Shown one piece after another: positions 1-57,272 of a stretch of 57,272 nucleotides of DNA (position 1 is its first letter; the number at the start of each line of letters is the position of its first letter). The DNA lies in assembly GCA_028275825.1 (NCBI GenBank), contig JAPWTX010000006.1, positions 1 through 57,272 of the forward strand, read 5' to 3'. Both the position numbers and the translations under genes were made by a program. The DNA comes from Ignisphaera sp. (GTDB lineage Archaea > Thermoproteota > Thermoprotei_A > Sulfolobales > Ignisphaeraceae). The notes under the pieces were generated by a model that saw only the letters and a program-made list of their open reading frames with translations, searched no databases and was not told the origin of the DNA.

Positions 1-104
1 TCATCACACCTCAAATCGGCTCTTCTTCATCATCAAATGTAGAAGGGTTGCTATTAGAGAGATATAAAAAGTATGGTTATGGAAGTGTGTGGAGGTTGCT
101 AGAT

Positions 105-395
105 CTAACTCTTTGCAAGTTCTTCCTCAGTTTTTCTTTTCTTTACAGCTCTATCGAATATTATCCAGTTTCTGTACCATTCTTCATTTTCTTTTTTAAG
201 CATGTCCAAAATCATTTTTGTCAAATCTTTGGCTGTAACTTCATTAATGTTTTGCTCTAACAGTTTTGCTTCAACAATTTTTGCAATTTTTCTTGCGGCT
301 TCAAGTGTAGCTCCTGCTTTTAGGCAGCTAACAACAATTTTCTCTGGTATGAACTCCTCCTTAAAACCATTTCTCTTTACTACAAATATAGCCAT
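105..395 (-). CDS. Stand-alone ATP-cone domain protein
   Basis: A 96-residue protein that is essentially one ATP-cone domain. The N-terminus (VVKRNGFKEEFIPEKI) matches the VxKRdGxxexFdxeKI opening of ATP-cones in NrdR and ribonucleotide reductases, followed by the helical part (residues 20-65). By family knowledge the domain binds ATP/dATP and acts as a nucleotide sensor. No zinc ribbon (so not NrdR) and no reductase domain is fused, so the partner is unknown. The ATG is preceded by GAGGTGAG at good spacing. The family call is fairly sure; the role is not. Confidence 0.75.
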   Translation of the reverse strand: MAIFVVKRNGFKEEFIPEKIVVSCLKAGATLEAARKIAKIVEAKLLEQNINEVTAKDLTKMILDMLKKENEEWYRNWIIFDRAVKKRKTEEELAKS

Positions 396-476
396 TCTCT
401 CACCTCACTAGAGAATAGTATTAATAATGTTTTAAAAGTTTTTATAGCAGATATACATTGATAACTTGGTATCGCT

Positions 477-1343
477 ATGGCGAATACCATACTGGTATCA
501 GGTCTTTTGACATATGATTCTGGAAAGACTTGGTTTTCAATAGGACTTGCTAAGAGCATTAATAAAAAGGGTTATAGAATAGGTGTTTTTAAACCAGTTG
601 CAGGGCACAATCTGTGGAGCCAATACAGTTCATTTTTGTATAGTATTAAGAATGGTATTTTGGTTGGAGAAGATGTGGCTAAGTATAGTGTTATCCTAGG
701 TTTTTCTGAACCTCACATTGTGAATCCAATAGACGTATTACTTTCACCATTAGACCCTGTAAGCTATATAGCTACTAATAATATAAGCAAATATTTTATT
801 GATTTAGAAGATCAGTTTAAGCAAATGGTTCTAGCTAGATACTCAAATTGCTTTACAAAAACTATAAAGCATTACATATTTAGGGAAAATCTTGACAAAA
901 TGCCACCAATGATTCAGAATCTCTTAAAAAGTTTTGCATCAAATGTTAGTGCAGAAGAAATAGAGCTTCAGAGCTTCATAGATTTACTTAGATCAACAGA
1001 ATCGGAGAATAATCTTGAAGAATGCCGACGTATAATATGTAGCCGTAGTGATGTAACTATCGTTGAGTCGTTCAATGATGCAATAACACCTTATTTAAGG
1101 TTGCTGGACAGTGTATCTGCAGTCGTAGTGGTAATGCCTACAGCTATAGCCATCTATACAGATATCAGAAAAATTAGAGAAGCAATTATAGAAAACATCA
1201 ATAAGTTTGGGGAGGCAGGGTTTAAAACAAGGCAAGTTCTTATGAAAATACCTCCTGAGAGAATACTATATTTAAAACTTAGGAGTAGCGAGGCTGAAGC
1301 TGACGAGACTTTTGATGAGGTTATGAATATTTTGCAACTCTAA
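477..1343 (+). CDS. BioD/CobQ-like P-loop NTPase of unknown role
   Basis: The protein opens with a strand and P-loop (ILVSGLLTYDSGKT, residues 5-18) followed by a second strand ending FKPVAGHN (about residues 39-46). This is the layout of SIMIBI-class ATPases such as dethiobiotin synthetase (GTDTxVGKT...YKPVxxG). The middle (residues 90-190) is divergent. Near residue 210-220 a hydrophobic strand (AVVVVMPTAIAI) resembles the base-binding end of such folds. No biotin genes lie nearby, so a BioD role is not claimed. A TATA-like TTTTTATA lies about 35 nt upstream. The gene converges on the aldolase gene with a 4-nt overlap. Confidence 0.55.
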   Translation: MANTILVSGLLTYDSGKTWFSIGLAKSINKKGYRIGVFKPVAGHNLWSQYSSFLYSIKNGILVGEDVAKYSVILGFSEPHIVNPIDVLLSPLDPVSYIATNNISKYFIDLEDQFKQMVLARYSNCFTKTIKHYIFRENLDKMPPMIQNLLKSFASNVSAEEIELQSFIDLLRSTESENNLEECRRIICSRSDVTIVESFNDAITPYLRLLDSVSAVVVVMPTAIAIYTDIRKIREAIIENINKFGEAGFKTRQVLMKIPPERILYLKLRSSEAEADETFDEVMNILQL

Positions 1344-1942
1344 GGCATGGAGAAGAGAAAGCGTATTAATCTTGAGAGTAGATGAACATTTGCCAAGTCC
1401 TCTAAGGACTCTACAATCATTTCGGCTTCATATAAATCCCTGCCAAGGCCAATAACACCGTGTCTCTCTAGAATAATTGCATTACTACCCTTAGACACCT
1501 TTTCCGCAACTAAACTAGCTAAAGCTTCAGTACCTGGCTCAACTAATGGTATGTATTCGATCCTCTTTATAAAGAGCATTACCTCAGACAATAGAGATTC
1601 ATCGAGTCTAAGACCTGAAAGTGAAAAAGCTACTGTAACAGGGTTATGAGCATGTATCACAGCATTAATTTCTGGTCGAACCCTATATACAACTACATGA
1701 AACCTCCACTCGCTCGAAGGCCTTCTAAAACCCTCCACAACATTACCATCTAAATCAATTTTGACCAAATCATCAACAGTTAAACCACCTTTAAAGATAC
1801 CTGAAGGTGTAATCCAGACATAGTTTGTACCAGGAACTCTCACACTCACATTACCTGAAAGAGCAGAAACAAGACCTCTTCTATACAAATTGCGCATAAC
1901 ATTCACAATATCCTCCCTAATTTTCCTCTCACTATACTCCAC
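1340..1942 (-). CDS. Class II aldolase/adducin family protein (fuculose-phosphate aldolase-like)
   Basis: A zinc-dependent class II aldolase of about 200 residues, the normal family size. Visible motifs: SGNVSVR near the N-terminus, WITPSG, the catalytic Glu in PSSEWRFH, the HAHNP zinc pair, and a third His in ERHGVIG. The family cleaves or forms C-C bonds in phosphorylated sugars (fuculose-1-P, ribulose-5-P-like substrates); the substrate here cannot be told. A GTG start at 1942 is preferred because GGTG lies 6 nt upstream; an in-frame TTG at 1954 is the alternative. Confidence 0.85.
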   Translation of the reverse strand: MEYSERKIREDIVNVMRNLYRRGLVSALSGNVSVRVPGTNYVWITPSGIFKGGLTVDDLVKIDLDGNVVEGFRRPSSEWRFHVVVYRVRPEINAVIHAHNPVTVAFSLSGLRLDESLLSEVMLFIKRIEYIPLVEPGTEALASLVAEKVSKGSNAIILERHGVIGLGRDLYEAEMIVESLEDLANVHLLSRLIRFLFSMP

Positions 1943-2291
1943 TAATGACACCAATAATTTGACTCCAAGATATGCTTAAAAGCCTTTATTGAGCTAATAA
2001 TATGTGATGATGAACTTTTCGGGGAGAATGAAGTATGATGAAGAAGCGGTTACCCAACTGATAGTTTTTCTCACTAGTAGGATTTGTTGATCTGTGAATG
2101 CTTATAGCTTTGTTTGTGTGGTTGGGCCTCGATGTGAGCTCACTAGTCTTTTCACATTTCATGGGCAATCCTCGCCAAGTTTTTCTTCGCTTACTAGAAG
2201 CCTTCACTAGTTAAGGTGGGTGGGAGGCCAGACTTAACAGAAAGTATTTGAAGCATAAGATCCAAAAAGATCTTGAGATGAATATCAATAG
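1943..2291. other. Gene-free interval between aldolase and dUTPase genes
   Basis: About 350 bases with no convincing protein gene on either strand. The first part holds a possible C/D box sRNA (listed separately). The remainder, about 2070-2290, is of mixed composition with a short imperfect hairpin around 2190-2235; I see no tRNA, repeat array or conserved coding signal in it. Confidence 0.4.
2002..2064 (+). ncRNA. Possible C/D box sRNA (weak candidate)
   Basis: A C box (ATGATGA, 2007-2013) is followed by 14 nt, a degenerate D' (ATGA, 2028-2031), 3 nt, a perfect C' box (ATGATGA, 2035-2041), 16 nt and a D box (CTGA, 2058-2061). Order and total length (about 60 nt) fit archaeal 2'-O-methylation guide RNAs. 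Against it: the D' box is not CTGA, the second guide is long, and the flanking stem is poor. No target was identified. Confidence 0.3.
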
Positions 2292-2783
2292 TCATACAAT
2301 GGATGTAGATGCTATGTTTTCTCCCTGATAACTTCCTCTGTAAGTGAATTTTGTCGCTCGATCAAGCTTTATGAATAGTAGTTGTGCTATTTGAGCCCCT
2401 CTTTCAATTTCTATTCCATGGTAATTGAAAACAGTTAGAAGTCCTTCACCTCTCCCTTCATAGCCGGGATCCCATATCGCGGTATATATTGTAGCACCTG
2501 ATCTTAGCAATGTTGACCTCGGTATTGCGAGAGCTATTGTATTTGAAGGTACTTTAACTACTTCCATGTATCTAATTTTATATGCCCCAGGCTCTAAATG
2601 GTATACGCCATCTTTTTCCTCAACCTCCTCAACTTCAGCTACCCTCTTTGAATTGATTCGTATAGAGCCTTGTCCACGAAATGCAAATACCTTATCCAGG
2701 CGAAGTCTCATACCACCGCAATCCACATCATCTACATTGAGCTTAAATATCTCTATGAGGGTTTCTGGTGATAATACAACCAT
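2292..2783 (-). CDS. dut: dUTPase (DCD/DUT family)
   Basis: A 163-residue member of the dCTP deaminase/dUTPase fold. Motifs: PRSTLLRSG (phosphate-binding arm), IWDPGYEGRGEG (nucleotide-binding hairpin), GAQIAQLLF and the C-terminal YRGSYQGEN. The family hydrolyses dUTP or deaminates dCTP to keep uracil out of DNA and feed dTMP synthesis. Sequence alone does not securely separate the two activities; dUTPase is the usual crenarchaeal annotation. ATG at 2783 is chosen over GTG 2789 because GGTG sits 5 nt before it. Same strand as, and just downstream of, glmS. Confidence 0.8.
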   Translation of the reverse strand: MVVLSPETLIEIFKLNVDDVDCGGMRLRLDKVFAFRGQGSIRINSKRVAEVEEVEEKDGVYHLEPGAYKIRYMEVVKVPSNTIALAIPRSTLLRSGATIYTAIWDPGYEGRGEGLLTVFNYHGIEIERGAQIAQLLFIKLDRATKFTYRGSYQGENIASTSIV

Positions 2784-2802
2784 TTTCACACCAAAAATTC
2801 AA

Positions 2803-4623
2803 TTAATGAACAGTTTTTGATAAGTATCTAGGGCTATCAATAGGTCTTTGCAGAAGTACTCCTAGCTTGTATGCTATGAATTGAAGTGGTATACCTAGCA
2901 TTACTGGTGCAAGGTGCCTATCAACATAGGGGACAATAACCTTTATCAAGTTGCTATCAAGTTCACCGAGCTTTTGCTCTATCTCAAATCCTATTGCAAT
3001 AGTGGTAGCATTTTTTTCAAGAGCCATTGAAAGCAAGCTATAGGTGGCTTGCAAAGCTTGCTTCTCTACTGGTAGTATAAAGAGAGCGAATACACCTTTC
3101 TCAAGCAGGGTCTGGGGACCATGCCTGAACTCGCCTGCCTCAACCCCCTCAGCATGTATATATGCGGTTTCCTTAAGTTTAAGTGCACCTTCAAGGGCTA
3201 GAGGGTATGTTAAACCTCTCGAAACTACATATCCACTCCTACACTGTATCATACTCTTTGCAGCTACCTCTGACTGCGACTCTATATGCTTAAGATGATG
3301 ATACAAACTCGTACTTAGCTTCTTTACCTCATCTATTCTGCTTCTAAATTCTTCATCTTTAACTCTTTTAGCATGCCATGCAGATTTCAAAGACAGTAGG
3401 TAAAGTAATAGCAATGTTGATGCAAATGTTTTTGTAGCAGGAACAGCAATTTCCGGCCCCGCTCCTATAGGTAGGTATAAGTTTGAAAGATTAGAAATTT
3501 TTGACCCTATGTAATTTGTCATGCCCAGAATTGTAGCTCCCCTGAGCTTCGCCTCAAATACAGACGTGATAACATCACTCGTCTCACCTGATTGTGAAAT
3601 GGCTATCACCACCGTTCCTGGACCAACACTATCAACATGATATAATGGGAACTCTGCAGCGCTAACCACAATTGGTGTTACTCCAGCTAATTCAGTAAGA
3701 TAGTAAGAACCTATGTATGCTGCATGGAGACTAGATCCGTTTGCAATCATAAATACTCTTTCTGCATCAACTATAAGCCTTGCTGCAAAATTCAAGTACT
3801 TTTCTTGAATTGAATAAAGTGTTCTCATTAATGCTTCTGGTATCTCATATATTTCCCTCAACATGTGATGAGGATATCCGTCTTTGTCTGCATATCTAGG
3901 ATCTATATCTATAGAATTGAATTTCTTTTCAACTTTAATGCCATCAATGGTCTCTACATAGATTCCTAGAGGACTTGCTAGAGTTATTTCGCCATACTCT
4001 AATCTGAAGTACCTATCCACAAGACCTAGTAAAGCACCTCTACTAGAGGAAAAGGCTATAAAATCCTTCGAAACTCCAACATAGAGCGTAGGGCCATGAG
4101 AATAGGCTAACAAACATCTGCAGGTAGAATCCATAGCTACAAGACTAAAGTAACCATCAATCCCCGTTAATGCTCTTCTAAAGACATCTCTAAAATCATT
4201 AGTAGTACGATGCTTTTCGATAAGATGTGCAATTAATTCAGCATCACAACGAGAAATGATCCTATGTCCTTCAACAATTAAGCTATCCTTTAGCGCTTCG
4301 TAATTTGCTAAAGCCCCATCCTCCACTACAGCTATTCTATTGTTACAATCAGTATGTGGCTGGGTGTTATCAGTATGAGGTTTACCGTGAGTAGCGTACC
4401 TTGTATGACCAACTGCAATCCATGAGTTTAAATTCCTTAAGTTATACTTATCAGCAACGCTATCTATACGTTGTGCATCTTTATACACCACAACCTCGCC
4501 ATTAGAAAAAACAGCTATACCACTCCCATTGAAACCTCTATACTCAAGTTGTTTAAGCCCCTTTATAACATACTCCATCACATTTTGATGCGTAGGAGAC
4601 AAAACCGCGAAAATTCCTCCCAT
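2803..4623 (-). CDS. glmS: GlmS-type glucosamine-6-phosphate synthase with a defective glutaminase domain
   Basis: 606 residues with full-length GlmS architecture: N-terminal Ntn glutaminase-like domain (1-230) and two SIS isomerase domains (about 280-606). The isomerase half keeps SQSGET, EGALKLKE, RHGP and the C-terminal SPRYLSKTV lysine, so fructose-6-P/glucosamine-6-P chemistry looks possible. The glutaminase half is unusual: the protein begins MGGIF where the family has MCGIF, so the nucleophilic Cys is missing, and the oxyanion HNG motif reads EDG (residues 101-103). The Arg (HTRYATHG) and Asp (CDAELIAHL) remain. ATG 4623 has AGGTG 8 nt upstream; an earlier GTG (4632) would give MCKMGGIF, with a Cys displaced by three residues. 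Confidence 0.9.
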   Translation of the reverse strand: MGGIFAVLSPTHQNVMEYVIKGLKQLEYRGFNGSGIAVFSNGEVVVYKDAQRIDSVADKYNLRNLNSWIAVGHTRYATHGKPHTDNTQPHTDCNNRIAVVEDGALANYEALKDSLIVEGHRIISRCDAELIAHLIEKHRTTNDFRDVFRRALTGIDGYFSLVAMDSTCRCLLAYSHGPTLYVGVSKDFIAFSSSRGALLGLVDRYFRLEYGEITLASPLGIYVETIDGIKVEKKFNSIDIDPRYADKDGYPHHMLREIYEIPEALMRTLYSIQEKYLNFAARLIVDAERVFMIANGSSLHAAYIGSYYLTELAGVTPIVVSAAEFPLYHVDSVGPGTVVIAISQSGETSDVITSVFEAKLRGATILGMTNYIGSKISNLSNLYLPIGAGPEIAVPATKTFASTLLLLYLLSLKSAWHAKRVKDEEFRSRIDEVKKLSTSLYHHLKHIESQSEVAAKSMIQCRSGYVVSRGLTYPLALEGALKLKETAYIHAEGVEAGEFRHGPQTLLEKGVFALFILPVEKQALQATYSLLSMALEKNATTIAIGFEIEQKLGELDSNLIKVIVPYVDRHLAPVMLGIPLQFIAYKLGVLLQRPIDSPRYLSKTVH

Positions 4624-4693
4624 CTTACACACACCTAGAGAATAGCAATTTTGTAGCTCAGATATAAGGATTCAACAAGGATTCCAAATCATT

Positions 4694-5362
4694 TCATTTC
4701 GGTGTTAAATAGCCATTGCTATACTCAATTAAATTTAATTGTATAGCGTATCTTATAGCATTCATGGCATTCTCACGGTTAAATTTATATACCTTTACAA
4801 GATGCTTAAGGAAGTCATGGGCTTTAACAGATCCTCCAGACATTTCCACCATTTCCCGTAGAATAGTACAAATTTTTACAACTTCTTGTGGTAATTGATA
4901 ATCCAATAACATGCATTTAGAGACCTTAACCACGTAATATTCCATTAATCTTCCATGATCTCTTCTGACAATAGTATAAACATTATCACCAACCCTTCTC
5001 ACTTCGTAATACCTGACTTGACCCATACCCATACTGCGTACTGATGCCTTACGTGATAAAATGTATATAACTGTCTTGGCATTAGTATTGAAGTATTTTT
5101 CAGCATCATTAGAGAGTATTACGGCTACTTCAAAATTTGCATTAGGAATACACACATTGTTCACAAGGTTACTTCCACACAACCTCCAGGCAAATTCAAG
5201 TATTTGGCTATCACCATTTATACACACGCTAAGACTCTTTTTGGCAAATTCCTCATACAACCAACTCATAAAAACAATGTTGAAACTTGCAAATTGCGAT
5301 TCAAACACAATACTTTTCTCGCTCATGATGATATACAGAAGTCTCTCTATAGAGTTGATCAT
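4694..5362 (-). CDS. Hypothetical protein, 222 aa
   Basis: I do not recognise this gene. It lies upstream of glmS in the same direction. Residues 1-60 are helical and hydrophobic; the middle has strand-like segments (VIYILSR, YYEVRRVGDNVYTIVRR); the last 60 residues (VKAHDFLKHLVKVYKFNRENAMNAIRYAIQ, split here only for description) look like a small winged-helix or helical bundle ending in YSNGYL. No catalytic motif is visible. ATG 5362 is preferred over TTG 5368: a TATA-like TTTATAAT lies about 30 nt upstream, which would give a leaderless mRNA. Confidence 0.6.
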   Translation of the reverse strand: MINSIERLLYIIMSEKSIVFESQFASFNIVFMSWLYEEFAKKSLSVCINGDSQILEFAWRLCGSNLVNNVCIPNANFEVAVILSNDAEKYFNTNAKTVIYILSRKASVRSMGMGQVRYYEVRRVGDNVYTIVRRDHGRLMEYYVVKVSKCMLLDYQLPQEVVKICTILREMVEMSGGSVKAHDFLKHLVKVYKFNRENAMNAIRYAIQLNLIEYSNGYLTPK

Positions 5363-5391
5363 CGCCAAAATATCAGACCCTACACAGAAAT

Positions 5392-5425
5392 TATAAAAAA
5401 TAAAAAGTGATTAAAAATTTTGTTT
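5392..5425 (-). promoter_or_regulatory. T-rich end of cren7 and TATA region of the next gene
   Basis: Read on the minus strand, runs of T (ATTTTTAATC, CTTTTTATTTTTT) follow the cren7 stop, the usual form of an archaeal terminator. The last run merges into TTTATAAT, about 30 nt before the ATG at 5362. Terminator and promoter therefore appear to share one short stretch. Confidence 0.35.
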
Positions 5426-5440
5426 TAATATCTATTGCTT

Positions 5441-5626
5441 TTAGCTACACTCTGGGTAGTCATCTGGAACCTTTGCTCTGAAATACTTCCCAGATCCTGG
5501 ATCCTGGAACAGACCTATCTTAACACCCTTCCTACCCTTTGGAGAGAGAGCCCACACCTTCTTGGGTACAAGCTCTTTCTCAGTACCTTCAGGTGTCTTT
5601 ACCTTAACAGGCTTTGTACAGGCCAT
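5441..5626 (-). CDS. creN7: Chromatin protein Cren7
   Basis: 61 residues matching Cren7 across its length: [20 protein letters not shown], then [18 protein letters not shown] and a tail ending [14 protein letters not shown]. Cren7 is a small SH3-like DNA-binding protein conserved in Crenarchaeota that coats double-stranded DNA in the minor groove and bends it. It is the main taxonomic marker in the window. ATG is preceded by GGTGAG; a TATA box (TTTATAAA, around 5661-5668) lies about 40 nt upstream, as expected for an abundant protein transcribed alone. Confidence 0.95.
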
Positions 5627-5659
5627 TCAACTCACCAAGGTTAAAGTGGTGATTCAAGG

Positions 5660-5669
5660 TTTATAAACA
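5660..5669 (-). promoter_or_regulatory. cren7 TATA box
   Basis: GTTTATAAAC is a strong, palindromic TATA element about 38 nt upstream of the cren7 ATG on the minus strand. It predicts a start site near 5640 and a short leader holding the GGTGAG ribosome-binding site. Confidence 0.55.
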
Positions 5670-5786
5670 TGGTGGTAAAGTTCTTGTGAATCTATGCAAT
5701 TATTCATTAACTTGTTAATGAGGTATTAATGATGTGCATTTGTATGTTTATTGGTTGCGTTATCTATTTTGTTATGAGAACTTGTT

Positions 5787-6980
5787 TTAATACACATTTA
5801 TGATTTCGTTAAAGAATTTATATAATCTCTCTAAAGCTTTTCTTTTCACTTTTTCTTCTATTTTTGCTTCTTGTAAAGCCTCTTCAAGAAATTCTATTGT
5901 TTTTTGCATTAACTGTATTTTAATAGGATAAGGTATGCCATCCTTTCCTCCATGAGCATAAGAATACAGAAATGGGTCAATAGGATGTGTTACTGGGTCT
6001 TTAAATGAGGGTTGTGCATTGTAAATCACTGCCGCCACTAATGCAAGTGCTCTAATAGTTTCAGGGCCGACACCTTTTATGCTAAGCAATTCTTCAAAAG
6101 TATCAGGTTTAACTTCGCTAAGTTTTTTCAGTATCTTTTCTATTCTATTTAAATTTGTTATAGGCTTATAGAAAAGTTTATTAAGATCTTGTTGATTTCT
6201 TAATGGTGCTATTCCAATCCCTTCCTTAATTCCCTTGCTATTCAACCAAGTCTCAAGACCTTTATCTCCCTTTAGCATCCTATTGACCATTGCCACATCT
6301 TTTAATAAAGATTGTGCATTTGACGAATTCACAATACTAACTATAGTGCTCCTGATTTCAGAGGCCTTATCTTCAATAAGATTTAAGGCTATGCCAATTC
6401 TATCACATGCTATGCCACTGTGCGGGTCTCTCACAATCCTTATTTGTTCTGTACCATGAATGTGATATCTTCGTGCTAATTTATCTTCTATGTTCATGCC
6501 TTGTTGTATTATTGTCCATAAACCACTTTGACTCACAATAATGCTATGTATATAAAGCTTGTATCCGTCTTGTAGTGCAACACCATCAATTTTTGCACCA
6601 AGTTTGCTCACATTTTCAAGCATCATCACATCTATGCCACTATCTTGAAGTATTCTAAGCTCCTCTATTACTGTCCTTGAATCACTACCTTTACCGCCTA
6701 GTGTAGCTAAGCCCAGATCTCTGAAGTCACTTGCACTTGCAAAGTTTTTCAGCATGTAGATAACTATGGTTGTAGATCCACTGCTATCCCAATCCATTCC
6801 AATAACATTATTGAATGCCTGGAACCAGAAGGGATCAGAAACTCTTTTCACAATCTCGTCAGGGCCATAAATTTCGTAGATATAGTTGAGTATTGCTTTA
6901 GAAAGCCTTTTCATATAGTATAAGAGGTGTGGGGGAACTCTTCCATCATGTAAGATCAATTCGGAAAAGTTTACCTTCAT
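5787..6980 (-). CDS. DUF763 family protein with helix-hairpin-helix
   Basis: 397 residues of the DUF763 (COG1415) family, recognised by LxLHxGRVPPHLLYYMKRL, YGPDEIVKRVSDPFWFQAF, GMDWDSSGSTT and LGGKGSDSR. A helix-hairpin-helix motif (LLSIKGVGPETIRALALVA, about residues 295-315) is followed by the conserved HPIDP and YAHGGKDGIPYP blocks. The HhH suggests nucleic-acid binding; no biochemical function is known to me. ATG at 6980 has TTTTATAG about 28 nt upstream, so the mRNA is probably leaderless. It is divergent from glgA. Confidence 0.85.
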   Translation of the reverse strand: MKVNFSELILHDGRVPPHLLYYMKRLSKAILNYIYEIYGPDEIVKRVSDPFWFQAFNNVIGMDWDSSGSTTIVIYMLKNFASASDFRDLGLATLGGKGSDSRTVIEELRILQDSGIDVMMLENVSKLGAKIDGVALQDGYKLYIHSIIVSQSGLWTIIQQGMNIEDKLARRYHIHGTEQIRIVRDPHSGIACDRIGIALNLIEDKASEIRSTIVSIVNSSNAQSLLKDVAMVNRMLKGDKGLETWLNSKGIKEGIGIAPLRNQQDLNKLFYKPITNLNRIEKILKKLSEVKPDTFEELLSIKGVGPETIRALALVAAVIYNAQPSFKDPVTHPIDPFLYSYAHGGKDGIPYPIKIQLMQKTIEFLEEALQEAKIEEKVKRKALERLYKFFNEIINVY

Positions 6981-7059
6981 TTACATACACAAAATTATTT
7001 TTCACTATAAAAATTAATATATGCAGAGGTTCCTAAAACTGTATGAGGTTCTGCTTTAA

Positions 7060-8673
7060 ATGATTATAGCTCCTAGTAGTATTAAAAATATCTGGCTATT
7101 AACTTTTGAATTTGGGGATATAGCTACTCTTGGTGGGCTTGGAAAAGCTGTCACTCTATATGCTAAAGTTCTTAAAGATTTGGGCTATAATGTTGAAGTT
7201 TTCATGCCTTCTCATGGCAGGCACTTATCTGAGGAACACAGAAAGAAACTCAATTTGAAACCTGTTACATGGTTTCACGCCTGTGGAAATAGAATTGGCA
7301 TTGATAAAAACGTTTACAAATATTGCATAGGTGCTGAGAAGGCTGAGGTCAATGGAATTACCGTAGTTCTATTTAAGGGACTTGATGAGATTACGGGCAG
7401 ATTTCTTGATAATTGGCACATCTATGCATATGCTGAAGAAAAAGCATGTCTTTATGCAAGGGCCATAATGCACTGGGTAAACATGGTAAATGAAGTTCCA
7501 GAGCTTATACATGCAAATGACTGGACATCTGCCATAGCAGGAGTTATAGCTAAGATCATCTTTGAATCCAAGGGCTATGCAGTACCGTTAGTATACTCAA
7601 TTCATCTTTTATCCTATAGAGCTTTTCCATGGCACTATGCATCCTGTAAGTGGTGTGGTGTTCCTGATATCTGTCATAGGGTTTGGATACCCAATAGACA
7701 TGAGCTTCTATGTACTGAGGATGTCTGGAATCTTGCACTAGGTAATGTAGATCATTTTGCTGCTATGGAGGCTGACATCCTTGCCACTAACAGCTGGGGG
7801 TACTTAAGGGAAATTCTAGATAAATATGGTCACTGGATGTCTGAAAAATCTTTTGTTATTCATAATGTAACAGATTGGAAAGAAGATGAGGCTAGGAAGT
7901 ATGCAACCGAAATTTTTGGCTCTAGCAACAGAGTTGAAGCTAGAAAGAGTCTTGTTAACTGGGTTAATACAGTTACTTTCAGTAAGGTGGGTTATTTAAA
8001 TTCTTCATGTAAGTATATAATTGTTGCTGCTGGAAGGCTAACATCCTCAAAGGGATTTGACATCCTGCTTAAGGCGCTTAAGTACACGTCTCAGGAGATA
8101 TGCACTATTATTTTCGGGCTTCCTATTGGCGATTTTGGATACGAGCACTATATTATGACACTTGCTGGTGAAGTCCCTGGTAGAGCTGTAGTGTTTCTGG
8201 AGCCCGTTCCACAGAGAGTACTTAAAGCATCTTGCTACTGTGCAAATGCTTTTGCTGTTCCATCACGATATGAGCCTTTTGGTTTAGTCTCAATAGAAGC
8301 ACAAGCAGTGGGGACACCTGCAATAGTTTCAAACGTCGGTGGATTGCCAGAAACCGTTATCGATTTAAGGTGGAATCATGTCAATGGAACTGGTGTAGTT
8401 GTTCCTTCAGAAGATGTTCATACACTTGCAGAGGTCTTGGAAGATATATCAAGGCTTACACAATTCATCGACACTGGTAATTCTAGTGTACTTAGCCAGC
8501 TAAGAAGTTCATGGGGATATGAGGTCGCTAAAATGAGCAAAGAAATAAACATTAGATATAATGCCATTACATGGGTAGATAAGAACTTTAGAGAGCACAA
8601 CTTAGCTGATCTTCTAAAGTCATGCTATGAAAAAGCAAGACTATATGCGTACTATAGAGCCGTTACAAAATAA
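7060..8673 (+). CDS. glgA: Glycogen synthase, GT5 family
   Basis: 537 residues in GT-B layout. The N-terminal half starts IWLLTFEFGDIATLGGLGKAV, the position of the KxGGL nucleotide-sugar motif, but the usual Lys is Thr-Leu, as in other divergent archaeal members. The C-terminal half has VAAGRLTSSKGFD and the E-x7-E motif EPFGLVSIE (about residues 404-412). By family it transfers glucose from ADP- or UDP-glucose to alpha-1,4-glucan. It contains many Trp and Cys residues around CKWCGVPDICH. Divergent from the DUF763 gene; no other glycogen gene is nearby. Confidence 0.85.
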   Translation: MIIAPSSIKNIWLLTFEFGDIATLGGLGKAVTLYAKVLKDLGYNVEVFMPSHGRHLSEEHRKKLNLKPVTWFHACGNRIGIDKNVYKYCIGAEKAEVNGITVVLFKGLDEITGRFLDNWHIYAYAEEKACLYARAIMHWVNMVNEVPELIHANDWTSAIAGVIAKIIFESKGYAVPLVYSIHLLSYRAFPWHYASCKWCGVPDICHRVWIPNRHELLCTEDVWNLALGNVDHFAAMEADILATNSWGYLREILDKYGHWMSEKSFVIHNVTDWKEDEARKYATEIFGSSNRVEARKSLVNWVNTVTFSKVGYLNSSCKYIIVAAGRLTSSKGFDILLKALKYTSQEICTIIFGLPIGDFGYEHYIMTLAGEVPGRAVVFLEPVPQRVLKASCYCANAFAVPSRYEPFGLVSIEAQAVGTPAIVSNVGGLPETVIDLRWNHVNGTGVVVPSEDVHTLAEVLEDISRLTQFIDTGNSSVLSQLRSSWGYEVAKMSKEINIRYNAITWVDKNFREHNLADLLKSCYEKARLYAYYRAVTK

Positions 8674-8909
8674 TGTACAAGCAAATATGCAACAACGTCT
8701 CTACTAACAGAATTGCAAGTATCTATAGATATACACAAATGTTTAGACTTATTGCCAAACATATAACAGCATATGTAAACAATGCATCCTGCTTCAGAAT
8801 GAGATGTCCTTGCAACGGATTTCCCATAACGCCTCTCCGGATGTTCATAGGCATTTGAAGACCATTGTGGACTATAAATGCTTAGCAATAATTTAATTCT
8901 ACAATATTT

Positions 8910-9266
8910 TTATTCATGTTTCTTAAGTTCTATGCCGAGATCCTTAGATACTTGTTCAAGTAATTTAAACTTTGATTCAGTATCGCTCATAGAATTGACT
9001 ACTTGCAATAATGCCAAGGCTCTAAGGCTCTTTCTGATTGTGACATTTAAATTGTCAACAGAATCTCTTAGTTCTCTGATAACATGAATCACATGAAGTA
9101 GTAGTTCCTGTATATGTGTGAGTTCATGAGCAACAATACTGAGATCAACCTCCTTATGACTATGTACTTCGCTTTCCTCAGTCTCAACCTCAATATTTTG
9201 ACTCTCTTGTTGCATTATCTCTTCACTAATCTTCTTTACGTCTTCCTCACTCTTAGGAATATTCAT
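8910..9266 (-). CDS. Hypothetical coiled-coil protein, 118 aa
   Basis: Not recognised. The first 45 residues are acidic and likely disordered (Glu/Gln/Ser-rich); residues 45-110 form long amphipathic helices with leucine repeats (LTHIQELLLHVIHVIRELRDSV, in two pieces), typical of a coiled coil; the C-terminus is charged. ATG 9266 is taken as the start since TTTAAAT about 20 nt upstream could be its TATA box. A TTG at 9302 would add 12 residues. It stands alone between two long intergenic stretches. Confidence 0.55.
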   Translation of the reverse strand: MNIPKSEEDVKKISEEIMQQESQNIEVETEESEVHSHKEVDLSIVAHELTHIQELLLHVIHVIRELRDSVDNLNVTIRKSLRALALLQVVNSMSDTESKFKLLEQVSKDLGIELKKHE

Positions 9267-9581
9267 TCTACTGAACTTACTCAATTTAAACCCCCATGGC
9301 AACTAACCCTTATTGTGATATACATTAAAGTGGTTATTAAGATAAAAAGCTTTATTGTTAGGAGCCTTGTCCTTCAGCTTCCAGAGCTGGTTATCCTCTT
9401 AACCTAGGCTAAAACAGATTAAAACCTCTTGCATAGTTCTACTCAAAGTTCTTGAAATGATGTGTTAATGAACTTTGTAATGAGATGTACAAGTATAGAG
9501 TGTTTTGAGTTATTGATTCCATAGCGAAGATAGATGTAATGAGAAAATCTATGAAATTCTATGTTTGAGAATAACATATGA
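9267..9581. other. Intergenic interval upstream of the unknown gene and downstream of sufBD
   Basis: About 315 bases without a supported gene. It holds the promoter side of the minus-strand coiled-coil gene and the region downstream of sufBD. A small hairpin (CTTCCAGAGCTGG) occurs near 9378-9391. Several ATGA/TGA triplets near 9450-9560 do not assemble into a C/D box RNA. Confidence 0.4.
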
Positions 9582-10778
9582 TTAGAGCGCTTTTTCTGAA
9601 ATTACCTTCTCTATAGACTCTATGTAGCTCTTTACCCTATCTGGAATTTCCTTAATCTCTACTGATGCAAATCCTCTTACAATAGCTGAGATTGCATCAT
9701 CTTTTGAAAATCCTTTGCTTACCAGATAGTTTATCTCATCTTCAGCCAATCTGCCTATAGAAGCCTCATGCGTTAGCATAACGTTGGGGTTTCTTGCTGT
9801 GAGTCCGGGAATTGTTTGAATAGAAGCTTTATTAGATAGCATAAGACCTCTGCAATCTATGTGTCCTCTAGAAGCCCCTTCACCCACTATATGTGCTCTC
9901 ATAATTATCTTTGAGCCGTCTCTAGCTAGCGCTCTTGAAATCAGTTCAGCACTACCATTATCGCCATGTATATAAACACCACTACCAACATCTAGATCAG
10001 CATCGCCTAGACCAAGTAGAATTGATGCAAGAAATGCTCTTGCATTACTCGCCAAGTGTACTGTGGGATAGGTTTGAAGTGTCTTTACTCTTGACATATT
10101 TACATAGTAAGATATGTATTCTCCACCATCATCAACATTCACAACAGTTCTTGGCCTTACATGTGCCACTTTATTCCATGAATGAACCATGATAAACCTC
10201 AGCCTAGCATTTTTACCTACATAAAACTCAGAAATACCTACATGAAGCCCCAGAACTTCTGGAGCAATAGTGCATCCTGTGTAAACAGTTGCTTCAGCAT
10301 TGTCCTCAACAATAACGATATTGTGAGGTGCTTGCAGACCTCCATAACTCATGTATAGGCATGCCATGATGGGCTCTTCAACTTTTGCCCCTTTCTTAAC
10401 CCTTATAAAATAACCACCTCTCCCTCTCAGGGCAGCGAGAGCTGTATATTTATCTGTTGCAGGGTCTACAAGTCTCCAAATATATTCATAGGCCTCATCA
10501 CGTCTCTGATCAATAAAATCTTCTATTCTTAGAACCTCAACACCAGGTATTCTACTTAAATAATTGAAGTATACTTGATCGACTTGAATGTACATAGCGT
10601 TAGCTTTGAGATTTACACCAACTTCCTCAGCTTTTGAGGTGTCCAGTAATCCCCTAGACTTTGGCTCAGCTAAACTAAGAAATGGTGATATATCCACATC
10701 TAAGCCATATGGCGAAGGCTTGTTTAAGGCCTTTGCGGCTCTTTCTCTAACTTCGTCAAACCAAGCCTTTGAAGCCAT
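9582..10778 (-). CDS. sufB: SufB/SufD family Fe-S assembly scaffold (SufBD)
   Basis: 398 residues with the SufB/D right-handed beta-helix pattern: PHNIVIVEDNAEATVYTGCT, GISEFYVGKNARLRF, GDNGSAELISRALARDGSK, then the C-terminal RNPNVMLTHEASIGRLAEDE and YLVSKGFSKDDA blocks that are highly conserved. It assembles Fe-S clusters with the SufC ATPase, located immediately upstream with a 23-nt overlap. Only one B/D-type protein is present and no cysteine desulfurase or SufE/U, which matches the minimal archaeal two-gene system. Confidence 0.9.
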   Translation of the reverse strand: MASKAWFDEVRERAAKALNKPSPYGLDVDISPFLSLAEPKSRGLLDTSKAEEVGVNLKANAMYIQVDQVYFNYLSRIPGVEVLRIEDFIDQRRDEAYEYIWRLVDPATDKYTALAALRGRGGYFIRVKKGAKVEEPIMACLYMSYGGLQAPHNIVIVEDNAEATVYTGCTIAPEVLGLHVGISEFYVGKNARLRFIMVHSWNKVAHVRPRTVVNVDDGGEYISYYVNMSRVKTLQTYPTVHLASNARAFLASILLGLGDADLDVGSGVYIHGDNGSAELISRALARDGSKIIMRAHIVGEGASRGHIDCRGLMLSNKASIQTIPGLTARNPNVMLTHEASIGRLAEDEINYLVSKGFSKDDAISAIVRGFASVEIKEIPDRVKSYIESIEKVISEKAL

Positions 10779-11466
10779 GTCTCATCACCTTGTACAATAA
10801 TTCAGCCTCTCCACAACGGATTATGGAGCCATTTAGCAGTATGCATGTGGTGTCAGGCTCTATATACCTCGCAATAAATGCTGTATGAGTTACTATGACT
10901 ATGGATTTATGAGGGGAGAACTCAACAAGTTTCTTTAACCCTCTTGCTACAATTTCTATGGAATCCACATCCACACCCGTATCAGGTTCATCAACGAGCG
11001 CAAGTCTTGGTCTTTGTGCAAGGAGTGTAGCTATCTCAACCCTCTTTAACTCTCCACCTGAAAACCCCTTACCAAATTCTCGATACAGCAAGTGCTCTAT
11101 CTCCATTTCCTTAGCCACATCATTTATGGTGCATCCACCCCTCTTACACAATGTGCTTAAGAGGTCAATAACTCTAATTCCAACAAGCTTTGGAGGTATT
11201 TGATGCGCTAATGCAAGGCCTTTAGAAACTCTATACTCCATGGGTTTGTCAGTTACATCTTCATTCTCAAAGTGTATAACACCTGTTAACACATTGTAAC
11301 CAGGATACCCTATTATGGTTCTAAGAAGAGTAGATTTCCCAGCTCCATTAGGTCCCAGAAGATATAGTATAGTATTGTTGGGAACCTCTAAGTTCAGATC
11401 CTTTATAGCAATCCTAGAACCTACACTCACGCTCAGATTCTCAATGCTTAACACTATATTAGGCAT
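10756..11466 (-). CDS. sufC: SufC, Fe-S assembly ATPase
   Basis: 236-residue ABC ATPase with Walker A (LLGPNGAGKSTLLRTI), Q-loop in ALAHQIPP, signature FSGGELKRVEIATLL, Walker B LALVDEPDTGVDVDS and switch His (IVVTHTAF). FSGGE and the DEPDTGVD D-loop are typical of SufC rather than transporters. It powers SufBD. ATG 11466 is preferred because GAGGTG lies 9 nt upstream; a GTG at 11478 overlaps that Shine-Dalgarno site. Cytosolic; translationally coupled to sufBD. Confidence 0.92.
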   Translation of the reverse strand: MPNIVLSIENLSVSVGSRIAIKDLNLEVPNNTILYLLGPNGAGKSTLLRTIIGYPGYNVLTGVIHFENEDVTDKPMEYRVSKGLALAHQIPPKLVGIRVIDLLSTLCKRGGCTINDVAKEMEIEHLLYREFGKGFSGGELKRVEIATLLAQRPRLALVDEPDTGVDVDSIEIVARGLKKLVEFSPHKSIVIVTHTAFIARYIEPDTTCILLNGSIIRCGEAELLYKVMRHGFKGLV

Positions 11467-11609
11467 TATGCAAGGCACCTCTATAGTTCATCATTATTAA
11501 GTACCACCAATTTGATACTTAAGCTTTGCACTTATAAACATCATGGTATGATACAGTTAAGCTTTTATATCGCACGTATTTAATACACTATGATTTAAGG
11601 TTTTTCATT

Positions 11610-11978
11610 ATGGTTACTGCAAGAGCAAGATTCCTGATAAAGAGATTAGAAGAAAAATATGGTTTAGTAGGCAGGGTAGCTGGGAGATACATTGCAGCAG
11701 GGCTTAGTGTAGAACTAATGCATCCTACGAGGTATGGTGCTATACACATAATTGCGAGAGGGGGAGGCAAAGTATTTGCTATAGAAGTTGTAGATAAGCC
11801 AGAGAAGCTATCCTTAGATGTTATTAAGACGTTTGCTGAAAAAGCAAAACTTGTAAAAGCCAGCCCGATACTCGTACTATACTCTAACAATGTTAAGTTA
11901 CCAGATGAGCTCTATAAGTTCTGTGTTGAGAATGGGGTGAAGATACGTGTTATCAGATCAAGGGAAGTTATAGCATAA
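11610..11978 (+). CDS. Hjc/RecB-like nuclease-fold protein, active site degenerate
   Basis: 122 residues that can be laid onto the Holliday junction resolvase (Hjc) / PD-(D/E)XK core: helix with RARFLIKRLEEKYG, then strand pair GAIHIIARGGGKVFAIEVVD, and a strand SPILVLYSN. In active Hjc the strands read PDIIA...IEMK; here the Asp position is His and the Lys of ExK is Val, so metal-dependent cleavage is doubtful. Likely a DNA-binding paralogue. An A/T-rich promoter with CTTTTATA lies near 11560. It begins a short run with the next two genes. Confidence 0.5.
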   Translation: MVTARARFLIKRLEEKYGLVGRVAGRYIAAGLSVELMHPTRYGAIHIIARGGGKVFAIEVVDKPEKLSLDVIKTFAEKAKLVKASPILVLYSNNVKLPDELYKFCVENGVKIRVIRSREVIA

Positions 11979-11995
11979 CTAGGGGCTTTCGAAAC

Positions 11996-12493
11996 ATGGG
12001 CAACGAACTAGAGGATATAGTAAATCACGTAGCCAAGCTAATGATGGTCTCAGCAGTTACTGCACCCAAAGCTCGTGGAGTTAACAATATTGTTGTCAAG
12101 ATCTTGAGTAGAAGAGAAGAACTAGAACTCTTAGCAAAGAAAATGGAGGAACTTTCGCAAATCTATGGAGATTTCTTTGCACGGGATGCAGGTAGTGTAA
12201 GGAATAGCGATGCTGTTGTGTTACTCGGATGCAAGGTTGTTAAGATTGGTGTTAAGAAGCCTGAGAAGTGGGGTCTAGATGCAGACTCTGTACTCAGTTT
12301 AATCAACTTAGGTATAGCGCTAGGCTCAGCAACAAAAACAGCGGCGTTGTTCAATGTGGATAATAGAATTATGATGAGTATTGGGGTGGCAGCACAGGAG
12401 ATAGGGTTAATAGATGCAGACTATGCCTTTGGCATACCACTTTCAGCAAGACCCAAAAACATTTACTTTGATAGAGTATGGCCTCCAAAGTAA
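11996..12493 (+). CDS. DUF2148 family protein lacking the cysteine cluster
   Basis: 165 residues. TAPKARGVNNI near the N-terminus, FFARDAGSVRNSDAVVLLG, LGIALGSATKTAA, VDNRIMMSIGVAAQEIGLIDADYAFGIPLSA and a tail KNIYFDRVWPP are all DUF2148 (COG4739) hallmarks. Family members normally carry a ferredoxin-like CGxCG segment between the middle and the AVGSA block; here that segment is shortened and only one Cys (GCKVV) remains, so it probably binds no Fe-S cluster. Starts 17 nt after the preceding stop. Confidence 0.8.
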   Translation: MGNELEDIVNHVAKLMMVSAVTAPKARGVNNIVVKILSRREELELLAKKMEELSQIYGDFFARDAGSVRNSDAVVLLGCKVVKIGVKKPEKWGLDADSVLSLINLGIALGSATKTAALFNVDNRIMMSIGVAAQEIGLIDADYAFGIPLSARPKNIYFDRVWPPK

Positions 12494-12518
12494 TTCTGAA
12501 GTAATTATGTGAATAACC

Positions 12519-13025
12519 TTGGAACTTGACGCTATAGCAAAGCTCATCATAATTTTATTGGTATCATTCTCGCCAATAACTGAAGTCAGAGGTGGTATAC
12601 CGCTTGCAGTTGGCTGGTTTACCAATAATATCACAATGCTTGGAATGGGTGTATTTATAGCAGTTCTTGGCAACCTTATGATAGCCCCCTTTGTGCTTTA
12701 TCTATTGAAATATATAGACATGTTTGTGAGAAATTCAAAAAAGATGCCAAAACATGTGAAGAGTCTATATATAAAGATACTTGATTATGTGCAGAAAAGA
12801 GGTAGAAAATTTGAAAAATACGAGATTCCAGCTCTAGCAATATTTGTCGCTATACCGCTTCCGGCAACAGGAGCCTGGACAGCCTCATTAATAGCCTTTT
12901 TACTTGGAATGAATAAGAAGAAAGCACTAATAGCTATAGAGTTAGGGGTGTTAGGCGCTTCAGCAATAGTCTTTACAGCCACGTATGCAGGGTTTATAAT
13001 TCTTAAAAGAATATTTGGATTGTAA
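12519..13025 (+). CDS. Small multi-drug export protein family (COG2426), membrane protein
   Basis: 168 residues with about four membrane segments (roughly 5-25, 33-60, 100-125, 135-162). The motif SFSPITEVRGGIPLAVGW and a later AIPLPATGAWTASLIAFLLGM define the family; a basic loop (RNSKKMPKHVKSLYIK) lies between. Function is not established beyond the family name. The only fitting start is TTG 12519 (MELDAIAKL). Spacing of 25 nt from the DUF2148 gene suggests co-transcription. Confidence 0.8.
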   Translation: MELDAIAKLIIILLVSFSPITEVRGGIPLAVGWFTNNITMLGMGVFIAVLGNLMIAPFVLYLLKYIDMFVRNSKKMPKHVKSLYIKILDYVQKRGRKFEKYEIPALAIFVAIPLPATGAWTASLIAFLLGMNKKKALIAIELGVLGASAIVFTATYAGFIILKRIFGL

Positions 13026-13032
13026 CAGTGCT

Positions 13033-13088
13033 AAGATGATGTGCTCTAGACCAGGCTGATAGATGACGAATCTCCGCAAACTGATTAT
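13033..13088 (+). ncRNA. C/D box sRNA candidate (2'-O-methylation guide)
   Basis: All four boxes are present in order with near-ideal spacing: C-like ATGATGT (13036-13042), 13-nt guide, D' CTGA (13056-13059), 3-nt spacer, C' ATGACGA (13063-13069), 11-nt guide, D CTGA (13081-13084). Flanking TAA/TTA can pair as a terminal stem. By the box-plus-five rule the guides would modify the G in CCUGGUCUAGAGC (second G of GG) and the C in UUUGCGGAGAU. The first target resembles a tRNA D-arm, but this was not checked. It lies just before the trp promoter. Confidence 0.55.
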
Positions 13089-13095
13089 GATCCGA

Positions 13096-13108
13096 TAAGC
13101 TTTTAAAC
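13096..13108 (+). promoter_or_regulatory. trp operon promoter (BRE/TATA)
   Basis: TAAGC followed by TTTTAAAC forms a BRE-TATA pair. Start of transcription would fall near 13128-13132, at or next to the GTG taken as the trpB2 start, so the operon mRNA may be leaderless. No attenuator-like leader is possible in so short a space. Confidence 0.5.
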
Positions 13109-13128
13109 TATAAAGTTTCTTGCATTTT

Positions 13129-14442
13129 GTGAGGGATAAATATGAGCCAATGGTAAATACTCTAAATAAGTACTTGGATGAAATTCTACCAAACTATTGG
13201 TATAACATAGTGCCTGATTTACCAAAACCGCTTCCTCCACCAATTGATCCCCCAGAAAATAGCTCTAGAATTGAGTTGCTTCAGCAGATATTGCCAAAAG
13301 AGATTTTGAAGCAGCAGTTTACCATTGATAGGTTTGTAAAAATCCCGGATGAGGTAAAGGAGAAGTATGGTGTGCTTGGAAGACCAACCCCATTGTATCG
13401 TGCAAAAGCGTTAGAGAGGTTTCTAGATACACCAGCTACAATATATTTTAAATTCGAGGGGGCTTTACCGACAGGTTCTCATAAAGTGAATACTGCAGTG
13501 CCACAAGTGTTTTACGCACATACTGAGGGGGTGGATCATGTAACTACAGAAACAGGGGCAGGTCAATGGGGTGCTGCAGTAGCTCTGGCAGCTGCACTGT
13601 ATGGTGTAAAGGCGACGGTGTTCATGGTTAAAGCAAGTTATGATCAGAAGCCTGGGAGAAGAGCTTTAATGGAGTTCTACGGAGCAGAAGTTGTTGCAAG
13701 TCCTTCAAAATTAACAAAAATAGGTGTGGAGATTGTTGAGAGAAACCCGAGGCATCCAGGGTCTCTGGGGATAGCTATTAGTGAAGCAATAGAATATGCC
13801 TTGGAGAATGGCTACAGGTATGTTATGGGGAGTGTTCTCGATGTCGTTTTAATGCATCAATCTGTAATCGGCTTAGAAACAATGAAGCAGCTTGAGCTCA
13901 TAGGTGAAGAGCCAGATGTACTAGTAGCATGTGTTGGTGGTGGAAGTAATTTTGGAGGCTTTGTATATCCATTCATAGGGCTGAAAAGCAGTAAGAAGAT
14001 GGAGTTCGTTGCTGCGGCATCAGCAGAGGTACCTAAGTTTAGCAAAGGTTGGTATAAGTATGATTATCCAGACACAGCAGGATTACTACCATTACTAAAA
14101 ATGATAACTCTGGGAAAAGACTTTGTACCACCACCAATATACTCAGGAGGACTTAGATATCATGGCTTAGCTCCTAGTCTAAGCATACTTATAGCTGAGG
14201 GCATTGTTAAGTGGGTCGAGTATAAGGAGAGCGATATTCTTGAGGCTGCAAGAATCTTTGCAAAAACTCAGGGAATTGTTCCAGCACCAGAATCAGCACA
14301 TGCGATAAAGGCTGTTATTGATATTGCTTTGCAGGCTAAGAAAAATAGTGAGAAGAAGGTGATAGTATTCAACTTAAGTGGGCACGGACTTCTGGACATA
14401 GAGAACTATAGAAGCATGATGTTAAGGTATCAAAAACAGTAA
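13129..14442 (+). CDS. trpB: Tryptophan synthase beta subunit, TrpB2 type
   Basis: About 437 residues, longer than TrpB1 and with the TrpB2 N-terminus ([17 protein letters not shown]). The PLP lysine is in GSHKVN; GAGQWG and the glycine-rich phosphate loop VGGGSN follow. It condenses indole or indole-glycerol-phosphate-derived indole with serine. First gene of trpB2-A-D-F-E-G-C. Start is uncertain: GTG 13129 fits the TATA box; TTG 13120 and ATG 13150 are in frame. TrpB2, rather than TrpB1, sitting next to trpA is known in some Crenarchaeota. Confidence 0.93.
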
Positions 14443-14461
14443 CATGGTTCGGTGTAACTAT

Positions 14462-15184
14462 ATGAAGCTCCTCACTGCTTATTTTACCTTAGGCTACCCA
14501 TCTCCATCAATGTTTACGAAGCTGTTAAAAGCCGCTGAGGATAGTGGTGTGGATATAGTAGAGCTTGGTATTCCACCTAGGTTTGCGAAATATGATGGAC
14601 CATTAATTAGAAGAAGCTATGAACATGTAAATAGGTTAGGAATGGATCACTGGCAGTTACTAAAGGAAGCGAGGAGAAGCATTAGCATACCAATAGTTGT
14701 TCTAACATATTTAGAGGAATGGGTAAAGAACTTTACAAGCTTTGTGGATAAGGTTCATGAAATTGGTGTAGATTCAATATTACTACCAGACCTTTTAATA
14801 GACTATGTAGATGTATTTGAAGAGTACTTCGAAAATGCAAAAAGAGTTGGGCTCACTCTATTCACATCTCCATCAATGCCTGATAAGCTAATAATGAGAG
14901 TCTCTTCGCTCTCTAAGCTATTTCTATACTACGGTATTAGGCCTACAACAGGTGTTCCAATACCTGTTGACCCTACAACTCTTGTTAGGAGGATTAGGTC
15001 ATTAGTTAAGAATAAACTTATTGTTGGCTTTGGGCTTTCACTAAATGATATTGCTGATGTGCTGAAAGCTGGTGCAGATGGTATTGCAGTGGGAAGTGTG
15101 CTAATACAAGCCATTAATGATGGAGGTGTTGAGAGTGTTACAAAGTTGTTAAAGGAGCTTAGAGGTGTTATTGATGGAGTATAA
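14462..15184 (+). CDS. trpA: Tryptophan synthase alpha subunit
   Basis: A 240-residue TIM barrel that splits indole-3-glycerol phosphate. The N-terminus MKLLTAYFTLGYPS is typical; the catalytic pair is Glu in VELGIPP and Asp in YDGPLIRRS. The phosphate-binding end is VGFGLS...GIAVGS. ATG 14462 is preferred over 14444 because GGTG lies 5 nt upstream and the shorter form matches the family. Starts just after trpB2 and overlaps trpD by 11 nt. Confidence 0.93.
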   Translation: MKLLTAYFTLGYPSPSMFTKLLKAAEDSGVDIVELGIPPRFAKYDGPLIRRSYEHVNRLGMDHWQLLKEARRSISIPIVVLTYLEEWVKNFTSFVDKVHEIGVDSILLPDLLIDYVDVFEEYFENAKRVGLTLFTSPSMPDKLIMRVSSLSKLFLYYGIRPTTGVPIPVDPTTLVRRIRSLVKNKLIVGFGLSLNDIADVLKAGADGIAVGSVLIQAINDGGVESVTKLLKELRGVIDGV

Positions 15185-16220
15185 GAGAATTATTGAGAGA
15201 ATTGTGAACAGAGATTCGTTAGGTTTTGATGAGGCCGAAGAACTGGCGTTTAGAGTGATGAGTGGAGAAGTGCCAGAGATAGTCATTTCAGCAGTGCTAG
15301 TTGGGCTGAGGATGAAGGGTGAGTGTGTGGAGGAGATAGCAGGTTTTGCAAGTGCAATGAGGAAAATGTCGATGAAAATTGATGGCAGCAAAGCTATAGA
15401 TATTGTAGGGACAGGTGGTGATGGCTACTCAACAATAAATGTCAGCACAGCATCAGCTCTACTGATATCAGTGCTTCACCCAGTCGCTAAACATGGTAAT
15501 AGAGCTGTTAGTGGCAAAAGTGGTTCAGCTGATGTCCTAGAGGCCTTGGGATACAAGATTGAAGTAGAGCCTAGCAGAGCTGAGGAACTATTGAAGGAAA
15601 CAAACTTTGTATTCCTCTTTGCACCACTCTACCACCCAGCAATGAAGAAAGTGATGCCAGTAAGAAAGATGTTGGGTATTAGAACAATATTCAATGTGCT
15701 TGGCCCCTTAACAAATCCAGCATCTCCAAGAAGAGTTGTTGTAGGGGCTTTTTCCAAAAGTTATGCTGAGAAAATGGCTCAAGTTCTGCTTATGCTAGGT
15801 ATTGAAAGAGCTTTTGTAGTGCATGGCGAGCCTGGTATAGATGAAGTGAGTCCAGAAGCAACGACTCACATTTATGAAGTTAAAAGGGGTTATGTGGAGT
15901 ACTATACCCTTGAACCTAAAGACTTTGGGGTAGAGCCAGTTCCGCTTACTGATGTCATTGCTATAAATCCTGAAGACTCAGCAATTAGAATATTGAGAGC
16001 CTCTAAAGGACTTGATAAAGCTGTTGCAACCTTTATCAAGGTTAATGCAAGCATTGCCATGGTTTTAACAGAGCATGCAAAAGATTTTAGAGATGGTGCT
16101 GAGCTTGCAGAGCAACTTCTCCCTAATTTGTTGAATAGAATAGAGATGATAGTGAAAAGCAATGGAGATGTGAATAAGCTGAAGAAGCTTCTTGTGAAGG
16201 TGGGGATTGTATGGGAGTAA
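15174..16220 (+). CDS. trpD: Anthranilate phosphoribosyltransferase
   Basis: 348 residues. The PRPP site DIVGTGGDGYSTINVSTASA and KHGNRAVSGKSGSADVLEALG, together with the later FVFLFAPLYHPAM, identify TrpD. It adds phosphoribose from PRPP to anthranilate. ATG 15174 has GAGGTG 6 nt upstream inside trpA; overlaps trpA by 11 nt and trpF by 10 nt, so translation of the three genes is coupled. Confidence 0.96.
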   Translation: MEYKRIIERIVNRDSLGFDEAEELAFRVMSGEVPEIVISAVLVGLRMKGECVEEIAGFASAMRKMSMKIDGSKAIDIVGTGGDGYSTINVSTASALLISVLHPVAKHGNRAVSGKSGSADVLEALGYKIEVEPSRAEELLKETNFVFLFAPLYHPAMKKVMPVRKMLGIRTIFNVLGPLTNPASPRRVVVGAFSKSYAEKMAQVLLMLGIERAFVVHGEPGIDEVSPEATTHIYEVKRGYVEYYTLEPKDFGVEPVPLTDVIAINPEDSAIRILRASKGLDKAVATFIKVNASIAMVLTEHAKDFRDGAELAEQLLPNLLNRIEMIVKSNGDVNKLKKLLVKVGIVWE

Positions 16221-16813
16221 AGCTAAAGATATGTGGTGTAACTAATATGGAGGATGCAAAGGCTCTTGACGCCCTTGGTGTAGATTTCATAGGGGTAGTA
16301 ACAGACCCTATATCACCACGCTATGTAGAGAGACATCTTGTTAAAGAGCTTAAGAGAAGTATAGAGACACCTATCGTGGAGGTTCTTGTCTCCAGCCCTC
16401 TAAGCGAGGTAAACACATCCATAGCTGACTATGTACAAATACATAGGGTTTTAAGTGATGAGGAACTGAATGAGATTTCTACAATGAGTAAGAGAATTAT
16501 ACTCTATGTACCAGCACTACGTGAAGCTGTGCATTATTTACTGAAGGCACAAAGGTTCACAGATCTAATTCTATTTGATGCACCAAGAAAGGGGTTGAAA
16601 GCAGATCCCAATATTCTAAAAACTCTTCTAGATTACCACCCTGGTGCTGGTGTTGGCGGTGGCATAACCTTAGAGAATGTGTACGATTATCTGGTCTTAG
16701 AACCTGGGTGGCTTGATGTATCAAGTGGTGTAGAAGTTTACGTAGGTAAAAAGGATATGGCTAAGGTCAGGAAGTTAAAGGAGGTGGTAACACTATGGAG
16801 GAGAAGAGCCTAA
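16211..16813 (+). CDS. trpF: Phosphoribosylanthranilate isomerase
   Basis: 200 residues. The catalytic Cys is in LKICGVTN and the catalytic Asp in LFDAPRKG; GVGGGITLENV binds phosphate. It isomerises N-(5'-phosphoribosyl)anthranilate to CdRP. The barrel is a little divergent in the second quarter (EVLVSSPLSEV) but the length is normal. Overlaps trpD upstream and trpE downstream. Confidence 0.93.
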   Translation: MGVKLKICGVTNMEDAKALDALGVDFIGVVTDPISPRYVERHLVKELKRSIETPIVEVLVSSPLSEVNTSIADYVQIHRVLSDEELNEISTMSKRIILYVPALREAVHYLLKAQRFTDLILFDAPRKGLKADPNILKTLLDYHPGAGVGGGITLENVYDYLVLEPGWLDVSSGVEVYVGKKDMAKVRKLKEVVTLWRRRA

Positions 16814-18072
16814 AGGAGGTTCTACACATCAATGATTTGATTGCTTGCATTGCAGCAGAAGAAGAGGTCTTCATGGTTTACGAAGACCTTGTGAACAGAA
16901 AGCGAAGTATTATTGCATGGGGTTTTAGAAATATTGTTAGTGGCAGTGATGTAGAAACACTCGAGAGGATAAGAAACCTTTTGAGAAGGTTCAGTAACAG
17001 AGGAGAATGGGTTGGGTTAAGCAAGATGTTATTCGGGTATGCTAGTTATGATGCTGTTAGATTGTGGGAAAAAGTCAAAGATTTGAGACCCTATCCTGAG
17101 CCATGGCCTTATTTCGAGTTTTTTGAGCCAGAAAATGTGGTTATATATGATTACACAAATAATAAGGTAATTTTAGAGGTGGTAGATAATAAAAAACTGA
17201 TGTGCAGAAGTAGAGTTACAGAACCTTTGCATACAAAATTCTATGATGCAATGTTAAATGGTAAGGAATTTGAAGATGCTGTTAACAGAATTCTAGAGTA
17301 TATTAGGAATGGGTATGCATTTCAAGTTGTTTTATCAAGGTTTGAACGCTATGTTGTATCAGGAGATTTGATAAATCTCTACATAGTTCTCAGAGATATT
17401 AGTCCTTCACCTTATACATATTTTGCTAAGTTTTGGAACAGGTCAATAATTGGTTCAAGCCCAGAATTATTGTTTTCAATTAATGGAGCTGTTGTAGAGA
17501 CGTACCCAATAGCTGGAACAAGGCCTAGGGGTAGATCTTTGGAGGAGGACAGGAGATTAGAAGAGGAGTTAATGTTGTCTGAAAAAGATAGAGCCGAGCA
17601 CTTAATGCTTGTAGACCTGGCAAGGAATGACCTAGGCAAGCTGTCTTTTCCTGGTACTGTAAAAGTTGAGAAGCTTATGTACATCGAAAAGTATAGTCAT
17701 GTTCAACACATTGTATCCAAGATTGTAGGTATTCTTAGGAAAAGGCTGGACTTTGTTGACGTCTTGAAGGCTATGCTACCTGCTGGTACTGTGAGTGGAG
17801 CTCCAAAGCCCTTTGCTATGAATTTGATAGAGGAGTTAGAATACTACAAAAGAGGACCTTATGCAGGTGCCATAGGATATATAGACTCTGAAAATAAAAG
17901 CGAAATGGCAATAACCATTAGAACTGCTTTTATATACAATGAGATTCTAAGACTGCAAGCAGGGGCTGGTATAGTTTATGATTCAAAATCTTCATTGGAA
18001 CTTGAGGAGACAGAACATAAGCTTGCATCACTAAAAGAAGCATTAAAGAATGCAGCTAAGCCCTTGAGGTGA
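16795..18072 (+). CDS. trpE: Anthranilate synthase component I
   Basis: 425 residues; chorismate-binding domain from about residue 150, with [26 protein letters not shown] (about 237-245), [27 protein letters not shown] and GAIGYID. Uses ammonia from TrpG to convert chorismate to anthranilate. The N-terminal region reads FMVYEDL where many TrpE proteins have a LLES motif for Trp feedback, so feedback may be altered; this is only inference. A strong AGGAGGTGG precedes ATG 16795 inside trpF. trpG follows with its Shine-Dalgarno in the trpE stop region. Confidence 0.95.
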
Positions 18073-18078
18073 GTCTCC

Positions 18079-18660
18079 ACGGATATTACACTGATAATAG
18101 ATAACTATGACAGCTTCGTATACAATATAGCTCAAATAGTTGCAGAATTTGGAACAACGCCAATCGTTATTAGAAATGATGAACTTACGTTAAGGCTTAT
18201 CGAGAGAATAAACCCAGATAGAATAATACTCTCACCTGGTCCAGGAACGCCAGAAAAACATGAAGATGTTGGTATATCCGTAGAAGTTGTAAAGAGGTTT
18301 GCAGGGGATATTCCAATACTTGGTATATGCTTAGGACACCAGATAATAGGTTATGCATTTGGTGCGAGAATCAGAAAAGCAAAGAATGTTATGCATGGGA
18401 AGATCGATAAAATAAGGATTCAAAAGTACAATAAAATATTTGTAGGATTGCCAAGTGAAATAAGTGCCACACGATATAATAGTCTCGTAGTAGATGCACC
18501 ATCACAAATGTTATCAGTTGACGCAATATCACTAACCGACGGTGAAATAATGGCTATAAGCCATGTTGAATGGCCAATATTTGGAGTGCAATTCCATCCA
18601 GAAAGTGTTGGCACTCCTTATGGAAGGCATATACTGAGAAACTTTCTCAATGAGGTGTAA
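18079..18660 (+). CDS. trpG: Anthranilate synthase component II (glutamine amidotransferase), non-AUG start
   Basis: About 193 residues, class I amidotransferase: [24 protein letters not shown], nucleophile Cys in GICLGHQ, and QFHPES with catalytic His and Glu. Supplies ammonia to TrpE. No ATG, GTG or TTG exists in frame between the upstream stop (18070-18072) and an internal ATG at 18391 that would remove the active-site Cys. The best start is ACG at 18079, placed exactly where homologues have Met ([13 protein letters not shown]) with GAGGTGA 7 nt upstream. ATT 18085 is a less likely choice; an ATG-to-ACG sequence error is possible. Confidence 0.93.
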
Positions 18661-18665
18661 GATCT

Positions 18666-19418
18666 ATGCCAGTCAATGTCACTAATTGGCTTAAGGAAAT
18701 TATAGAACACAACTTAAGTAGACCAGTCCTAAGAATAGAAAGAGTGAGGCCATTGCACAGCTTAGCAAGAAACATTGAGAACATAAATATTCTTGGAAGC
18801 CCAGCTATAATAGCAGAATATAAGAGAAGGTCTCCCTCAGGATTTAGCACTAATGTTTCATATCATGATTATGTTAGAATTGTTGAAAAACATGTAGCAG
18901 GAATAAGCGTTTTAACAGAGGAATTGTACTTTGGCGGATCTTATAATGATCTCGTTGCCATAGCCTCAATGGTCAATCTACCAATACTTATGAAGGACTT
19001 TATCGTATGTGAGAAGCAAATAGAAGTAGCATATAATATAGGGGCAGATGCAATTCTACTCATAGCTACAATACTTACAGACAAGGAGCTAGAAAGGCTT
19101 TACGAATATGCGAATCACATGGGCTTAGAAGCAGTAATTGAAGTGCATGATGAGCAAGACCTGAAGAAAGTGTTACCCCTAAAGCCAAGAATCATAGGCG
19201 TTAATGCAAGAAACCTAAAGACTTTAGAGGTATCACTAGGTAGTGCTGCTAAGGTATTAGAAAAGGTGCCAAGACACTACATAAAAATTGCTGAAAGTGG
19301 CATAAAGTCGCGGAAAGACATTGAAGAGCTTATGAAAAAAGGTGCAAATGCTTTTCTCATAGGCACTGAGCTTATGAAAAATCCTCTCAAAATATTTAGA
19401 TTTGTAAAGAATGAATAG
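18666..19418 (+). CDS. trpC: Indole-3-glycerol phosphate synthase
   Basis: 250 residues. All catalytic residues are visible: Glu/Lys in AEYKRRSPSG, Lys in LMKDFI, Glu in EVHDEQD, Asn in VNARNL and Glu/Ser in AESGIKS. It closes the indole ring from CdRP. Last gene of the trp operon, 5 nt after trpG. An IS-like remnant element begins 8 nt after its stop. Confidence 0.95.
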   Translation: MPVNVTNWLKEIIEHNLSRPVLRIERVRPLHSLARNIENINILGSPAIIAEYKRRSPSGFSTNVSYHDYVRIVEKHVAGISVLTEELYFGGSYNDLVAIASMVNLPILMKDFIVCEKQIEVAYNIGADAILLIATILTDKELERLYEYANHMGLEAVIEVHDEQDLKKVLPLKPRIIGVNARNLKTLEVSLGSAAKVLEKVPRHYIKIAESGIKSRKDIEELMKKGANAFLIGTELMKNPLKIFRFVKNE

Positions 19419-19425
19419 ATAGAAT

Positions 19426-19685
19426 AACACCTCCCCCTTGCCTAAATGGCTAGGACTCTTGTTAAGACGAGAGGTTTAGACCACATTTTCTTACTTCGGG
19501 ATTTAGCCCCAGGCTGGGATCTCTAGCCCATTACCCCTATCCATTGTACTCGGGGCTATGGGTAAACTGTTTATCATCGCCAATAGCTCAGAGAATTCAA
19601 CGCTCATCACCAAGAGCAATCAAAAGAGAGAAAACTTATAACCTTTCCCTGTCCTCGCCTTAAGAAGCAAGGCTTTTAGTTCTAT
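19426..19685 (-). mobile_element. MITE-like / IS200-IS605-end-like element, copy A
   Basis: Read on the minus strand this region aligns along about 260 bp with 33222-33487 on the plus strand. Shared blocks: ACTAAAAGCCT (end hairpin), AATTCTCTGAGC, TAAACAGTTTA, CCCCGAGT, CAATGGATAGGGGTA, TGGGCT and CAAGA near the far end, finishing in a purine-rich GGGGAGG-type segment. The two ends carry hairpins like those of IS200/IS605 elements. No transposase or TnpB reading frame is present, so it is a non-autonomous or internally deleted form, or a dispersed ncRNA gene. It fills most of the trpC-pfpI gap; the remaining bases (19686-19799) hold only an A/T-rich promoter area. Confidence 0.5.
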
Positions 19686-19799
19686 GCTTCTCTCTAGAAA
19701 GAGAGTAGCGGAAATTATTGTTGATATTTAAGATTATAGAGATAAACTTATTAGTTATCTATTTCTTTTAGCTTTTTAGATATTGAGGTGTAGACAATT

Positions 19800-20414
19800 A
19801 TGTCGCTAGTTAGGAGGGTAGGGCCTGGTACTAAGTTAAAAGGTAAGAGAGTAGCTATTATTGCTGCTAACGAGTTTGAGGACATTGAATTACTCTATCC
19901 ATTTCTAAGATTGAGTGAGGAAGGAGCAGAAGTGATTATAATTCCAGTAAGAAGAGGGTTACATCCTAGACCAGCAATACCAATAAAACCTGTGAGTGGA
20001 AGATATGGAACACCAATACCTCTTGAGGTTTTTAGTGAAGGGGAAAGATATATTATCAGAGAATTGAAAGAAATTAAACCTGAAGAAATAGATGCTGTAA
20101 TAATACCTGGAGGTTTCTCACCGGATGCGCTTAGAATAGATGAAGAAGTACTAACATTTATTAAAAAGGTTCATGAATTAGGCAAAGTAATAGCAGCTAT
20201 ATGCCATGGACCACAAGTGCTAATATCAGCTGGTTTAGTAAAAGGAAGAAAAGTGACAGCATATCGGGCTGTAAAAGATGATTTAGTAAACGCAGGGGCA
20301 GAGTATGTAGATGAACCAGCTGTAAGGGATGGAAATATAATCACTGCCAGAGTTCCCGACGACCTTCCAGAATTCTGTCAACTAATAATAGAGGTTTTAT
20401 CAAAGAGAAAATGA
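19800..20414 (+). CDS. DJ-1/PfpI family protein (class I amidotransferase-like)
   Basis: 204 residues. The nucleophile elbow AAICHGPQ with Cys at about 136, VIIPGGFSPDALR and the start KRVAIIAANEFEDIELLYP define the DJ-1/PfpI fold. Relatives are intracellular peptidases, deglycases or chaperones. It is about 35 residues longer than PfpI, with an N-terminal extension and an insertion around residues 55-85 (RRGLHPRPAIPIKPVSGRYG). Not part of an amino-acid pathway as far as known; transcribed alone. Confidence 0.85.
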   Translation: MSLVRRVGPGTKLKGKRVAIIAANEFEDIELLYPFLRLSEEGAEVIIIPVRRGLHPRPAIPIKPVSGRYGTPIPLEVFSEGERYIIRELKEIKPEEIDAVIIPGGFSPDALRIDEEVLTFIKKVHELGKVIAAICHGPQVLISAGLVKGRKVTAYRAVKDDLVNAGAEYVDEPAVRDGNIITARVPDDLPEFCQLIIEVLSKRK

Positions 20415-20563
20415 AACAAACTAGATAAACTTACTTTATCACAATTTCATAATAGTTTTTATAGCATCACTATATAGTTGCTTTCAGCTTTTCATTTTTG
20501 CAGAACCCTTGTCAAGGGTCGAATTTGTTACATGGCATATAATATGCGAAGAAGGGAAATATT

Positions 20564-21052
20564 TTAGACCCCTCTCAAATTCTTTAGGTATTCTAGTAAA
20601 CCTCCTGCTTCAAGTATTTTAAGCGCCATGCCTGTGACAGGTTTACACATAATCTTCTTCGTATTATTAATCGTTACTTCTCCAGATTCTATATCGATTT
20701 TCAGCCAGGCTCCTTCATTTACCTCTTTTGATATTCCTGGGCATATTATTACTGGAAGGCCGTTGTTAATGGCGTTTCTATAGAATATTCTTGCAAAAGA
20801 TTCTGCAACAATAGCCCTGACCCCAGCTGCCTTTATTGCTATTGCTGCCTGCTCTCTTGAGGAACCCATGCCAAAGACTTTTCCAGCTATGATTATGGCT
20901 CCCTTTGCTTTTTTATAGAATTCAGGGTCTATGGGTTCAAATACATGTTGTGCTAGGTATTCGGGATCTGTAGACTTAAGGTGTTTTGCAGGTATTATTA
21001 CATCTGTGTCTATCTTATCTCCCAGCTTTATTACTCTACCCTCGACTATCAT
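20564..21052 (-). CDS. leuD: 3-isopropylmalate dehydratase (or homoaconitase) small subunit
   Basis: 162 residues, the swivelling domain. [48 protein letters not shown] are LeuD hallmarks. The substrate loop HLKST resembles the YLRT of isopropylmalate enzymes more than the YLVY of homoaconitase, so leucine synthesis is favoured; this is inference. Overlaps leuC by 4 nt. Since lysine is made through aminoadipate here, dual use remains possible. Confidence 0.88.
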
Positions 21053-22302
21053 GCTAACTCACCAGGCTCTACAATCCTACCTGTTACAGCTGCTGTAGCA
21101 GCTATAGCGGGCCCAGCTAAATATATCTTTGCTTGTGGGCTACCCATTCTTCCAATAAAGTTTCTATTCGATGTAGATACAACAGTTTCATTAGGTGCAG
21201 CAATTCCAAAGTGTCCACCTATGCAAGGACCACACGTACCATATGTTACAATGCAACCAGCTTCTACAAGTGTTTGAATATAGCCCAGCTCCATGCACCT
21301 TTTGAACACATTCCATGAGGCTGGTATTGCTATACACCTTGCCTTTACTTTCTTCCCCTTCATAATCTTGGCAGCAATTTCAAAGTCACTCACTCTTCCA
21401 TTGGTACATGAGCCTATAAATACATAGTCCACCTCTGTTCCCCACACATCCCTAACACTTTTAACGTTGTCAACACTGTGCGGAGCAGAGACAAGGAATT
21501 CCACTTTATCGAGTTCAATAGTATATTCATCCACATATCTAGCATTACTATCTGGTACAATTAACTTAGGCTCAAACCCTCTCTCATTCTTTACATAGTC
21601 TATAGTTTCAGCGTCAGGTATAAACATTAATGCATCGGCATTCATCTCTATACCCATATTAGCTACAGTAACTCTGAAATCCATAGGGAAAGTCTTTGGA
21701 TCTTCAGTAAAAACCTCTATAGACATACCATTAAAGTAATCGGCTTTAAACACCCTGAGAATCTCTAAAGCCACTTCCTTACCTGTGATCCACTTTCTCA
21801 AAGAGCCCACCAACTTAATTTTAAAAGGATGGGGTACAATAACCCAGGTTTTTCCTGTCAACACTATGGCAGCAATATCGCTAGCTCCAAGACCTTGGGC
21901 AAAAGCCCCTAAAGCACCAGAGGTAGTAGTATGACTATCAGCCGCCATCACAACCTGCCCTGGAAGCACATAGCGCTCTAAAAGAACTTGGTGTAGAATT
22001 CCATAGCCAACATCATGAAAATTCCTTAGCGCATTCCTCCTTGCAAATGACCTAATGCTTTGCTGAATCTCAGCACTCCTAACATCAGGTGGCGGTACAA
22101 GGTGATCAAAGGCAACAACTAACGAATCTATGCTGTGAATTTTGGTATTACTGCCAGTAGCCTTCTCCAAAACTTCAATAACATGATAACCTGTTAAATC
22201 ATGAAAAGCAACAATATCGACATCTATCTCAATTACATCACCTGGTGAAACAGCTTTACCCGCAGCCCTCTCCAAAATCTTCTCAGTCAAGCTTTTATTC
22301 AT
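21049..22302 (-). CDS. leuC: 3-isopropylmalate dehydratase (or homoaconitase) large subunit
   Basis: 417 residues, the short archaeal LeuC/HacA type. [21 protein letters not shown], the [4Fe-4S] ligand Cys in FIGSCTNGR and the pair in [13 protein letters not shown] are all present. It isomerises 2-isopropylmalate to 3-isopropylmalate. ATG 22302 is used because AAGGTGAG lies just upstream; GTG 22311 overlaps it. No leuA or leuB is in the window. Divergent from the transketolase/aro operon. Confidence 0.9.
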
Positions 22303-22335
22303 CCTGCTCACCTTATTACATTGATAAAGATCCTG

Positions 22336-22399
22336 GAAATATAAATAACTTGCTTTAATACGACTTATACAATATTATGTATATAAAAACTTTTTAAGC
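22336..22399. promoter_or_regulatory. Divergent promoters for leuCD and the tkt/aro operon
   Basis: On the minus strand a TATA box (TTATTTATATTT, around 22338-22350) fits a leuC start site near 22315. On the plus strand CTTTTTAAGC (22390-22399) would start the tkt/aro transcript near 22420. The two basal elements are only about 45 bp apart, so one regulator could control both leucine and aromatic synthesis. Confidence 0.45.
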
Positions 22400-22447
22400 A
22401 GAAGCTAATATACTAACTTTGGTGTTTTAAATGGAATTTCGATCCCA

Positions 22448-23230
22448 ATGGTGAAGGGAGATGCAAAGCCAATATTAAAACCATTTGAGTCAATTGAAAT
22501 AGAGAGAATAACTACAGTAATTGAAGAGGCTCGGAAAGACCTTTTAGTAATGTATAACCACGAAAAACATATACACTTAGAATCATCCTTGAGTTCTCTT
22601 GAAATAATTGCAACACTGTTACTAAGGTATATAAAAAGATCAGCCGATCCTATTAATAGAGATTGGTTGATATTGAGTAAAGGTCATGCTGCACCAGCGC
22701 TATATGCTGTATTAGCTGAGCTAGGTATAATCCCCAAATCAGAGCTTGTGAAGATAAATTCAATTAATTCTGTGCTTCAGAACCATCCAGAGGTAGCAGT
22801 ACCCGGGGTAGATATCGCTACTGGGAGTCTAGCTCAAGGGCTTAGCATAGGAGTAGGTATAGCGGCATGGATTAAAAGAGTTGGTGGAGGTGGAAGGGTA
22901 TATGTAATCATTGGTGATGGGGAGCAGGATGAGGGCCAGGTCTGGGAGGCAATAACTCATGCAGCAGCACTAAGGCTTGACAACCTTATAGTTGTTGTGG
23001 ATTGGAATGGGCATCAACTCGATGGAAGTGTGAAGGATATTAAACCAAAAGACTACATACCGTTTGTATGGAAGGCCATTGGTTGGAAAGTTTTATGGGC
23101 TAACGGTCACAATATAACGAGTCTTATAATAGCTGTTGAAGAGGCTTTGGAGTCAGATAAACCTACAGTTATCTTTGCACAGACAACCAGAAGGGGTAGG
23201 GTATCTGCATCAAATAATGATGTAAGCTAA
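22448..23230 (+). CDS. Transketolase, N-terminal (TPP-binding) subunit
   Basis: 260 residues. ILSKGHAAPALYAVLAELG and the TPP motif GDGEQDEGQVWEA...VVVDWNG define the N-terminal half of a split transketolase, as usual in archaea. With the next gene it forms the enzyme giving erythrose-4-phosphate, the precursor used by DAHP synthase three genes downstream. The C-terminus (RGRVSASNNDVS) lacks the usual GVSFMEN-type ending, so it is slightly shortened. No clear Shine-Dalgarno precedes ATG 22448. Confidence 0.92.
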   Translation: MVKGDAKPILKPFESIEIERITTVIEEARKDLLVMYNHEKHIHLESSLSSLEIIATLLLRYIKRSADPINRDWLILSKGHAAPALYAVLAELGIIPKSELVKINSINSVLQNHPEVAVPGVDIATGSLAQGLSIGVGIAAWIKRVGGGGRVYVIIGDGEQDEGQVWEAITHAAALRLDNLIVVVDWNGHQLDGSVKDIKPKDYIPFVWKAIGWKVLWANGHNITSLIIAVEEALESDKPTVIFAQTTRRGRVSASNNDVS

Positions 23231-23251
23231 GTAAAAGACGGGAGAGCGTTG

Positions 23252-24196
23252 ATGAATGGTTATAAGAGTTTTCGTGAAGAACTTGGTAAACTCCTTGTAG
23301 ATGTTGGAGAAAAAGCAGAGAACGTAGTTGTAGTAACAGCCGATGTTGGTAAATCTACAAGGGCAATAATGTTTGGTGAGAAATTTAAGGATAGATACTT
23401 CAATGTAGGTATTGCAGAGCAGCATATGATAGGATTTGCAGCGGGTCTTGCAGTAGCAGGGGCTATACCAGTGGTTACAGGATTTGCTACATTCATTATG
23501 AGGGGATGGGAACAAATAAGAAATAGTGTAGCTAGAATGAATCTCAATGTAAAGATTGTAGCTACACATGCTGGTTATAGTGATCATGCTGATGGGGCAA
23601 GTCATCAAGCTTTAGAAGATATAGCTTTGATGCGAGCTTTGCCAAACATTGTAGTTGTAGTGCCAGCTGATGTTGCTGATTTGAGGAGGTGCTTTGAAAA
23701 ATTGGTGTTGAAGCATAAAGGCCCTGTTTACATAAGGCTTGGCAGAGACTATGCACCTTCTATAACAGAAGATATTGAGTATGATTATGAAATTGGCAGA
23801 GCTTATGTGATTAGAGAGGGGCACGATGTTGCTATAATGAGTGCAGGAGTGGTCTTATATGAGGCACTGAAAGCAGCTGAAGATTTGGCTAAGCTTGGTA
23901 TAAGTGCTTCAGTTATAAATGTTTTGAATGTTAAGCCAATTGATGTTGAAGCCATAGTTAGCATTGCTAAGAAAACTGGCAGGATAGTTGTTGTTGAAGA
24001 ACATATGGTTTTTGGAGGCATTGGAAGTGCAATAGCAGAGGTTCTGGCACAAAAATACCCAGTATTAATGAGGATAATTGGAGCGTCAACATTTGGAAGA
24101 TCTGCTAAGAGTCATGAAGAACTTCTCAGTTACTATGGCCTCGATGGAAAGTCTATAGCTAAGACTGTTCTTGAGGTGATTAGAAATAGAGCTTGA
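23252..24196 (+). CDS. Transketolase, C-terminal subunit
   Basis: 314 residues: pyrimidine-binding domain with FNVGIAEQHMIGFAAGLA (catalytic Glu), THAGYSDHADGASHQALEDIA and a C-terminal domain ending with VVVEEHMVFGGIGSAIAE. Partner of the preceding gene. ATG 23252 is preceded by GGGAG. The gene ends inside the tyrA start region, which it overlaps by 11 nt; its codons GAG-GTG supply the tyrA Shine-Dalgarno. Confidence 0.93.
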   Translation: MNGYKSFREELGKLLVDVGEKAENVVVVTADVGKSTRAIMFGEKFKDRYFNVGIAEQHMIGFAAGLAVAGAIPVVTGFATFIMRGWEQIRNSVARMNLNVKIVATHAGYSDHADGASHQALEDIALMRALPNIVVVVPADVADLRRCFEKLVLKHKGPVYIRLGRDYAPSITEDIEYDYEIGRAYVIREGHDVAIMSAGVVLYEALKAAEDLAKLGISASVINVLNVKPIDVEAIVSIAKKTGRIVVVEEHMVFGGIGSAIAEVLAQKYPVLMRIIGASTFGRSAKSHEELLSYYGLDGKSIAKTVLEVIRNRA

Positions 24197-25238
24197 AATA
24201 GATAGCTTAAGGAAAGAACTTGAAAGAATAGATAATAGCATACTTGAGCTTATTGTGAAGAGAATTGAGATAGCTAAAAAGATTGGTGAATTAAAGAAGA
24301 AGCATGGATTATATGTATTGGATCTCTTAAGGGAAGAGGAGGTGCTAATGTATTGGAGATCTCTTGGCGTAAAATATGGTTTACCAATAGACGCTTTAAA
24401 TGAAATTGTAAGATCCTTACTCAAGCTATCACGAAGTGTGCAAATTAAAATTCAGAGTGGTCTAGGTCTCAAGGAGAAGGCTATATGTATGGTGGGTTAC
24501 GGTGCCATGTCATCAACATTGTCACAAGCATTCATAAACGAGGGTTACAAGATAATTATTACAGGTAGAGATGTTGAAAAAGCACATGAAGTTGCGAAAA
24601 AGTTGGGTGTAGCCTCAGGAAGCATTGAGGAAGCTTTAACGCAATGTGATGTAGTGATCCTAGCTATCCCTACCCAAGCATTTCTAGAGGGTTATGTAGA
24701 TACAATAGCTGGTTTTCTCAAAGGTAAAATAGTCATGGATATACTTTCAACAAAGGCTGCTGTGTTTAAGCGTGTAGAGGATCTATCTGAACGTCATAAC
24801 TTTAACTATGTTTCGACACACCCACTATTCGGACCCTATACGCCACCTCGTGGTGAAAGAATAGTTCTAATACCTTCTAAAACAGGTTTTGCAGTCATCG
24901 ATTATGTGCAAGATCTATGGAAGTCAATCGGAGTAGAGCCAGTTATGTCTACTCTTGAGGAACATGAGAAGGCTATGGCCATAATTCAGGTGTTAACACA
25001 CTTTATGCTATTTACATATAGAGATGCTGTTAAGAGCATGGCTGAGGAGCTTGGCATAGATGTAGAGAAGTTTGCGACAGCAACATATAGAGATATTCGT
25101 GCAGTTGTTGCTCGTCTTGAAAAGATAAAAAGTGTTGTAAGGGAGATTGAGATGCAAAACCCCTATTCTCACTATGTTAAAACATCTCTTGCGGCTTTTT
25201 TAAAAGAGCGTGTCTCCATCGATGCGAAAGGTGATTAA
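24186..25238 (+). CDS. tyrA: Chorismate mutase-prephenate dehydrogenase (AroQ-TyrA fusion), non-AUG start
   Basis: About 350 residues. Residues 1-90 are an AroQ chorismate mutase (SLRKELERIDNSILELIVKR, with the first-helix Arg), then a Rossmann domain (MVGYGAMSSTLSQAF) and a prephenate dehydrogenase with STHPLFGPYTPP. It converts chorismate to 4-hydroxyphenylpyruvate for tyrosine. Between the upstream TGA (24177-24179) and GTG 24255, which would delete most of mutase helix 1, there is no ATG, GTG or TTG in frame. ATA 24186 has GAGGTG 7 nt upstream and gives the normal N-terminus. No pheA gene is present. Confidence 0.88.
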   Translation: MELEIDSLRKELERIDNSILELIVKRIEIAKKIGELKKKHGLYVLDLLREEEVLMYWRSLGVKYGLPIDALNEIVRSLLKLSRSVQIKIQSGLGLKEKAICMVGYGAMSSTLSQAFINEGYKIIITGRDVEKAHEVAKKLGVASGSIEEALTQCDVVILAIPTQAFLEGYVDTIAGFLKGKIVMDILSTKAAVFKRVEDLSERHNFNYVSTHPLFGPYTPPRGERIVLIPSKTGFAVIDYVQDLWKSIGVEPVMSTLEEHEKAMAIIQVLTHFMLFTYRDAVKSMAEELGIDVEKFATATYRDIRAVVARLEKIKSVVREIEMQNPYSHYVKTSLAAFLKERVSIDAKGD

Positions 25239-25241
25239 TTC

Positions 25242-26231
25242 ATGCTATTCATACTAAAGGATAATGCAGATACATCTCAATTTATAGAGAAGATAAAGAT
25301 GAGCTCAGCATCTTATAAGTATGTTGATCTAGATGGGAGAAGGGTTGTAGTTGCATGGCCAGATAAATACGTAGAAGGCATTGCTGATGAAAGCATTGCT
25401 ATGAAGGTTAAGGTACAGACACCTTTCCAGTTAGCGTCGAAGACATGGAGGGATAAAACAGTTGTGAATGTTGATGGCGTTGAGATAGGGTCCAGAAAAG
25501 TAGTTGTTGCTGCAGGGCCATGCGCTGTAGAGGATGAAAGCAGTGTTATAGAGGTGGCAAAGGCGGTTAAGAGGGTGGGCGCATCTATGCTGAGAGGAGG
25601 AGCTTTTAAGCCTAGGACAAGCCCATACACATTTCAAGGACTAGGCATTAAAGGGCTGGAGATACTTAAAAAGGCGAAGGAGGCTATAGGGCTTCCCATA
25701 GTTACAGAGGTTCTTGATACAAGAAATGTAACACTAGTTGCATCCTATGCTGACATGCTTCAGATAGGTGCTAGAAATGCTCAGAACTTTGCTTTGCTCA
25801 AGGAAGTCGGGAAATCTGGTAAAGCAGTTTTGCTTAAGAGAGGAATGTGGATGACTGTAGACGAGTGGCTTTCATCAGCAGAGTACATACTGCTAGAAGG
25901 TAATAGCAAGATTGTTCTTTGCGAACGAGGTATAAGAACCTTCGAAAGGGCAACACGTTTCACACTTGATATAACTGGAATGGTTTATGCCAAGACTCAG
26001 ACACATCTGCCCATAGCTGTAGATCCAAGTCATCCTGCTGGTAGAAGGGATCTTGTAGAGCCTCTGGCTTTAGCATCAATTGCTGCTGGAGCAGATATGC
26101 TACTAATTGAAGTGCACAACAATCCTGAGAAGGCTTTGAGCGATTCTGAGCAACAACTAACAGTGAAAGAATTTGAGAAACTTATGGAGAGGCTTAAGCT
26201 AATAGCAGAAGCTGTGGGTAGAACCATATGA
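25242..26231 (+). CDS. aroF: DAHP synthase (AroA I-beta/KDO8P-like type)
   Basis: 329 residues. An N-terminal ferredoxin-like domain (about 1-70) of the kind that mediates feedback inhibition in the Thermotoga enzyme precedes the barrel. Barrel motifs: [54 protein letters not shown]. Condenses PEP with erythrose-4-phosphate, first step of the shikimate pathway. Starts 3 nt after tyrA and overlaps aroB by ATGA. Confidence 0.95.
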
Positions 26232-27298
26232 GGACTATCAATGAAGAGATATGCTGTAACAAAACCAGGGTATTTATAGGCAAGAATTCTTTGGGAATAG
26301 CAGCACAAGAAATATCACATGATAGCAGAGTAGCATTAATAAGACAGGAAGCTGTAAATCCATCATATTTTCTTACACACATTAAGAACGTGGGACTTGA
26401 AATAGTAATGAAGGGGGGTGAAGATAGCAAGAATATAGAAACTGTGTTACATATAATTAATGAGCTGTATAGTAAAGAGTTTCAAAGGTCTGATTATTTG
26501 ATCGCTCTTGGTGGTGGAGCGCTGATGGATACTGTGGGGCTTGCAGCAGCACTATACCTTAGAGGTCTGCGCTTAGTGAATATACCCACAACATTGTTGG
26601 GAATGGTTGACGCCTCTATAGGTGGAAAAACTGCTGTAAATTTTAGAAACATGAAGAATGTTATCGGCGTCTTTTACCAACCTTCAATAGTAGTTATAGA
26701 TCTCAACTTTCTTGAGACATTGCCAGCATTGGAGTATGTTAATGGATTAGCTGAAGTAGTGAAATATGCATTTACAATGGATATAGAACTATATGAATAT
26801 CTCCATAGTAATGCTGAGCGGGTGTTGAATAGAGACTATGCCGTACTTGAGGATGTTATATCAATGAGTGTTCGTGACAAGCTCTCTATAGTGAAAATCG
26901 ATCCATATGAGCTGAAACGTACTAGAATTGTGCTGAACTATGGTCATACCGTTGGACATGCTATAGAGACTCTGTCTCAGCTCAGGGTAAGCCATGGAAG
27001 AGCAGTAGCTGTGGGCATGGTTTACGAAAGCTGTGTCGGAGAGATGCTAGGGTATCACAATCACCATGTAAGTGAAAAGCTTAAGGAAATGCTTCGCTTA
27101 TTTGAGTTGCCAACAAAATTGGATGAGGTTGGGATAAACCGTGAGATTAACACAGAGGTATGGAGATCTGTGATGGCTAGGGATAAGAAGGTGCATAGAG
27201 GTAAGCTAGTCATACCAGTATTAACCGATATAGGTAGCTGGAAACCAGTTGAGATAGTTGTTGATGAGTTTATTGAGGCGTTTATGAGATGCGTGTAA
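26228..27298 (+). CDS. aroB: 3-dehydroquinate synthase
   Basis: 356 residues. NAD site [41 protein letters not shown]; zinc ligands in EVVKYAF and [12 protein letters not shown]. Cyclises DAHP to 3-dehydroquinate. This shows the organism uses the classical DAHP route rather than the aspartate-semialdehyde route (AroA'/AroB') found in many euryarchaea. Overlaps aroF by 4 nt and aroE by 10 nt. Confidence 0.95.
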
Positions 27299-28095
27299 TA
27301 GATGCAAAGACAGAGCTATATGGATTAGTGGGTAGCGGTATATCGTACACGCTTTCGCCAATAATACACAACTTTATATTTGAAAAGATTGCGCATAATG
27401 CAATTTATTATCCATTTGATGTTCCAGAAGAAAAGTTTGAACGAATTATAAATGTGTTGTTAGAGCTATGTAAAGGTCTTAATGTTACAATACCATACAA
27501 GGAGCGTGTAGTGAAGTACTTGCATTCCATAGATACAACAGCAGAAAAAGTAGGTGCTGTAAATACGGTATTTGGGTGGAGGGGATATAATACAGATTAT
27601 ATAGCGGTAAAGAAGCTAACATCTAAGTTTAAAAATCTAGTCACAGATTCGGTGTGTTACATCTTTGGAGCTGGTGGAGCAGCAAAAGCTGTGGCTATTG
27701 CGCTGAGCGAGCTAGGTTGCGATACCATTGTCGTGATTAATAGGACCCCAGAAAGGGCTCTGAAAATGGTTCATTTACTCAGGGCTAAGGGCTTCAATGC
27801 CCAAGTTGGAAATGCTAATTGCAGTGCTAGAGAATTCATAGTTGTGAACGCTACTCCCAATCCAGATTTTGTTCCGGATGATTGTGCTAAGAATGCAGGT
27901 CTTGTTATAGATCTAGTTTATAGGCCTGTGGAAACATCGCTTGTGAAGAAGGCTATGGCAAAAGGGGTGAATGTGATAAATGGTCTCGAAATTCTGGTTA
28001 CGCAAGCTGTTGAAGCGCAAAGGATCTGGTTAGGAATAGAGTTTCCTGAAGAAGAGGTTATCAGGTACCTCTATGCCGGGAAATTCATTTGGTAA
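27289..28095 (+). CDS. aroE: Shikimate dehydrogenase
   Basis: 268 residues. Shikimate site YGLVGSGISYTLSPIIHN, catalytic Lys in NVTIPYKE, Asp in YNTDYIAV; NADP Rossmann GAGGAAKA with VINRTPERA. Reduces 3-dehydroshikimate. The usual NTDxxG reads NTDYIA, a mild variation. Overlaps aroB by 10 nt and aroC by 23 nt. Confidence 0.94.
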   Translation: MRVIDAKTELYGLVGSGISYTLSPIIHNFIFEKIAHNAIYYPFDVPEEKFERIINVLLELCKGLNVTIPYKERVVKYLHSIDTTAEKVGAVNTVFGWRGYNTDYIAVKKLTSKFKNLVTDSVCYIFGAGGAAKAVAIALSELGCDTIVVINRTPERALKMVHLLRAKGFNAQVGNANCSAREFIVVNATPNPDFVPDDCAKNAGLVIDLVYRPVETSLVKKAMAKGVNVINGLEILVTQAVEAQRIWLGIEFPEEEVIRYLYAGKFIW

Positions 28096-29248
28096 AATAT
28101 TTAGAATAACAACATTTGGTGAAAGTCATGGATCTGCAATTGGAGTGATTATAGATGGTGTACCAGCAGGACTTCCACTTTCAGAGGAGGATATAAATTT
28201 TGAGCTCCAGTTTCGCAAGCCAGGGTCTCTCTATACCTCGCCTAGGAAGGAAGAAGATATTGCTAAGATACTTAGCGGAGTATTTAATGGTAAAACCATA
28301 GGAGCGCCCATAACTATAGTGGTGGAGAATAGAGATGTAGTATCAAAGCATTATGAAGAGCTGAAGTTTACTCCAAGACCAAATCATGCTGATATGGCAT
28401 ACATCTCTAAATATGGGTTTGAGAACTGGGATTACAGAGGTGGTGGTAGAGCAAGTGGTAGGGAAACTGTGGCAAGAGTTGCTGCAGGGGCTGTTGCTAA
28501 GAAGCTCTTGATGCTTATAGGGACACAGGTTGCTGCTTGTGTAGAGTCTATGGGGGAAGAGGTAGTGAGTAACAGTATTAGCTTTGAAGATGCTTTAGCA
28601 TCACGATGTTTAACTACAAGGGCCTGTAAAAAAGAATATGACTCTAGATTTCGGGCATTGCTTGACCATGTGATAGAGGAAGGCGATAGTGTGGGAGCCA
28701 TAGTTAGAGTCATTGGTATTGGAATCCCTAGAGGACTAGGCGAACCTGTTTTTGATAAAATTAAGGCTGATCTAGCAAAGGCTATGTTATCAATACCTGG
28801 CGTTATAGGCTTTGAAATAGGGTTAGGCTTCAAGGCAGCTTTAGAAAGGGGTAGCAAGTTAATGGATGAACTCATAGTTAGGAATGGGGAGATTCACTGG
28901 AAATATAACTTCTATGGTGGGGTTCTAGGTGGGATAACCATAGGAGAGCCTTTACTATTTCGTGTTGCATTTAAGCCTACAAGCTCTATAAGAAAGCCTA
29001 TGAAAACAATTGACTTGAGAACATTAAAAGAGGTGGAAATTGTGGTTAGAGGTAGGCATGATCCTTGCATAGGTATAAGAGGAGCAGCTGTAGTAGAGGC
29101 AATGACGGCAATAGTATTGGTAGATCACGCTATGAGGGCAGGGCTCATATCAACGGTGAGAATTTCTCAAAGAGATGTTGAGGCTATAAATGAGGGATGG
29201 GAGAGGTATAAGAGAAATGCTTGCCTGGGCAGGGATATCAATAGTTAA
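28073..29248 (+). CDS. aroC: Chorismate synthase
   Basis: 391 residues. Family signatures GESHGSAIGVIIDGVPAG, RPNHADMAYISKYG, GGGRASGRETVARVAAGA and the C-terminal GRHDPCIGIRGAAVVEAM are intact. FMN-dependent elimination of phosphate from EPSP gives chorismate. Overlaps aroE by 23 nt and aroK by 32 nt. AGGTAC precedes ATG 28073. Confidence 0.96.
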   Translation: MPGNSFGKIFRITTFGESHGSAIGVIIDGVPAGLPLSEEDINFELQFRKPGSLYTSPRKEEDIAKILSGVFNGKTIGAPITIVVENRDVVSKHYEELKFTPRPNHADMAYISKYGFENWDYRGGGRASGRETVARVAAGAVAKKLLMLIGTQVAACVESMGEEVVSNSISFEDALASRCLTTRACKKEYDSRFRALLDHVIEEGDSVGAIVRVIGIGIPRGLGEPVFDKIKADLAKAMLSIPGVIGFEIGLGFKAALERGSKLMDELIVRNGEIHWKYNFYGGVLGGITIGEPLLFRVAFKPTSSIRKPMKTIDLRTLKEVEIVVRGRHDPCIGIRGAAVVEAMTAIVLVDHAMRAGLISTVRISQRDVEAINEGWERYKRNACLGRDINS

Positions 29249-30023
29249 TGCACTTCCATTAGGACTTGGGGCAACAGTTGCAATTAATTTGAGAGTGCTT
29301 GCCAATATCGTTAAAGATTATGGTGAATGTGTAGATCTCTCACAAACTACTCTACTTCAGACCATACTTAGCTACTTCAAGTCAAGGTATAGTATTACAA
29401 AACCATGCATAAAAATACTGTCTCAAATTCCTTCATCAAGTGGGTTAAAGAGTAGTAGTGCTGTTGCTATAGCTATCATTAAAGCTATTACGCAAAGATA
29501 CAACGTATATGAGCCAAACATACCACAATTAGCAGCAGAGCTTTCGAAACTAGCTGGGGTATCATTTACAGGGGCTTTAGATGATGCAGCTGCAGCTTAT
29601 TATGGTGGAATGGTGTTTACAGATAACACTAATATGAGGGTAATCAGGGTTTGTGATGTTAATGATGATCTTAGTGTTGCAGTATTAATACCAAGTGGTG
29701 TGAATAGACCTAGAATAGATATTAATGAAATGAGGAGGTATAGTAGTGTTTTTCAATCCATATTTGAACGAGCGCTTCAGGGAGATGTTTATAATGCTAT
29801 GACATTGAATGGAATAACCATTGCCAGAATTCTCTACAAAGGATTTGAGGAGGTAGCTGTGAAAGCATTGAAGCTTGGAGCTCTCGCAGCAGGCGTTTCA
29901 GGCAATGGTCCCGCTCTTTTTGCAGTGTTTAGAGAAGGTGATGAAGGACCCTTTGTAGAGCTTTTTTCAGAACATGGAAAGGTGTTAATAGCAAGATTTG
30001 TTAGGCTAGGTGAAGGTATGTGA
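29217..30023 (+). CDS. aroK: Shikimate kinase, archaeal GHMP type
   Basis: 268 residues. GHMP-kinase layout: N-terminal strand AGISIVNALPLGLGATVAI, ATP loop LSQIPSSSGLKSSSAVAIA (about residues 67-85), and C-terminal AGVSGNGPALFAVF. This is the archaeal replacement for the bacterial P-loop shikimate kinase. ATG 29217 is chosen since GAGAGGT precedes it and the length matches the family; it overlaps aroC by 32 nt and aroA by 4 nt. Confidence 0.92.
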   Translation: MLAWAGISIVNALPLGLGATVAINLRVLANIVKDYGECVDLSQTTLLQTILSYFKSRYSITKPCIKILSQIPSSSGLKSSSAVAIAIIKAITQRYNVYEPNIPQLAAELSKLAGVSFTGALDDAAAAYYGGMVFTDNTNMRVIRVCDVNDDLSVAVLIPSGVNRPRIDINEMRRYSSVFQSIFERALQGDVYNAMTLNGITIARILYKGFEEVAVKALKLGALAAGVSGNGPALFAVFREGDEGPFVELFSEHGKVLIARFVRLGEGM

Positions 30024-31267
30024 AAGTCGTGGTAGAGCCATCGAGAGTAGGAGGAAGCATACATGCACCCCCATCTAAGAGCTATACAATTAGATATATA
30101 TTCGCCTCTCTCATGACTGATGTAGAGCTCTTTGACATGATTGAATCAGAGGATGTAAGCGATGCTATAAATGTTGTGGCAATATTTGGTGTAAAGCGAG
30201 AAGGTACAAAGTTTTTTAAACCCATAGAATTGTCATTACGAAGCGATAGGGTATTTATAAAGGCTTCTGCAACTGTGCTAAGGATGCTAATACCCATAGC
30301 AGCTGTTGTAGGAGGTAGATTCTATATCGATGTTGGTGAGACACTGAGAAGGAGACCTATAGAAACTATAATTAAAGCACTTTCAAATCATGGAATAAGG
30401 TTTTCAAGCACCTCACCGCCGTTAGTGATGGAGGGAAAGCTAAGGGATAATTATATTGAGATAGAGGGTGGTGAGAGTAGCCAGTATATCTCGGGATTAA
30501 TGTATGCCTTTGCACTTAGTGGTGGAGGCACAATCTTACTGAAATCCCCAGCATCATCTAAGAACTATATTTACTTGACAGCCCAAGTTCTAAGTGAAGT
30601 TGGTGTTAAGATAGTGTTTTATGAGAATAGGATAGATATTGATGTTCCAAAGGAGTTAAGTAGTATCAGTAAGAAAGTACCGGGAGATTTATTACTAGCA
30701 TCATTTTATGTTGCAGCATCTCTTCTCACTGGAGGTGAGGTAGAGGTTTACGGATTGCAGGGAACAGAACAATATCTCAACTACAATACTGACACTATTA
30801 TCAACATCTATAGGGACATGGGGGCATATAGCATATATAGAGATGGGGTATGGAGGGCCAGGGCTGCCAAAAAGTATAGTGCAATTAGAGTTAATGTGGA
30901 TCAGGATCCAGATCTAGCACCTTCAATAGCTGCTCTAGCTTCAGTAGCACAAGGGGAGACAATTATAGAGGGTGCTAGAAGGCTTAAGATTAAGGAAAGC
31001 GACAGAGTAGAAACAATAATTGGAGTGTTACGTAGGTATGGAGTTACGAGCTGGTTTGATGGTAGCAATATTCATATTATTGGAGGGGATTTGATGAAAG
31101 CTCAAATTGTTTGTCCTGATGATCATAGAATAGCAATGTTAGCAGCAGTACTAGCAGCTAAGGCTGGTGGAGAAGTGGATAAAGCAGAGTGCGTGAATAA
31201 AAGCAATCCAATGTTCTGGAATGATCTGGTTAAGATTAATGCCAAAATTTTTATAACTCATATGTAA
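30020..31267 (+). CDS. aroA: EPSP synthase (3-phosphoshikimate 1-carboxyvinyltransferase)
   Basis: 415 residues. HAPPSKSYTIRYIFAS, LRMLIPIAAVVGG, QYISGLMYA, LKIKESDR and CPDDHRIAMLAAVLA are present. Transfers enolpyruvate from PEP to shikimate-3-phosphate. Canonical GxAGTxxR is reduced to SATVLRM here, a divergence seen in several archaeal enzymes. GTG start in a 4-nt overlap with aroK, preceded by AGGTGAAGG. Confidence 0.94.
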   Translation: MKVVVEPSRVGGSIHAPPSKSYTIRYIFASLMTDVELFDMIESEDVSDAINVVAIFGVKREGTKFFKPIELSLRSDRVFIKASATVLRMLIPIAAVVGGRFYIDVGETLRRRPIETIIKALSNHGIRFSSTSPPLVMEGKLRDNYIEIEGGESSQYISGLMYAFALSGGGTILLKSPASSKNYIYLTAQVLSEVGVKIVFYENRIDIDVPKELSSISKKVPGDLLLASFYVAASLLTGGEVEVYGLQGTEQYLNYNTDTIINIYRDMGAYSIYRDGVWRARAAKKYSAIRVNVDQDPDLAPSIAALASVAQGETIIEGARRLKIKESDRVETIIGVLRRYGVTSWFDGSNIHIIGGDLMKAQIVCPDDHRIAMLAAVLAAKAGGEVDKAECVNKSNPMFWNDLVKINAKIFITHM

Positions 31268-31285
31268 AACCATGGGGTATTCACA

Positions 31286-31921
31286 ATGTTAAAAAGACGT
31301 CCATACATAGTTGCCTCAATACCGATAAGAAATGACGATGATATACGTATAGCACTTAGCATAACTGATGCAGACTATGTTGAACTAAGGCTAGACTATC
31401 ATGAAAATCCTTTGAGGCTAGATTACGAGAATATGAAGGGTAAGCGTGTTATCATGACTTTGAGAGAACTTGATGAGGGTGGATATAGAAGGTTCGATCC
31501 CACTGTAAAGAAGAAGTTGATTAAGTTATGGAAGGATTTAAACTTACTTTATGATGTTGAGATAAAATTTGCTGAGAAGTATGGCGTTGAATGTGATGGG
31601 GCTATAGTATCTATTCATATACTATCTGAAAAACCCTCTCTAGATGAAGTAATAGCAGCAGTCACTAAATATATAGACAAAGCATTTGCAGTTAAAGTAG
31701 CTGTAAGACCTTTCAAGGGTTACAAAACATTTCTCACATCGTTACTAGAATTAGGAGAAAACATAGCAGCGATGCCTATGGATGTAGATGAGGTGGAACG
31801 AATAGCCTTTGCATTGCTTGGATCCAAGCTTATTTATGGCTATGTTACACAGCCTACAGCATTAGGACAACCACACTATAAAAGGCTTCTTAAAATACTG
31901 GAACCTCTTTACTCGTCTTAA
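31286..31921 (+). CDS. aroD: 3-dehydroquinate dehydratase, type I
   Basis: 211 residues, type I barrel. VELRLDY (Glu), the catalytic His in VSIHIL, Schiff-base Lys in AVKVAVRP and the closing GYVTQPTALGQPH are all visible. Dehydrates 3-dehydroquinate to 3-dehydroshikimate. Last gene of the tkt-aro operon, so the seven steps to chorismate are complete within 22.4-31.9 kb. Confidence 0.93.
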   Translation: MLKRRPYIVASIPIRNDDDIRIALSITDADYVELRLDYHENPLRLDYENMKGKRVIMTLRELDEGGYRRFDPTVKKKLIKLWKDLNLLYDVEIKFAEKYGVECDGAIVSIHILSEKPSLDEVIAAVTKYIDKAFAVKVAVRPFKGYKTFLTSLLELGENIAAMPMDVDEVERIAFALLGSKLIYGYVTQPTALGQPHYKRLLKILEPLYSS

Positions 31922-31936
31922 TCTTGCCAATAGCGT

Positions 31937-31986
31937 TATAACTAAAAGCCTTGCCTTCAGTATAAAGAGGAGGGTTTTTATAGTTT
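31937..31986 (+). repeat. Solo hairpin related to the MITE-like element end
   Basis: TTATAACTAAAAGCCTTGC differs at two positions from the left end of element copy B (33224-33242) and is nearly identical to the end of copy A. It is followed by CCTTCAG and a purine-rich AGAGGAGGG, then T-runs. It may be a lone element end, or a terminator hairpin for the aro operon. Confidence 0.35.
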
Positions 31987-32092
31987 TTCTTGGCTATGAG
32001 CATTGGTTTTTGAGTTACGAACAACAATTAACAATATTCTAAGTTCAAAATGGAATAGAGGTAATGGGTTGAAGAATTCATGGAGAACCGTA

Positions 32093-33082
32093 TTATAATC
32101 TAAATCTCCTTCCAATACCTGTTGCTACGTGCCTCTTCTCCCAATCAACTCTGACCTCTTTCTTTAAACCTTTAACTCTGTTAACATAGTTTATTGCCGA
32201 GATGGCTGCTATAACTCCGGATGCAGCTGCTATTATAGCTTGCTTATATGGTGTATTTGATGATAGATCTCCTGCTGCAAAAAGTCCTGGGGTTTTTGTT
32301 TCGCCAAATTCATTGACAATGACCTCGCCTCTCTCATTAAAGTTCACGAAATGTTTTAGGAAATCTATTCTAGTTTCAAAGCCAATTTCAACGAAAAGCC
32401 CATCAACCTCAACTTCAAGCTCCATTTTGTCAGGGCACTTCACAACTATTTTCTCTAATTTTCTGTCACCTATTAGCTTAACAATTCTGCATCCATCAAA
32501 GACTTTGACATTGCTGTATTTCTTGGCATGCTGTATGCTGAAGTCACCTTGGTAGGGTGTTATGTAGAGCACTTCACTTGCTAAAGGCATTAACAGGTTA
32601 AGATTTTCAATTCCTTTTTCACCAAAGCTTACTAAGGCCACTCTTTTGCCTTTAAATAGTGCTGCATCACATATAACGCAATAGCTCAGTCCTTTACCAA
32701 TGTACTTATCCTCATTGCTAACTTCAAGTCTCTTAGGGGCTTTGCCACAAGCAGCAATTATGGCAAGTGCTTCGAAAGTCATTCCACTCTTTGTCCTGAC
32801 TAAAAACATTTCACCACCTTTCTCAATATGGATAACTTCATCTATAAATATCTCAGCACCAAAGGATGCCGCTTGTTGTTGAACCTTCAACACAAGGCTT
32901 ATTCCAGAAGCAGCATCAAAACCAGGATAATTTTCTATCACGCTTGCATAGGATAATTGCCCACCAATATCAGCCGCAATAACGCCTACTCTAAGATTTT
33001 GCCTAGCAATGTAAAGAGCAGCTGAAAGACCAGCTATACCCCCACCAATAATCAAAACATCGAATTTTTCCATATTCTTCAT
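32093..33082 (-). CDS. trxB: Thioredoxin reductase-like flavoprotein
   Basis: About 329 residues. FAD site VLIIGGGIAGLSAALYIAR, redox pair in YCVICDAALF, and C-terminal FAD motif GLFAAGDLS. The NADPH subdomain is unusual: the GGGxSAxEEA motif reads SFGEKGIENLN, and the HRRxxxR phosphate-binding motif is replaced by ITPYQGDFSI. Thus NADPH may not be the electron donor. ATG 33082 has GGTGAG 4-5 nt upstream; TTG 33103 would add seven residues. No thioredoxin gene nearby. Confidence 0.85.
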   Translation of the reverse strand: MKNMEKFDVLIIGGGIAGLSAALYIARQNLRVGVIAADIGGQLSYASVIENYPGFDAASGISLVLKVQQQAASFGAEIFIDEVIHIEKGGEMFLVRTKSGMTFEALAIIAACGKAPKRLEVSNEDKYIGKGLSYCVICDAALFKGKRVALVSFGEKGIENLNLLMPLASEVLYITPYQGDFSIQHAKKYSNVKVFDGCRIVKLIGDRKLEKIVVKCPDKMELEVEVDGLFVEIGFETRIDFLKHFVNFNERGEVIVNEFGETKTPGLFAAGDLSSNTPYKQAIIAAASGVIAAISAINYVNRVKGLKKEVRVDWEKRHVATGIGRRFRL

Positions 33083-33221
33083 TAATCTCACCACACTCGA
33101 CAAGCTTATAGATTTTATTAATGAATTAAAAGCCTTTTGAAAATGACTAGGTGGATAAGGAGGAGCAACATGAATAAAGCATGTAACGGGTTAGAAGTAT
33201 GTTTGCTATAATTCTTGCTAC

Positions 33222-33487
33222 TGGTTACAACTAAAAGCCTCGCTATTTATGGCGGAGATGATAAAAGATTATAAATACTCTTCATTCATCATCAAGAATA
33301 ATTGGAGTATTAAATTCTCTGAGCCGCTGGCAATGGTAAACAGTTTATTCATAACCCCGAGTCCAATGGATAGGGGTAGTGGGCTGGAGACCAGGCCTGG
33401 GATTGAATACCAGAAACAGGGGAATGTAGCCCCAAACCTCCCCACTCCAACAAGAACCCTCGCATTTTAGAGTGGGGAGGAAGTCAG
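33222..33487 (+). mobile_element. MITE-like / IS200-IS605-end-like element, copy B
   Basis: Better preserved copy of the element at 19426-19685. Left hairpin: AACTAAAAGCCTCGC...GGCGGAGATGA. Middle blocks: AATTCTCTGAGC, GTAAACAGTTTA, AACCCCGAGT, CAATGGATAGGGG. Right end: GGGG(33419-33422)/CCCC hairpin and a perfect 11-bp stem CCTCCCCACTC (33437-33447) / GAGTGGGGAGG (33470-33480) with a 22-nt loop containing GAACCCTCGC, followed by AAGTCAG. This right end is very like IS200/IS605 (TnpB-type) ends of thermophiles. No transposase is encoded; a 73-codon frame across it is not conserved in copy A. Confidence 0.55.
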
Positions 33488-33595
33488 ATGATTATAGTAA
33501 CAGCTTTACTGATGCTACTCTTCCTTATTATAGACGCTATAAAAGCTTTGGAACATGTAATTCAGAAATACATTGTAAGTAAGGTAAGAAAGTAA
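33488..33595 (+). CDS. Possible 35-aa membrane miniprotein
   Basis: ATG 33488 opens a 35-codon frame: one hydrophobic segment (MIIVTALLMLLFLIIDAI) and a basic tail (KYIVSKVRK). The arm GGGGAGG of the element hairpin lies 7 nt upstream and could serve as Shine-Dalgarno. It is short and may be chance; listed because composition and start context are both protein-like. Confidence 0.2.
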   Translation: MIIVTALLMLLFLIIDAIKALEHVIQKYIVSKVRK

Positions 33596-33693
33596 CTAAG
33601 TTAAAATCAGCTAATCTACTACAAGTATTAATTATTGTAGACATGCAATCGATTCATAGAGCTTATAGATAGAAAGAAGCATCTTTTTCAAGT

Positions 33694-36600
33694 TTAAATA
33701 GCTATGGTTATGGCAGTTATTTCTCTCCAAAATTCTTTCATATCTTTAACATTTGTCTTATCTATAACGAACTTTGTCAGAGCCTTTGATAATTCTAATC
33801 CTAGTCTGTGATCTAAAACTAGCGGTATTACTAAGTCAGCACTGTAGCGTCTAATTCTATAATCTCTTTCAGGAGCATAACCTGTGGTTATGATCATATC
33901 AACTCTTTTATTTATTATGTTTTCTACAGCCTTTGCTTCAGATAGCATCTCTACACCTTTAACCGCCATGTTATCTAATGTAATAACCCTATAACCTGCA
34001 TTAGCAAGGATTTGTGCTGCTTCATGTAATTCTGCTACATCTTTTTGTAATGGATTGTATATGAGAATATAATTGTTTTTAGATGGTAGCTTATTTCCAG
34101 AAACACTAAGCCAGCTCAGAATTAATGCATCTTCAAATGTATTTGCAAGAACAGCTACTTCACCTACACTTCTCATTTCAGGTCCTAGAAATGGATATGC
34201 TCCTCTAAGCCTGGCCCACGAAAACTGAGGAGACTTAACCCCAAACCATTTTGGCAGTAGCAAGTTAAACCTGTTTTCAAATGGTACACTTACCAATTTG
34301 CCCATGAGCGAAGCTTCAGCAGCAGCTTTCATCAGATTGTATCCTGTGACCTTACTAGTAAAGGGCATAGATCTACTTGCTCTAAGATTAAGCTCTATAA
34401 CATAGACGTCACCATTTTTGTATAGCATTTGCAAATTGTAGGGGCCCTTGATCTCCAAAATCTCATTTAGCTTCATAGCTATTTCACACGCCTTTTTAAC
34501 AACATCCTTAGGTAGCGTTCTAAATGGTATAGACATAGTTGCATCACCACTATGTACCCCAGCATGCTCCACATGCTCAATGATGACTCCTATAGCTGTC
34601 TTACCATCTCCTACAGCATCTATCTCAAACTCTATCGCACCGTCAATAAACTTTGACACTACTATGGGGTACTTTGGAGAGATCTTAGCAGCTCTAGTTA
34701 TGTAATCCAATAGCTCTTTTCTACTCCATGCAATATTCATAGCAGAACCGCTGAGAACATAACTTGGTCTTACAAGAACAGGAAAGCCTACTTCCTCAGC
34801 AAATCTCAATGCTTCACTAACATTTGAGGCCTCTATCCATGGAGGCTGTTTTATCCCAAGCTCATCTAGCAGTTTGCTGAATAAAGCCCTGTTTTCAGCC
34901 CTATGAACGCTATAACCCGCTGTGCCAAGCAATTTAATACCCTTCTTCTCCAACTCCCAAGCTATATTATTTGAGATTTGACCACCTAAAAACGCTACGA
35001 TTCCAATGGGCTTCTCAAACTCAACTATATCTAGCACCCTTTCAACAGTTATCTCATCAAAATAGAGCTTTTCATTCATATCCCAGTCTGTTGAAACAGT
35101 TTCAGGATTATAGTTAATTACTATAACCTCATATCCCAGTTTTCTTGCCTCATCAGCAAAGGTCACAATACTCCAATCAAATTCAACACTCACTCCAATT
35201 CTAAAACCTCCAGCACCAAGCACTACTATTTTAGGCTTTTTACTTACTGAAGTCACATCATGTTCCCAACCATGGTATGTCATGTATAGGTAATTTGTTT
35301 GCGCAGGCCATTCAGCTGCAAGCGTATCTATCTGCTTAACTACAGGTGTTGTATCAAGATCTCTTCTAAACCTTCTGAATTCATCTATATCAATGCCTAG
35401 AGCGCTTGCCAGCTGCTCATCGCTAAACCCTAATCTCTTTCCCTCAGCAATAAGCTGCTTAAATGCATCTTTATCTACTTTGTCAAGCCTAAGACTCTCT
35501 CTAAGTTTCTTTAAATCTTCATAGAATTGTACAACAATTTTCAATTGCTTTAGAAAATGTTTATCAATACCCGTCATTTCATAGAGTGTATCGACATCAA
35601 CACCATATTTCATTGCTTTTGCCATCCAAATGGGCCAATAGGGCTCTCTCCTTCGTATCCTTTCCAAGATGTAATCCAGTGAAATAGAATTATCTTCATA
35701 AATCCTTCCACCAACTAAACCCGGCTCTCCTATATCTAGCATTCTCAAAGCTTTCTGCATAGCCTCTAAAAAGCTTCTTCCTATCGCCATAACCTCTCCA
35801 ACGCTCTTCATTTCAGTTCCTAGTGTTCTATCAACATAAGGAAACTTATCTAAATCCCATCTCGGGATCTTCACAACAACATAGTCTAAGCTCGGCTCAA
35901 AACATGCAGATGTTTTGCCTGTAACTTTATTCAAGACTTCATACAGTTTATAGCCGAGAGCAAGCTTTGCAGCTATGTAGGCTAGAGGATATCCTGTAGC
36001 CTTACTTGCTAAAGCACTGCTTCTCGACATCCTCGGATTTGTTTCAATAACATAGGCTTCTTCGCTATTCCAAGGATTTAAAGCAACTTGGACATTGCCT
36101 TCACCAACTAGTAAAATGGCTCTTTCTGTAGCTATAGACAAGTTTCTTGTAAGCTGGTATTCGAAATCTGTAAGGGTTTGACAAGGTGCAATTACTATTG
36201 ATTCACCTGTATGGACACCCATGGGGTCTAAGTTTTCGAGACATGCAACAGCAGCAACATTATCATGAGCATCTCTAACAACCTCGAATTCTATCTCCTT
36301 CCAATGATGCAAGTACCTCTCAACAAGCACCTCACCAATTTCAGATTGGGCAAAGGCAGCTCTAAGCCTCTTTATAAGCTCCTCTTTTCTCCATGCAACA
36401 AAACTACCAGCTCCTCCCAAGTTAAAGCTAACTCTAACCATAACAGGATAGCCTATCTTCTCAGCAAGCTCTACAGCCTCATCTATTGACGTAGCAGCAC
36501 TGCTTGGCGGCACAGGTATTTCATATTTAGTCATAGTATCTCTAAAAAGGGATCTTGATAAGGCTCGTCTAACACCTTCTATAGGCGTTCCCAAGACCTT

Positions 36601-36930
36601 CACGCCATACTTATCCAGCACACCATCGTCATGCAGTCTTACACCAATACTCAGCGCCGTCTGCCCTCCAAAACCAATCATAATTCCATCAGGTCTCTCA
36701 ACATCTATTACCTTAGCTACAAATTCTGGCTTAAGTGGCGCTAAATAGACCTTATCAGCAAACTTATAGCTCGTTTGAATTGTTGCTATATTCGGGTTTA
36801 TAAGAACAGTTTCAATACCCTCTTCTTTTAGCGCCTTTAGTGCTTGATTACCACTATAATCAAATTCTGCAGCTTCAGCGATCTTAATAGCGCCAGAACC
36901 TATGACAAGAACTTTCTTAGCTGTTTCCAT
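33694..36930 (-). CDS. carB: Carbamoyl-phosphate synthase large subunit
   Basis: 1078 residues, undivided. Two ATP-grasp halves: the first with GSGAIKIAEAAEFDYSG and NPRMSRSSALASKATGYP, the second with LGAGGFRIGVSVEFDWS and LNLRASRSMPFTSKVTGYN, then a C-terminal allosteric domain (about 940-1078). Makes carbamoyl phosphate for arginine and pyrimidines. Some archaea split this gene; here it is fused. Its ATG overlaps carA by 14 nt. Last gene of argG-argH-carA-carB. Confidence 0.97.
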   Translation of the reverse strand: METAKKVLVIGSGAIKIAEAAEFDYSGNQALKALKEEGIETVLINPNIATIQTSYKFADKVYLAPLKPEFVAKVIDVERPDGIMIGFGGQTALSIGVRLHDDGVLDKYGVKVLGTPIEGVRRALSRSLFRDTMTKYEIPVPPSSAATSIDEAVELAEKIGYPVMVRVSFNLGGAGSFVAWRKEELIKRLRAAFAQSEIGEVLVERYLHHWKEIEFEVVRDAHDNVAAVACLENLDPMGVHTGESIVIAPCQTLTDFEYQLTRNLSIATERAILLVGEGNVQVALNPWNSEEAYVIETNPRMSRSSALASKATGYPLAYIAAKLALGYKLYEVLNKVTGKTSACFEPSLDYVVVKIPRWDLDKFPYVDRTLGTEMKSVGEVMAIGRSFLEAMQKALRMLDIGEPGLVGGRIYEDNSISLDYILERIRRREPYWPIWMAKAMKYGVDVDTLYEMTGIDKHFLKQLKIVVQFYEDLKKLRESLRLDKVDKDAFKQLIAEGKRLGFSDEQLASALGIDIDEFRRFRRDLDTTPVVKQIDTLAAEWPAQTNYLYMTYHGWEHDVTSVSKKPKIVVLGAGGFRIGVSVEFDWSIVTFADEARKLGYEVIVINYNPETVSTDWDMNEKLYFDEITVERVLDIVEFEKPIGIVAFLGGQISNNIAWELEKKGIKLLGTAGYSVHRAENRALFSKLLDELGIKQPPWIEASNVSEALRFAEEVGFPVLVRPSYVLSGSAMNIAWSRKELLDYITRAAKISPKYPIVVSKFIDGAIEFEIDAVGDGKTAIGVIIEHVEHAGVHSGDATMSIPFRTLPKDVVKKACEIAMKLNEILEIKGPYNLQMLYKNGDVYVIELNLRASRSMPFTSKVTGYNLMKAAAEASLMGKLVSVPFENRFNLLLPKWFGVKSPQFSWARLRGAYPFLGPEMRSVGEVAVLANTFEDALILSWLSVSGNKLPSKNNYILIYNPLQKDVAELHEAAQILANAGYRVITLDNMAVKGVEMLSEAKAVENIINKRVDMIITTGYAPERDYRIRRYSADLVIPLVLDHRLGLELSKALTKFVIDKTNVKDMKEFWREITAITIAI

Positions 36931-38086
36931 GATTTAGCACCATCTTTTTTAACAATTCAAAAACCCATGTCGTGTCATGGGGCCCTGGCCCACCTTCTGG
37001 ATGAAACTGTGTTGCGACAATGGGTAGCTTCATATGTATTACCCCTTCAACAGATTTGTCATCGATATTTTTGAACCACAGCATAAACCCTGCATCATCA
37101 AGGCTTGACTCATCAACTGCATAGCCATGATTTTGTGTAGTTATATAGCTTCTACCTGTAGTCACATCTACAACTCCTTTATTTGGCCCTCTATGGCCAT
37201 ACCTCAACTTATATGTCTTTGCACCAAACGCTAGAGATAACAATTGCATTCCAAGGCATATCCCAAGTACAGGTATACCAGATTCTGCCACTTCTCTAAC
37301 AGTCTTAATCTGATTTACCAGAAGGGCTGGATTTCCAGGACCATTACTTATCACAACGCCCTGAAAGCCATTTAGTAGCTGATCTGGCTTAGCCCAGCAG
37401 GGGAATCTAACAACCTTAAATCCATACCTTAAAAGCCACCTTAGGATTCCATACTTTAGTCCACAGTCCAGAACTGATATAGTTGCTATAGGCTTTGTCA
37501 ATGGCTCATGAATTATTGCAGTCTTTGGCGATACTTTATATGTGAAGTCCTTTGTATCATATCTTTCAGCGTTTCTCAGCTCTTTTTCTAGAACATTCCA
37601 TTCAATTACATCTTTCTCATTAAATACTGCTAGAATACCCATCATAACACCTCTTTCCCTAATTTTCTTGACAAGAGCTCTAGTATCAACTCTGTACATG
37701 CCCGGCACATTACTTTTTGCAAGCCATGTATTCAAATCATAGATACTGAGATAATGATTAGGTGGTGGGAGCTCTGCTACAATAAAGCCCTCAACTTGAA
37801 CATGATCTGATTCGTAATTCAATGGAACGTCGCAGTAGCTATGGGTTTTTGTTGGAATACCATAACAGCCAACCATTGGATGTGTCCAGATCAGTATCTG
37901 ACCAGCATAACTCGGGTCTGTTAGAGCCTCTGTATACCCTGTCATACTCGTTGAGAAGACAATCTCACCTACTCTCATACCTTGAGCTCCAAAGCCACAG
38001 CCCTCTATAGCTTCGCCATCCTCTAGTAGTAGCCTAGCTCTTAACCCTGTTTCACATTTAAGATATGGCAATTGTTTTATTGGCAC
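36917..38086 (-). CDS. carA: Carbamoyl-phosphate synthase small subunit
   Basis: 389 residues. N-terminal CarA domain (ARLLLEDGEAIEGCGFG, MTGYTEALTDPSYAGQIL) and class I amidotransferase domain with nucleophile Cys in LGICLGMQ and TQFHPEGGPGPHDT. Provides ammonia to CarB. GTG start at 38086 with GAGGGT just upstream. Lies 16 nt after argH. Confidence 0.96.
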   Translation of the reverse strand: MPIKQLPYLKCETGLRARLLLEDGEAIEGCGFGAQGMRVGEIVFSTSMTGYTEALTDPSYAGQILIWTHPMVGCYGIPTKTHSYCDVPLNYESDHVQVEGFIVAELPPPNHYLSIYDLNTWLAKSNVPGMYRVDTRALVKKIRERGVMMGILAVFNEKDVIEWNVLEKELRNAERYDTKDFTYKVSPKTAIIHEPLTKPIATISVLDCGLKYGILRWLLRYGFKVVRFPCWAKPDQLLNGFQGVVISNGPGNPALLVNQIKTVREVAESGIPVLGICLGMQLLSLAFGAKTYKLRYGHRGPNKGVVDVTTGRSYITTQNHGYAVDESSLDDAGFMLWFKNIDDKSVEGVIHMKLPIVATQFHPEGGPGPHDTTWVFELLKKMVLNHGNS

Positions 38087-38102
38087 AAACCCTCAACCAA
38101 AT

Positions 38103-39518
38103 TTAGCTGAAATAACTTAAAAGTTCTGCGGTACACTTCTCAACAACGTCAATAACGTTTTTAAGGGTATTTCTATCTCTTTCAAGTTTTGTCCAGGCAT
38201 CTTCCAGTAGTTTCTTTATACTAACCTCAATTGGTTTACCTTTAACAATGTTCCAAATATCTTGGGCATTTAAACCAAAAGCTGAAAGAACCTTAGATAT
38301 ACATTTTTCATCTACTGAATTGCAGTTCTTAAACAGCTTTGCAATTGCTAGATATACCTCCCTAACAGGCTTTCCATTTGTTATAGCTATGTATTCAACT
38401 AGTTCACTGCTCCAACAAGGCTTGTCAGAGACATACTTTAGAAAAGCATCGCTGTTTACAGAGAGTCTTGATACAAAGTCTATTACTATGTTGAGAGTCG
38501 AAGTAACAACATCAAACACTTGTTTGAGTAACATGTTGATTTCTTGGAGGTCTAAGTTATAGCCATAGGGGAGGCCTTTGTATATTGATTGCGAGGCTAA
38601 GGCGTAGCCCAGAACCTTGGATGCCCTTGCTCTTGCAATTTCCATGGTTACAAGGTTTCTCTTATGAGGCATTATACTACTTGTCGCTACATGATCTACA
38701 GGCGGGTTTATGGAATTTGGTATAAGGCTACTAAGTAGTAGCATATCTTCAGCAAATCTGCTTATCTCTAGCATTAAAAGTGAAAGCGTGTTTAGGTAGT
38801 ACAATGCAAAAAGCCTTGAACCAGTGGAGTAATAGGGAGGTGATAATCCATCGCTAAAGCATAGAGTTTTAGCTATATAGCTCCTATCGAGGTTTAGTAG
38901 GGAACCGCTAGCAGCTCCAGACCCAAGAGGATTTTCGTTGAGCATCTCAAAACCTTGTGCTAGAAGTCTCCAGATATTTGAAAAGGTCTGCTCATAAGAG
39001 GCAAAGTATATTGAAGCTGAACCACATTGAGCAACTTGTCCGTGAGTGAAATACGGAATTATAATACCTCTAAATTCCGTGGCTTTGTCTAAGAAAACCT
39101 TTCTCAACTCTAACAACTTCTGCAGAACTTCTACAGCTCTATCCCTTGTATAAAGTCTTAGCACAGCTGCTATGTGATCATTTCTGCTTCTTCCAATAGC
39201 AATGTAACCTGCATTAATACCTACAACTTCATGTAGATATGCTTCTAAAGCTTCAAAAACATCTTCAAAATGGTAATTTCCTTCAGTAATCCACTTATAG
39301 AGTGTCTCTCCCTCTGTCTTTATAATATCAATGAGAGTTGCTAAAACATCTTTGCTGAGATCCTTAGATAAGATTCCTTGATTCACCAATGCCTTTACAT
39401 GTGCTAGCATAACTGTTGCAGCGTACTTAGCCAAGACCTTATCCTCTTCGAGGCTTGAGAAATAGCTTTCAATAAAATCCTTTGAATTGCCTAGGTATAT
39501 CCTGTATCTAAGGGTCAT
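38103..39518 (-). CDS. argH: Argininosuccinate lyase
   Basis: 471 residues. Fumarase-superfamily motifs: GRSRNDHIAAVLRLYTRD, TPGQ-like FTHGQVAQCGS, and the signature TSSIMPHKRNLVTMEIARA. The N-terminus (FIESYFSSLEEDKVLAKYAA) is of the crenarchaeal type rather than the KLWGGRF of bacteria. Splits argininosuccinate into arginine and fumarate. Lies 19 nt downstream of argG. Confidence 0.93.
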   Translation of the reverse strand: MTLRYRIYLGNSKDFIESYFSSLEEDKVLAKYAATVMLAHVKALVNQGILSKDLSKDVLATLIDIIKTEGETLYKWITEGNYHFEDVFEALEAYLHEVVGINAGYIAIGRSRNDHIAAVLRLYTRDRAVEVLQKLLELRKVFLDKATEFRGIIIPYFTHGQVAQCGSASIYFASYEQTFSNIWRLLAQGFEMLNENPLGSGAASGSLLNLDRSYIAKTLCFSDGLSPPYYSTGSRLFALYYLNTLSLLMLEISRFAEDMLLLSSLIPNSINPPVDHVATSSIMPHKRNLVTMEIARARASKVLGYALASQSIYKGLPYGYNLDLQEINMLLKQVFDVVTSTLNIVIDFVSRLSVNSDAFLKYVSDKPCWSSELVEYIAITNGKPVREVYLAIAKLFKNCNSVDEKCISKVLSAFGLNAQDIWNIVKGKPIEVSIKKLLEDAWTKLERDRNTLKNVIDVVEKCTAELLSYFS

Positions 39519-39537
39519 TTACATTTCATCCCATATC

Positions 39538-40734
39538 CTAGAGCTGATTCTGATTCCTCACCTTTAGGGCTGTTAAAGCATAGAGTCCGTGCACCGTTAT
39601 GAAGCCTCTAGCCTCTTCATCTGAAGGATACCAGCCAGTGTTGTAATCTATTAGCTCTCTTGAGTATAGAGAATATGGGCTCTCTCTACCGACAACTATT
39701 AAACTGCCTTTAAACACCTTGACCCTCACAACGCCAGTCACATATCTATTCATAGAGTTTATAACATTCTCTAAGTGGCTTCTCATAGGATCCATCCACA
39801 GTCCCTGGTAAACTAAATCTGACCACATTTCATCTATGTATCTCTTGAACCTCAGCTCCCTGGGGGTTAGAACCATTCTTTCAAGATCCTGATGCGCCTC
39901 AATAAGTGCTAATGCTGCTGGAGCCTCATAAACCTCTCTACTCTTTAAACCCACAATCCTACTCTCTATAAGATCAATTCTTCCAAAGCCATGCAAACCT
40001 AAAACGGTGTTAAGCTTTTTAATCATTTCTACTGGATGCACTTTTTCGTCATTAATCTTTTTTGGCACTCCTTCATCAAACTCTATAGAGAGATAAAGTG
40101 ATGTGTCTGGGGCTTTTTCTGGCGATACTGTCCAGGCAAATGCTTCATCACCTGGCTCTGCAATGGGGTTATCAAGTTCTCCACCCTCTATACTCCTAGA
40201 CCACAGATTCTCGTCAATGCTATACTTCTTGTGCACCTCAGGAACTTTATAGCCATACTCACTCAAAATTTTTATATCCATGTTTCTCGTTAACTTAAGT
40301 TCTCTAACAGGTGCCATTATCTTTATACCAGGTTTAAGAAAGGCTTTGAGTGTCAAATCAAATCTTACTTGGTCATTTCCCTTACCTGTACAACCATGGG
40401 CCACAGCATCAGCATTTTCCTGAATAGCTATTTCAGCAACTTTCTTAGCTATAAGGGGTCTTGCAAGTGCTGTGCCAAGTGGATACTTACCTTCGTAAAG
40501 AGCATTTGCCTTAACAGCTCTAAAGATATACTCCTCTACAAACTCCTTCTTAGCATCTATAGTGTAATGTTTTGAGGCTCCAAGTTCATAAGCCCTCTCT
40601 TCAACACCTTTCATTTCATCTTCTTGGCCAACATCAACAGTTACTGTAATTACATCTGCATTATACCTTTTTTTAAGTAGCACTAATATTGTTGATGTAT
40701 CTAAACCACCTGAATACGCTAAAACAACCTTCAT
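39538..40734 (-). CDS. argG: Argininosuccinate synthase
   Basis: 398 residues. PP-loop VLAYSGGLDTSTIL, AHGCTGKGNDQVRFDL, and EPGDEAFAWTVSPEKAPD match ArgG. Joins citrulline and aspartate. The start MKVVLAYSGG (ATG 40734) is typical; a longer in-frame start at 40794 has no family support. TATAAAA about 28 nt upstream suggests a leaderless or very short leader. First gene of argG-argH-carA-carB; no argF lies in the window. Confidence 0.95.
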   Translation of the reverse strand: MKVVLAYSGGLDTSTILVLLKKRYNADVITVTVDVGQEDEMKGVEERAYELGASKHYTIDAKKEFVEEYIFRAVKANALYEGKYPLGTALARPLIAKKVAEIAIQENADAVAHGCTGKGNDQVRFDLTLKAFLKPGIKIMAPVRELKLTRNMDIKILSEYGYKVPEVHKKYSIDENLWSRSIEGGELDNPIAEPGDEAFAWTVSPEKAPDTSLYLSIEFDEGVPKKINDEKVHPVEMIKKLNTVLGLHGFGRIDLIESRIVGLKSREVYEAPAALALIEAHQDLERMVLTPRELRFKRYIDEMWSDLVYQGLWMDPMRSHLENVINSMNRYVTGVVRVKVFKGSLIVVGRESPYSLYSRELIDYNTGWYPSDEEARGFITVHGLYALTALKVRNQNQL

Positions 40735-40793
40735 ATCTATACAACCTTCTTCAAAGCATTTTATAGGAACACATTTTTCCAGTTGCTGAAACA

Positions 40794-40831
40794 TTTATAA
40801 CAGAGGGCACCATTTCTGTTACAAATGGTGC
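40794..40831. promoter_or_regulatory. Inverted-repeat operator candidate between argG and the ACT gene
   Basis: Perfect 9-bp arms GCACCATTT (40807-40815) and AAATGGTGC (40823-40831) with a 7-nt spacer. A TATA box for the plus strand (TTTATAA, 40794-40800) sits just upstream, so the palindrome spans the predicted start site of the ACT gene, the usual place of an archaeal repressor site. The argG TATA (40759-40765) lies about 45 bp to the other side. A candidate site for an amino-acid-responsive regulator of both genes. Confidence 0.5.
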
Positions 40832-41526
40832 AAAATATGTCATCAGTATCCCAAGCAGTTACTGAAGTTGTGTCAGGAGATCCTATCCTCAGGCAGTGTG
40901 TAGTAAGAGGGATTGTAAATTATCGCAAACTTGCAAAGATGTTGCAACCAATGGTTTCACAGATACTGGGCAAAGAAATTCCTATAGATACGATAAAGGT
41001 AGCTCTGTTGAGGTATACTAGCAGAGTTGGTGGAGAGAAAAGCGTTAAGAAGGAGGTTTTGGACGTTATAGCAAGATCCTCTGTGGAGCTGAGGACGGAC
41101 ATAACTATTATTGTTGTTAGAAGCACTGCAATTAACTACATAGCACAGCTTCTGGCAAAAATAGTGTCAAAGGCAAGATTCATGGCTGTTATGCAAAGTG
41201 TTGTAGCGACAACGATAGTTGTTGATAAAGATTCTGCAGAAGAAATTTTAAAAAGCGTTAAAAAAGATGACGTTATAGAGGTGCAAAGAGATCAAGCAGC
41301 AGTAGTCATTGTAAGTCCTGAGGAAATAATGAATGTTCCTGGAGTCCTTGCGTATATAGCTAACGTGCTCTCTCAAAATAACATCAATATAGTTCACATA
41401 GAGTCTTGCTATACAGATACAATTATAATAGTCTCTAAAAACGACTTAGAGAAGGCGTTTAGCACAATTATGAGGCATGTTGATGGAGCTAAGAAGATGC
41501 TCTCTCTTTTAAAGACCTCTTTCTAG
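40825..41526 (+). CDS. ACT-domain regulatory protein (COG2061-like)
   Basis: 233 residues with no catalytic motif. The N-terminal about 95 residues are helical and include a CVVRGIVNYRKLAKML segment resembling a small winged-helix region; two ACT-type beta-alpha-beta units follow (about 95-150 and 155-225: AAVVIVSPEEIMNVPGVLAYIANVLSQ, read in two parts). COG2061 proteins are predicted allosteric regulators of homoserine dehydrogenase; here Hom lacks its own ACT domain. ATG 40825 fits the TATA at 40794; ATG 40837 is an alternative lying beyond the palindrome. Its end overlaps livM by 38 nt, convergently. Confidence 0.65.
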   Translation: MVQNMSSVSQAVTEVVSGDPILRQCVVRGIVNYRKLAKMLQPMVSQILGKEIPIDTIKVALLRYTSRVGGEKSVKKEVLDVIARSSVELRTDITIIVVRSTAINYIAQLLAKIVSKARFMAVMQSVVATTIVVDKDSAEEILKSVKKDDVIEVQRDQAAVVIVSPEEIMNVPGVLAYIANVLSQNNINIVHIESCYTDTIIIVSKNDLEKAFSTIMRHVDGAKKMLSLLKTSF

Positions 41527-42556
41527 CTTCCTCAATTCTGTCTCTAGGCAATGTAAAAACAGGTTTCTCTGGTAACATACCTTGGGGTCTAAACATAGTT
41601 ATTAGAATTATCACAAGCCCCATCAGTATATATTCAAGCCATGTAGCATCTATGTTGAAGAGATAGCTAGAGATTTCATGCTTATAAATGGAGATCATAC
41701 TCCTAGCAATAGACATCACTATAACACCTAATGCAACACCAAGATTATTCCCTACACCACCAAGCATTATATAGGCCCATGGAAGGAAGGTCCAGCTATA
41801 CCTGGTAAATACATCAGCTCTCGAAGTCTTTGTGAATATGGAATACAAGGCCCCTGCTAAAGCAGCCATTGCCGAGCCTATAACAATTGCATAGATTTTA
41901 ATGCGCATCACACTCCTACCATATACTTGGATAGCTAACTCAGAATCTCTCACAGCCCTCATAACTCTACCCAAGGGAGATTTACTAATACGTTCAGCTA
42001 TAGCAAAACATAACATGGCCATGATAACGACAAATAATAGCAAGGTGATGGTTTCATAATCTCCTGTAAATCCTAGAAATGATGGTGTTAAAACACCAAG
42101 AGTTCCACCTATGATTGGTTCATAGTTATATGTAAAAGTTCTAAGGATTTCACCAAATGAGAGCAGGGTTATGCCTAAGTAAGCTTCTTTAAGTCTTAGC
42201 GCAGGCAAAGCTGTTAAAAGGCCTATGAGAGCACCAAGTAGTATAGAGGTGATGAGGGCGAGAATCAATAATAGTATTGACACCAAGGGATTGGCAAAGA
42301 GATAGTTATTTACTTCCGATATGACATGCGTATTTGCTTTTATGAATTCATCTCCTATGGGTTGCCCAGCAAGTATAGCAGCGACCCTCCCTATAATTCC
42401 ACCTGCAGCAATAGAGCCTGCAAGCGCAGCTGTTAGTCTTCCAAATTGTGGAATATTAGTAAAACCTGTTTCTATATTTAAGCTTAAAGAAAGGATAAGG
42501 TAGATGCCCACATTAAACACTACATTAAGTAATATGAAGAACCCTCCTTCAATCAT
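41489..42556 (-). CDS. livM: Branched-chain amino-acid ABC permease LivM
   Basis: 355 residues, about eight to nine membrane segments. GAPALRLKEAYLGITLLSFGEI-type block reads ALRLKEAYLGITLLSFGEI here, followed by GRVMRAVRDSELAIQVYGRS, the EAA-like loop contacting the ATPase. Start ATG 42556 overlaps the livH stop by ATGA; an upstream in-frame start at 42652 would lie within livH. Imports branched-chain amino acids with LivH, K, G and F. Confidence 0.9.
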   Translation of the reverse strand: MIEGGFFILLNVVFNVGIYLILSLSLNIETGFTNIPQFGRLTAALAGSIAAGGIIGRVAAILAGQPIGDEFIKANTHVISEVNNYLFANPLVSILLLILALITSILLGALIGLLTALPALRLKEAYLGITLLSFGEILRTFTYNYEPIIGGTLGVLTPSFLGFTGDYETITLLLFVVIMAMLCFAIAERISKSPLGRVMRAVRDSELAIQVYGRSVMRIKIYAIVIGSAMAALAGALYSIFTKTSRADVFTRYSWTFLPWAYIMLGGVGNNLGVALGVIVMSIARSMISIYKHEISSYLFNIDATWLEYILMGLVIILITMFRPQGMLPEKPVFTLPRDRIEEARKRSLKERASS

Positions 42557-43461
42557 CTTCTCTCCACCAAGCCGGCCAATCCTCTTGGATAGAGAAGTAG
42601 TGTTGCTACGAGCATTGCCAATGGGATTACAAATCGATAGGCATATATCCATGGAAAGATACTCGAGAGATAGTATGATAAAAGTCTTTCACTTAAACCA
42701 ACGAGTAGTCCTCCAAATAACCCACCTAAAATACTTTGCAAACCTCCTACAACAGATCCAGCAAAGTACATCACAATGAGATCAGAACCTATGGTGCTTG
42801 ACCCCTGCATTAACATTGTTAAAAGACTACCTGAAAGACCTGCAAACATGCTTCCAATGAACCATGCCAACATATACACCATATCCACATTTATACCAAG
42901 GATAGATGAAAGAGTTGGGTTTTCTATGGAAGCCCTCATAGCTATTCCAATGCTTGTCTTAGTCAAAAAAACATGCATTAAAAGTAAGAGAAGAAGGGCT
43001 GTAACAGGAGCGATTATATGAACAGCCTTAACACTTGTATTTACAATTGTTGCCACAGTAAGGTCTCTTAGTACAATATTTACATTCTTTATATCCCACT
43101 TAAAATTATAGTAAAAGTAATCTATTAAAATATTTAGAAATGCAAAAAGTATAAAATCAACCCCTAGCGTAACCATCATCAACGTTATTTCCGAAGCCTT
43201 AGCACGAATAAGTCCTCTTATAATCAGAACGTATATTATGATGCCATAGATTCCAACAATTAATGCTGCAAAAGGCATGAACAAGTATGGCGATAGTTGA
43301 GATAACTTATAGAATATGTATGTCAAGTAAAATCCCCAGCTAACCATTGAAGCATGGGCAAAACTGAAAACACGTGTAGAGGTATATAGCAACGTTATTG
43401 CCGCACAGCCTATAGCCAATATAGAAGCATAAGCAATTGATGTTAATATTATTGCTAGCAT
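42553..43461 (-). CDS. livH: Branched-chain amino-acid ABC permease LivH
   Basis: 302 residues with about eight membrane segments. FSFAHASMVSWGFYLTY, IGIAMRASIENPTLSSILGIN and the closing YPRGLAGL are LivH features. Together with LivM it forms the membrane channel. Divergent from livK, so the transporter is split into livHM (minus) and livKGF (plus) around one promoter region. Confidence 0.92.
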   Translation of the reverse strand: MLAIILTSIAYASILAIGCAAITLLYTSTRVFSFAHASMVSWGFYLTYIFYKLSQLSPYLFMPFAALIVGIYGIIIYVLIIRGLIRAKASEITLMMVTLGVDFILFAFLNILIDYFYYNFKWDIKNVNIVLRDLTVATIVNTSVKAVHIIAPVTALLLLLLMHVFLTKTSIGIAMRASIENPTLSSILGINVDMVYMLAWFIGSMFAGLSGSLLTMLMQGSSTIGSDLIVMYFAGSVVGGLQSILGGLFGGLLVGLSERLLSYYLSSIFPWIYAYRFVIPLAMLVATLLLYPRGLAGLVERR

Positions 43462-43704
43462 TTATAACTACACCTTTTTCAATTAAAATTGGAGTTCCAA
43501 ATATGTGTTTACAACATAATAGATACAGTTGTTAACTTTTGTGACCAGTTTTTAAATCTTTATATTGAATGTGTGATATATAAGTATATGTTGAAGTAAA
43601 TCAATAGATTAAAACTATATAAAAATATACAAAAGCTTTTAAACCCTTTATGTGGATAATATAGAGCACCTGTATAAGGGTTAGCTTAGAATAAGGTGTA
43701 AATC
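43462..43704. promoter_or_regulatory. Divergent livHM / livKGF control region
   Basis: About 240 very A/T-rich bases. AAAAGCTTTTAAACCC (43632-43647) is a BRE-TATA pair for livK, giving a leader of roughly 35-40 nt that ends with AGGTG 7 nt before the ATG. Other TATA-like runs around 43555-43580 could serve livH on the minus strand. No long palindrome was found. Confidence 0.5.
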
Positions 43705-45087
43705 ATGAAAACAAGTATAGTAATAGTGTTGATTATCATAGCACTTGTGATAGGATATGGTATAGGATATGCAACATATCCATACATAAAAAGGGGTGCA
43801 GCTTACTATGGAGCATTAGAATCAACAGTGACGACCACTATAATGGTAGGCAGTACAATGACAACAACTATAACTATGCCTCAAACCATGACAACAACTG
43901 TAACCGTTACCCCAGCTGCATCAATGCTTTCAGGGGATGTTCCTATAGGAGCTCTATTACCTTTAACAGGGCAACTTGCTTCCTATGGTGCTCAATGTAA
44001 AGAAGCATTTTTGTTGGCTGTTGATGATGTTAATGCCTGGCTTCAACAGCTTGGAAAGCCTTGGAGGTTGAAGCCCATTGTTGAAGATACGGGTACAGAC
44101 CCCAATACAGCACTTAATAAGTTAATGGATTTGGCGGCAAATGGTGTAAAAGTAGTTGTAGGTCCTATGGCTAGTAGTGAGGTTAAGAATGTTAAGAGCT
44201 TTGCTGATTCTAATAAAATCCTTGTCATATCGCAAAGCTCTACATCAATGGAACTTGCTATACCAGGAGACTTCATTTACAGGTTTACTGCTCCAGATAA
44301 GTATCAGGGTATTGCAATTGCCCATATATTATGGGAAAGGGGAATAAGATACATTGTACCCATATGGAGAGGAGATACATGGGGTGATGGTTTAGTGAAC
44401 TACACAAAAGCAGAGTTCATAAGCATTTGTAACAGTGTTGGAGGAGGTAATTGCGGCTTTGCAGATGGCATAAGATATGACCCCAAAGCCACGGAATTCT
44501 CCGTAGAAGTAGCAAATCTAGCGAATATAGTTGCAAACTATGTGAATAAATATGGCAGTGATAAAGTAGGTGTCTTAGCGATATCATTTGAAGAAATTGC
44601 AAATATCTTTACAGAAGCTGTGAAATATCCTGTGCTAGGAGAAGTAAAATGGGAGGGCTCTGATGGAACCTATGGGACAAGCAAGCTTATTGAGGACCCA
44701 ACTCTTGCAGAGTTCACAGTAAGGACGCAGTTCTGGAACACCATGGCGGCACCAGGCGAGTCTCCACTTAAAGAACATGTGAGGCAAAAGCTTCTTCAGA
44801 AATTTGGACAAGAACCTATACCATATGCATACTTCACATATGATGCTGTATGGGCTACAGCACTAGCAATAGATCATGTAGGCAGATATGATGGTGAAGC
44901 AATTAAAAATGCAATTCCATTGATATTAAAGACCTTCATAGGGGCATCAGGGCACTTCGAACTCGATGAGAATGGTGATAGGGCAACAACAGACTACACT
45001 ATTGCTACTGTTGTAAAAGCTGGGGATAAGTATACGTGGAAAGAAATTGGAGGCTATATAGGAGGCAAGCTTGTAATGTATAGCTAG
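43705..45087 (+). CDS. livK: Branched-chain amino-acid substrate-binding protein LivK
   Basis: 460 residues. A membrane anchor (about 4-22, IVIVLIIIALVIGYGIGYA) without a lipobox Cys is followed by a Thr-rich linker (about residues 38-75, many TTT and TMT repeats), a typical glycosylated stalk of crenarchaeal binding proteins. The periplasmic-binding fold begins at VPIGALLPLTGQLASYG and includes VVVGPMASSEV. Captures amino acids outside the membrane for LivHM. The binding specificity cannot be read from sequence. Confidence 0.9.
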   Translation: MKTSIVIVLIIIALVIGYGIGYATYPYIKRGAAYYGALESTVTTTIMVGSTMTTTITMPQTMTTTVTVTPAASMLSGDVPIGALLPLTGQLASYGAQCKEAFLLAVDDVNAWLQQLGKPWRLKPIVEDTGTDPNTALNKLMDLAANGVKVVVGPMASSEVKNVKSFADSNKILVISQSSTSMELAIPGDFIYRFTAPDKYQGIAIAHILWERGIRYIVPIWRGDTWGDGLVNYTKAEFISICNSVGGGNCGFADGIRYDPKATEFSVEVANLANIVANYVNKYGSDKVGVLAISFEEIANIFTEAVKYPVLGEVKWEGSDGTYGTSKLIEDPTLAEFTVRTQFWNTMAAPGESPLKEHVRQKLLQKFGQEPIPYAYFTYDAVWATALAIDHVGRYDGEAIKNAIPLILKTFIGASGHFELDENGDRATTDYTIATVVKAGDKYTWKEIGGYIGGKLVMYS

Positions 45088-45198
45088 CTTTGTGGCTAGC
45101 CTGAATTAAAGATTACAATAAAAAATATAGTTTTTTAAACCTTTTAAAGATACTTTGTCAAAGCTAATATAGTAGGAAAAATGTTTAGAGGTGTTTTC

Positions 45199-45966
45199 AT
45201 GGCTAATAACCGCGATAACCTCATACTCATTACAAAAAACATTACAAAGAGATTTGGAGGTGTTATAGCACTAGACAAGGTGTCATTGGTTGTTAGTAGA
45301 AGATCCATAACACTTTTAATAGGTCCTAATGGGGCTGGGAAAACCACATTTGTTAATGTTTGTACAGGTGTGTTCAAGCCTGATGAGGGTAAGATAATAT
45401 TTGAGGCTAGAGATATCACAGGCTGGCCTCCATATAAGGTCTATAGTATTGGCCTTGCAAGATCTTTTCAAATTCCACAGCCATTCAGAAGTCTTACAGT
45501 TTTAGATAATGTGCTTGTTGCTATGAAAAGCCCTGGGGAAGACCCTATAAGGGCTTTATTTAAGGGTAGCTGGATTAGGAGAGAGGAGGAGAACATTAAG
45601 AAGGCATTTAAAATACTGGAGCTTGTCGGACTTGAAAATTACTGGGACTGGGAAGCATATAAACTTGGTGCTGGCCAGCTAAAAATGCTTGAAGTTGCTA
45701 GATCTATAGCGTCAGGAGCGAAGCTCTTAGCCTTAGACGAGCCTATTGGTGGTACAGATCCTCGGTACTCTTCTTACATATTTGAACAGTTACAGAGTAT
45801 TAGAAAGGAGCTAGATATATCCTTTTTAGTTATAGAGCATAGGATTGATGTGGCATTGAAATACGCTGACATGGTCTATGTTATGGATAGGGGTAGGGTA
45901 ATCGCTGAAGGCAGTCCCAACGAAATACTTAAAAATCCTAAGGTAGCAGAGGTATACTTGGGTTAG
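45199..45966 (+). CDS. livG: Branched-chain amino-acid ABC ATPase LivG
   Basis: 255 residues. Walker A LIGPNGAGKTTFVNVCTG, the LivG-specific ARSFQIPQPF Q-loop, signature LGAGQLKMLEVARSI (an unusual LGAGQ form), Walker B LLALDEPIGGTDP and switch His in VIEHRIDV. ATG 45199 is preferred, with AGAGGTG 6 nt upstream; ATG 45181 is in frame. Follows livK after 110 nt. Confidence 0.92.
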   Translation: MANNRDNLILITKNITKRFGGVIALDKVSLVVSRRSITLLIGPNGAGKTTFVNVCTGVFKPDEGKIIFEARDITGWPPYKVYSIGLARSFQIPQPFRSLTVLDNVLVAMKSPGEDPIRALFKGSWIRREEENIKKAFKILELVGLENYWDWEAYKLGAGQLKMLEVARSIASGAKLLALDEPIGGTDPRYSSYIFEQLQSIRKELDISFLVIEHRIDVALKYADMVYVMDRGRVIAEGSPNEILKNPKVAEVYLG

Positions 45967-45975
45967 ACCTTGGAT

Positions 45976-46677
45976 ATGCTCAAGGTATCAAATCTCAGTG
46001 CTGGATATGGTAAGATAAAGGTGTTATTTGATGTTAACATAGATGTTGTGAAGGATACCATCACAGCTGTTATAGGTCCTAATGGGGCTGGGAAAACCAC
46101 ACTACTAAATAGCATTTACGGACTTGCAGATATTTATGAAGGCTCTGTACTATTTTACGGTAGAAATATACGGGGTTTAAAGCCTCATGAAATAACATCT
46201 CTTGGAATAGGATATGTGCCTCAAACCGATAACATTTTTTCAGGTTTGACAGTATATGAAAATCTGAGGCTTGCTGGAAGTACATTGACTAAGGAGAGGT
46301 TTTCTGAGAGGATTAGGGAGGTCTACGAGCTCTTTCCAAAACTTAGAGAACTAGCCAATAGGAGAGCAGGCACACTTAGTGGTGGTGAGAGAAGAATGCT
46401 TGCAATAGCGCTTGCACTTATCAAGGATCCAAAGCTTCTTTTATTAGATGAGGTTACAACAGATCTAGCACCAATCATGGTTAAAAAGGTTTTGGAAAAG
46501 GTTACAGAGTTGAAGAAAAGGGGCATCACAATACTATTAGTTGAGCAGTATGCGCATAGAGCTTTAGAAATAGCTGACAAAGTATATCTCCTAGCAAGTG
46601 GCGAAATAAAGTTTGCAGGAGAGCCGAGGCAGCTCTTAGAGAGGAAAGACCTTCTTTCACTCTACCTAGGAATATAA
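45976..46677 (+). CDS. livF: Branched-chain amino-acid ABC ATPase LivF
   Basis: 233 residues. Walker A VIGPNGAGKTTLLNSI, LivF-type GIGYVPQTDNIFSGLTVYENL, signature LSGGERRMLAIALALI and Walker B LLLLDEVTTDLAP, where the common DEPSxGLAP is DEVTTDLAP, an altered D-loop. Switch His is replaced by Gln (LLVEQYA), normal for LivF. TTG 45970 is an alternative start. Its first 33 codons share the identical DNA segment GGTCCTAATGGGGCTGGGAA with livG. Confidence 0.9.
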   Translation: MLKVSNLSAGYGKIKVLFDVNIDVVKDTITAVIGPNGAGKTTLLNSIYGLADIYEGSVLFYGRNIRGLKPHEITSLGIGYVPQTDNIFSGLTVYENLRLAGSTLTKERFSERIREVYELFPKLRELANRRAGTLSGGERRMLAIALALIKDPKLLLLDEVTTDLAPIMVKKVLEKVTELKKRGITILLVEQYAHRALEIADKVYLLASGEIKFAGEPRQLLERKDLLSLYLGI

Positions 46678-46728
46678 CATAAATATGCACTTTCTTCAAA
46701 TTCATCATAGCTATCTAATCTGAAACCG

Positions 46729-47781
46729 TTAAGATGAGATCAATTTAAAAAACTCTTTTATAGCATTTCTATATACTTTTGCACCATAAAGAATCTCCTC
46801 TACAGTTATTTCCTCTTTATCTGTATGTGAAAGCTCTGATTTACCAGGGCCATAAGCAACTATATTGCTTGTACAGCTGTATAAAAGATTCATATCGCTT
46901 GTCCCAAGTTTATATACAAATCTAGGTCTCTTGCCTTCCATTATAATGGCTCTAGTTAGTGCTCTAACAATAGTGTTATTCACAGATGTTTTAATGGGCT
47001 GGGTGTAGTCAGAGACATCGTAATAGCACTTGCTATAGTGTGTAATGAGACTCTTCAAGTACTCGTCAATACTTTTTATTGTGTCATTTATTCCTACTCT
47101 AAAATCTATATACATGGATCCCTCATGAGGATAAATAGTGTAGCCTGCGCTATCCCCGCATTGCATGAAGAGAAGGGTAGCTGTTGTAAGTTCTGCCTCG
47201 AATATACTGTACTTCTCTCTGATCTTGATCCAAAGATCTATAAGCTTATCGCATGCTGGAGATTCGAGGGGGGGCGATGATGCATGGCTTGGCGATGATG
47301 AACACTTTATTCTCACCTTCATGCTTCCTCTATACCCCAAAACGATGGAGTTATTGCTAGGCTCTCCAATAATTATTCCACTAGGTTTGAAGCCTTTTTT
47401 GATGAGCTCTCTAGCCCCCTTACTATCCCCCTCTTCACCTATCACAGCAATAGCGTATACCCTAAATTTATCTAAATCAATATGTTTTTTGGCTAATGAA
47501 GCACCTATAAACATAGCTATAAGGGGTCCTTTAGCATCTACAGCCCCTCTACCAGCCACAGCATCATTATTGATTATAACTGGAAGTTCTCCAGGAATAG
47601 TATCAATGTGCCCTACTAGAGCTATAGACTTCTCACCGTAGCCTAATTCAGCAATGAGATTACCAGCATCATCTGTATACACCTTGTCAAAACCAAGGAT
47701 AGAGGCATATTCATGTAATATCTTAATAGCCTTTTCTTCATGCCCTGATGGACTATAGGCTTTTAATAAATCAACCAGCAT
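46729..47781 (-). CDS. lysK: [LysW]-lysine/[LysW]-ornithine hydrolase
   Basis: About 350 residues, M20 metallopeptidase. Metal ligands: LVGHIDTIPGEL, GRGAVDAKGPL, VIGEEGDSKGA, GEPSN and the C-terminal LSHTDKEE. Releases lysine (or ornithine) from the LysW carrier. Start uncertain: ATG 47781 gives an 11-nt overlap with lysJ; TTG 47802 or ATG 47829 would extend the N-terminus. Last gene of lysW-X-J-K. Confidence 0.92.
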   Translation of the reverse strand: MLVDLLKAYSPSGHEEKAIKILHEYASILGFDKVYTDDAGNLIAELGYGEKSIALVGHIDTIPGELPVIINNDAVAGRGAVDAKGPLIAMFIGASLAKKHIDLDKFRVYAIAVIGEEGDSKGARELIKKGFKPSGIIIGEPSNNSIVLGYRGSMKVRIKCSSSPSHASSPPLESPACDKLIDLWIKIREKYSIFEAELTTATLLFMQCGDSAGYTIYPHEGSMYIDFRVGINDTIKSIDEYLKSLITHYSKCYYDVSDYTQPIKTSVNNTIVRALTRAIIMEGKRPRFVYKLGTSDMNLLYSCTSNIVAYGPGKSELSHTDKEEITVEEILYGAKVYRNAIKEFFKLISS

Positions 47782-48937
47782 TTCTAGTGCTAAACTCTTC
47801 AATGCATTTTCCAATAACCTCCACCACATAATTAATGTCATTCATGGTTATGAGATAGGGCGGTAAGAGCCTTAAGACCGTAACCCCTGCTTTTAGTGCT
47901 AATATTTTATTATCTTGAAGGCACTTCACTAACTTAGTTGGCTCAAACCGCAGATCTATGCCTATCATCAGTCCTGAGCCTCTGACATCCCTCACTATCC
48001 TCACATCCTTAAGCCTTGCTTTCAATGAGCTAATCAAAAACTCACCCTTTTCCATTGCTTGCCTAGGCACAGAATCTTGAAGCAGAACCTCAGTACTTGC
48101 TTTAACAGCGGCACATGCTAACGGGTTTCCTCCATATGTTGAACCATGAAGACCTGGCTCAATCTTAGAAACAATTTCATGAGGTAGAAACGCTACGCTC
48201 ACAGGAAACCCACCACCAATTGCCTTACCTGCTAGCAGTATGTCGGGAACAATATTATACTGTTCAAAAAGCCACGTGGTCCCCGTTCTACCAAAACCTG
48301 TTTGAATCTCGTCAATAATCAATAGAGCCCCGGTCTTACTTGCTCTCTCCCTAACTACTTTTGCAAACTCCTTTGAAGCAATATTTACACCTCCTTCACC
48401 CTGAATTAGCTCAACTATGATGGCAGCTGTACTTTCATCAACAATTTTCTCAACATCTTCAACACTATTAAATTTTGCCTGATACACCTCTGGGAGAAGA
48501 GGCTCAACACCTTTTCTATATTTCAAGCTTGAGGTCACTGATAGTGCACCAAATGTTCTGCCATGGAATGAATTTGTGAAGTGCACAATCTTTTTCCTAT
48601 TGCTAACAGCTCTTGAAACTTTTAATGCGAAATCCACTGCCTCACTACCACTATTCAAAAGATATGCATACTCAAATTTACTAGGCACAATTTTTGAAAG
48701 AATCTCTAGCATTTCCTCTCTAACCCTAACTCTGAACGATGTAGACACCGTTGCGACTTTACTTAACTGCTCAATAAGTGCCTTGACAATATGTGGATTC
48801 CTATGTCCTAAGAATGCTACGCCGTGCCCTGTATGCATATCAAGGTATTTAACGCCGTTGAAATCCCATACATATTGTCCTTCAGCATATGCTATCTCCA
48901 AACCCCTATCCTCATAGAACATGAGATACTTCAACAT
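47771..48937 (-). CDS. lysJ: [LysW]-aminoadipate semialdehyde/glutamate semialdehyde transaminase
   Basis: 388 residues, class III PLP aminotransferase. EGQYVWDFNGVKYLDMHTGHGVAFLGHRNP, SGSEAVDFALK, FHGRTFGALSVT, LLIIDEIQTGFGRTG and the PLP lysine in LLAGKAIGGGFP. Aminates LysW-bound semialdehyde. ATG 48937 fits homologues (MLKYLMFYEDRGLEIA) and has AGGTG 4 nt upstream; ATG 48973 is possible. Confidence 0.94.
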   Translation of the reverse strand: MLKYLMFYEDRGLEIAYAEGQYVWDFNGVKYLDMHTGHGVAFLGHRNPHIVKALIEQLSKVATVSTSFRVRVREEMLEILSKIVPSKFEYAYLLNSGSEAVDFALKVSRAVSNRKKIVHFTNSFHGRTFGALSVTSSLKYRKGVEPLLPEVYQAKFNSVEDVEKIVDESTAAIIVELIQGEGGVNIASKEFAKVVRERASKTGALLIIDEIQTGFGRTGTTWLFEQYNIVPDILLAGKAIGGGFPVSVAFLPHEIVSKIEPGLHGSTYGGNPLACAAVKASTEVLLQDSVPRQAMEKGEFLISSLKARLKDVRIVRDVRGSGLMIGIDLRFEPTKLVKCLQDNKILALKAGVTVLRLLPPYLITMNDINYVVEVIGKCIEEFSTRNAG

Positions 48938-48976
48938 TGCACACCTTTGGCAGGTATACAAAATTTTATGCATATA

Positions 48977-49852
48977 CTACTTTCTTAATTGGGTCTTTAT
49001 GTACTCTGCTATCTTTAACTGTAGCTTAACACCAGTAGCTGCTACAGTATTCTTAAACTCAGGTACAGCATTTATCTCATTCACTACATATCCCCTTTCC
49101 ATATCTTCAAATACATCTATACCTGCAATTTCTATTCCTATAAGCTTTGCTGTTTTAAGTACAAGTTCTCTCAACTCATCATCTATCTTAGCGGGCTCTG
49201 CCTTGCCACCTCTAGCAGTATTTGTTATCCAATGATTACTAACTCTATATATTGCCGTAGGCACCTCATCTCCTATAACAAAGACTCTGATATCTCTATT
49301 TGGTTTATTAACAAATTCCTGAATCATGTGAACCTTCATTGAAGGATTGGGTATATAATTTCGGTGCTCTATTACAGACCTCAGCTCTTCTTCATCTCTA
49401 GCCATTGATATTAATCTACCCCAGCTCCCATCAATAGGCTTAAGAACCACTGGATATCCTATTACTTGAGCAGCTTTGTAGCAGGACTCTTCGCTGAAAG
49501 TTATGAGGGTTCTGGGCGTCTTTATATTGTTTCTTGATAATATAGATAAGGTCCATAGCTTGTTCATAGCAATGGCTGTGGACATAGAACTGTTTATAAC
49601 TCTTATTCCAAGTGATTCTAGAGCTATAGTCGAGTTTAATGCGATTGCATGACTTATAGCTCTCTGTAAAGCAATTTCAACACTACTTAATAACGCACTG
49701 CTTTTTAATCCATTTTCTCCAACACGTAGAATCGTATTGTATAAATGAATTGGCTCTAATTCAAGACCCATTTCTTTTGCTGCATCTAGAATGGCTTTTT
49801 CTTCCCATCTCAAAACCTCATAAAGCATTATACTATTGGCAATAAACCCCAC
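48977..49852 (-). CDS. lysX: [LysW]-alpha-aminoadipate ligase LysX
   Basis: About 290 residues, RimK-like ATP-grasp. YPVVLKPIDGSWGRLISMA, QEFVNKPNRDIRVFVIGD, HWITNTARGGKAE and VNEINAVPEFKNT match LysX. Attaches aminoadipate to the LysW C-terminus. The start is unclear: GTG 49852 lies inside the GAGGTG Shine-Dalgarno; ATG 49828 would cut into the first strand (SIMLYEVL); ATT 49843 has perfect 6-nt spacing and fits the family N-terminus. Follows lysW closely. Confidence 0.92.
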   Translation of the reverse strand: MGFIANSIMLYEVLRWEEKAILDAAKEMGLELEPIHLYNTILRVGENGLKSSALLSSVEIALQRAISHAIALNSTIALESLGIRVINSSMSTAIAMNKLWTLSILSRNNIKTPRTLITFSEESCYKAAQVIGYPVVLKPIDGSWGRLISMARDEEELRSVIEHRNYIPNPSMKVHMIQEFVNKPNRDIRVFVIGDEVPTAIYRVSNHWITNTARGGKAEPAKIDDELRELVLKTAKLIGIEIAGIDVFEDMERGYVVNEINAVPEFKNTVAATGVKLQLKIAEYIKTQLRK

Positions 49853-49857
49853 CTCTA

Positions 49858-50031
49858 CTACTCGCCCCAGTCCTCACCAACGCCTTCTAACGGCTTCACC
49901 TTTACAATATTGTTTTCGATGACTACCTCAAGTGTGACGCCACAATCATGCTCCACTACTTCACCAGCCATGACATCATCTGGTAGCGATACTTCACCAC
50001 CACATACAGGGCACTTAGTTTTTATAGCCAT
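49858..50031 (-). CDS. lysW: Amino-group carrier protein LysW
   Basis: 57 residues. Zinc knuckle CPVCGG near the N-terminus, a second Cys pair half (HDCG), an acidic C-terminal half and the invariant C-terminal EDWGE, whose Glu carries the growing lysine precursor. ATG 50031 has GGTG 6 nt upstream; any longer start is unsupported. First gene of lysW-X-J-K; divergent from lysY-Z-M. Confidence 0.95.
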   Translation of the reverse strand: MAIKTKCPVCGGEVSLPDDVMAGEVVEHDCGVTLEVVIENNIVKVKPLEGVGEDWGE

Positions 50032-50082
50032 GCTTTTCACCAAATAGTTGATGTTTACAGTGAGATGTCTAATGCATGCAGG

Positions 50083-50146
50083 GAATATATACGGTACCCT
50101 AATATTTATGTACGAATTCATGTAAAGTATATTTGCGGATTCCGCA
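50083..50146. promoter_or_regulatory. lysW promoter and palindromic operator candidate
   Basis: TGCGGA-T-TCCGCA (50134-50146) is a perfect 13-bp palindrome between divergent lysW and lysY. The lysW TATA (GTATATATTC on the minus strand, about 50083-50092) lies about 45 bp away. In Sulfolobus, the Lrp-type LysM binds upstream of lysW; a lysM gene is present here as well, so the palindrome is a candidate LysM site. Confidence 0.45.
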
Positions 50147-50253
50147 CAAACCAAATACATTACTTGTACAAAGTTTTCAATACTTAATGTGAGGTGAACT
50201 TAGTAAAGTTTGTACCACTTTATAGAAGGTTTGCGATAAAAGTAATTTTGCAG

Positions 50254-51318
50254 GTGTCGAGACTGAAAAAAAGAGTTTGTATAGTAGGAGCCTCTGGGTA
50301 TACTGGAGGAGAAATACTCAGATTACTAGCATATCATCCATATGTAGAGGTTGTCATGGCAACATCGAGAGAGTATGCAGGTAGACCTGTGCACTACGTC
50401 CACTTCAACCTGCGTGGCATATATAGAAATCTTAAGTTTTCAGAGGCGAACATTGATGCTATTGCCAAGAACTGTGACACAGTATTTTTATCGCTGCCTC
50501 ACGGAGTTTCAATTAATTATGTTCCTAAAATTGTTGAGATGGGTATAGTTGTTGTAGATCTGAGTGCTGACTTTAGGTTAAAGAATCCTGAACTTTACAA
50601 AGTTTGGTATGGATATGAACATCCTTATCCAGATTTGCTAAAGAAGGCTGTTTATGGAATGCCTGAGATTCATAGAGATGAGCTGAGAAATGCAAAGTTA
50701 ATAGCATCGCCAGGTTGTAACGCTACTGCAGGAATTCTCTCGCTCCTACCTTTAGTTAAGCACAGAGCTATAGATCTCAGTAAAATAGTTATAGATGTGA
50801 AGGTGGGAAGTAGTGAGGCCGGCTCTAAGCCATCGATAGCAGATCATCATCCAGAAAGAGAGGGCACTATAAGACCTTATGAGGCTGAAGGACATAGACA
50901 TGTAGCAGAAGTAGAGCAAGAACTTAGCATTATAGCTGGTCAGAATGTTGTCATATCCATGGTTCCACACGCTGTCAGTAGCATTAGAGGTGCCCTTGCA
51001 TCATCACATGCATGGCTGGTTCAAGAAATGGAGGATTTAGAGCTATTAAAGCTTTATGTAGCTACATACAGAAATGAGCCATTTATAAGAATAGTGTACA
51101 AGGTGCCGCCAGGCTATCCAGATCCAAAATATGTTATGGGCAGTAATTATGCTGACATAGGTTTTGCTGTTGAGAGAAGGCTGAAGAGGGTGACCTCATT
51201 TGCAGCAATAGATAACCTTGTTAAGGGGGCAGCTGGGCAAGCTATACAAGCATTTAACATAGCCATGGGTTTCGATGAAACAGCTGGTCTATTGATACCA
51301 CCTCTGAAGCCTGCGTAG
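50254..51318 (+). CDS. lysY: [LysW]-aminoadipate/glutamate 6-phosphate reductase (LysY/ArgC)
   Basis: About 354 residues. NADP loop VGASGYTGGEILRLL, catalytic Cys in ASPGCNATAGIL, and HRHVAEVEQEL with the active-site His. Reduces the LysW-bound acyl phosphate. GTG 50254 gives the usual short N-terminus (SRLKKRVCIVGASGYTGG) and has a TTTATAG about 30 nt upstream; GTG 50194, sitting within a GAGGTG, would add 20 residues that look unlike the family. Confidence 0.92.
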   Translation: MSRLKKRVCIVGASGYTGGEILRLLAYHPYVEVVMATSREYAGRPVHYVHFNLRGIYRNLKFSEANIDAIAKNCDTVFLSLPHGVSINYVPKIVEMGIVVVDLSADFRLKNPELYKVWYGYEHPYPDLLKKAVYGMPEIHRDELRNAKLIASPGCNATAGILSLLPLVKHRAIDLSKIVIDVKVGSSEAGSKPSIADHHPEREGTIRPYEAEGHRHVAEVEQELSIIAGQNVVISMVPHAVSSIRGALASSHAWLVQEMEDLELLKLYVATYRNEPFIRIVYKVPPGYPDPKYVMGSNYADIGFAVERRLKRVTSFAAIDNLVKGAAGQAIQAFNIAMGFDETAGLLIPPLKPA

Positions 51319-51329
51319 TGGTGTGTATA

Positions 51330-52133
51330 ATGGTTGTTGTTGTAAAAGTTGGTGGAAGGGCTTTAGAGAAAAATATTGATGGAATTGTTGCTGATATTGC
51401 TGATATTGGGAAGAGGGAAAGGGTAATATTTGTTCATGGTGGAGGGGATATAGTAACAGAAGTGAGCAAGAAACTTGGTGTAGAGCCAAAGTTTGTTATG
51501 TCTCCTGAAGGAATAAGAAGTAGGTATACTGATGAAAAAGAATTAGATGTATATGTCATGGTAATGGCAGGTAAGATTAATAAGCAAATAGTTTCGAAAC
51601 TCATAGCCTTGGGCACTCAGGCAATAGGCATAACAGGTGCTGATGGCCCTACTCTAATAGCTGAAAGGAAAAAGAGGATAGTGATTGTTGATGAAAGGGG
51701 GAGGAAAAGGGTTATAGATGGAGGCTATACAGGTAGAATAGTGAAGGCTGAGGTAAAACTCCTTCAGACCCTCTTAAACAGTGGTTTCACAGTAGTGGTA
51801 GCGCCAATTGCCATAGATGCAGAGGGCACACTGTTAAATGTAGATGGAGATCAAGCAGCATATGCAATTGCAACAGCTCTAAAGGTCTCAGAGCTCATAA
51901 TATTAACAGATGTAGAGGGGGTGGTAGTGGGTGGAGAGCTAATTAAAGAGATAAAGTTGAGTGAAATTGAGAAAGTTCTCGCAAATATAGGGCCTGGAAT
52001 GAATAGAAAAGTGATGCTAGCAGGAAAAGCAGTTGAAGAAGGTGTTAAAAGGGTGGTGATAGCATCAGGAGTTGTAGAAAGACCTGTTACCAAAGCGCTT
52101 AGCGGGGCTGGTACACTAGTCTCACAAGGTTAG
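51330..52133 (+). CDS. lysZ: [LysW]-aminoadipate/glutamate kinase (LysZ/ArgB)
   Basis: 267 residues, amino-acid kinase fold: VVKVGGRALEKN, FVHGGGDIVTEVSKKLG, GITGADGPTLIAER, NVDGDQAAYAIATAL and LTDVEGVV. Phosphorylates the LysW-bound side-chain carboxylate. ATG 51330 is preceded by GGTG at 6 nt; GTG 51318 overlaps the lysY stop. Alu I-type restriction or other features not relevant. Confidence 0.92.
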   Translation: MVVVVKVGGRALEKNIDGIVADIADIGKRERVIFVHGGGDIVTEVSKKLGVEPKFVMSPEGIRSRYTDEKELDVYVMVMAGKINKQIVSKLIALGTQAIGITGADGPTLIAERKKRIVIVDERGRKRVIDGGYTGRIVKAEVKLLQTLLNSGFTVVVAPIAIDAEGTLLNVDGDQAAYAIATALKVSELIILTDVEGVVVGGELIKEIKLSEIEKVLANIGPGMNRKVMLAGKAVEEGVKRVVIASGVVERPVTKALSGAGTLVSQG

Positions 52134-52139
52134 AGACCT

Positions 52140-52559
52140 ATGCCTATTGATGAAGTGGATATGAAATTACTTAAATTGTTAAAGGACAACGCTAGAACCC
52201 CATACTCAAAACTTGCACGAGAGCTCAGCATTAGCGAATCTGCTGTGAGAAAGAGGATAGCTAGGCTCGTAAAAGCAGGCGTAATAAAGAAAATGACCAT
52301 AGAGTATGAACTTGAAAATGAGATCAAAGCTGTAATACTTGTAAAAACACAGCCCCCTATACCAGTACCAGAAGTCTCTAAGAATATAAAGAAAATAACA
52401 GGTGTTGACATAGTCTATGAAGTTACAGGAGAATATGATATAATAGCTGTTATCAGAGCCTCTGGTGTTGAGATGATAAATAAATTCATAGACGAAATCC
52501 GCTCTATACCAGGAGTAGTAAGCACTTATACAATGGTTGTACTCCGTACATGGATCTAG
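52140..52559 (+). CDS. lysM: Lrp/AsnC-family regulator LysM
   Basis: 139 residues. N-terminal helix-turn-helix (DEVDMKLLKLLKDNAR, SKLARELSISESAVRKRI) and a C-terminal RAM domain (VYEVTGEYDIIAVI, SIPGVVSTYTMVV). Its place directly after lysYZ matches LysM of Sulfolobus, a lysine-responsive regulator of lysW-X-J-K. Probably acts on the divergent lysW/lysY control region. Starts 6 nt after lysZ. Confidence 0.88.
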   Translation: MPIDEVDMKLLKLLKDNARTPYSKLARELSISESAVRKRIARLVKAGVIKKMTIEYELENEIKAVILVKTQPPIPVPEVSKNIKKITGVDIVYEVTGEYDIIAVIRASGVEMINKFIDEIRSIPGVVSTYTMVVLRTWI

Positions 52560-52570
52560 ACAAAAAATGC

Positions 52571-52588
52571 TATATAAGCTTTTTAAGC
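52571..52588 (+). promoter_or_regulatory. Promoter of thrB-hom-lysC-asd
   Basis: Two overlapping TATA-like elements (TATATAAG and CTTTTTAAG) about 60 nt before the thrB region, inside two copies of AAGCTT. A transcript would start near 52605 and include the GAGGTG at 52636-52641. Confidence 0.4.
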
Positions 52589-52646
52589 TTGTACAAGGGA
52601 AAATAGGTAATAGTCTCTAATACAAGTTAGGCCTAGAGGTGCTATA

Positions 52647-53614
52647 ATGCGCCAAACAGAATAGTTAAGAAAAGAGTTGTAGTAAAGGCACCAGCATCTA
52701 TAGCTAATCTTGGGCCAGGATTTGATATTCTTGCAGCAGCAATTGAAGGTCTTTATGATATTGTTGAAATTTGTTCTGTTCCTGGTTCTGGTAAAATAGT
52801 TGTTGAGTCTCAAGGCTTTGAAGTTCCTTCTGGGGAAAGTAATGTTGCTTACCATATAGCTAAGTACTTTGTAGAAAAGTTCTCCATAAATACCTACGAT
52901 ATTTATATTACTGTTAAGAAAGGTGTGCCACCAGCGAGTGGTCTTGGAAGTTCTGGCTCTACTAGTGCAGCTACAGCTTATGCACTCAACATTATGTTTG
53001 GTGCTGAACTAGATGAAGAGGTTCTTCTTAATTTAGCTGGAGTTGGAGAGGCGTTTGCAGCAGGCACCCCTCATTATGATAATGTAGCTGCAAGCTTATT
53101 TGGGGGATTCGTAATACTTGATTTAATGCGTGGCAAAGTCTTTAAGTATAAACCTAAAAAGAGAATCCCCATAGCTATTGTAACACCTAAGCTACACAAT
53201 CTTATAGCCATTAGGAAGACAGAGTATGCACGATTGCTTTTACCTAGGCAAATAAGTTTTGAAATCTATGTAAAGCAGTCTTCATCTTTAGCAAAGCTCC
53301 TCTTTGGCATCTTAACAGAGGATTTAAGGGTTTTTGGTGAAGCTGTTTCTGTAGATTATGTAGTAGAGCCTTACAGAGCCAAGATGATACCATTTTATAG
53401 CGATATAAAGAGTCTCGCTTTAAGCGAGGGTGCATATGGTTTCAATATAAGTGGGGCTGGTCCTTCAGTATTTCTAGTTCATGATGATGTTGCAATGGTT
53501 TCGAGAATTGCAGAAAAGGTTAAAAGCTATCTCATTGAGAGGGGGATAGAGACACACGCTTTTGTTTCTTACATTTCCTCGAAGGGGGTTGAAACACTGG
53601 AGGTGGTAGAATGA
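52647..53614 (+). CDS. thrB: Homoserine kinase, start region frameshifted or non-canonical
   Basis: About 320 residues of GHMP homoserine kinase: APASIANLGPGFDILAAA, ATP loop PPASGLGSSGSTSAATAYA, and ISGAGPSVFLV. Phosphorylates homoserine for threonine. ATG 52647 has GAGGTG at 5 nt but reads only five codons before TAG. The kinase frame is one base off and has no ATG, GTG or TTG from its upstream stop (52634-52636) to GTG 52925, which lies in the ATP loop. One missing base near ATGCGCC would restore a normal gene; ATA 52661 is another possible start. Overlaps hom by ATGA. Confidence 0.82.
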
Positions 53615-54639
53615 AGAGTATAAACGTAGCTGTAGTAGGCTTTGGAAACGTTGGAAGAGCATTTGTTAAAACCCTAGCTCTAAAAAGAAAAACTTTATCC
53701 GAAAAGTATGGTATAAATATAAATGTTGTTGCTATTGCAGACTCTAAGGGTATGGTGATAAAGCCTAGCGGGCTTGATGATTATGAAATGCTCAAGCTTT
53801 GCGAAGTCCCTAAGTCTGGTATACACATGTTTGGTTCTTATGCAAAGCAGGGTGTGGATATAGCTGAGATATATGACAAGGCAGCTCCTAATATACATGT
53901 AGAGCTTACGCCAGCAAACTATGCCACAGGAGAGCCTGGTTATACAAACATTGTGTTTGCATTGAAAAGAGGAGCGCATGTTGTTACAGCAAATAAGGCA
54001 CCTCTAGTACTATACTATAGGGAAATAGTGGAGGAGGCTAGGATTAGGAGATTGATGATAAAGTTTAGAGCAACTGTTATGGGTGGTACACCATTTCTAG
54101 AAATGCTATCCAGTATGAAAAGCCATGACATTGAGAAGGTAGAGGGAATACTAAATGCGACAACGAACTACATCTTAACAGAAATGCATGAGAATCTACT
54201 AGATTTTGAGCAGGCTCTTAGAAAGGCGCAGGCACTTGGTATTGCTGAAGCTGATCCTTCACTCGATATAGAAGGGTTTGATGCAGCAGCAAAACTCGTG
54301 ATAATATCCTATGTGATAGGAAAGCCCATTAACATAAGCAGTATCTATAGAGAAAGCGTTGCTCAGATATCATTAAAAGACGTTCTAGATGCCGTTAAAC
54401 AGGGGCATGTCATAAAATATGTAGCGGCCTTAGATGCGCAGAAAATGGTTGCTTCAGTAAAAATTGAGAAAGTGCCTAGAGATAATGTATTTGCTCAAAT
54501 CAATGGTACGCTGAATGGCGTCAGGATCAAGAGCGATGCTACAGAGCTCTTCTTTATTGGAAGGGGTGGAGGCAGAATAGAAACAGCACATACAGTTCTC
54601 GATGATGTGATTGAGGTGGCTTTGAGGGGGTCTGCATGA
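53611..54639 (+). CDS. hom: Homoserine dehydrogenase
   Basis: 342 residues. Rossmann VVGFGNVGRAF, TANKAPL, catalytic region GGTPFLEML and EADPSLDIEGFDAAAKL. Makes homoserine from aspartate semialdehyde. No C-terminal ACT domain, so it lacks built-in threonine feedback. Overlaps thrB and lysC by 4 nt each. Confidence 0.95.
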   Translation: MKSINVAVVGFGNVGRAFVKTLALKRKTLSEKYGININVVAIADSKGMVIKPSGLDDYEMLKLCEVPKSGIHMFGSYAKQGVDIAEIYDKAAPNIHVELTPANYATGEPGYTNIVFALKRGAHVVTANKAPLVLYYREIVEEARIRRLMIKFRATVMGGTPFLEMLSSMKSHDIEKVEGILNATTNYILTEMHENLLDFEQALRKAQALGIAEADPSLDIEGFDAAAKLVIISYVIGKPINISSIYRESVAQISLKDVLDAVKQGHVIKYVAALDAQKMVASVKIEKVPRDNVFAQINGTLNGVRIKSDATELFFIGRGGGRIETAHTVLDDVIEVALRGSA

Positions 54640-55769
54640 GCGATAGGAGTAATCTTTGTGTAATTAAAGTTGGTGGATCTCTATTAAAAGATAGTGGATC
54701 CTACATAGAGGCTGCTAAAAATGTAAAGAGATTTGTAGAAAACAATCAACTGCCGATAATAGTGGTTAGTGCAGCAAAAGGTATTACTGATACATTACTT
54801 GAGGTGGCGAAGGGATCTGTAGAGAGTTTCAATAAGGTTTTTGATGTCTATACAGAAATTGCAAGAGAGCTAGGTTCACAGAGGGTTTTCAAAAGGGTTT
54901 TAGATGAGCTTGAAATTCTTAAGAGGATAGCATACTCGGTTTCAGGAGGTTATGACCCATCTCTGCAAGACTTAATAGTTTCCTTTGGTGAGAGGATAAG
55001 CAAGATACTAATGGTGGAAGCACTTGAAGTTGTGGGTGTAAGAGCGTTAGAGCTTAATGCACGAGAGCTTATCGTTACAAACGATGTGCATGGAGATGCT
55101 ACAATAGATTACATAGCGACAGCAAATCATTTAGAGAAGATAGTAAACTCTATTGTAAGTACAGCTGCAGTACCTGTAATAGAAGGGTTCATAGGTGCTA
55201 CAGAGGATGGGAGGACAACAACTCTTGGCAGAGGGGGCTCTGACTACACAGCCACATCAATAGCGGCATTACTTAAGCTAAATGATGTATATCTTGTGAC
55301 AGAAGTTGATGGAATCCTGACAGCAGATCCCTCAATAATTTCAACAGCGAGAATTGTAAAGGTAATGAGTTATGCAGAGGCAATGGAGGCAGCGATGCAT
55401 GGTGCTAAGAGAATAAATCCAAAGGCATTTGAGCCTCTTGAGAAGTTCTACAGCTCTACAGTATACATAGGCTCATGGAGACTTTTTGGAACAAAGATTT
55501 TGCAAGTAATACCAGGTGAATGTAAGGGACCGAAAGTAATAATGCATAAAACATCACATGAGATGCCATACATAGCTATTATAGGTGAAGGGGTGGCCAA
55601 TGTAAGCTTCATTAAGAAGGTTGTGGATATAATTTACGAAAGCGGTGTTGAGGTTATGGGGCTTCAGACATACTATTACAGGCCATCGATAATAATACAT
55701 GTGAAGAGGGGTAGCGAAATAAGTACTTTAAAGCTGCTTCACAGAAAGATTTTTGAAGAGGTTGAATAA
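54636..55769 (+). CDS. lysC: Aspartate kinase
   Basis: 377 residues. Kinase domain with VIKVGGSLLKDS, SFGERIS, TLGRGGSDYTATSIAALL and EVDGILTADPSI; the C-terminal about 80 residues (IAIIGEGVANVSFIKKV...) form only one ACT-like unit, whereas classical aspartate kinases are about 450 residues with two. Regulation may therefore differ. First step of the aspartate family; here mainly for threonine/methionine since lysine comes by the LysW route. Confidence 0.93.
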   Translation: MSDRSNLCVIKVGGSLLKDSGSYIEAAKNVKRFVENNQLPIIVVSAAKGITDTLLEVAKGSVESFNKVFDVYTEIARELGSQRVFKRVLDELEILKRIAYSVSGGYDPSLQDLIVSFGERISKILMVEALEVVGVRALELNARELIVTNDVHGDATIDYIATANHLEKIVNSIVSTAAVPVIEGFIGATEDGRTTTLGRGGSDYTATSIAALLKLNDVYLVTEVDGILTADPSIISTARIVKVMSYAEAMEAAMHGAKRINPKAFEPLEKFYSSTVYIGSWRLFGTKILQVIPGECKGPKVIMHKTSHEMPYIAIIGEGVANVSFIKKVVDIIYESGVEVMGLQTYYYRPSIIIHVKRGSEISTLKLLHRKIFEEVE

Positions 55770-55770
55770 A

Positions 55771-56835
55771 ATGAAGAGGCGTGTAGCAGTATTAGGTGCT
55801 ACTGGTATAGTTGGGCAGAGGTTTGTACAGTTCCTGGCAGACCATCCATGGTTTGAACTTGAGCTTGTGATGGCATCTGAAAGAAGTGCTGGAAAAATCT
55901 ATGCACAGGCCGTGACATGGGTTTTAGAAAAACCTATACCTAAAAAGGCTTATGAGCTAAAGCTTTACCCAATAGATATTGATCTTGTAGCTAAGGAGAA
56001 AATAGATATCGTATTCACAGCTTTGCCAGCAGATGTTGCTAAGGAACTAGAACCTCAATTAGCAAAGAAGGGTATTATAGTGGTTTCCAATGCAAGCTCT
56101 ATGAGGCTTGAATCTGATGTACCCCTACTCAATCCTGAGGTGAATGCTGATCATGTTGATGCTATAGAGGTGCAGAGAAGGAATAGAGGTTGGAGTGGAG
56201 CAATTGTGAAAGTACCCAACTGCACAACTGCAATAGCAACGCTATCTCTAAAGCCGTTAGTAGATGTTTTTGGTGTTGGCAAGGTGATTGTATCAACTAT
56301 GCAAGCCCTATCAGGTGCAGGGCTTACAGGTGTTCCATCAATGTTTATACTCGATAATCTGATACCTTATATAGAGGGAGAAGAGGAGAAGGTAGAGAAT
56401 GAGTCGAGGAAAATACTTGGGATATTCAATGGAAATAATATTGAGTTCAATAAAGAAATATCTGTTACAGCAAGCTGTCATCGAGTAATGGTTTTAGAGG
56501 GGCATACAGAAGCCATTTTTGCAGAACTTAAGTCAAAAACAAGCATGGATGAGATTATAAAGGTAATGGAAGAGTTCAAAAGCAATAAGATAAAGAATAT
56601 GGGGCTTCCAACAGCACCCGAAAAACCTATTGTAGTTCGAAGAGAAATTGATAGACCACAGCCAAGATTAGACAGGTTAGAGGGCAATGGCATGAGCATT
56701 GTTGTAGGTAGAGTTAGAGAAGATAAGACATTGAATGGTGTAAAATATGTAGTGCTAGGCCACAACACCATAAGAGGTGCAGCAGGTACAGGGGTCCTGA
56801 TAGCAGAGCTCTTAGTGAAAAAAGGATATGCGTAA
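55771..56835 (+). CDS. asd: Aspartate-semialdehyde dehydrogenase
   Basis: 354 residues, archaeal/fungal type. AVLGATGIVGQRFVQFL, SNASSMR, catalytic Cys in VPNCTTA, and His in SCHRVMVLEGHTEA. Reduces aspartyl phosphate. ATG 55771 has GAGGTTG 6 nt upstream inside the lysC end; TTG 55753 is a poorer option. Last gene of the thrB-hom-lysC-asd operon. Confidence 0.95.
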   Translation: MKRRVAVLGATGIVGQRFVQFLADHPWFELELVMASERSAGKIYAQAVTWVLEKPIPKKAYELKLYPIDIDLVAKEKIDIVFTALPADVAKELEPQLAKKGIIVVSNASSMRLESDVPLLNPEVNADHVDAIEVQRRNRGWSGAIVKVPNCTTAIATLSLKPLVDVFGVGKVIVSTMQALSGAGLTGVPSMFILDNLIPYIEGEEEKVENESRKILGIFNGNNIEFNKEISVTASCHRVMVLEGHTEAIFAELKSKTSMDEIIKVMEEFKSNKIKNMGLPTAPEKPIVVRREIDRPQPRLDRLEGNGMSIVVGRVREDKTLNGVKYVVLGHNTIRGAAGTGVLIAELLVKKGYA

Positions 56836-57272
56836 AACAATAGGAAGGAATAAAGAGAATTGATACCTAAGGATGAGCTAAGAGTAAGAGCACAGCTCTC
56901 GTACAGATTCAATTGTTTTACATAATTGCTTTCACAGCTTCATTTTTCTGCAACTCATTCGGAACCTCATTGAGCTAGAAAGCGTTTAGGGCTCTAGCCC
57001 AGAGACCCTACATCTCGGTTTCTCGGGAGGGTTTCAAGTCTCTTAACGCATCATCTAATGCTGATTAAAGTAGTTGTTTTCAAAGTCCCAAATCTTTAGT
57101 AATAATAAATTCGTATAGAACCATGCAAATTTCGCAGTAACAAAAGATTTGTTTAGCAAGAGCATGCTATGTTTCTGAATCTATGGTCTGGCAATAAGTA
57201 CGCTGTACAGCTCTTCACTATCAAGATAAAGCTATAGCTATTGCTGTGAGGTTATTTATAGATTAATGCTAT
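56836..57272. other. Gene-free right end with structured GC-rich patch
   Basis: About 440 bases with no supported protein gene. A GC-rich patch at 56982-57049 folds in several ways (GGGCTCTAGCCC palindrome, AGAGACC/GGTTTCT hairpin). On the minus strand, 57010-56989 (TAGGGTCTCTGGGCTAGAGC) resembles the TAGGGGTAGTGGGCTGGAGA core of the dispersed element, so a third decayed copy is possible. GTGAGGTT at 57248-57255 might belong to a gene starting beyond the window. Confidence 0.35.

Follow-up and report, generated by a model that had tools for sequence, protein, structure and literature searches.

The glutamine-dependent glucosamine-6-phosphate (GlcN6P) synthases of the GlmS/GFAT family (TIGR01135) combine an N-terminal Ntn glutaminase domain with an isomerase half of two SIS domains. 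An E. coli GlmS in which the nucleophile was replaced in the laboratory by a single change, C1A (structure 3ooj), folds and still binds glutamate. The SIS fold also occurs without a glutaminase in the GlcN6P deaminases GlmD (NF041128) and NagB-II (NF046059), which are SIS-only proteins of about 325-345 aa. Retention of an unused Ntn domain is found among relatives of asparagine synthetase, the beta-lactam synthetase and carbapenam synthetase, which are class II amidotransferase relatives with a non-catalytic glutaminase domain but with another synthetase domain, chemistry and lineage than the protein considered here. For the human GlmS counterpart, the equivalents of C1, N98 and G99 (E. coli numbering, as below unless stated otherwise) are among the residues relevant for hydrolysis, and the glutamate pocket comprises the equivalents of R73, W74, T76, H77, H86 and G99 (PMC7000685).

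Here we describe GlmS2, a GlmS paralog encoded in a stretch of 57,272 nucleotides from Ignisphaera sp. (contig JAPWTX010000006.1; hereafter the window). It shares with GlmS/GFAT the two-domain architecture, the length and identical isomerase catalytic residues, but lacks Cys1, Asn98 and the gate residue Trp74, falls into a clade of its own, stands in a catabolic gene context and coexists with a canonical GlmS. The window protein would receive the annotation GlmS, its score against TIGR01135 being 462.6 bits (cut-off 418.05); four of five further GlmS2 proteins also exceed this cut-off, the fifth being just under it (417.8). Against GlmD it reaches 58.3 bits (cut-off 580) and against NagB-II 121 bits (cut-off 430). 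By sequence GlmS2 is a member of the GlmS family, and by their cut-offs it is neither GlmD nor NagB-II, with which it has in common the SIS isomerase half and the reaction proposed below, and from which it differs by its full Ntn domain. We suggest that GlmS2 is likely to be a catabolic GlcN6P deaminase in which a non-catalytic glutaminase domain has been retained.

Gene Structure and Start Codon

The features of the locus are given in Table 1. The protein begins MGGIFAVLS, with MGGIF in place of the MCGIF of the family and thus Gly for the catalytic Cys, and residues 101-103 (codons 4315-4323) read EDG where GlmS has HNG at the oxyanion hole. The isomerase motifs SQSGET, KLKE and RHGP and the C-terminal Lys603 are all present. 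These elements had been pointed out in a preliminary description of the sequence, and the reading frame, its start and each of the motifs were verified. The same description had noted that a GTG nine bases earlier would give MCKMGG, a displaced Cys unlikely to function. The GTG is real, but the extension is absent from orthologs, which rules it out as the start and supports the view that an upstream Cys would be irrelevant. In the closest ortholog, the sister gene (80% identity), a stop codon lies directly before MGG, so that the frame opens there, and other orthologs have ATG, GTG or TTG placed exactly before GG; MGG is therefore the true start.

Table 1. Position of glmS2, its domains and diagnostic codons, and adjacent genes in the window.
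Feature	Position	Strand	Basis or remark
glmS2, GlmS paralog, 606 aa	2803..4623	-	start ATG at 4623, stop codon 2803-2805
In-frame GTG extension (MCK-)	4624..4632	-	GTG at 4632, nine bases upstream of ATG; judged non-start
Glutaminase-like Ntn domain, residues 1-240, predicted catalytically dead	3904..4623	-	Pfam GATase_6/GATase_7; Ntn fold in AF2 model; catalytic residues lost
Codon of Gly at nucleophile Cys1 position	4618..4620	-	alignment
Codon of Arg75 (E. coli Arg73, glutamine/glutamate binding)	4399..4401	-	kept 63/63
Codon of Asp102 (E. coli Asn98, oxyanion hole)	4318..4320	-	alignment
Codon of Asp127 (E. coli Asp123, glutamine binding)	4243..4245	-	kept 63/63
Isomerase half, two SIS domains, residues 245-606	2806..3891	-	Pfam SIS; catalytic residues conserved
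Codon of Pro395 (E. coli Ala400), clade-diagnostic, VASTK sugar-binding loop	3439..3441	-	alignment
dCTP-deaminase-like gene, downstream of glmS2	2292..2789	-	adjacent in 7 loci; named by eye
Neighbor gene F2, 224 aa	4694..5368	-	conserved; beside glmS2 in 8 Ignisphaera-group loci

The Glutaminase-Like Half

Alignment with related GlmS homologs, the check that had been proposed for this locus, separates the two groups: GlmS2 sequences from many families have Gly1 (63/63) and Asp98 (62/63, the remaining one having Glu), as against Cys1 and Asn98 in all 35 canonical thermoproteotal GlmS and in E. coli. The channel gate W74 is missing in 63/63 GlmS2, while the glutamine-pocket residues R73, G99 and D123 are invariant in the same 63. 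With Gly for Cys1 and Asp for Asn98, the glutaminase of GlmS2 is predicted to be unable to work, and the earlier description of a dead-looking glutaminase beside an intact isomerase half is well supported by residue conservation across the clade.

Within GlmS2 divergence has been faster in the glutaminase-like domain than in the isomerase (mean pairwise identity 41.5% vs 54.8%), a gap that is not seen in canonical GlmS (GlmS1; 53.6% vs 53.1%). In the window species pair, with dS near saturation, dN/dS is ~0.11 for the glutaminase-like domain and 0.06 for the isomerase of GlmS2, and 0.16 and 0.05 for the two corresponding domains of GlmS1; judged by these ratios, the former glutaminase domain is still under purifying selection in this pair. 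A sequencing error or a decayed gene is ruled out by the fixation of Gly1 and by purifying selection on both domains in the sister species (dS near saturation). The N-terminal domain has probably been retained as a lid with a structural or ligand-binding role but without ammonia delivery.

The Isomerase Half and Structural Model

The window protein has S303, S347-S349, T352, E481, K485, E488, H504 and K603, and across the clade S303, S347-Q348-S349, E481, K485, E488, H504 and K603 are kept in 63/63 sequences, with position 352 being Thr in 60 and Ser in three. As read from the alignment, the isomerase half keeps the residues for the interconversion chemistry of GlcN6P and fructose-6-phosphate (Fru6P). 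A comparison of 25 GlmS2 with 19 canonical sequences found only five positions that are fixed differently, C1G, N98D, S328A, A400P and A496G; the first two, which are the only ones in the glutaminase domain, correspond to the nucleophile and the oxyanion Asn, and Pro400 is present in 63/63 GlmS2.

An AlphaFold2 model built with eight related sequences has a mean pLDDT of 89.5 and an intact Ntn fold. Its top Foldseek match is the E. coli GlmS C1A mutant with glutamate bound (3ooj), in which the nucleophile loss is of the same kind; that mutant is a single laboratory change, whereas GlmS2 is natural and carries N98D as well. The modeled isomerase half superposes at about 2.5-3 A on the isomerase domains of solved GlmS structures, and the whole-chain TM is only 0.56, which we read as the domains being placed differently relative to each other in the model.

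Phylogeny and Distribution

The window genome (G000, 98% complete) encodes a canonical GlmS on another contig (C42:115-1935, 697.6 bits), which starts TTG-Cys-Gly-Ile-Ile and has HNG intact. This identifies the window gene as a paralog and rules out that it is the only GlmS of the cell. In a tree of 99 sequences a single branch with support 100 separates all 63 GlmS2 from E. coli GlmS, and a profile search over 229 genomes of the class found 80 GlmS2 at >=697 bits, the next sequence being a GlmS1 at 553 bits. A sample of the phylum added members in further families, so that GlmS2 occurs across the order and also in other families of Thermoproteota. Given one clade with support 100 and members across families, loss of the glutaminase is old and apparently happened once. 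Several complete single-contig genomes carry GlmS2, and the species with such genomes include some that appear to be cultured.

Four genomes with nagA and no GlmS2 (G020, G030, G040, G049) encode SIS-only proteins; their reading as GlmS2 that had shed the Ntn domain was unsupported, since they grouped with neither GlmS clade (with long-branch warnings). Elsewhere, a GlmS-like frame at G062:C2:8818-10602 contains six internal stops (4 TGA, 2 TAA).

Gene Neighborhood and Co-occurrence

The recurrent neighbor of GlmS2 is the GlcNAc6P deacetylase NagA (TIGR00221, 327 bits, above its cut-off). Among the 55 class genomes having both, the two genes lie <=300 bp apart in 20 and <=5 kb apart in 24, in divergent, convergent or tandem order; this linkage is seen elsewhere in the clade, the window genome itself having no nagA. 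Over the 229 genomes, 55 have GlmS2 and NagA, 25 GlmS2 only, 17 NagA only and 132 neither (odds ratio 17, p = 8e-19, uncorrected for phylogeny). Counting genera within seven families gives 23 with both, 3 with GlmS2 only, 4 with NagA only and 32 with neither (CMH p = 1.4e-7). Classical nagB (TIGR00502) was found in 0/60 relatives searched.

Further neighbors of GlmS2 are a GAT-type PTS EIIC, AnmK, a PBP4B-like hydrolase, a PRK02947-type SIS protein and GH84, and GH20 lies near nagA in two Ignisphaera loci (L098, L089). The gene context of the relatives points to catabolism. PTS components (EI, HPr, EIIA and/or EIIB) occur beside nagA and/or glmS2 in Thermoproteota at L146, L147, L148, L149, L096, L042 and L043: at the first four, which belong to other families, EI, HPr and mannose-type EIIA and EIIB adjoin GlmS2; at L096, EI, HPr and EIIA are near nagA; and at L042 and L043 a GlmD-like gene adjoins both nagA and GlmS2. 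Clusters at L082, L074, L170 and L175 contain AnmK, a PBP4B/beta-lactamase-like hydrolase, GH84 or NagA, and a PRK02947-type SIS gene, though some loci lack one or more of these, and look like systems for scavenging the amino sugars of bacterial peptidoglycan. One contig (L094) carries two nagA genes, each adjoining a PRK02947-type SIS gene, which suggests two amino-sugar specificities. In the window, the conserved neighbor F2 has no Pfam or NCBIfam match, and the product of the gene at 5441-5626 looks by eye like a small chromatin protein of the Cren7 type.

Proposed Function of GlmS2

The preliminary description had left three options for this protein: use of free ammonia, partnership with an outside amidotransferase, or operation in reverse as a deaminase. 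The gene context of relatives favors the third. In the proposed reaction, GlcN6P + H2O -> fructose-6-phosphate + NH3, GlmS2 would take the last step after uptake of GlcNAc (by PTS or otherwise), phosphorylation and deacetylation by NagA. With GlcN6P supplied from GlcNAc6P by NagA, or from other sources, the SIS site would open the sugar ring, deaminate it and release Fru6P and ammonia. Losing Cys1, Asn98 and the Trp74 gate would remove glutamine-derived ammonia, which would oppose deamination, and glutamine-dependent synthesis would be left to the canonical GlmS of the same cell. While the residue replacements are read directly from the alignment, the direction and the substrate we infer. The SIS-fold deaminases GlmD and NagB-II offer a precedent by analogy; as GlmS2 is nearer to GlmS than to either, its deaminase function would be a separate recruitment.

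A deaminase is the most likely reading given a canonical GlmS in the same genome, the catalytic pattern, linkage and co-occurrence with nagA, the PTS, AnmK and GH84 neighbors, and the absence of classical nagB from the 60 relatives searched. Against it count the lack of NagA in the window genome, in its sister (G010) and in 25 of the 80 GlmS2 genomes of the class, the GlmD-like gene that adjoins nagA and GlmS2 at L042 and L043, and the consideration that a simple deaminase needs no whole Ntn domain with R73, G99 and D123 invariant. Since neither nagA nor GH20 was found in the window genome, GlcN6P in this species must come from a different source; the genome does encode a PIG-L deacetylase, but its gene is unlinked. 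Close to a kinase-like gene the genome also has a second GlmD-like protein, SIS-only (C36:9534-10604, L085), which is a rival candidate for the GlcN6P deaminase of this organism. We therefore regard the deaminase function as quite probable for the clade as a whole and as somewhat less so, though still favored, for the window organism.

In a bolder version, which we offer as speculation with rather poor odds, GlmS2 would be an archaeal GlcN6P deaminase, present throughout the phylum, that arose from GlmS when ammonia delivery was disabled. The domain that once was a glutaminase would now act, through the retained R73, G99 and D123, as a glutamate/glutamine sensor and gate amino-sugar breakdown by nitrogen status.

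Two other enzymatic readings seem improbable to us, and about equally so. GlmS2 might aminate Fru6P with free or partner-delivered ammonia, as a back-up of GlmS in ammonia-rich hot springs: the catalytic positions of the isomerase site are identical, the reaction is reversible in principle, the glutaminase is lost, and GlmD with ammonium has been used in the amination direction for synthesis in engineered yeast (PMC12385614). Yet a canonical GlmS is already in the genome, and the neighbors are degradative (NagA, PTS, GH84, AnmK) rather than genes of UDP-GlcNAc synthesis. Alternatively, GlmS2 might be a deaminase or isomerase for a related amino sugar phosphate (GalN6P, a glycated amine or a MurNAc-derived sugar) instead of GlcN6P, with which the clade-specific S328A, A400P and A496G near the sugar site, AnmK and the PRK02947-type SIS protein in some clusters, and deglycases among other SIS proteins (PRK11382) would agree; its commonest partner is nevertheless NagA, and the GlcN6P-binding residues of GlmS are retained. 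That GlmS2 is a non-catalytic regulator pairing with canonical GlmS, or sensing for it through the kept glutamate/glutamine pocket, is very improbable: the invariant pocket residues, the constraint on both domains in the sister pair (dS near saturation) and the glutamate-binding C1A mutant as nearest structure would suit it, but it would have no need for conserved isomerase catalytic residues, and glmS2 goes with nagA and PTS genes, not with glmS1.

Implications

Among open-licence papers none to the point was found on GlmS2, on archaeal GlcNAc catabolism with GlmS-like deaminases, on Sulfolobus NagA or on a Thermofilum PTS, and earlier reports may exist elsewhere. Because both catalytic features that define the glutamine-dependent enzyme are lost, GlmS2 should not be called GlmS in function, and as TIGR01135 assigns glutamine-dependent GlmS to a clade without the two key glutaminase residues, annotations in Thermoproteota are probably wrong in dozens of species. 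If GlmS2 is a GlcN6P deaminase, it would provide the final step that is missing from GlcNAc use in archaea with nagA and PTS genes and without nagB, and it would represent a natural amidotransferase turned into a reverse, ammonia-releasing enzyme with its dead domain retained.
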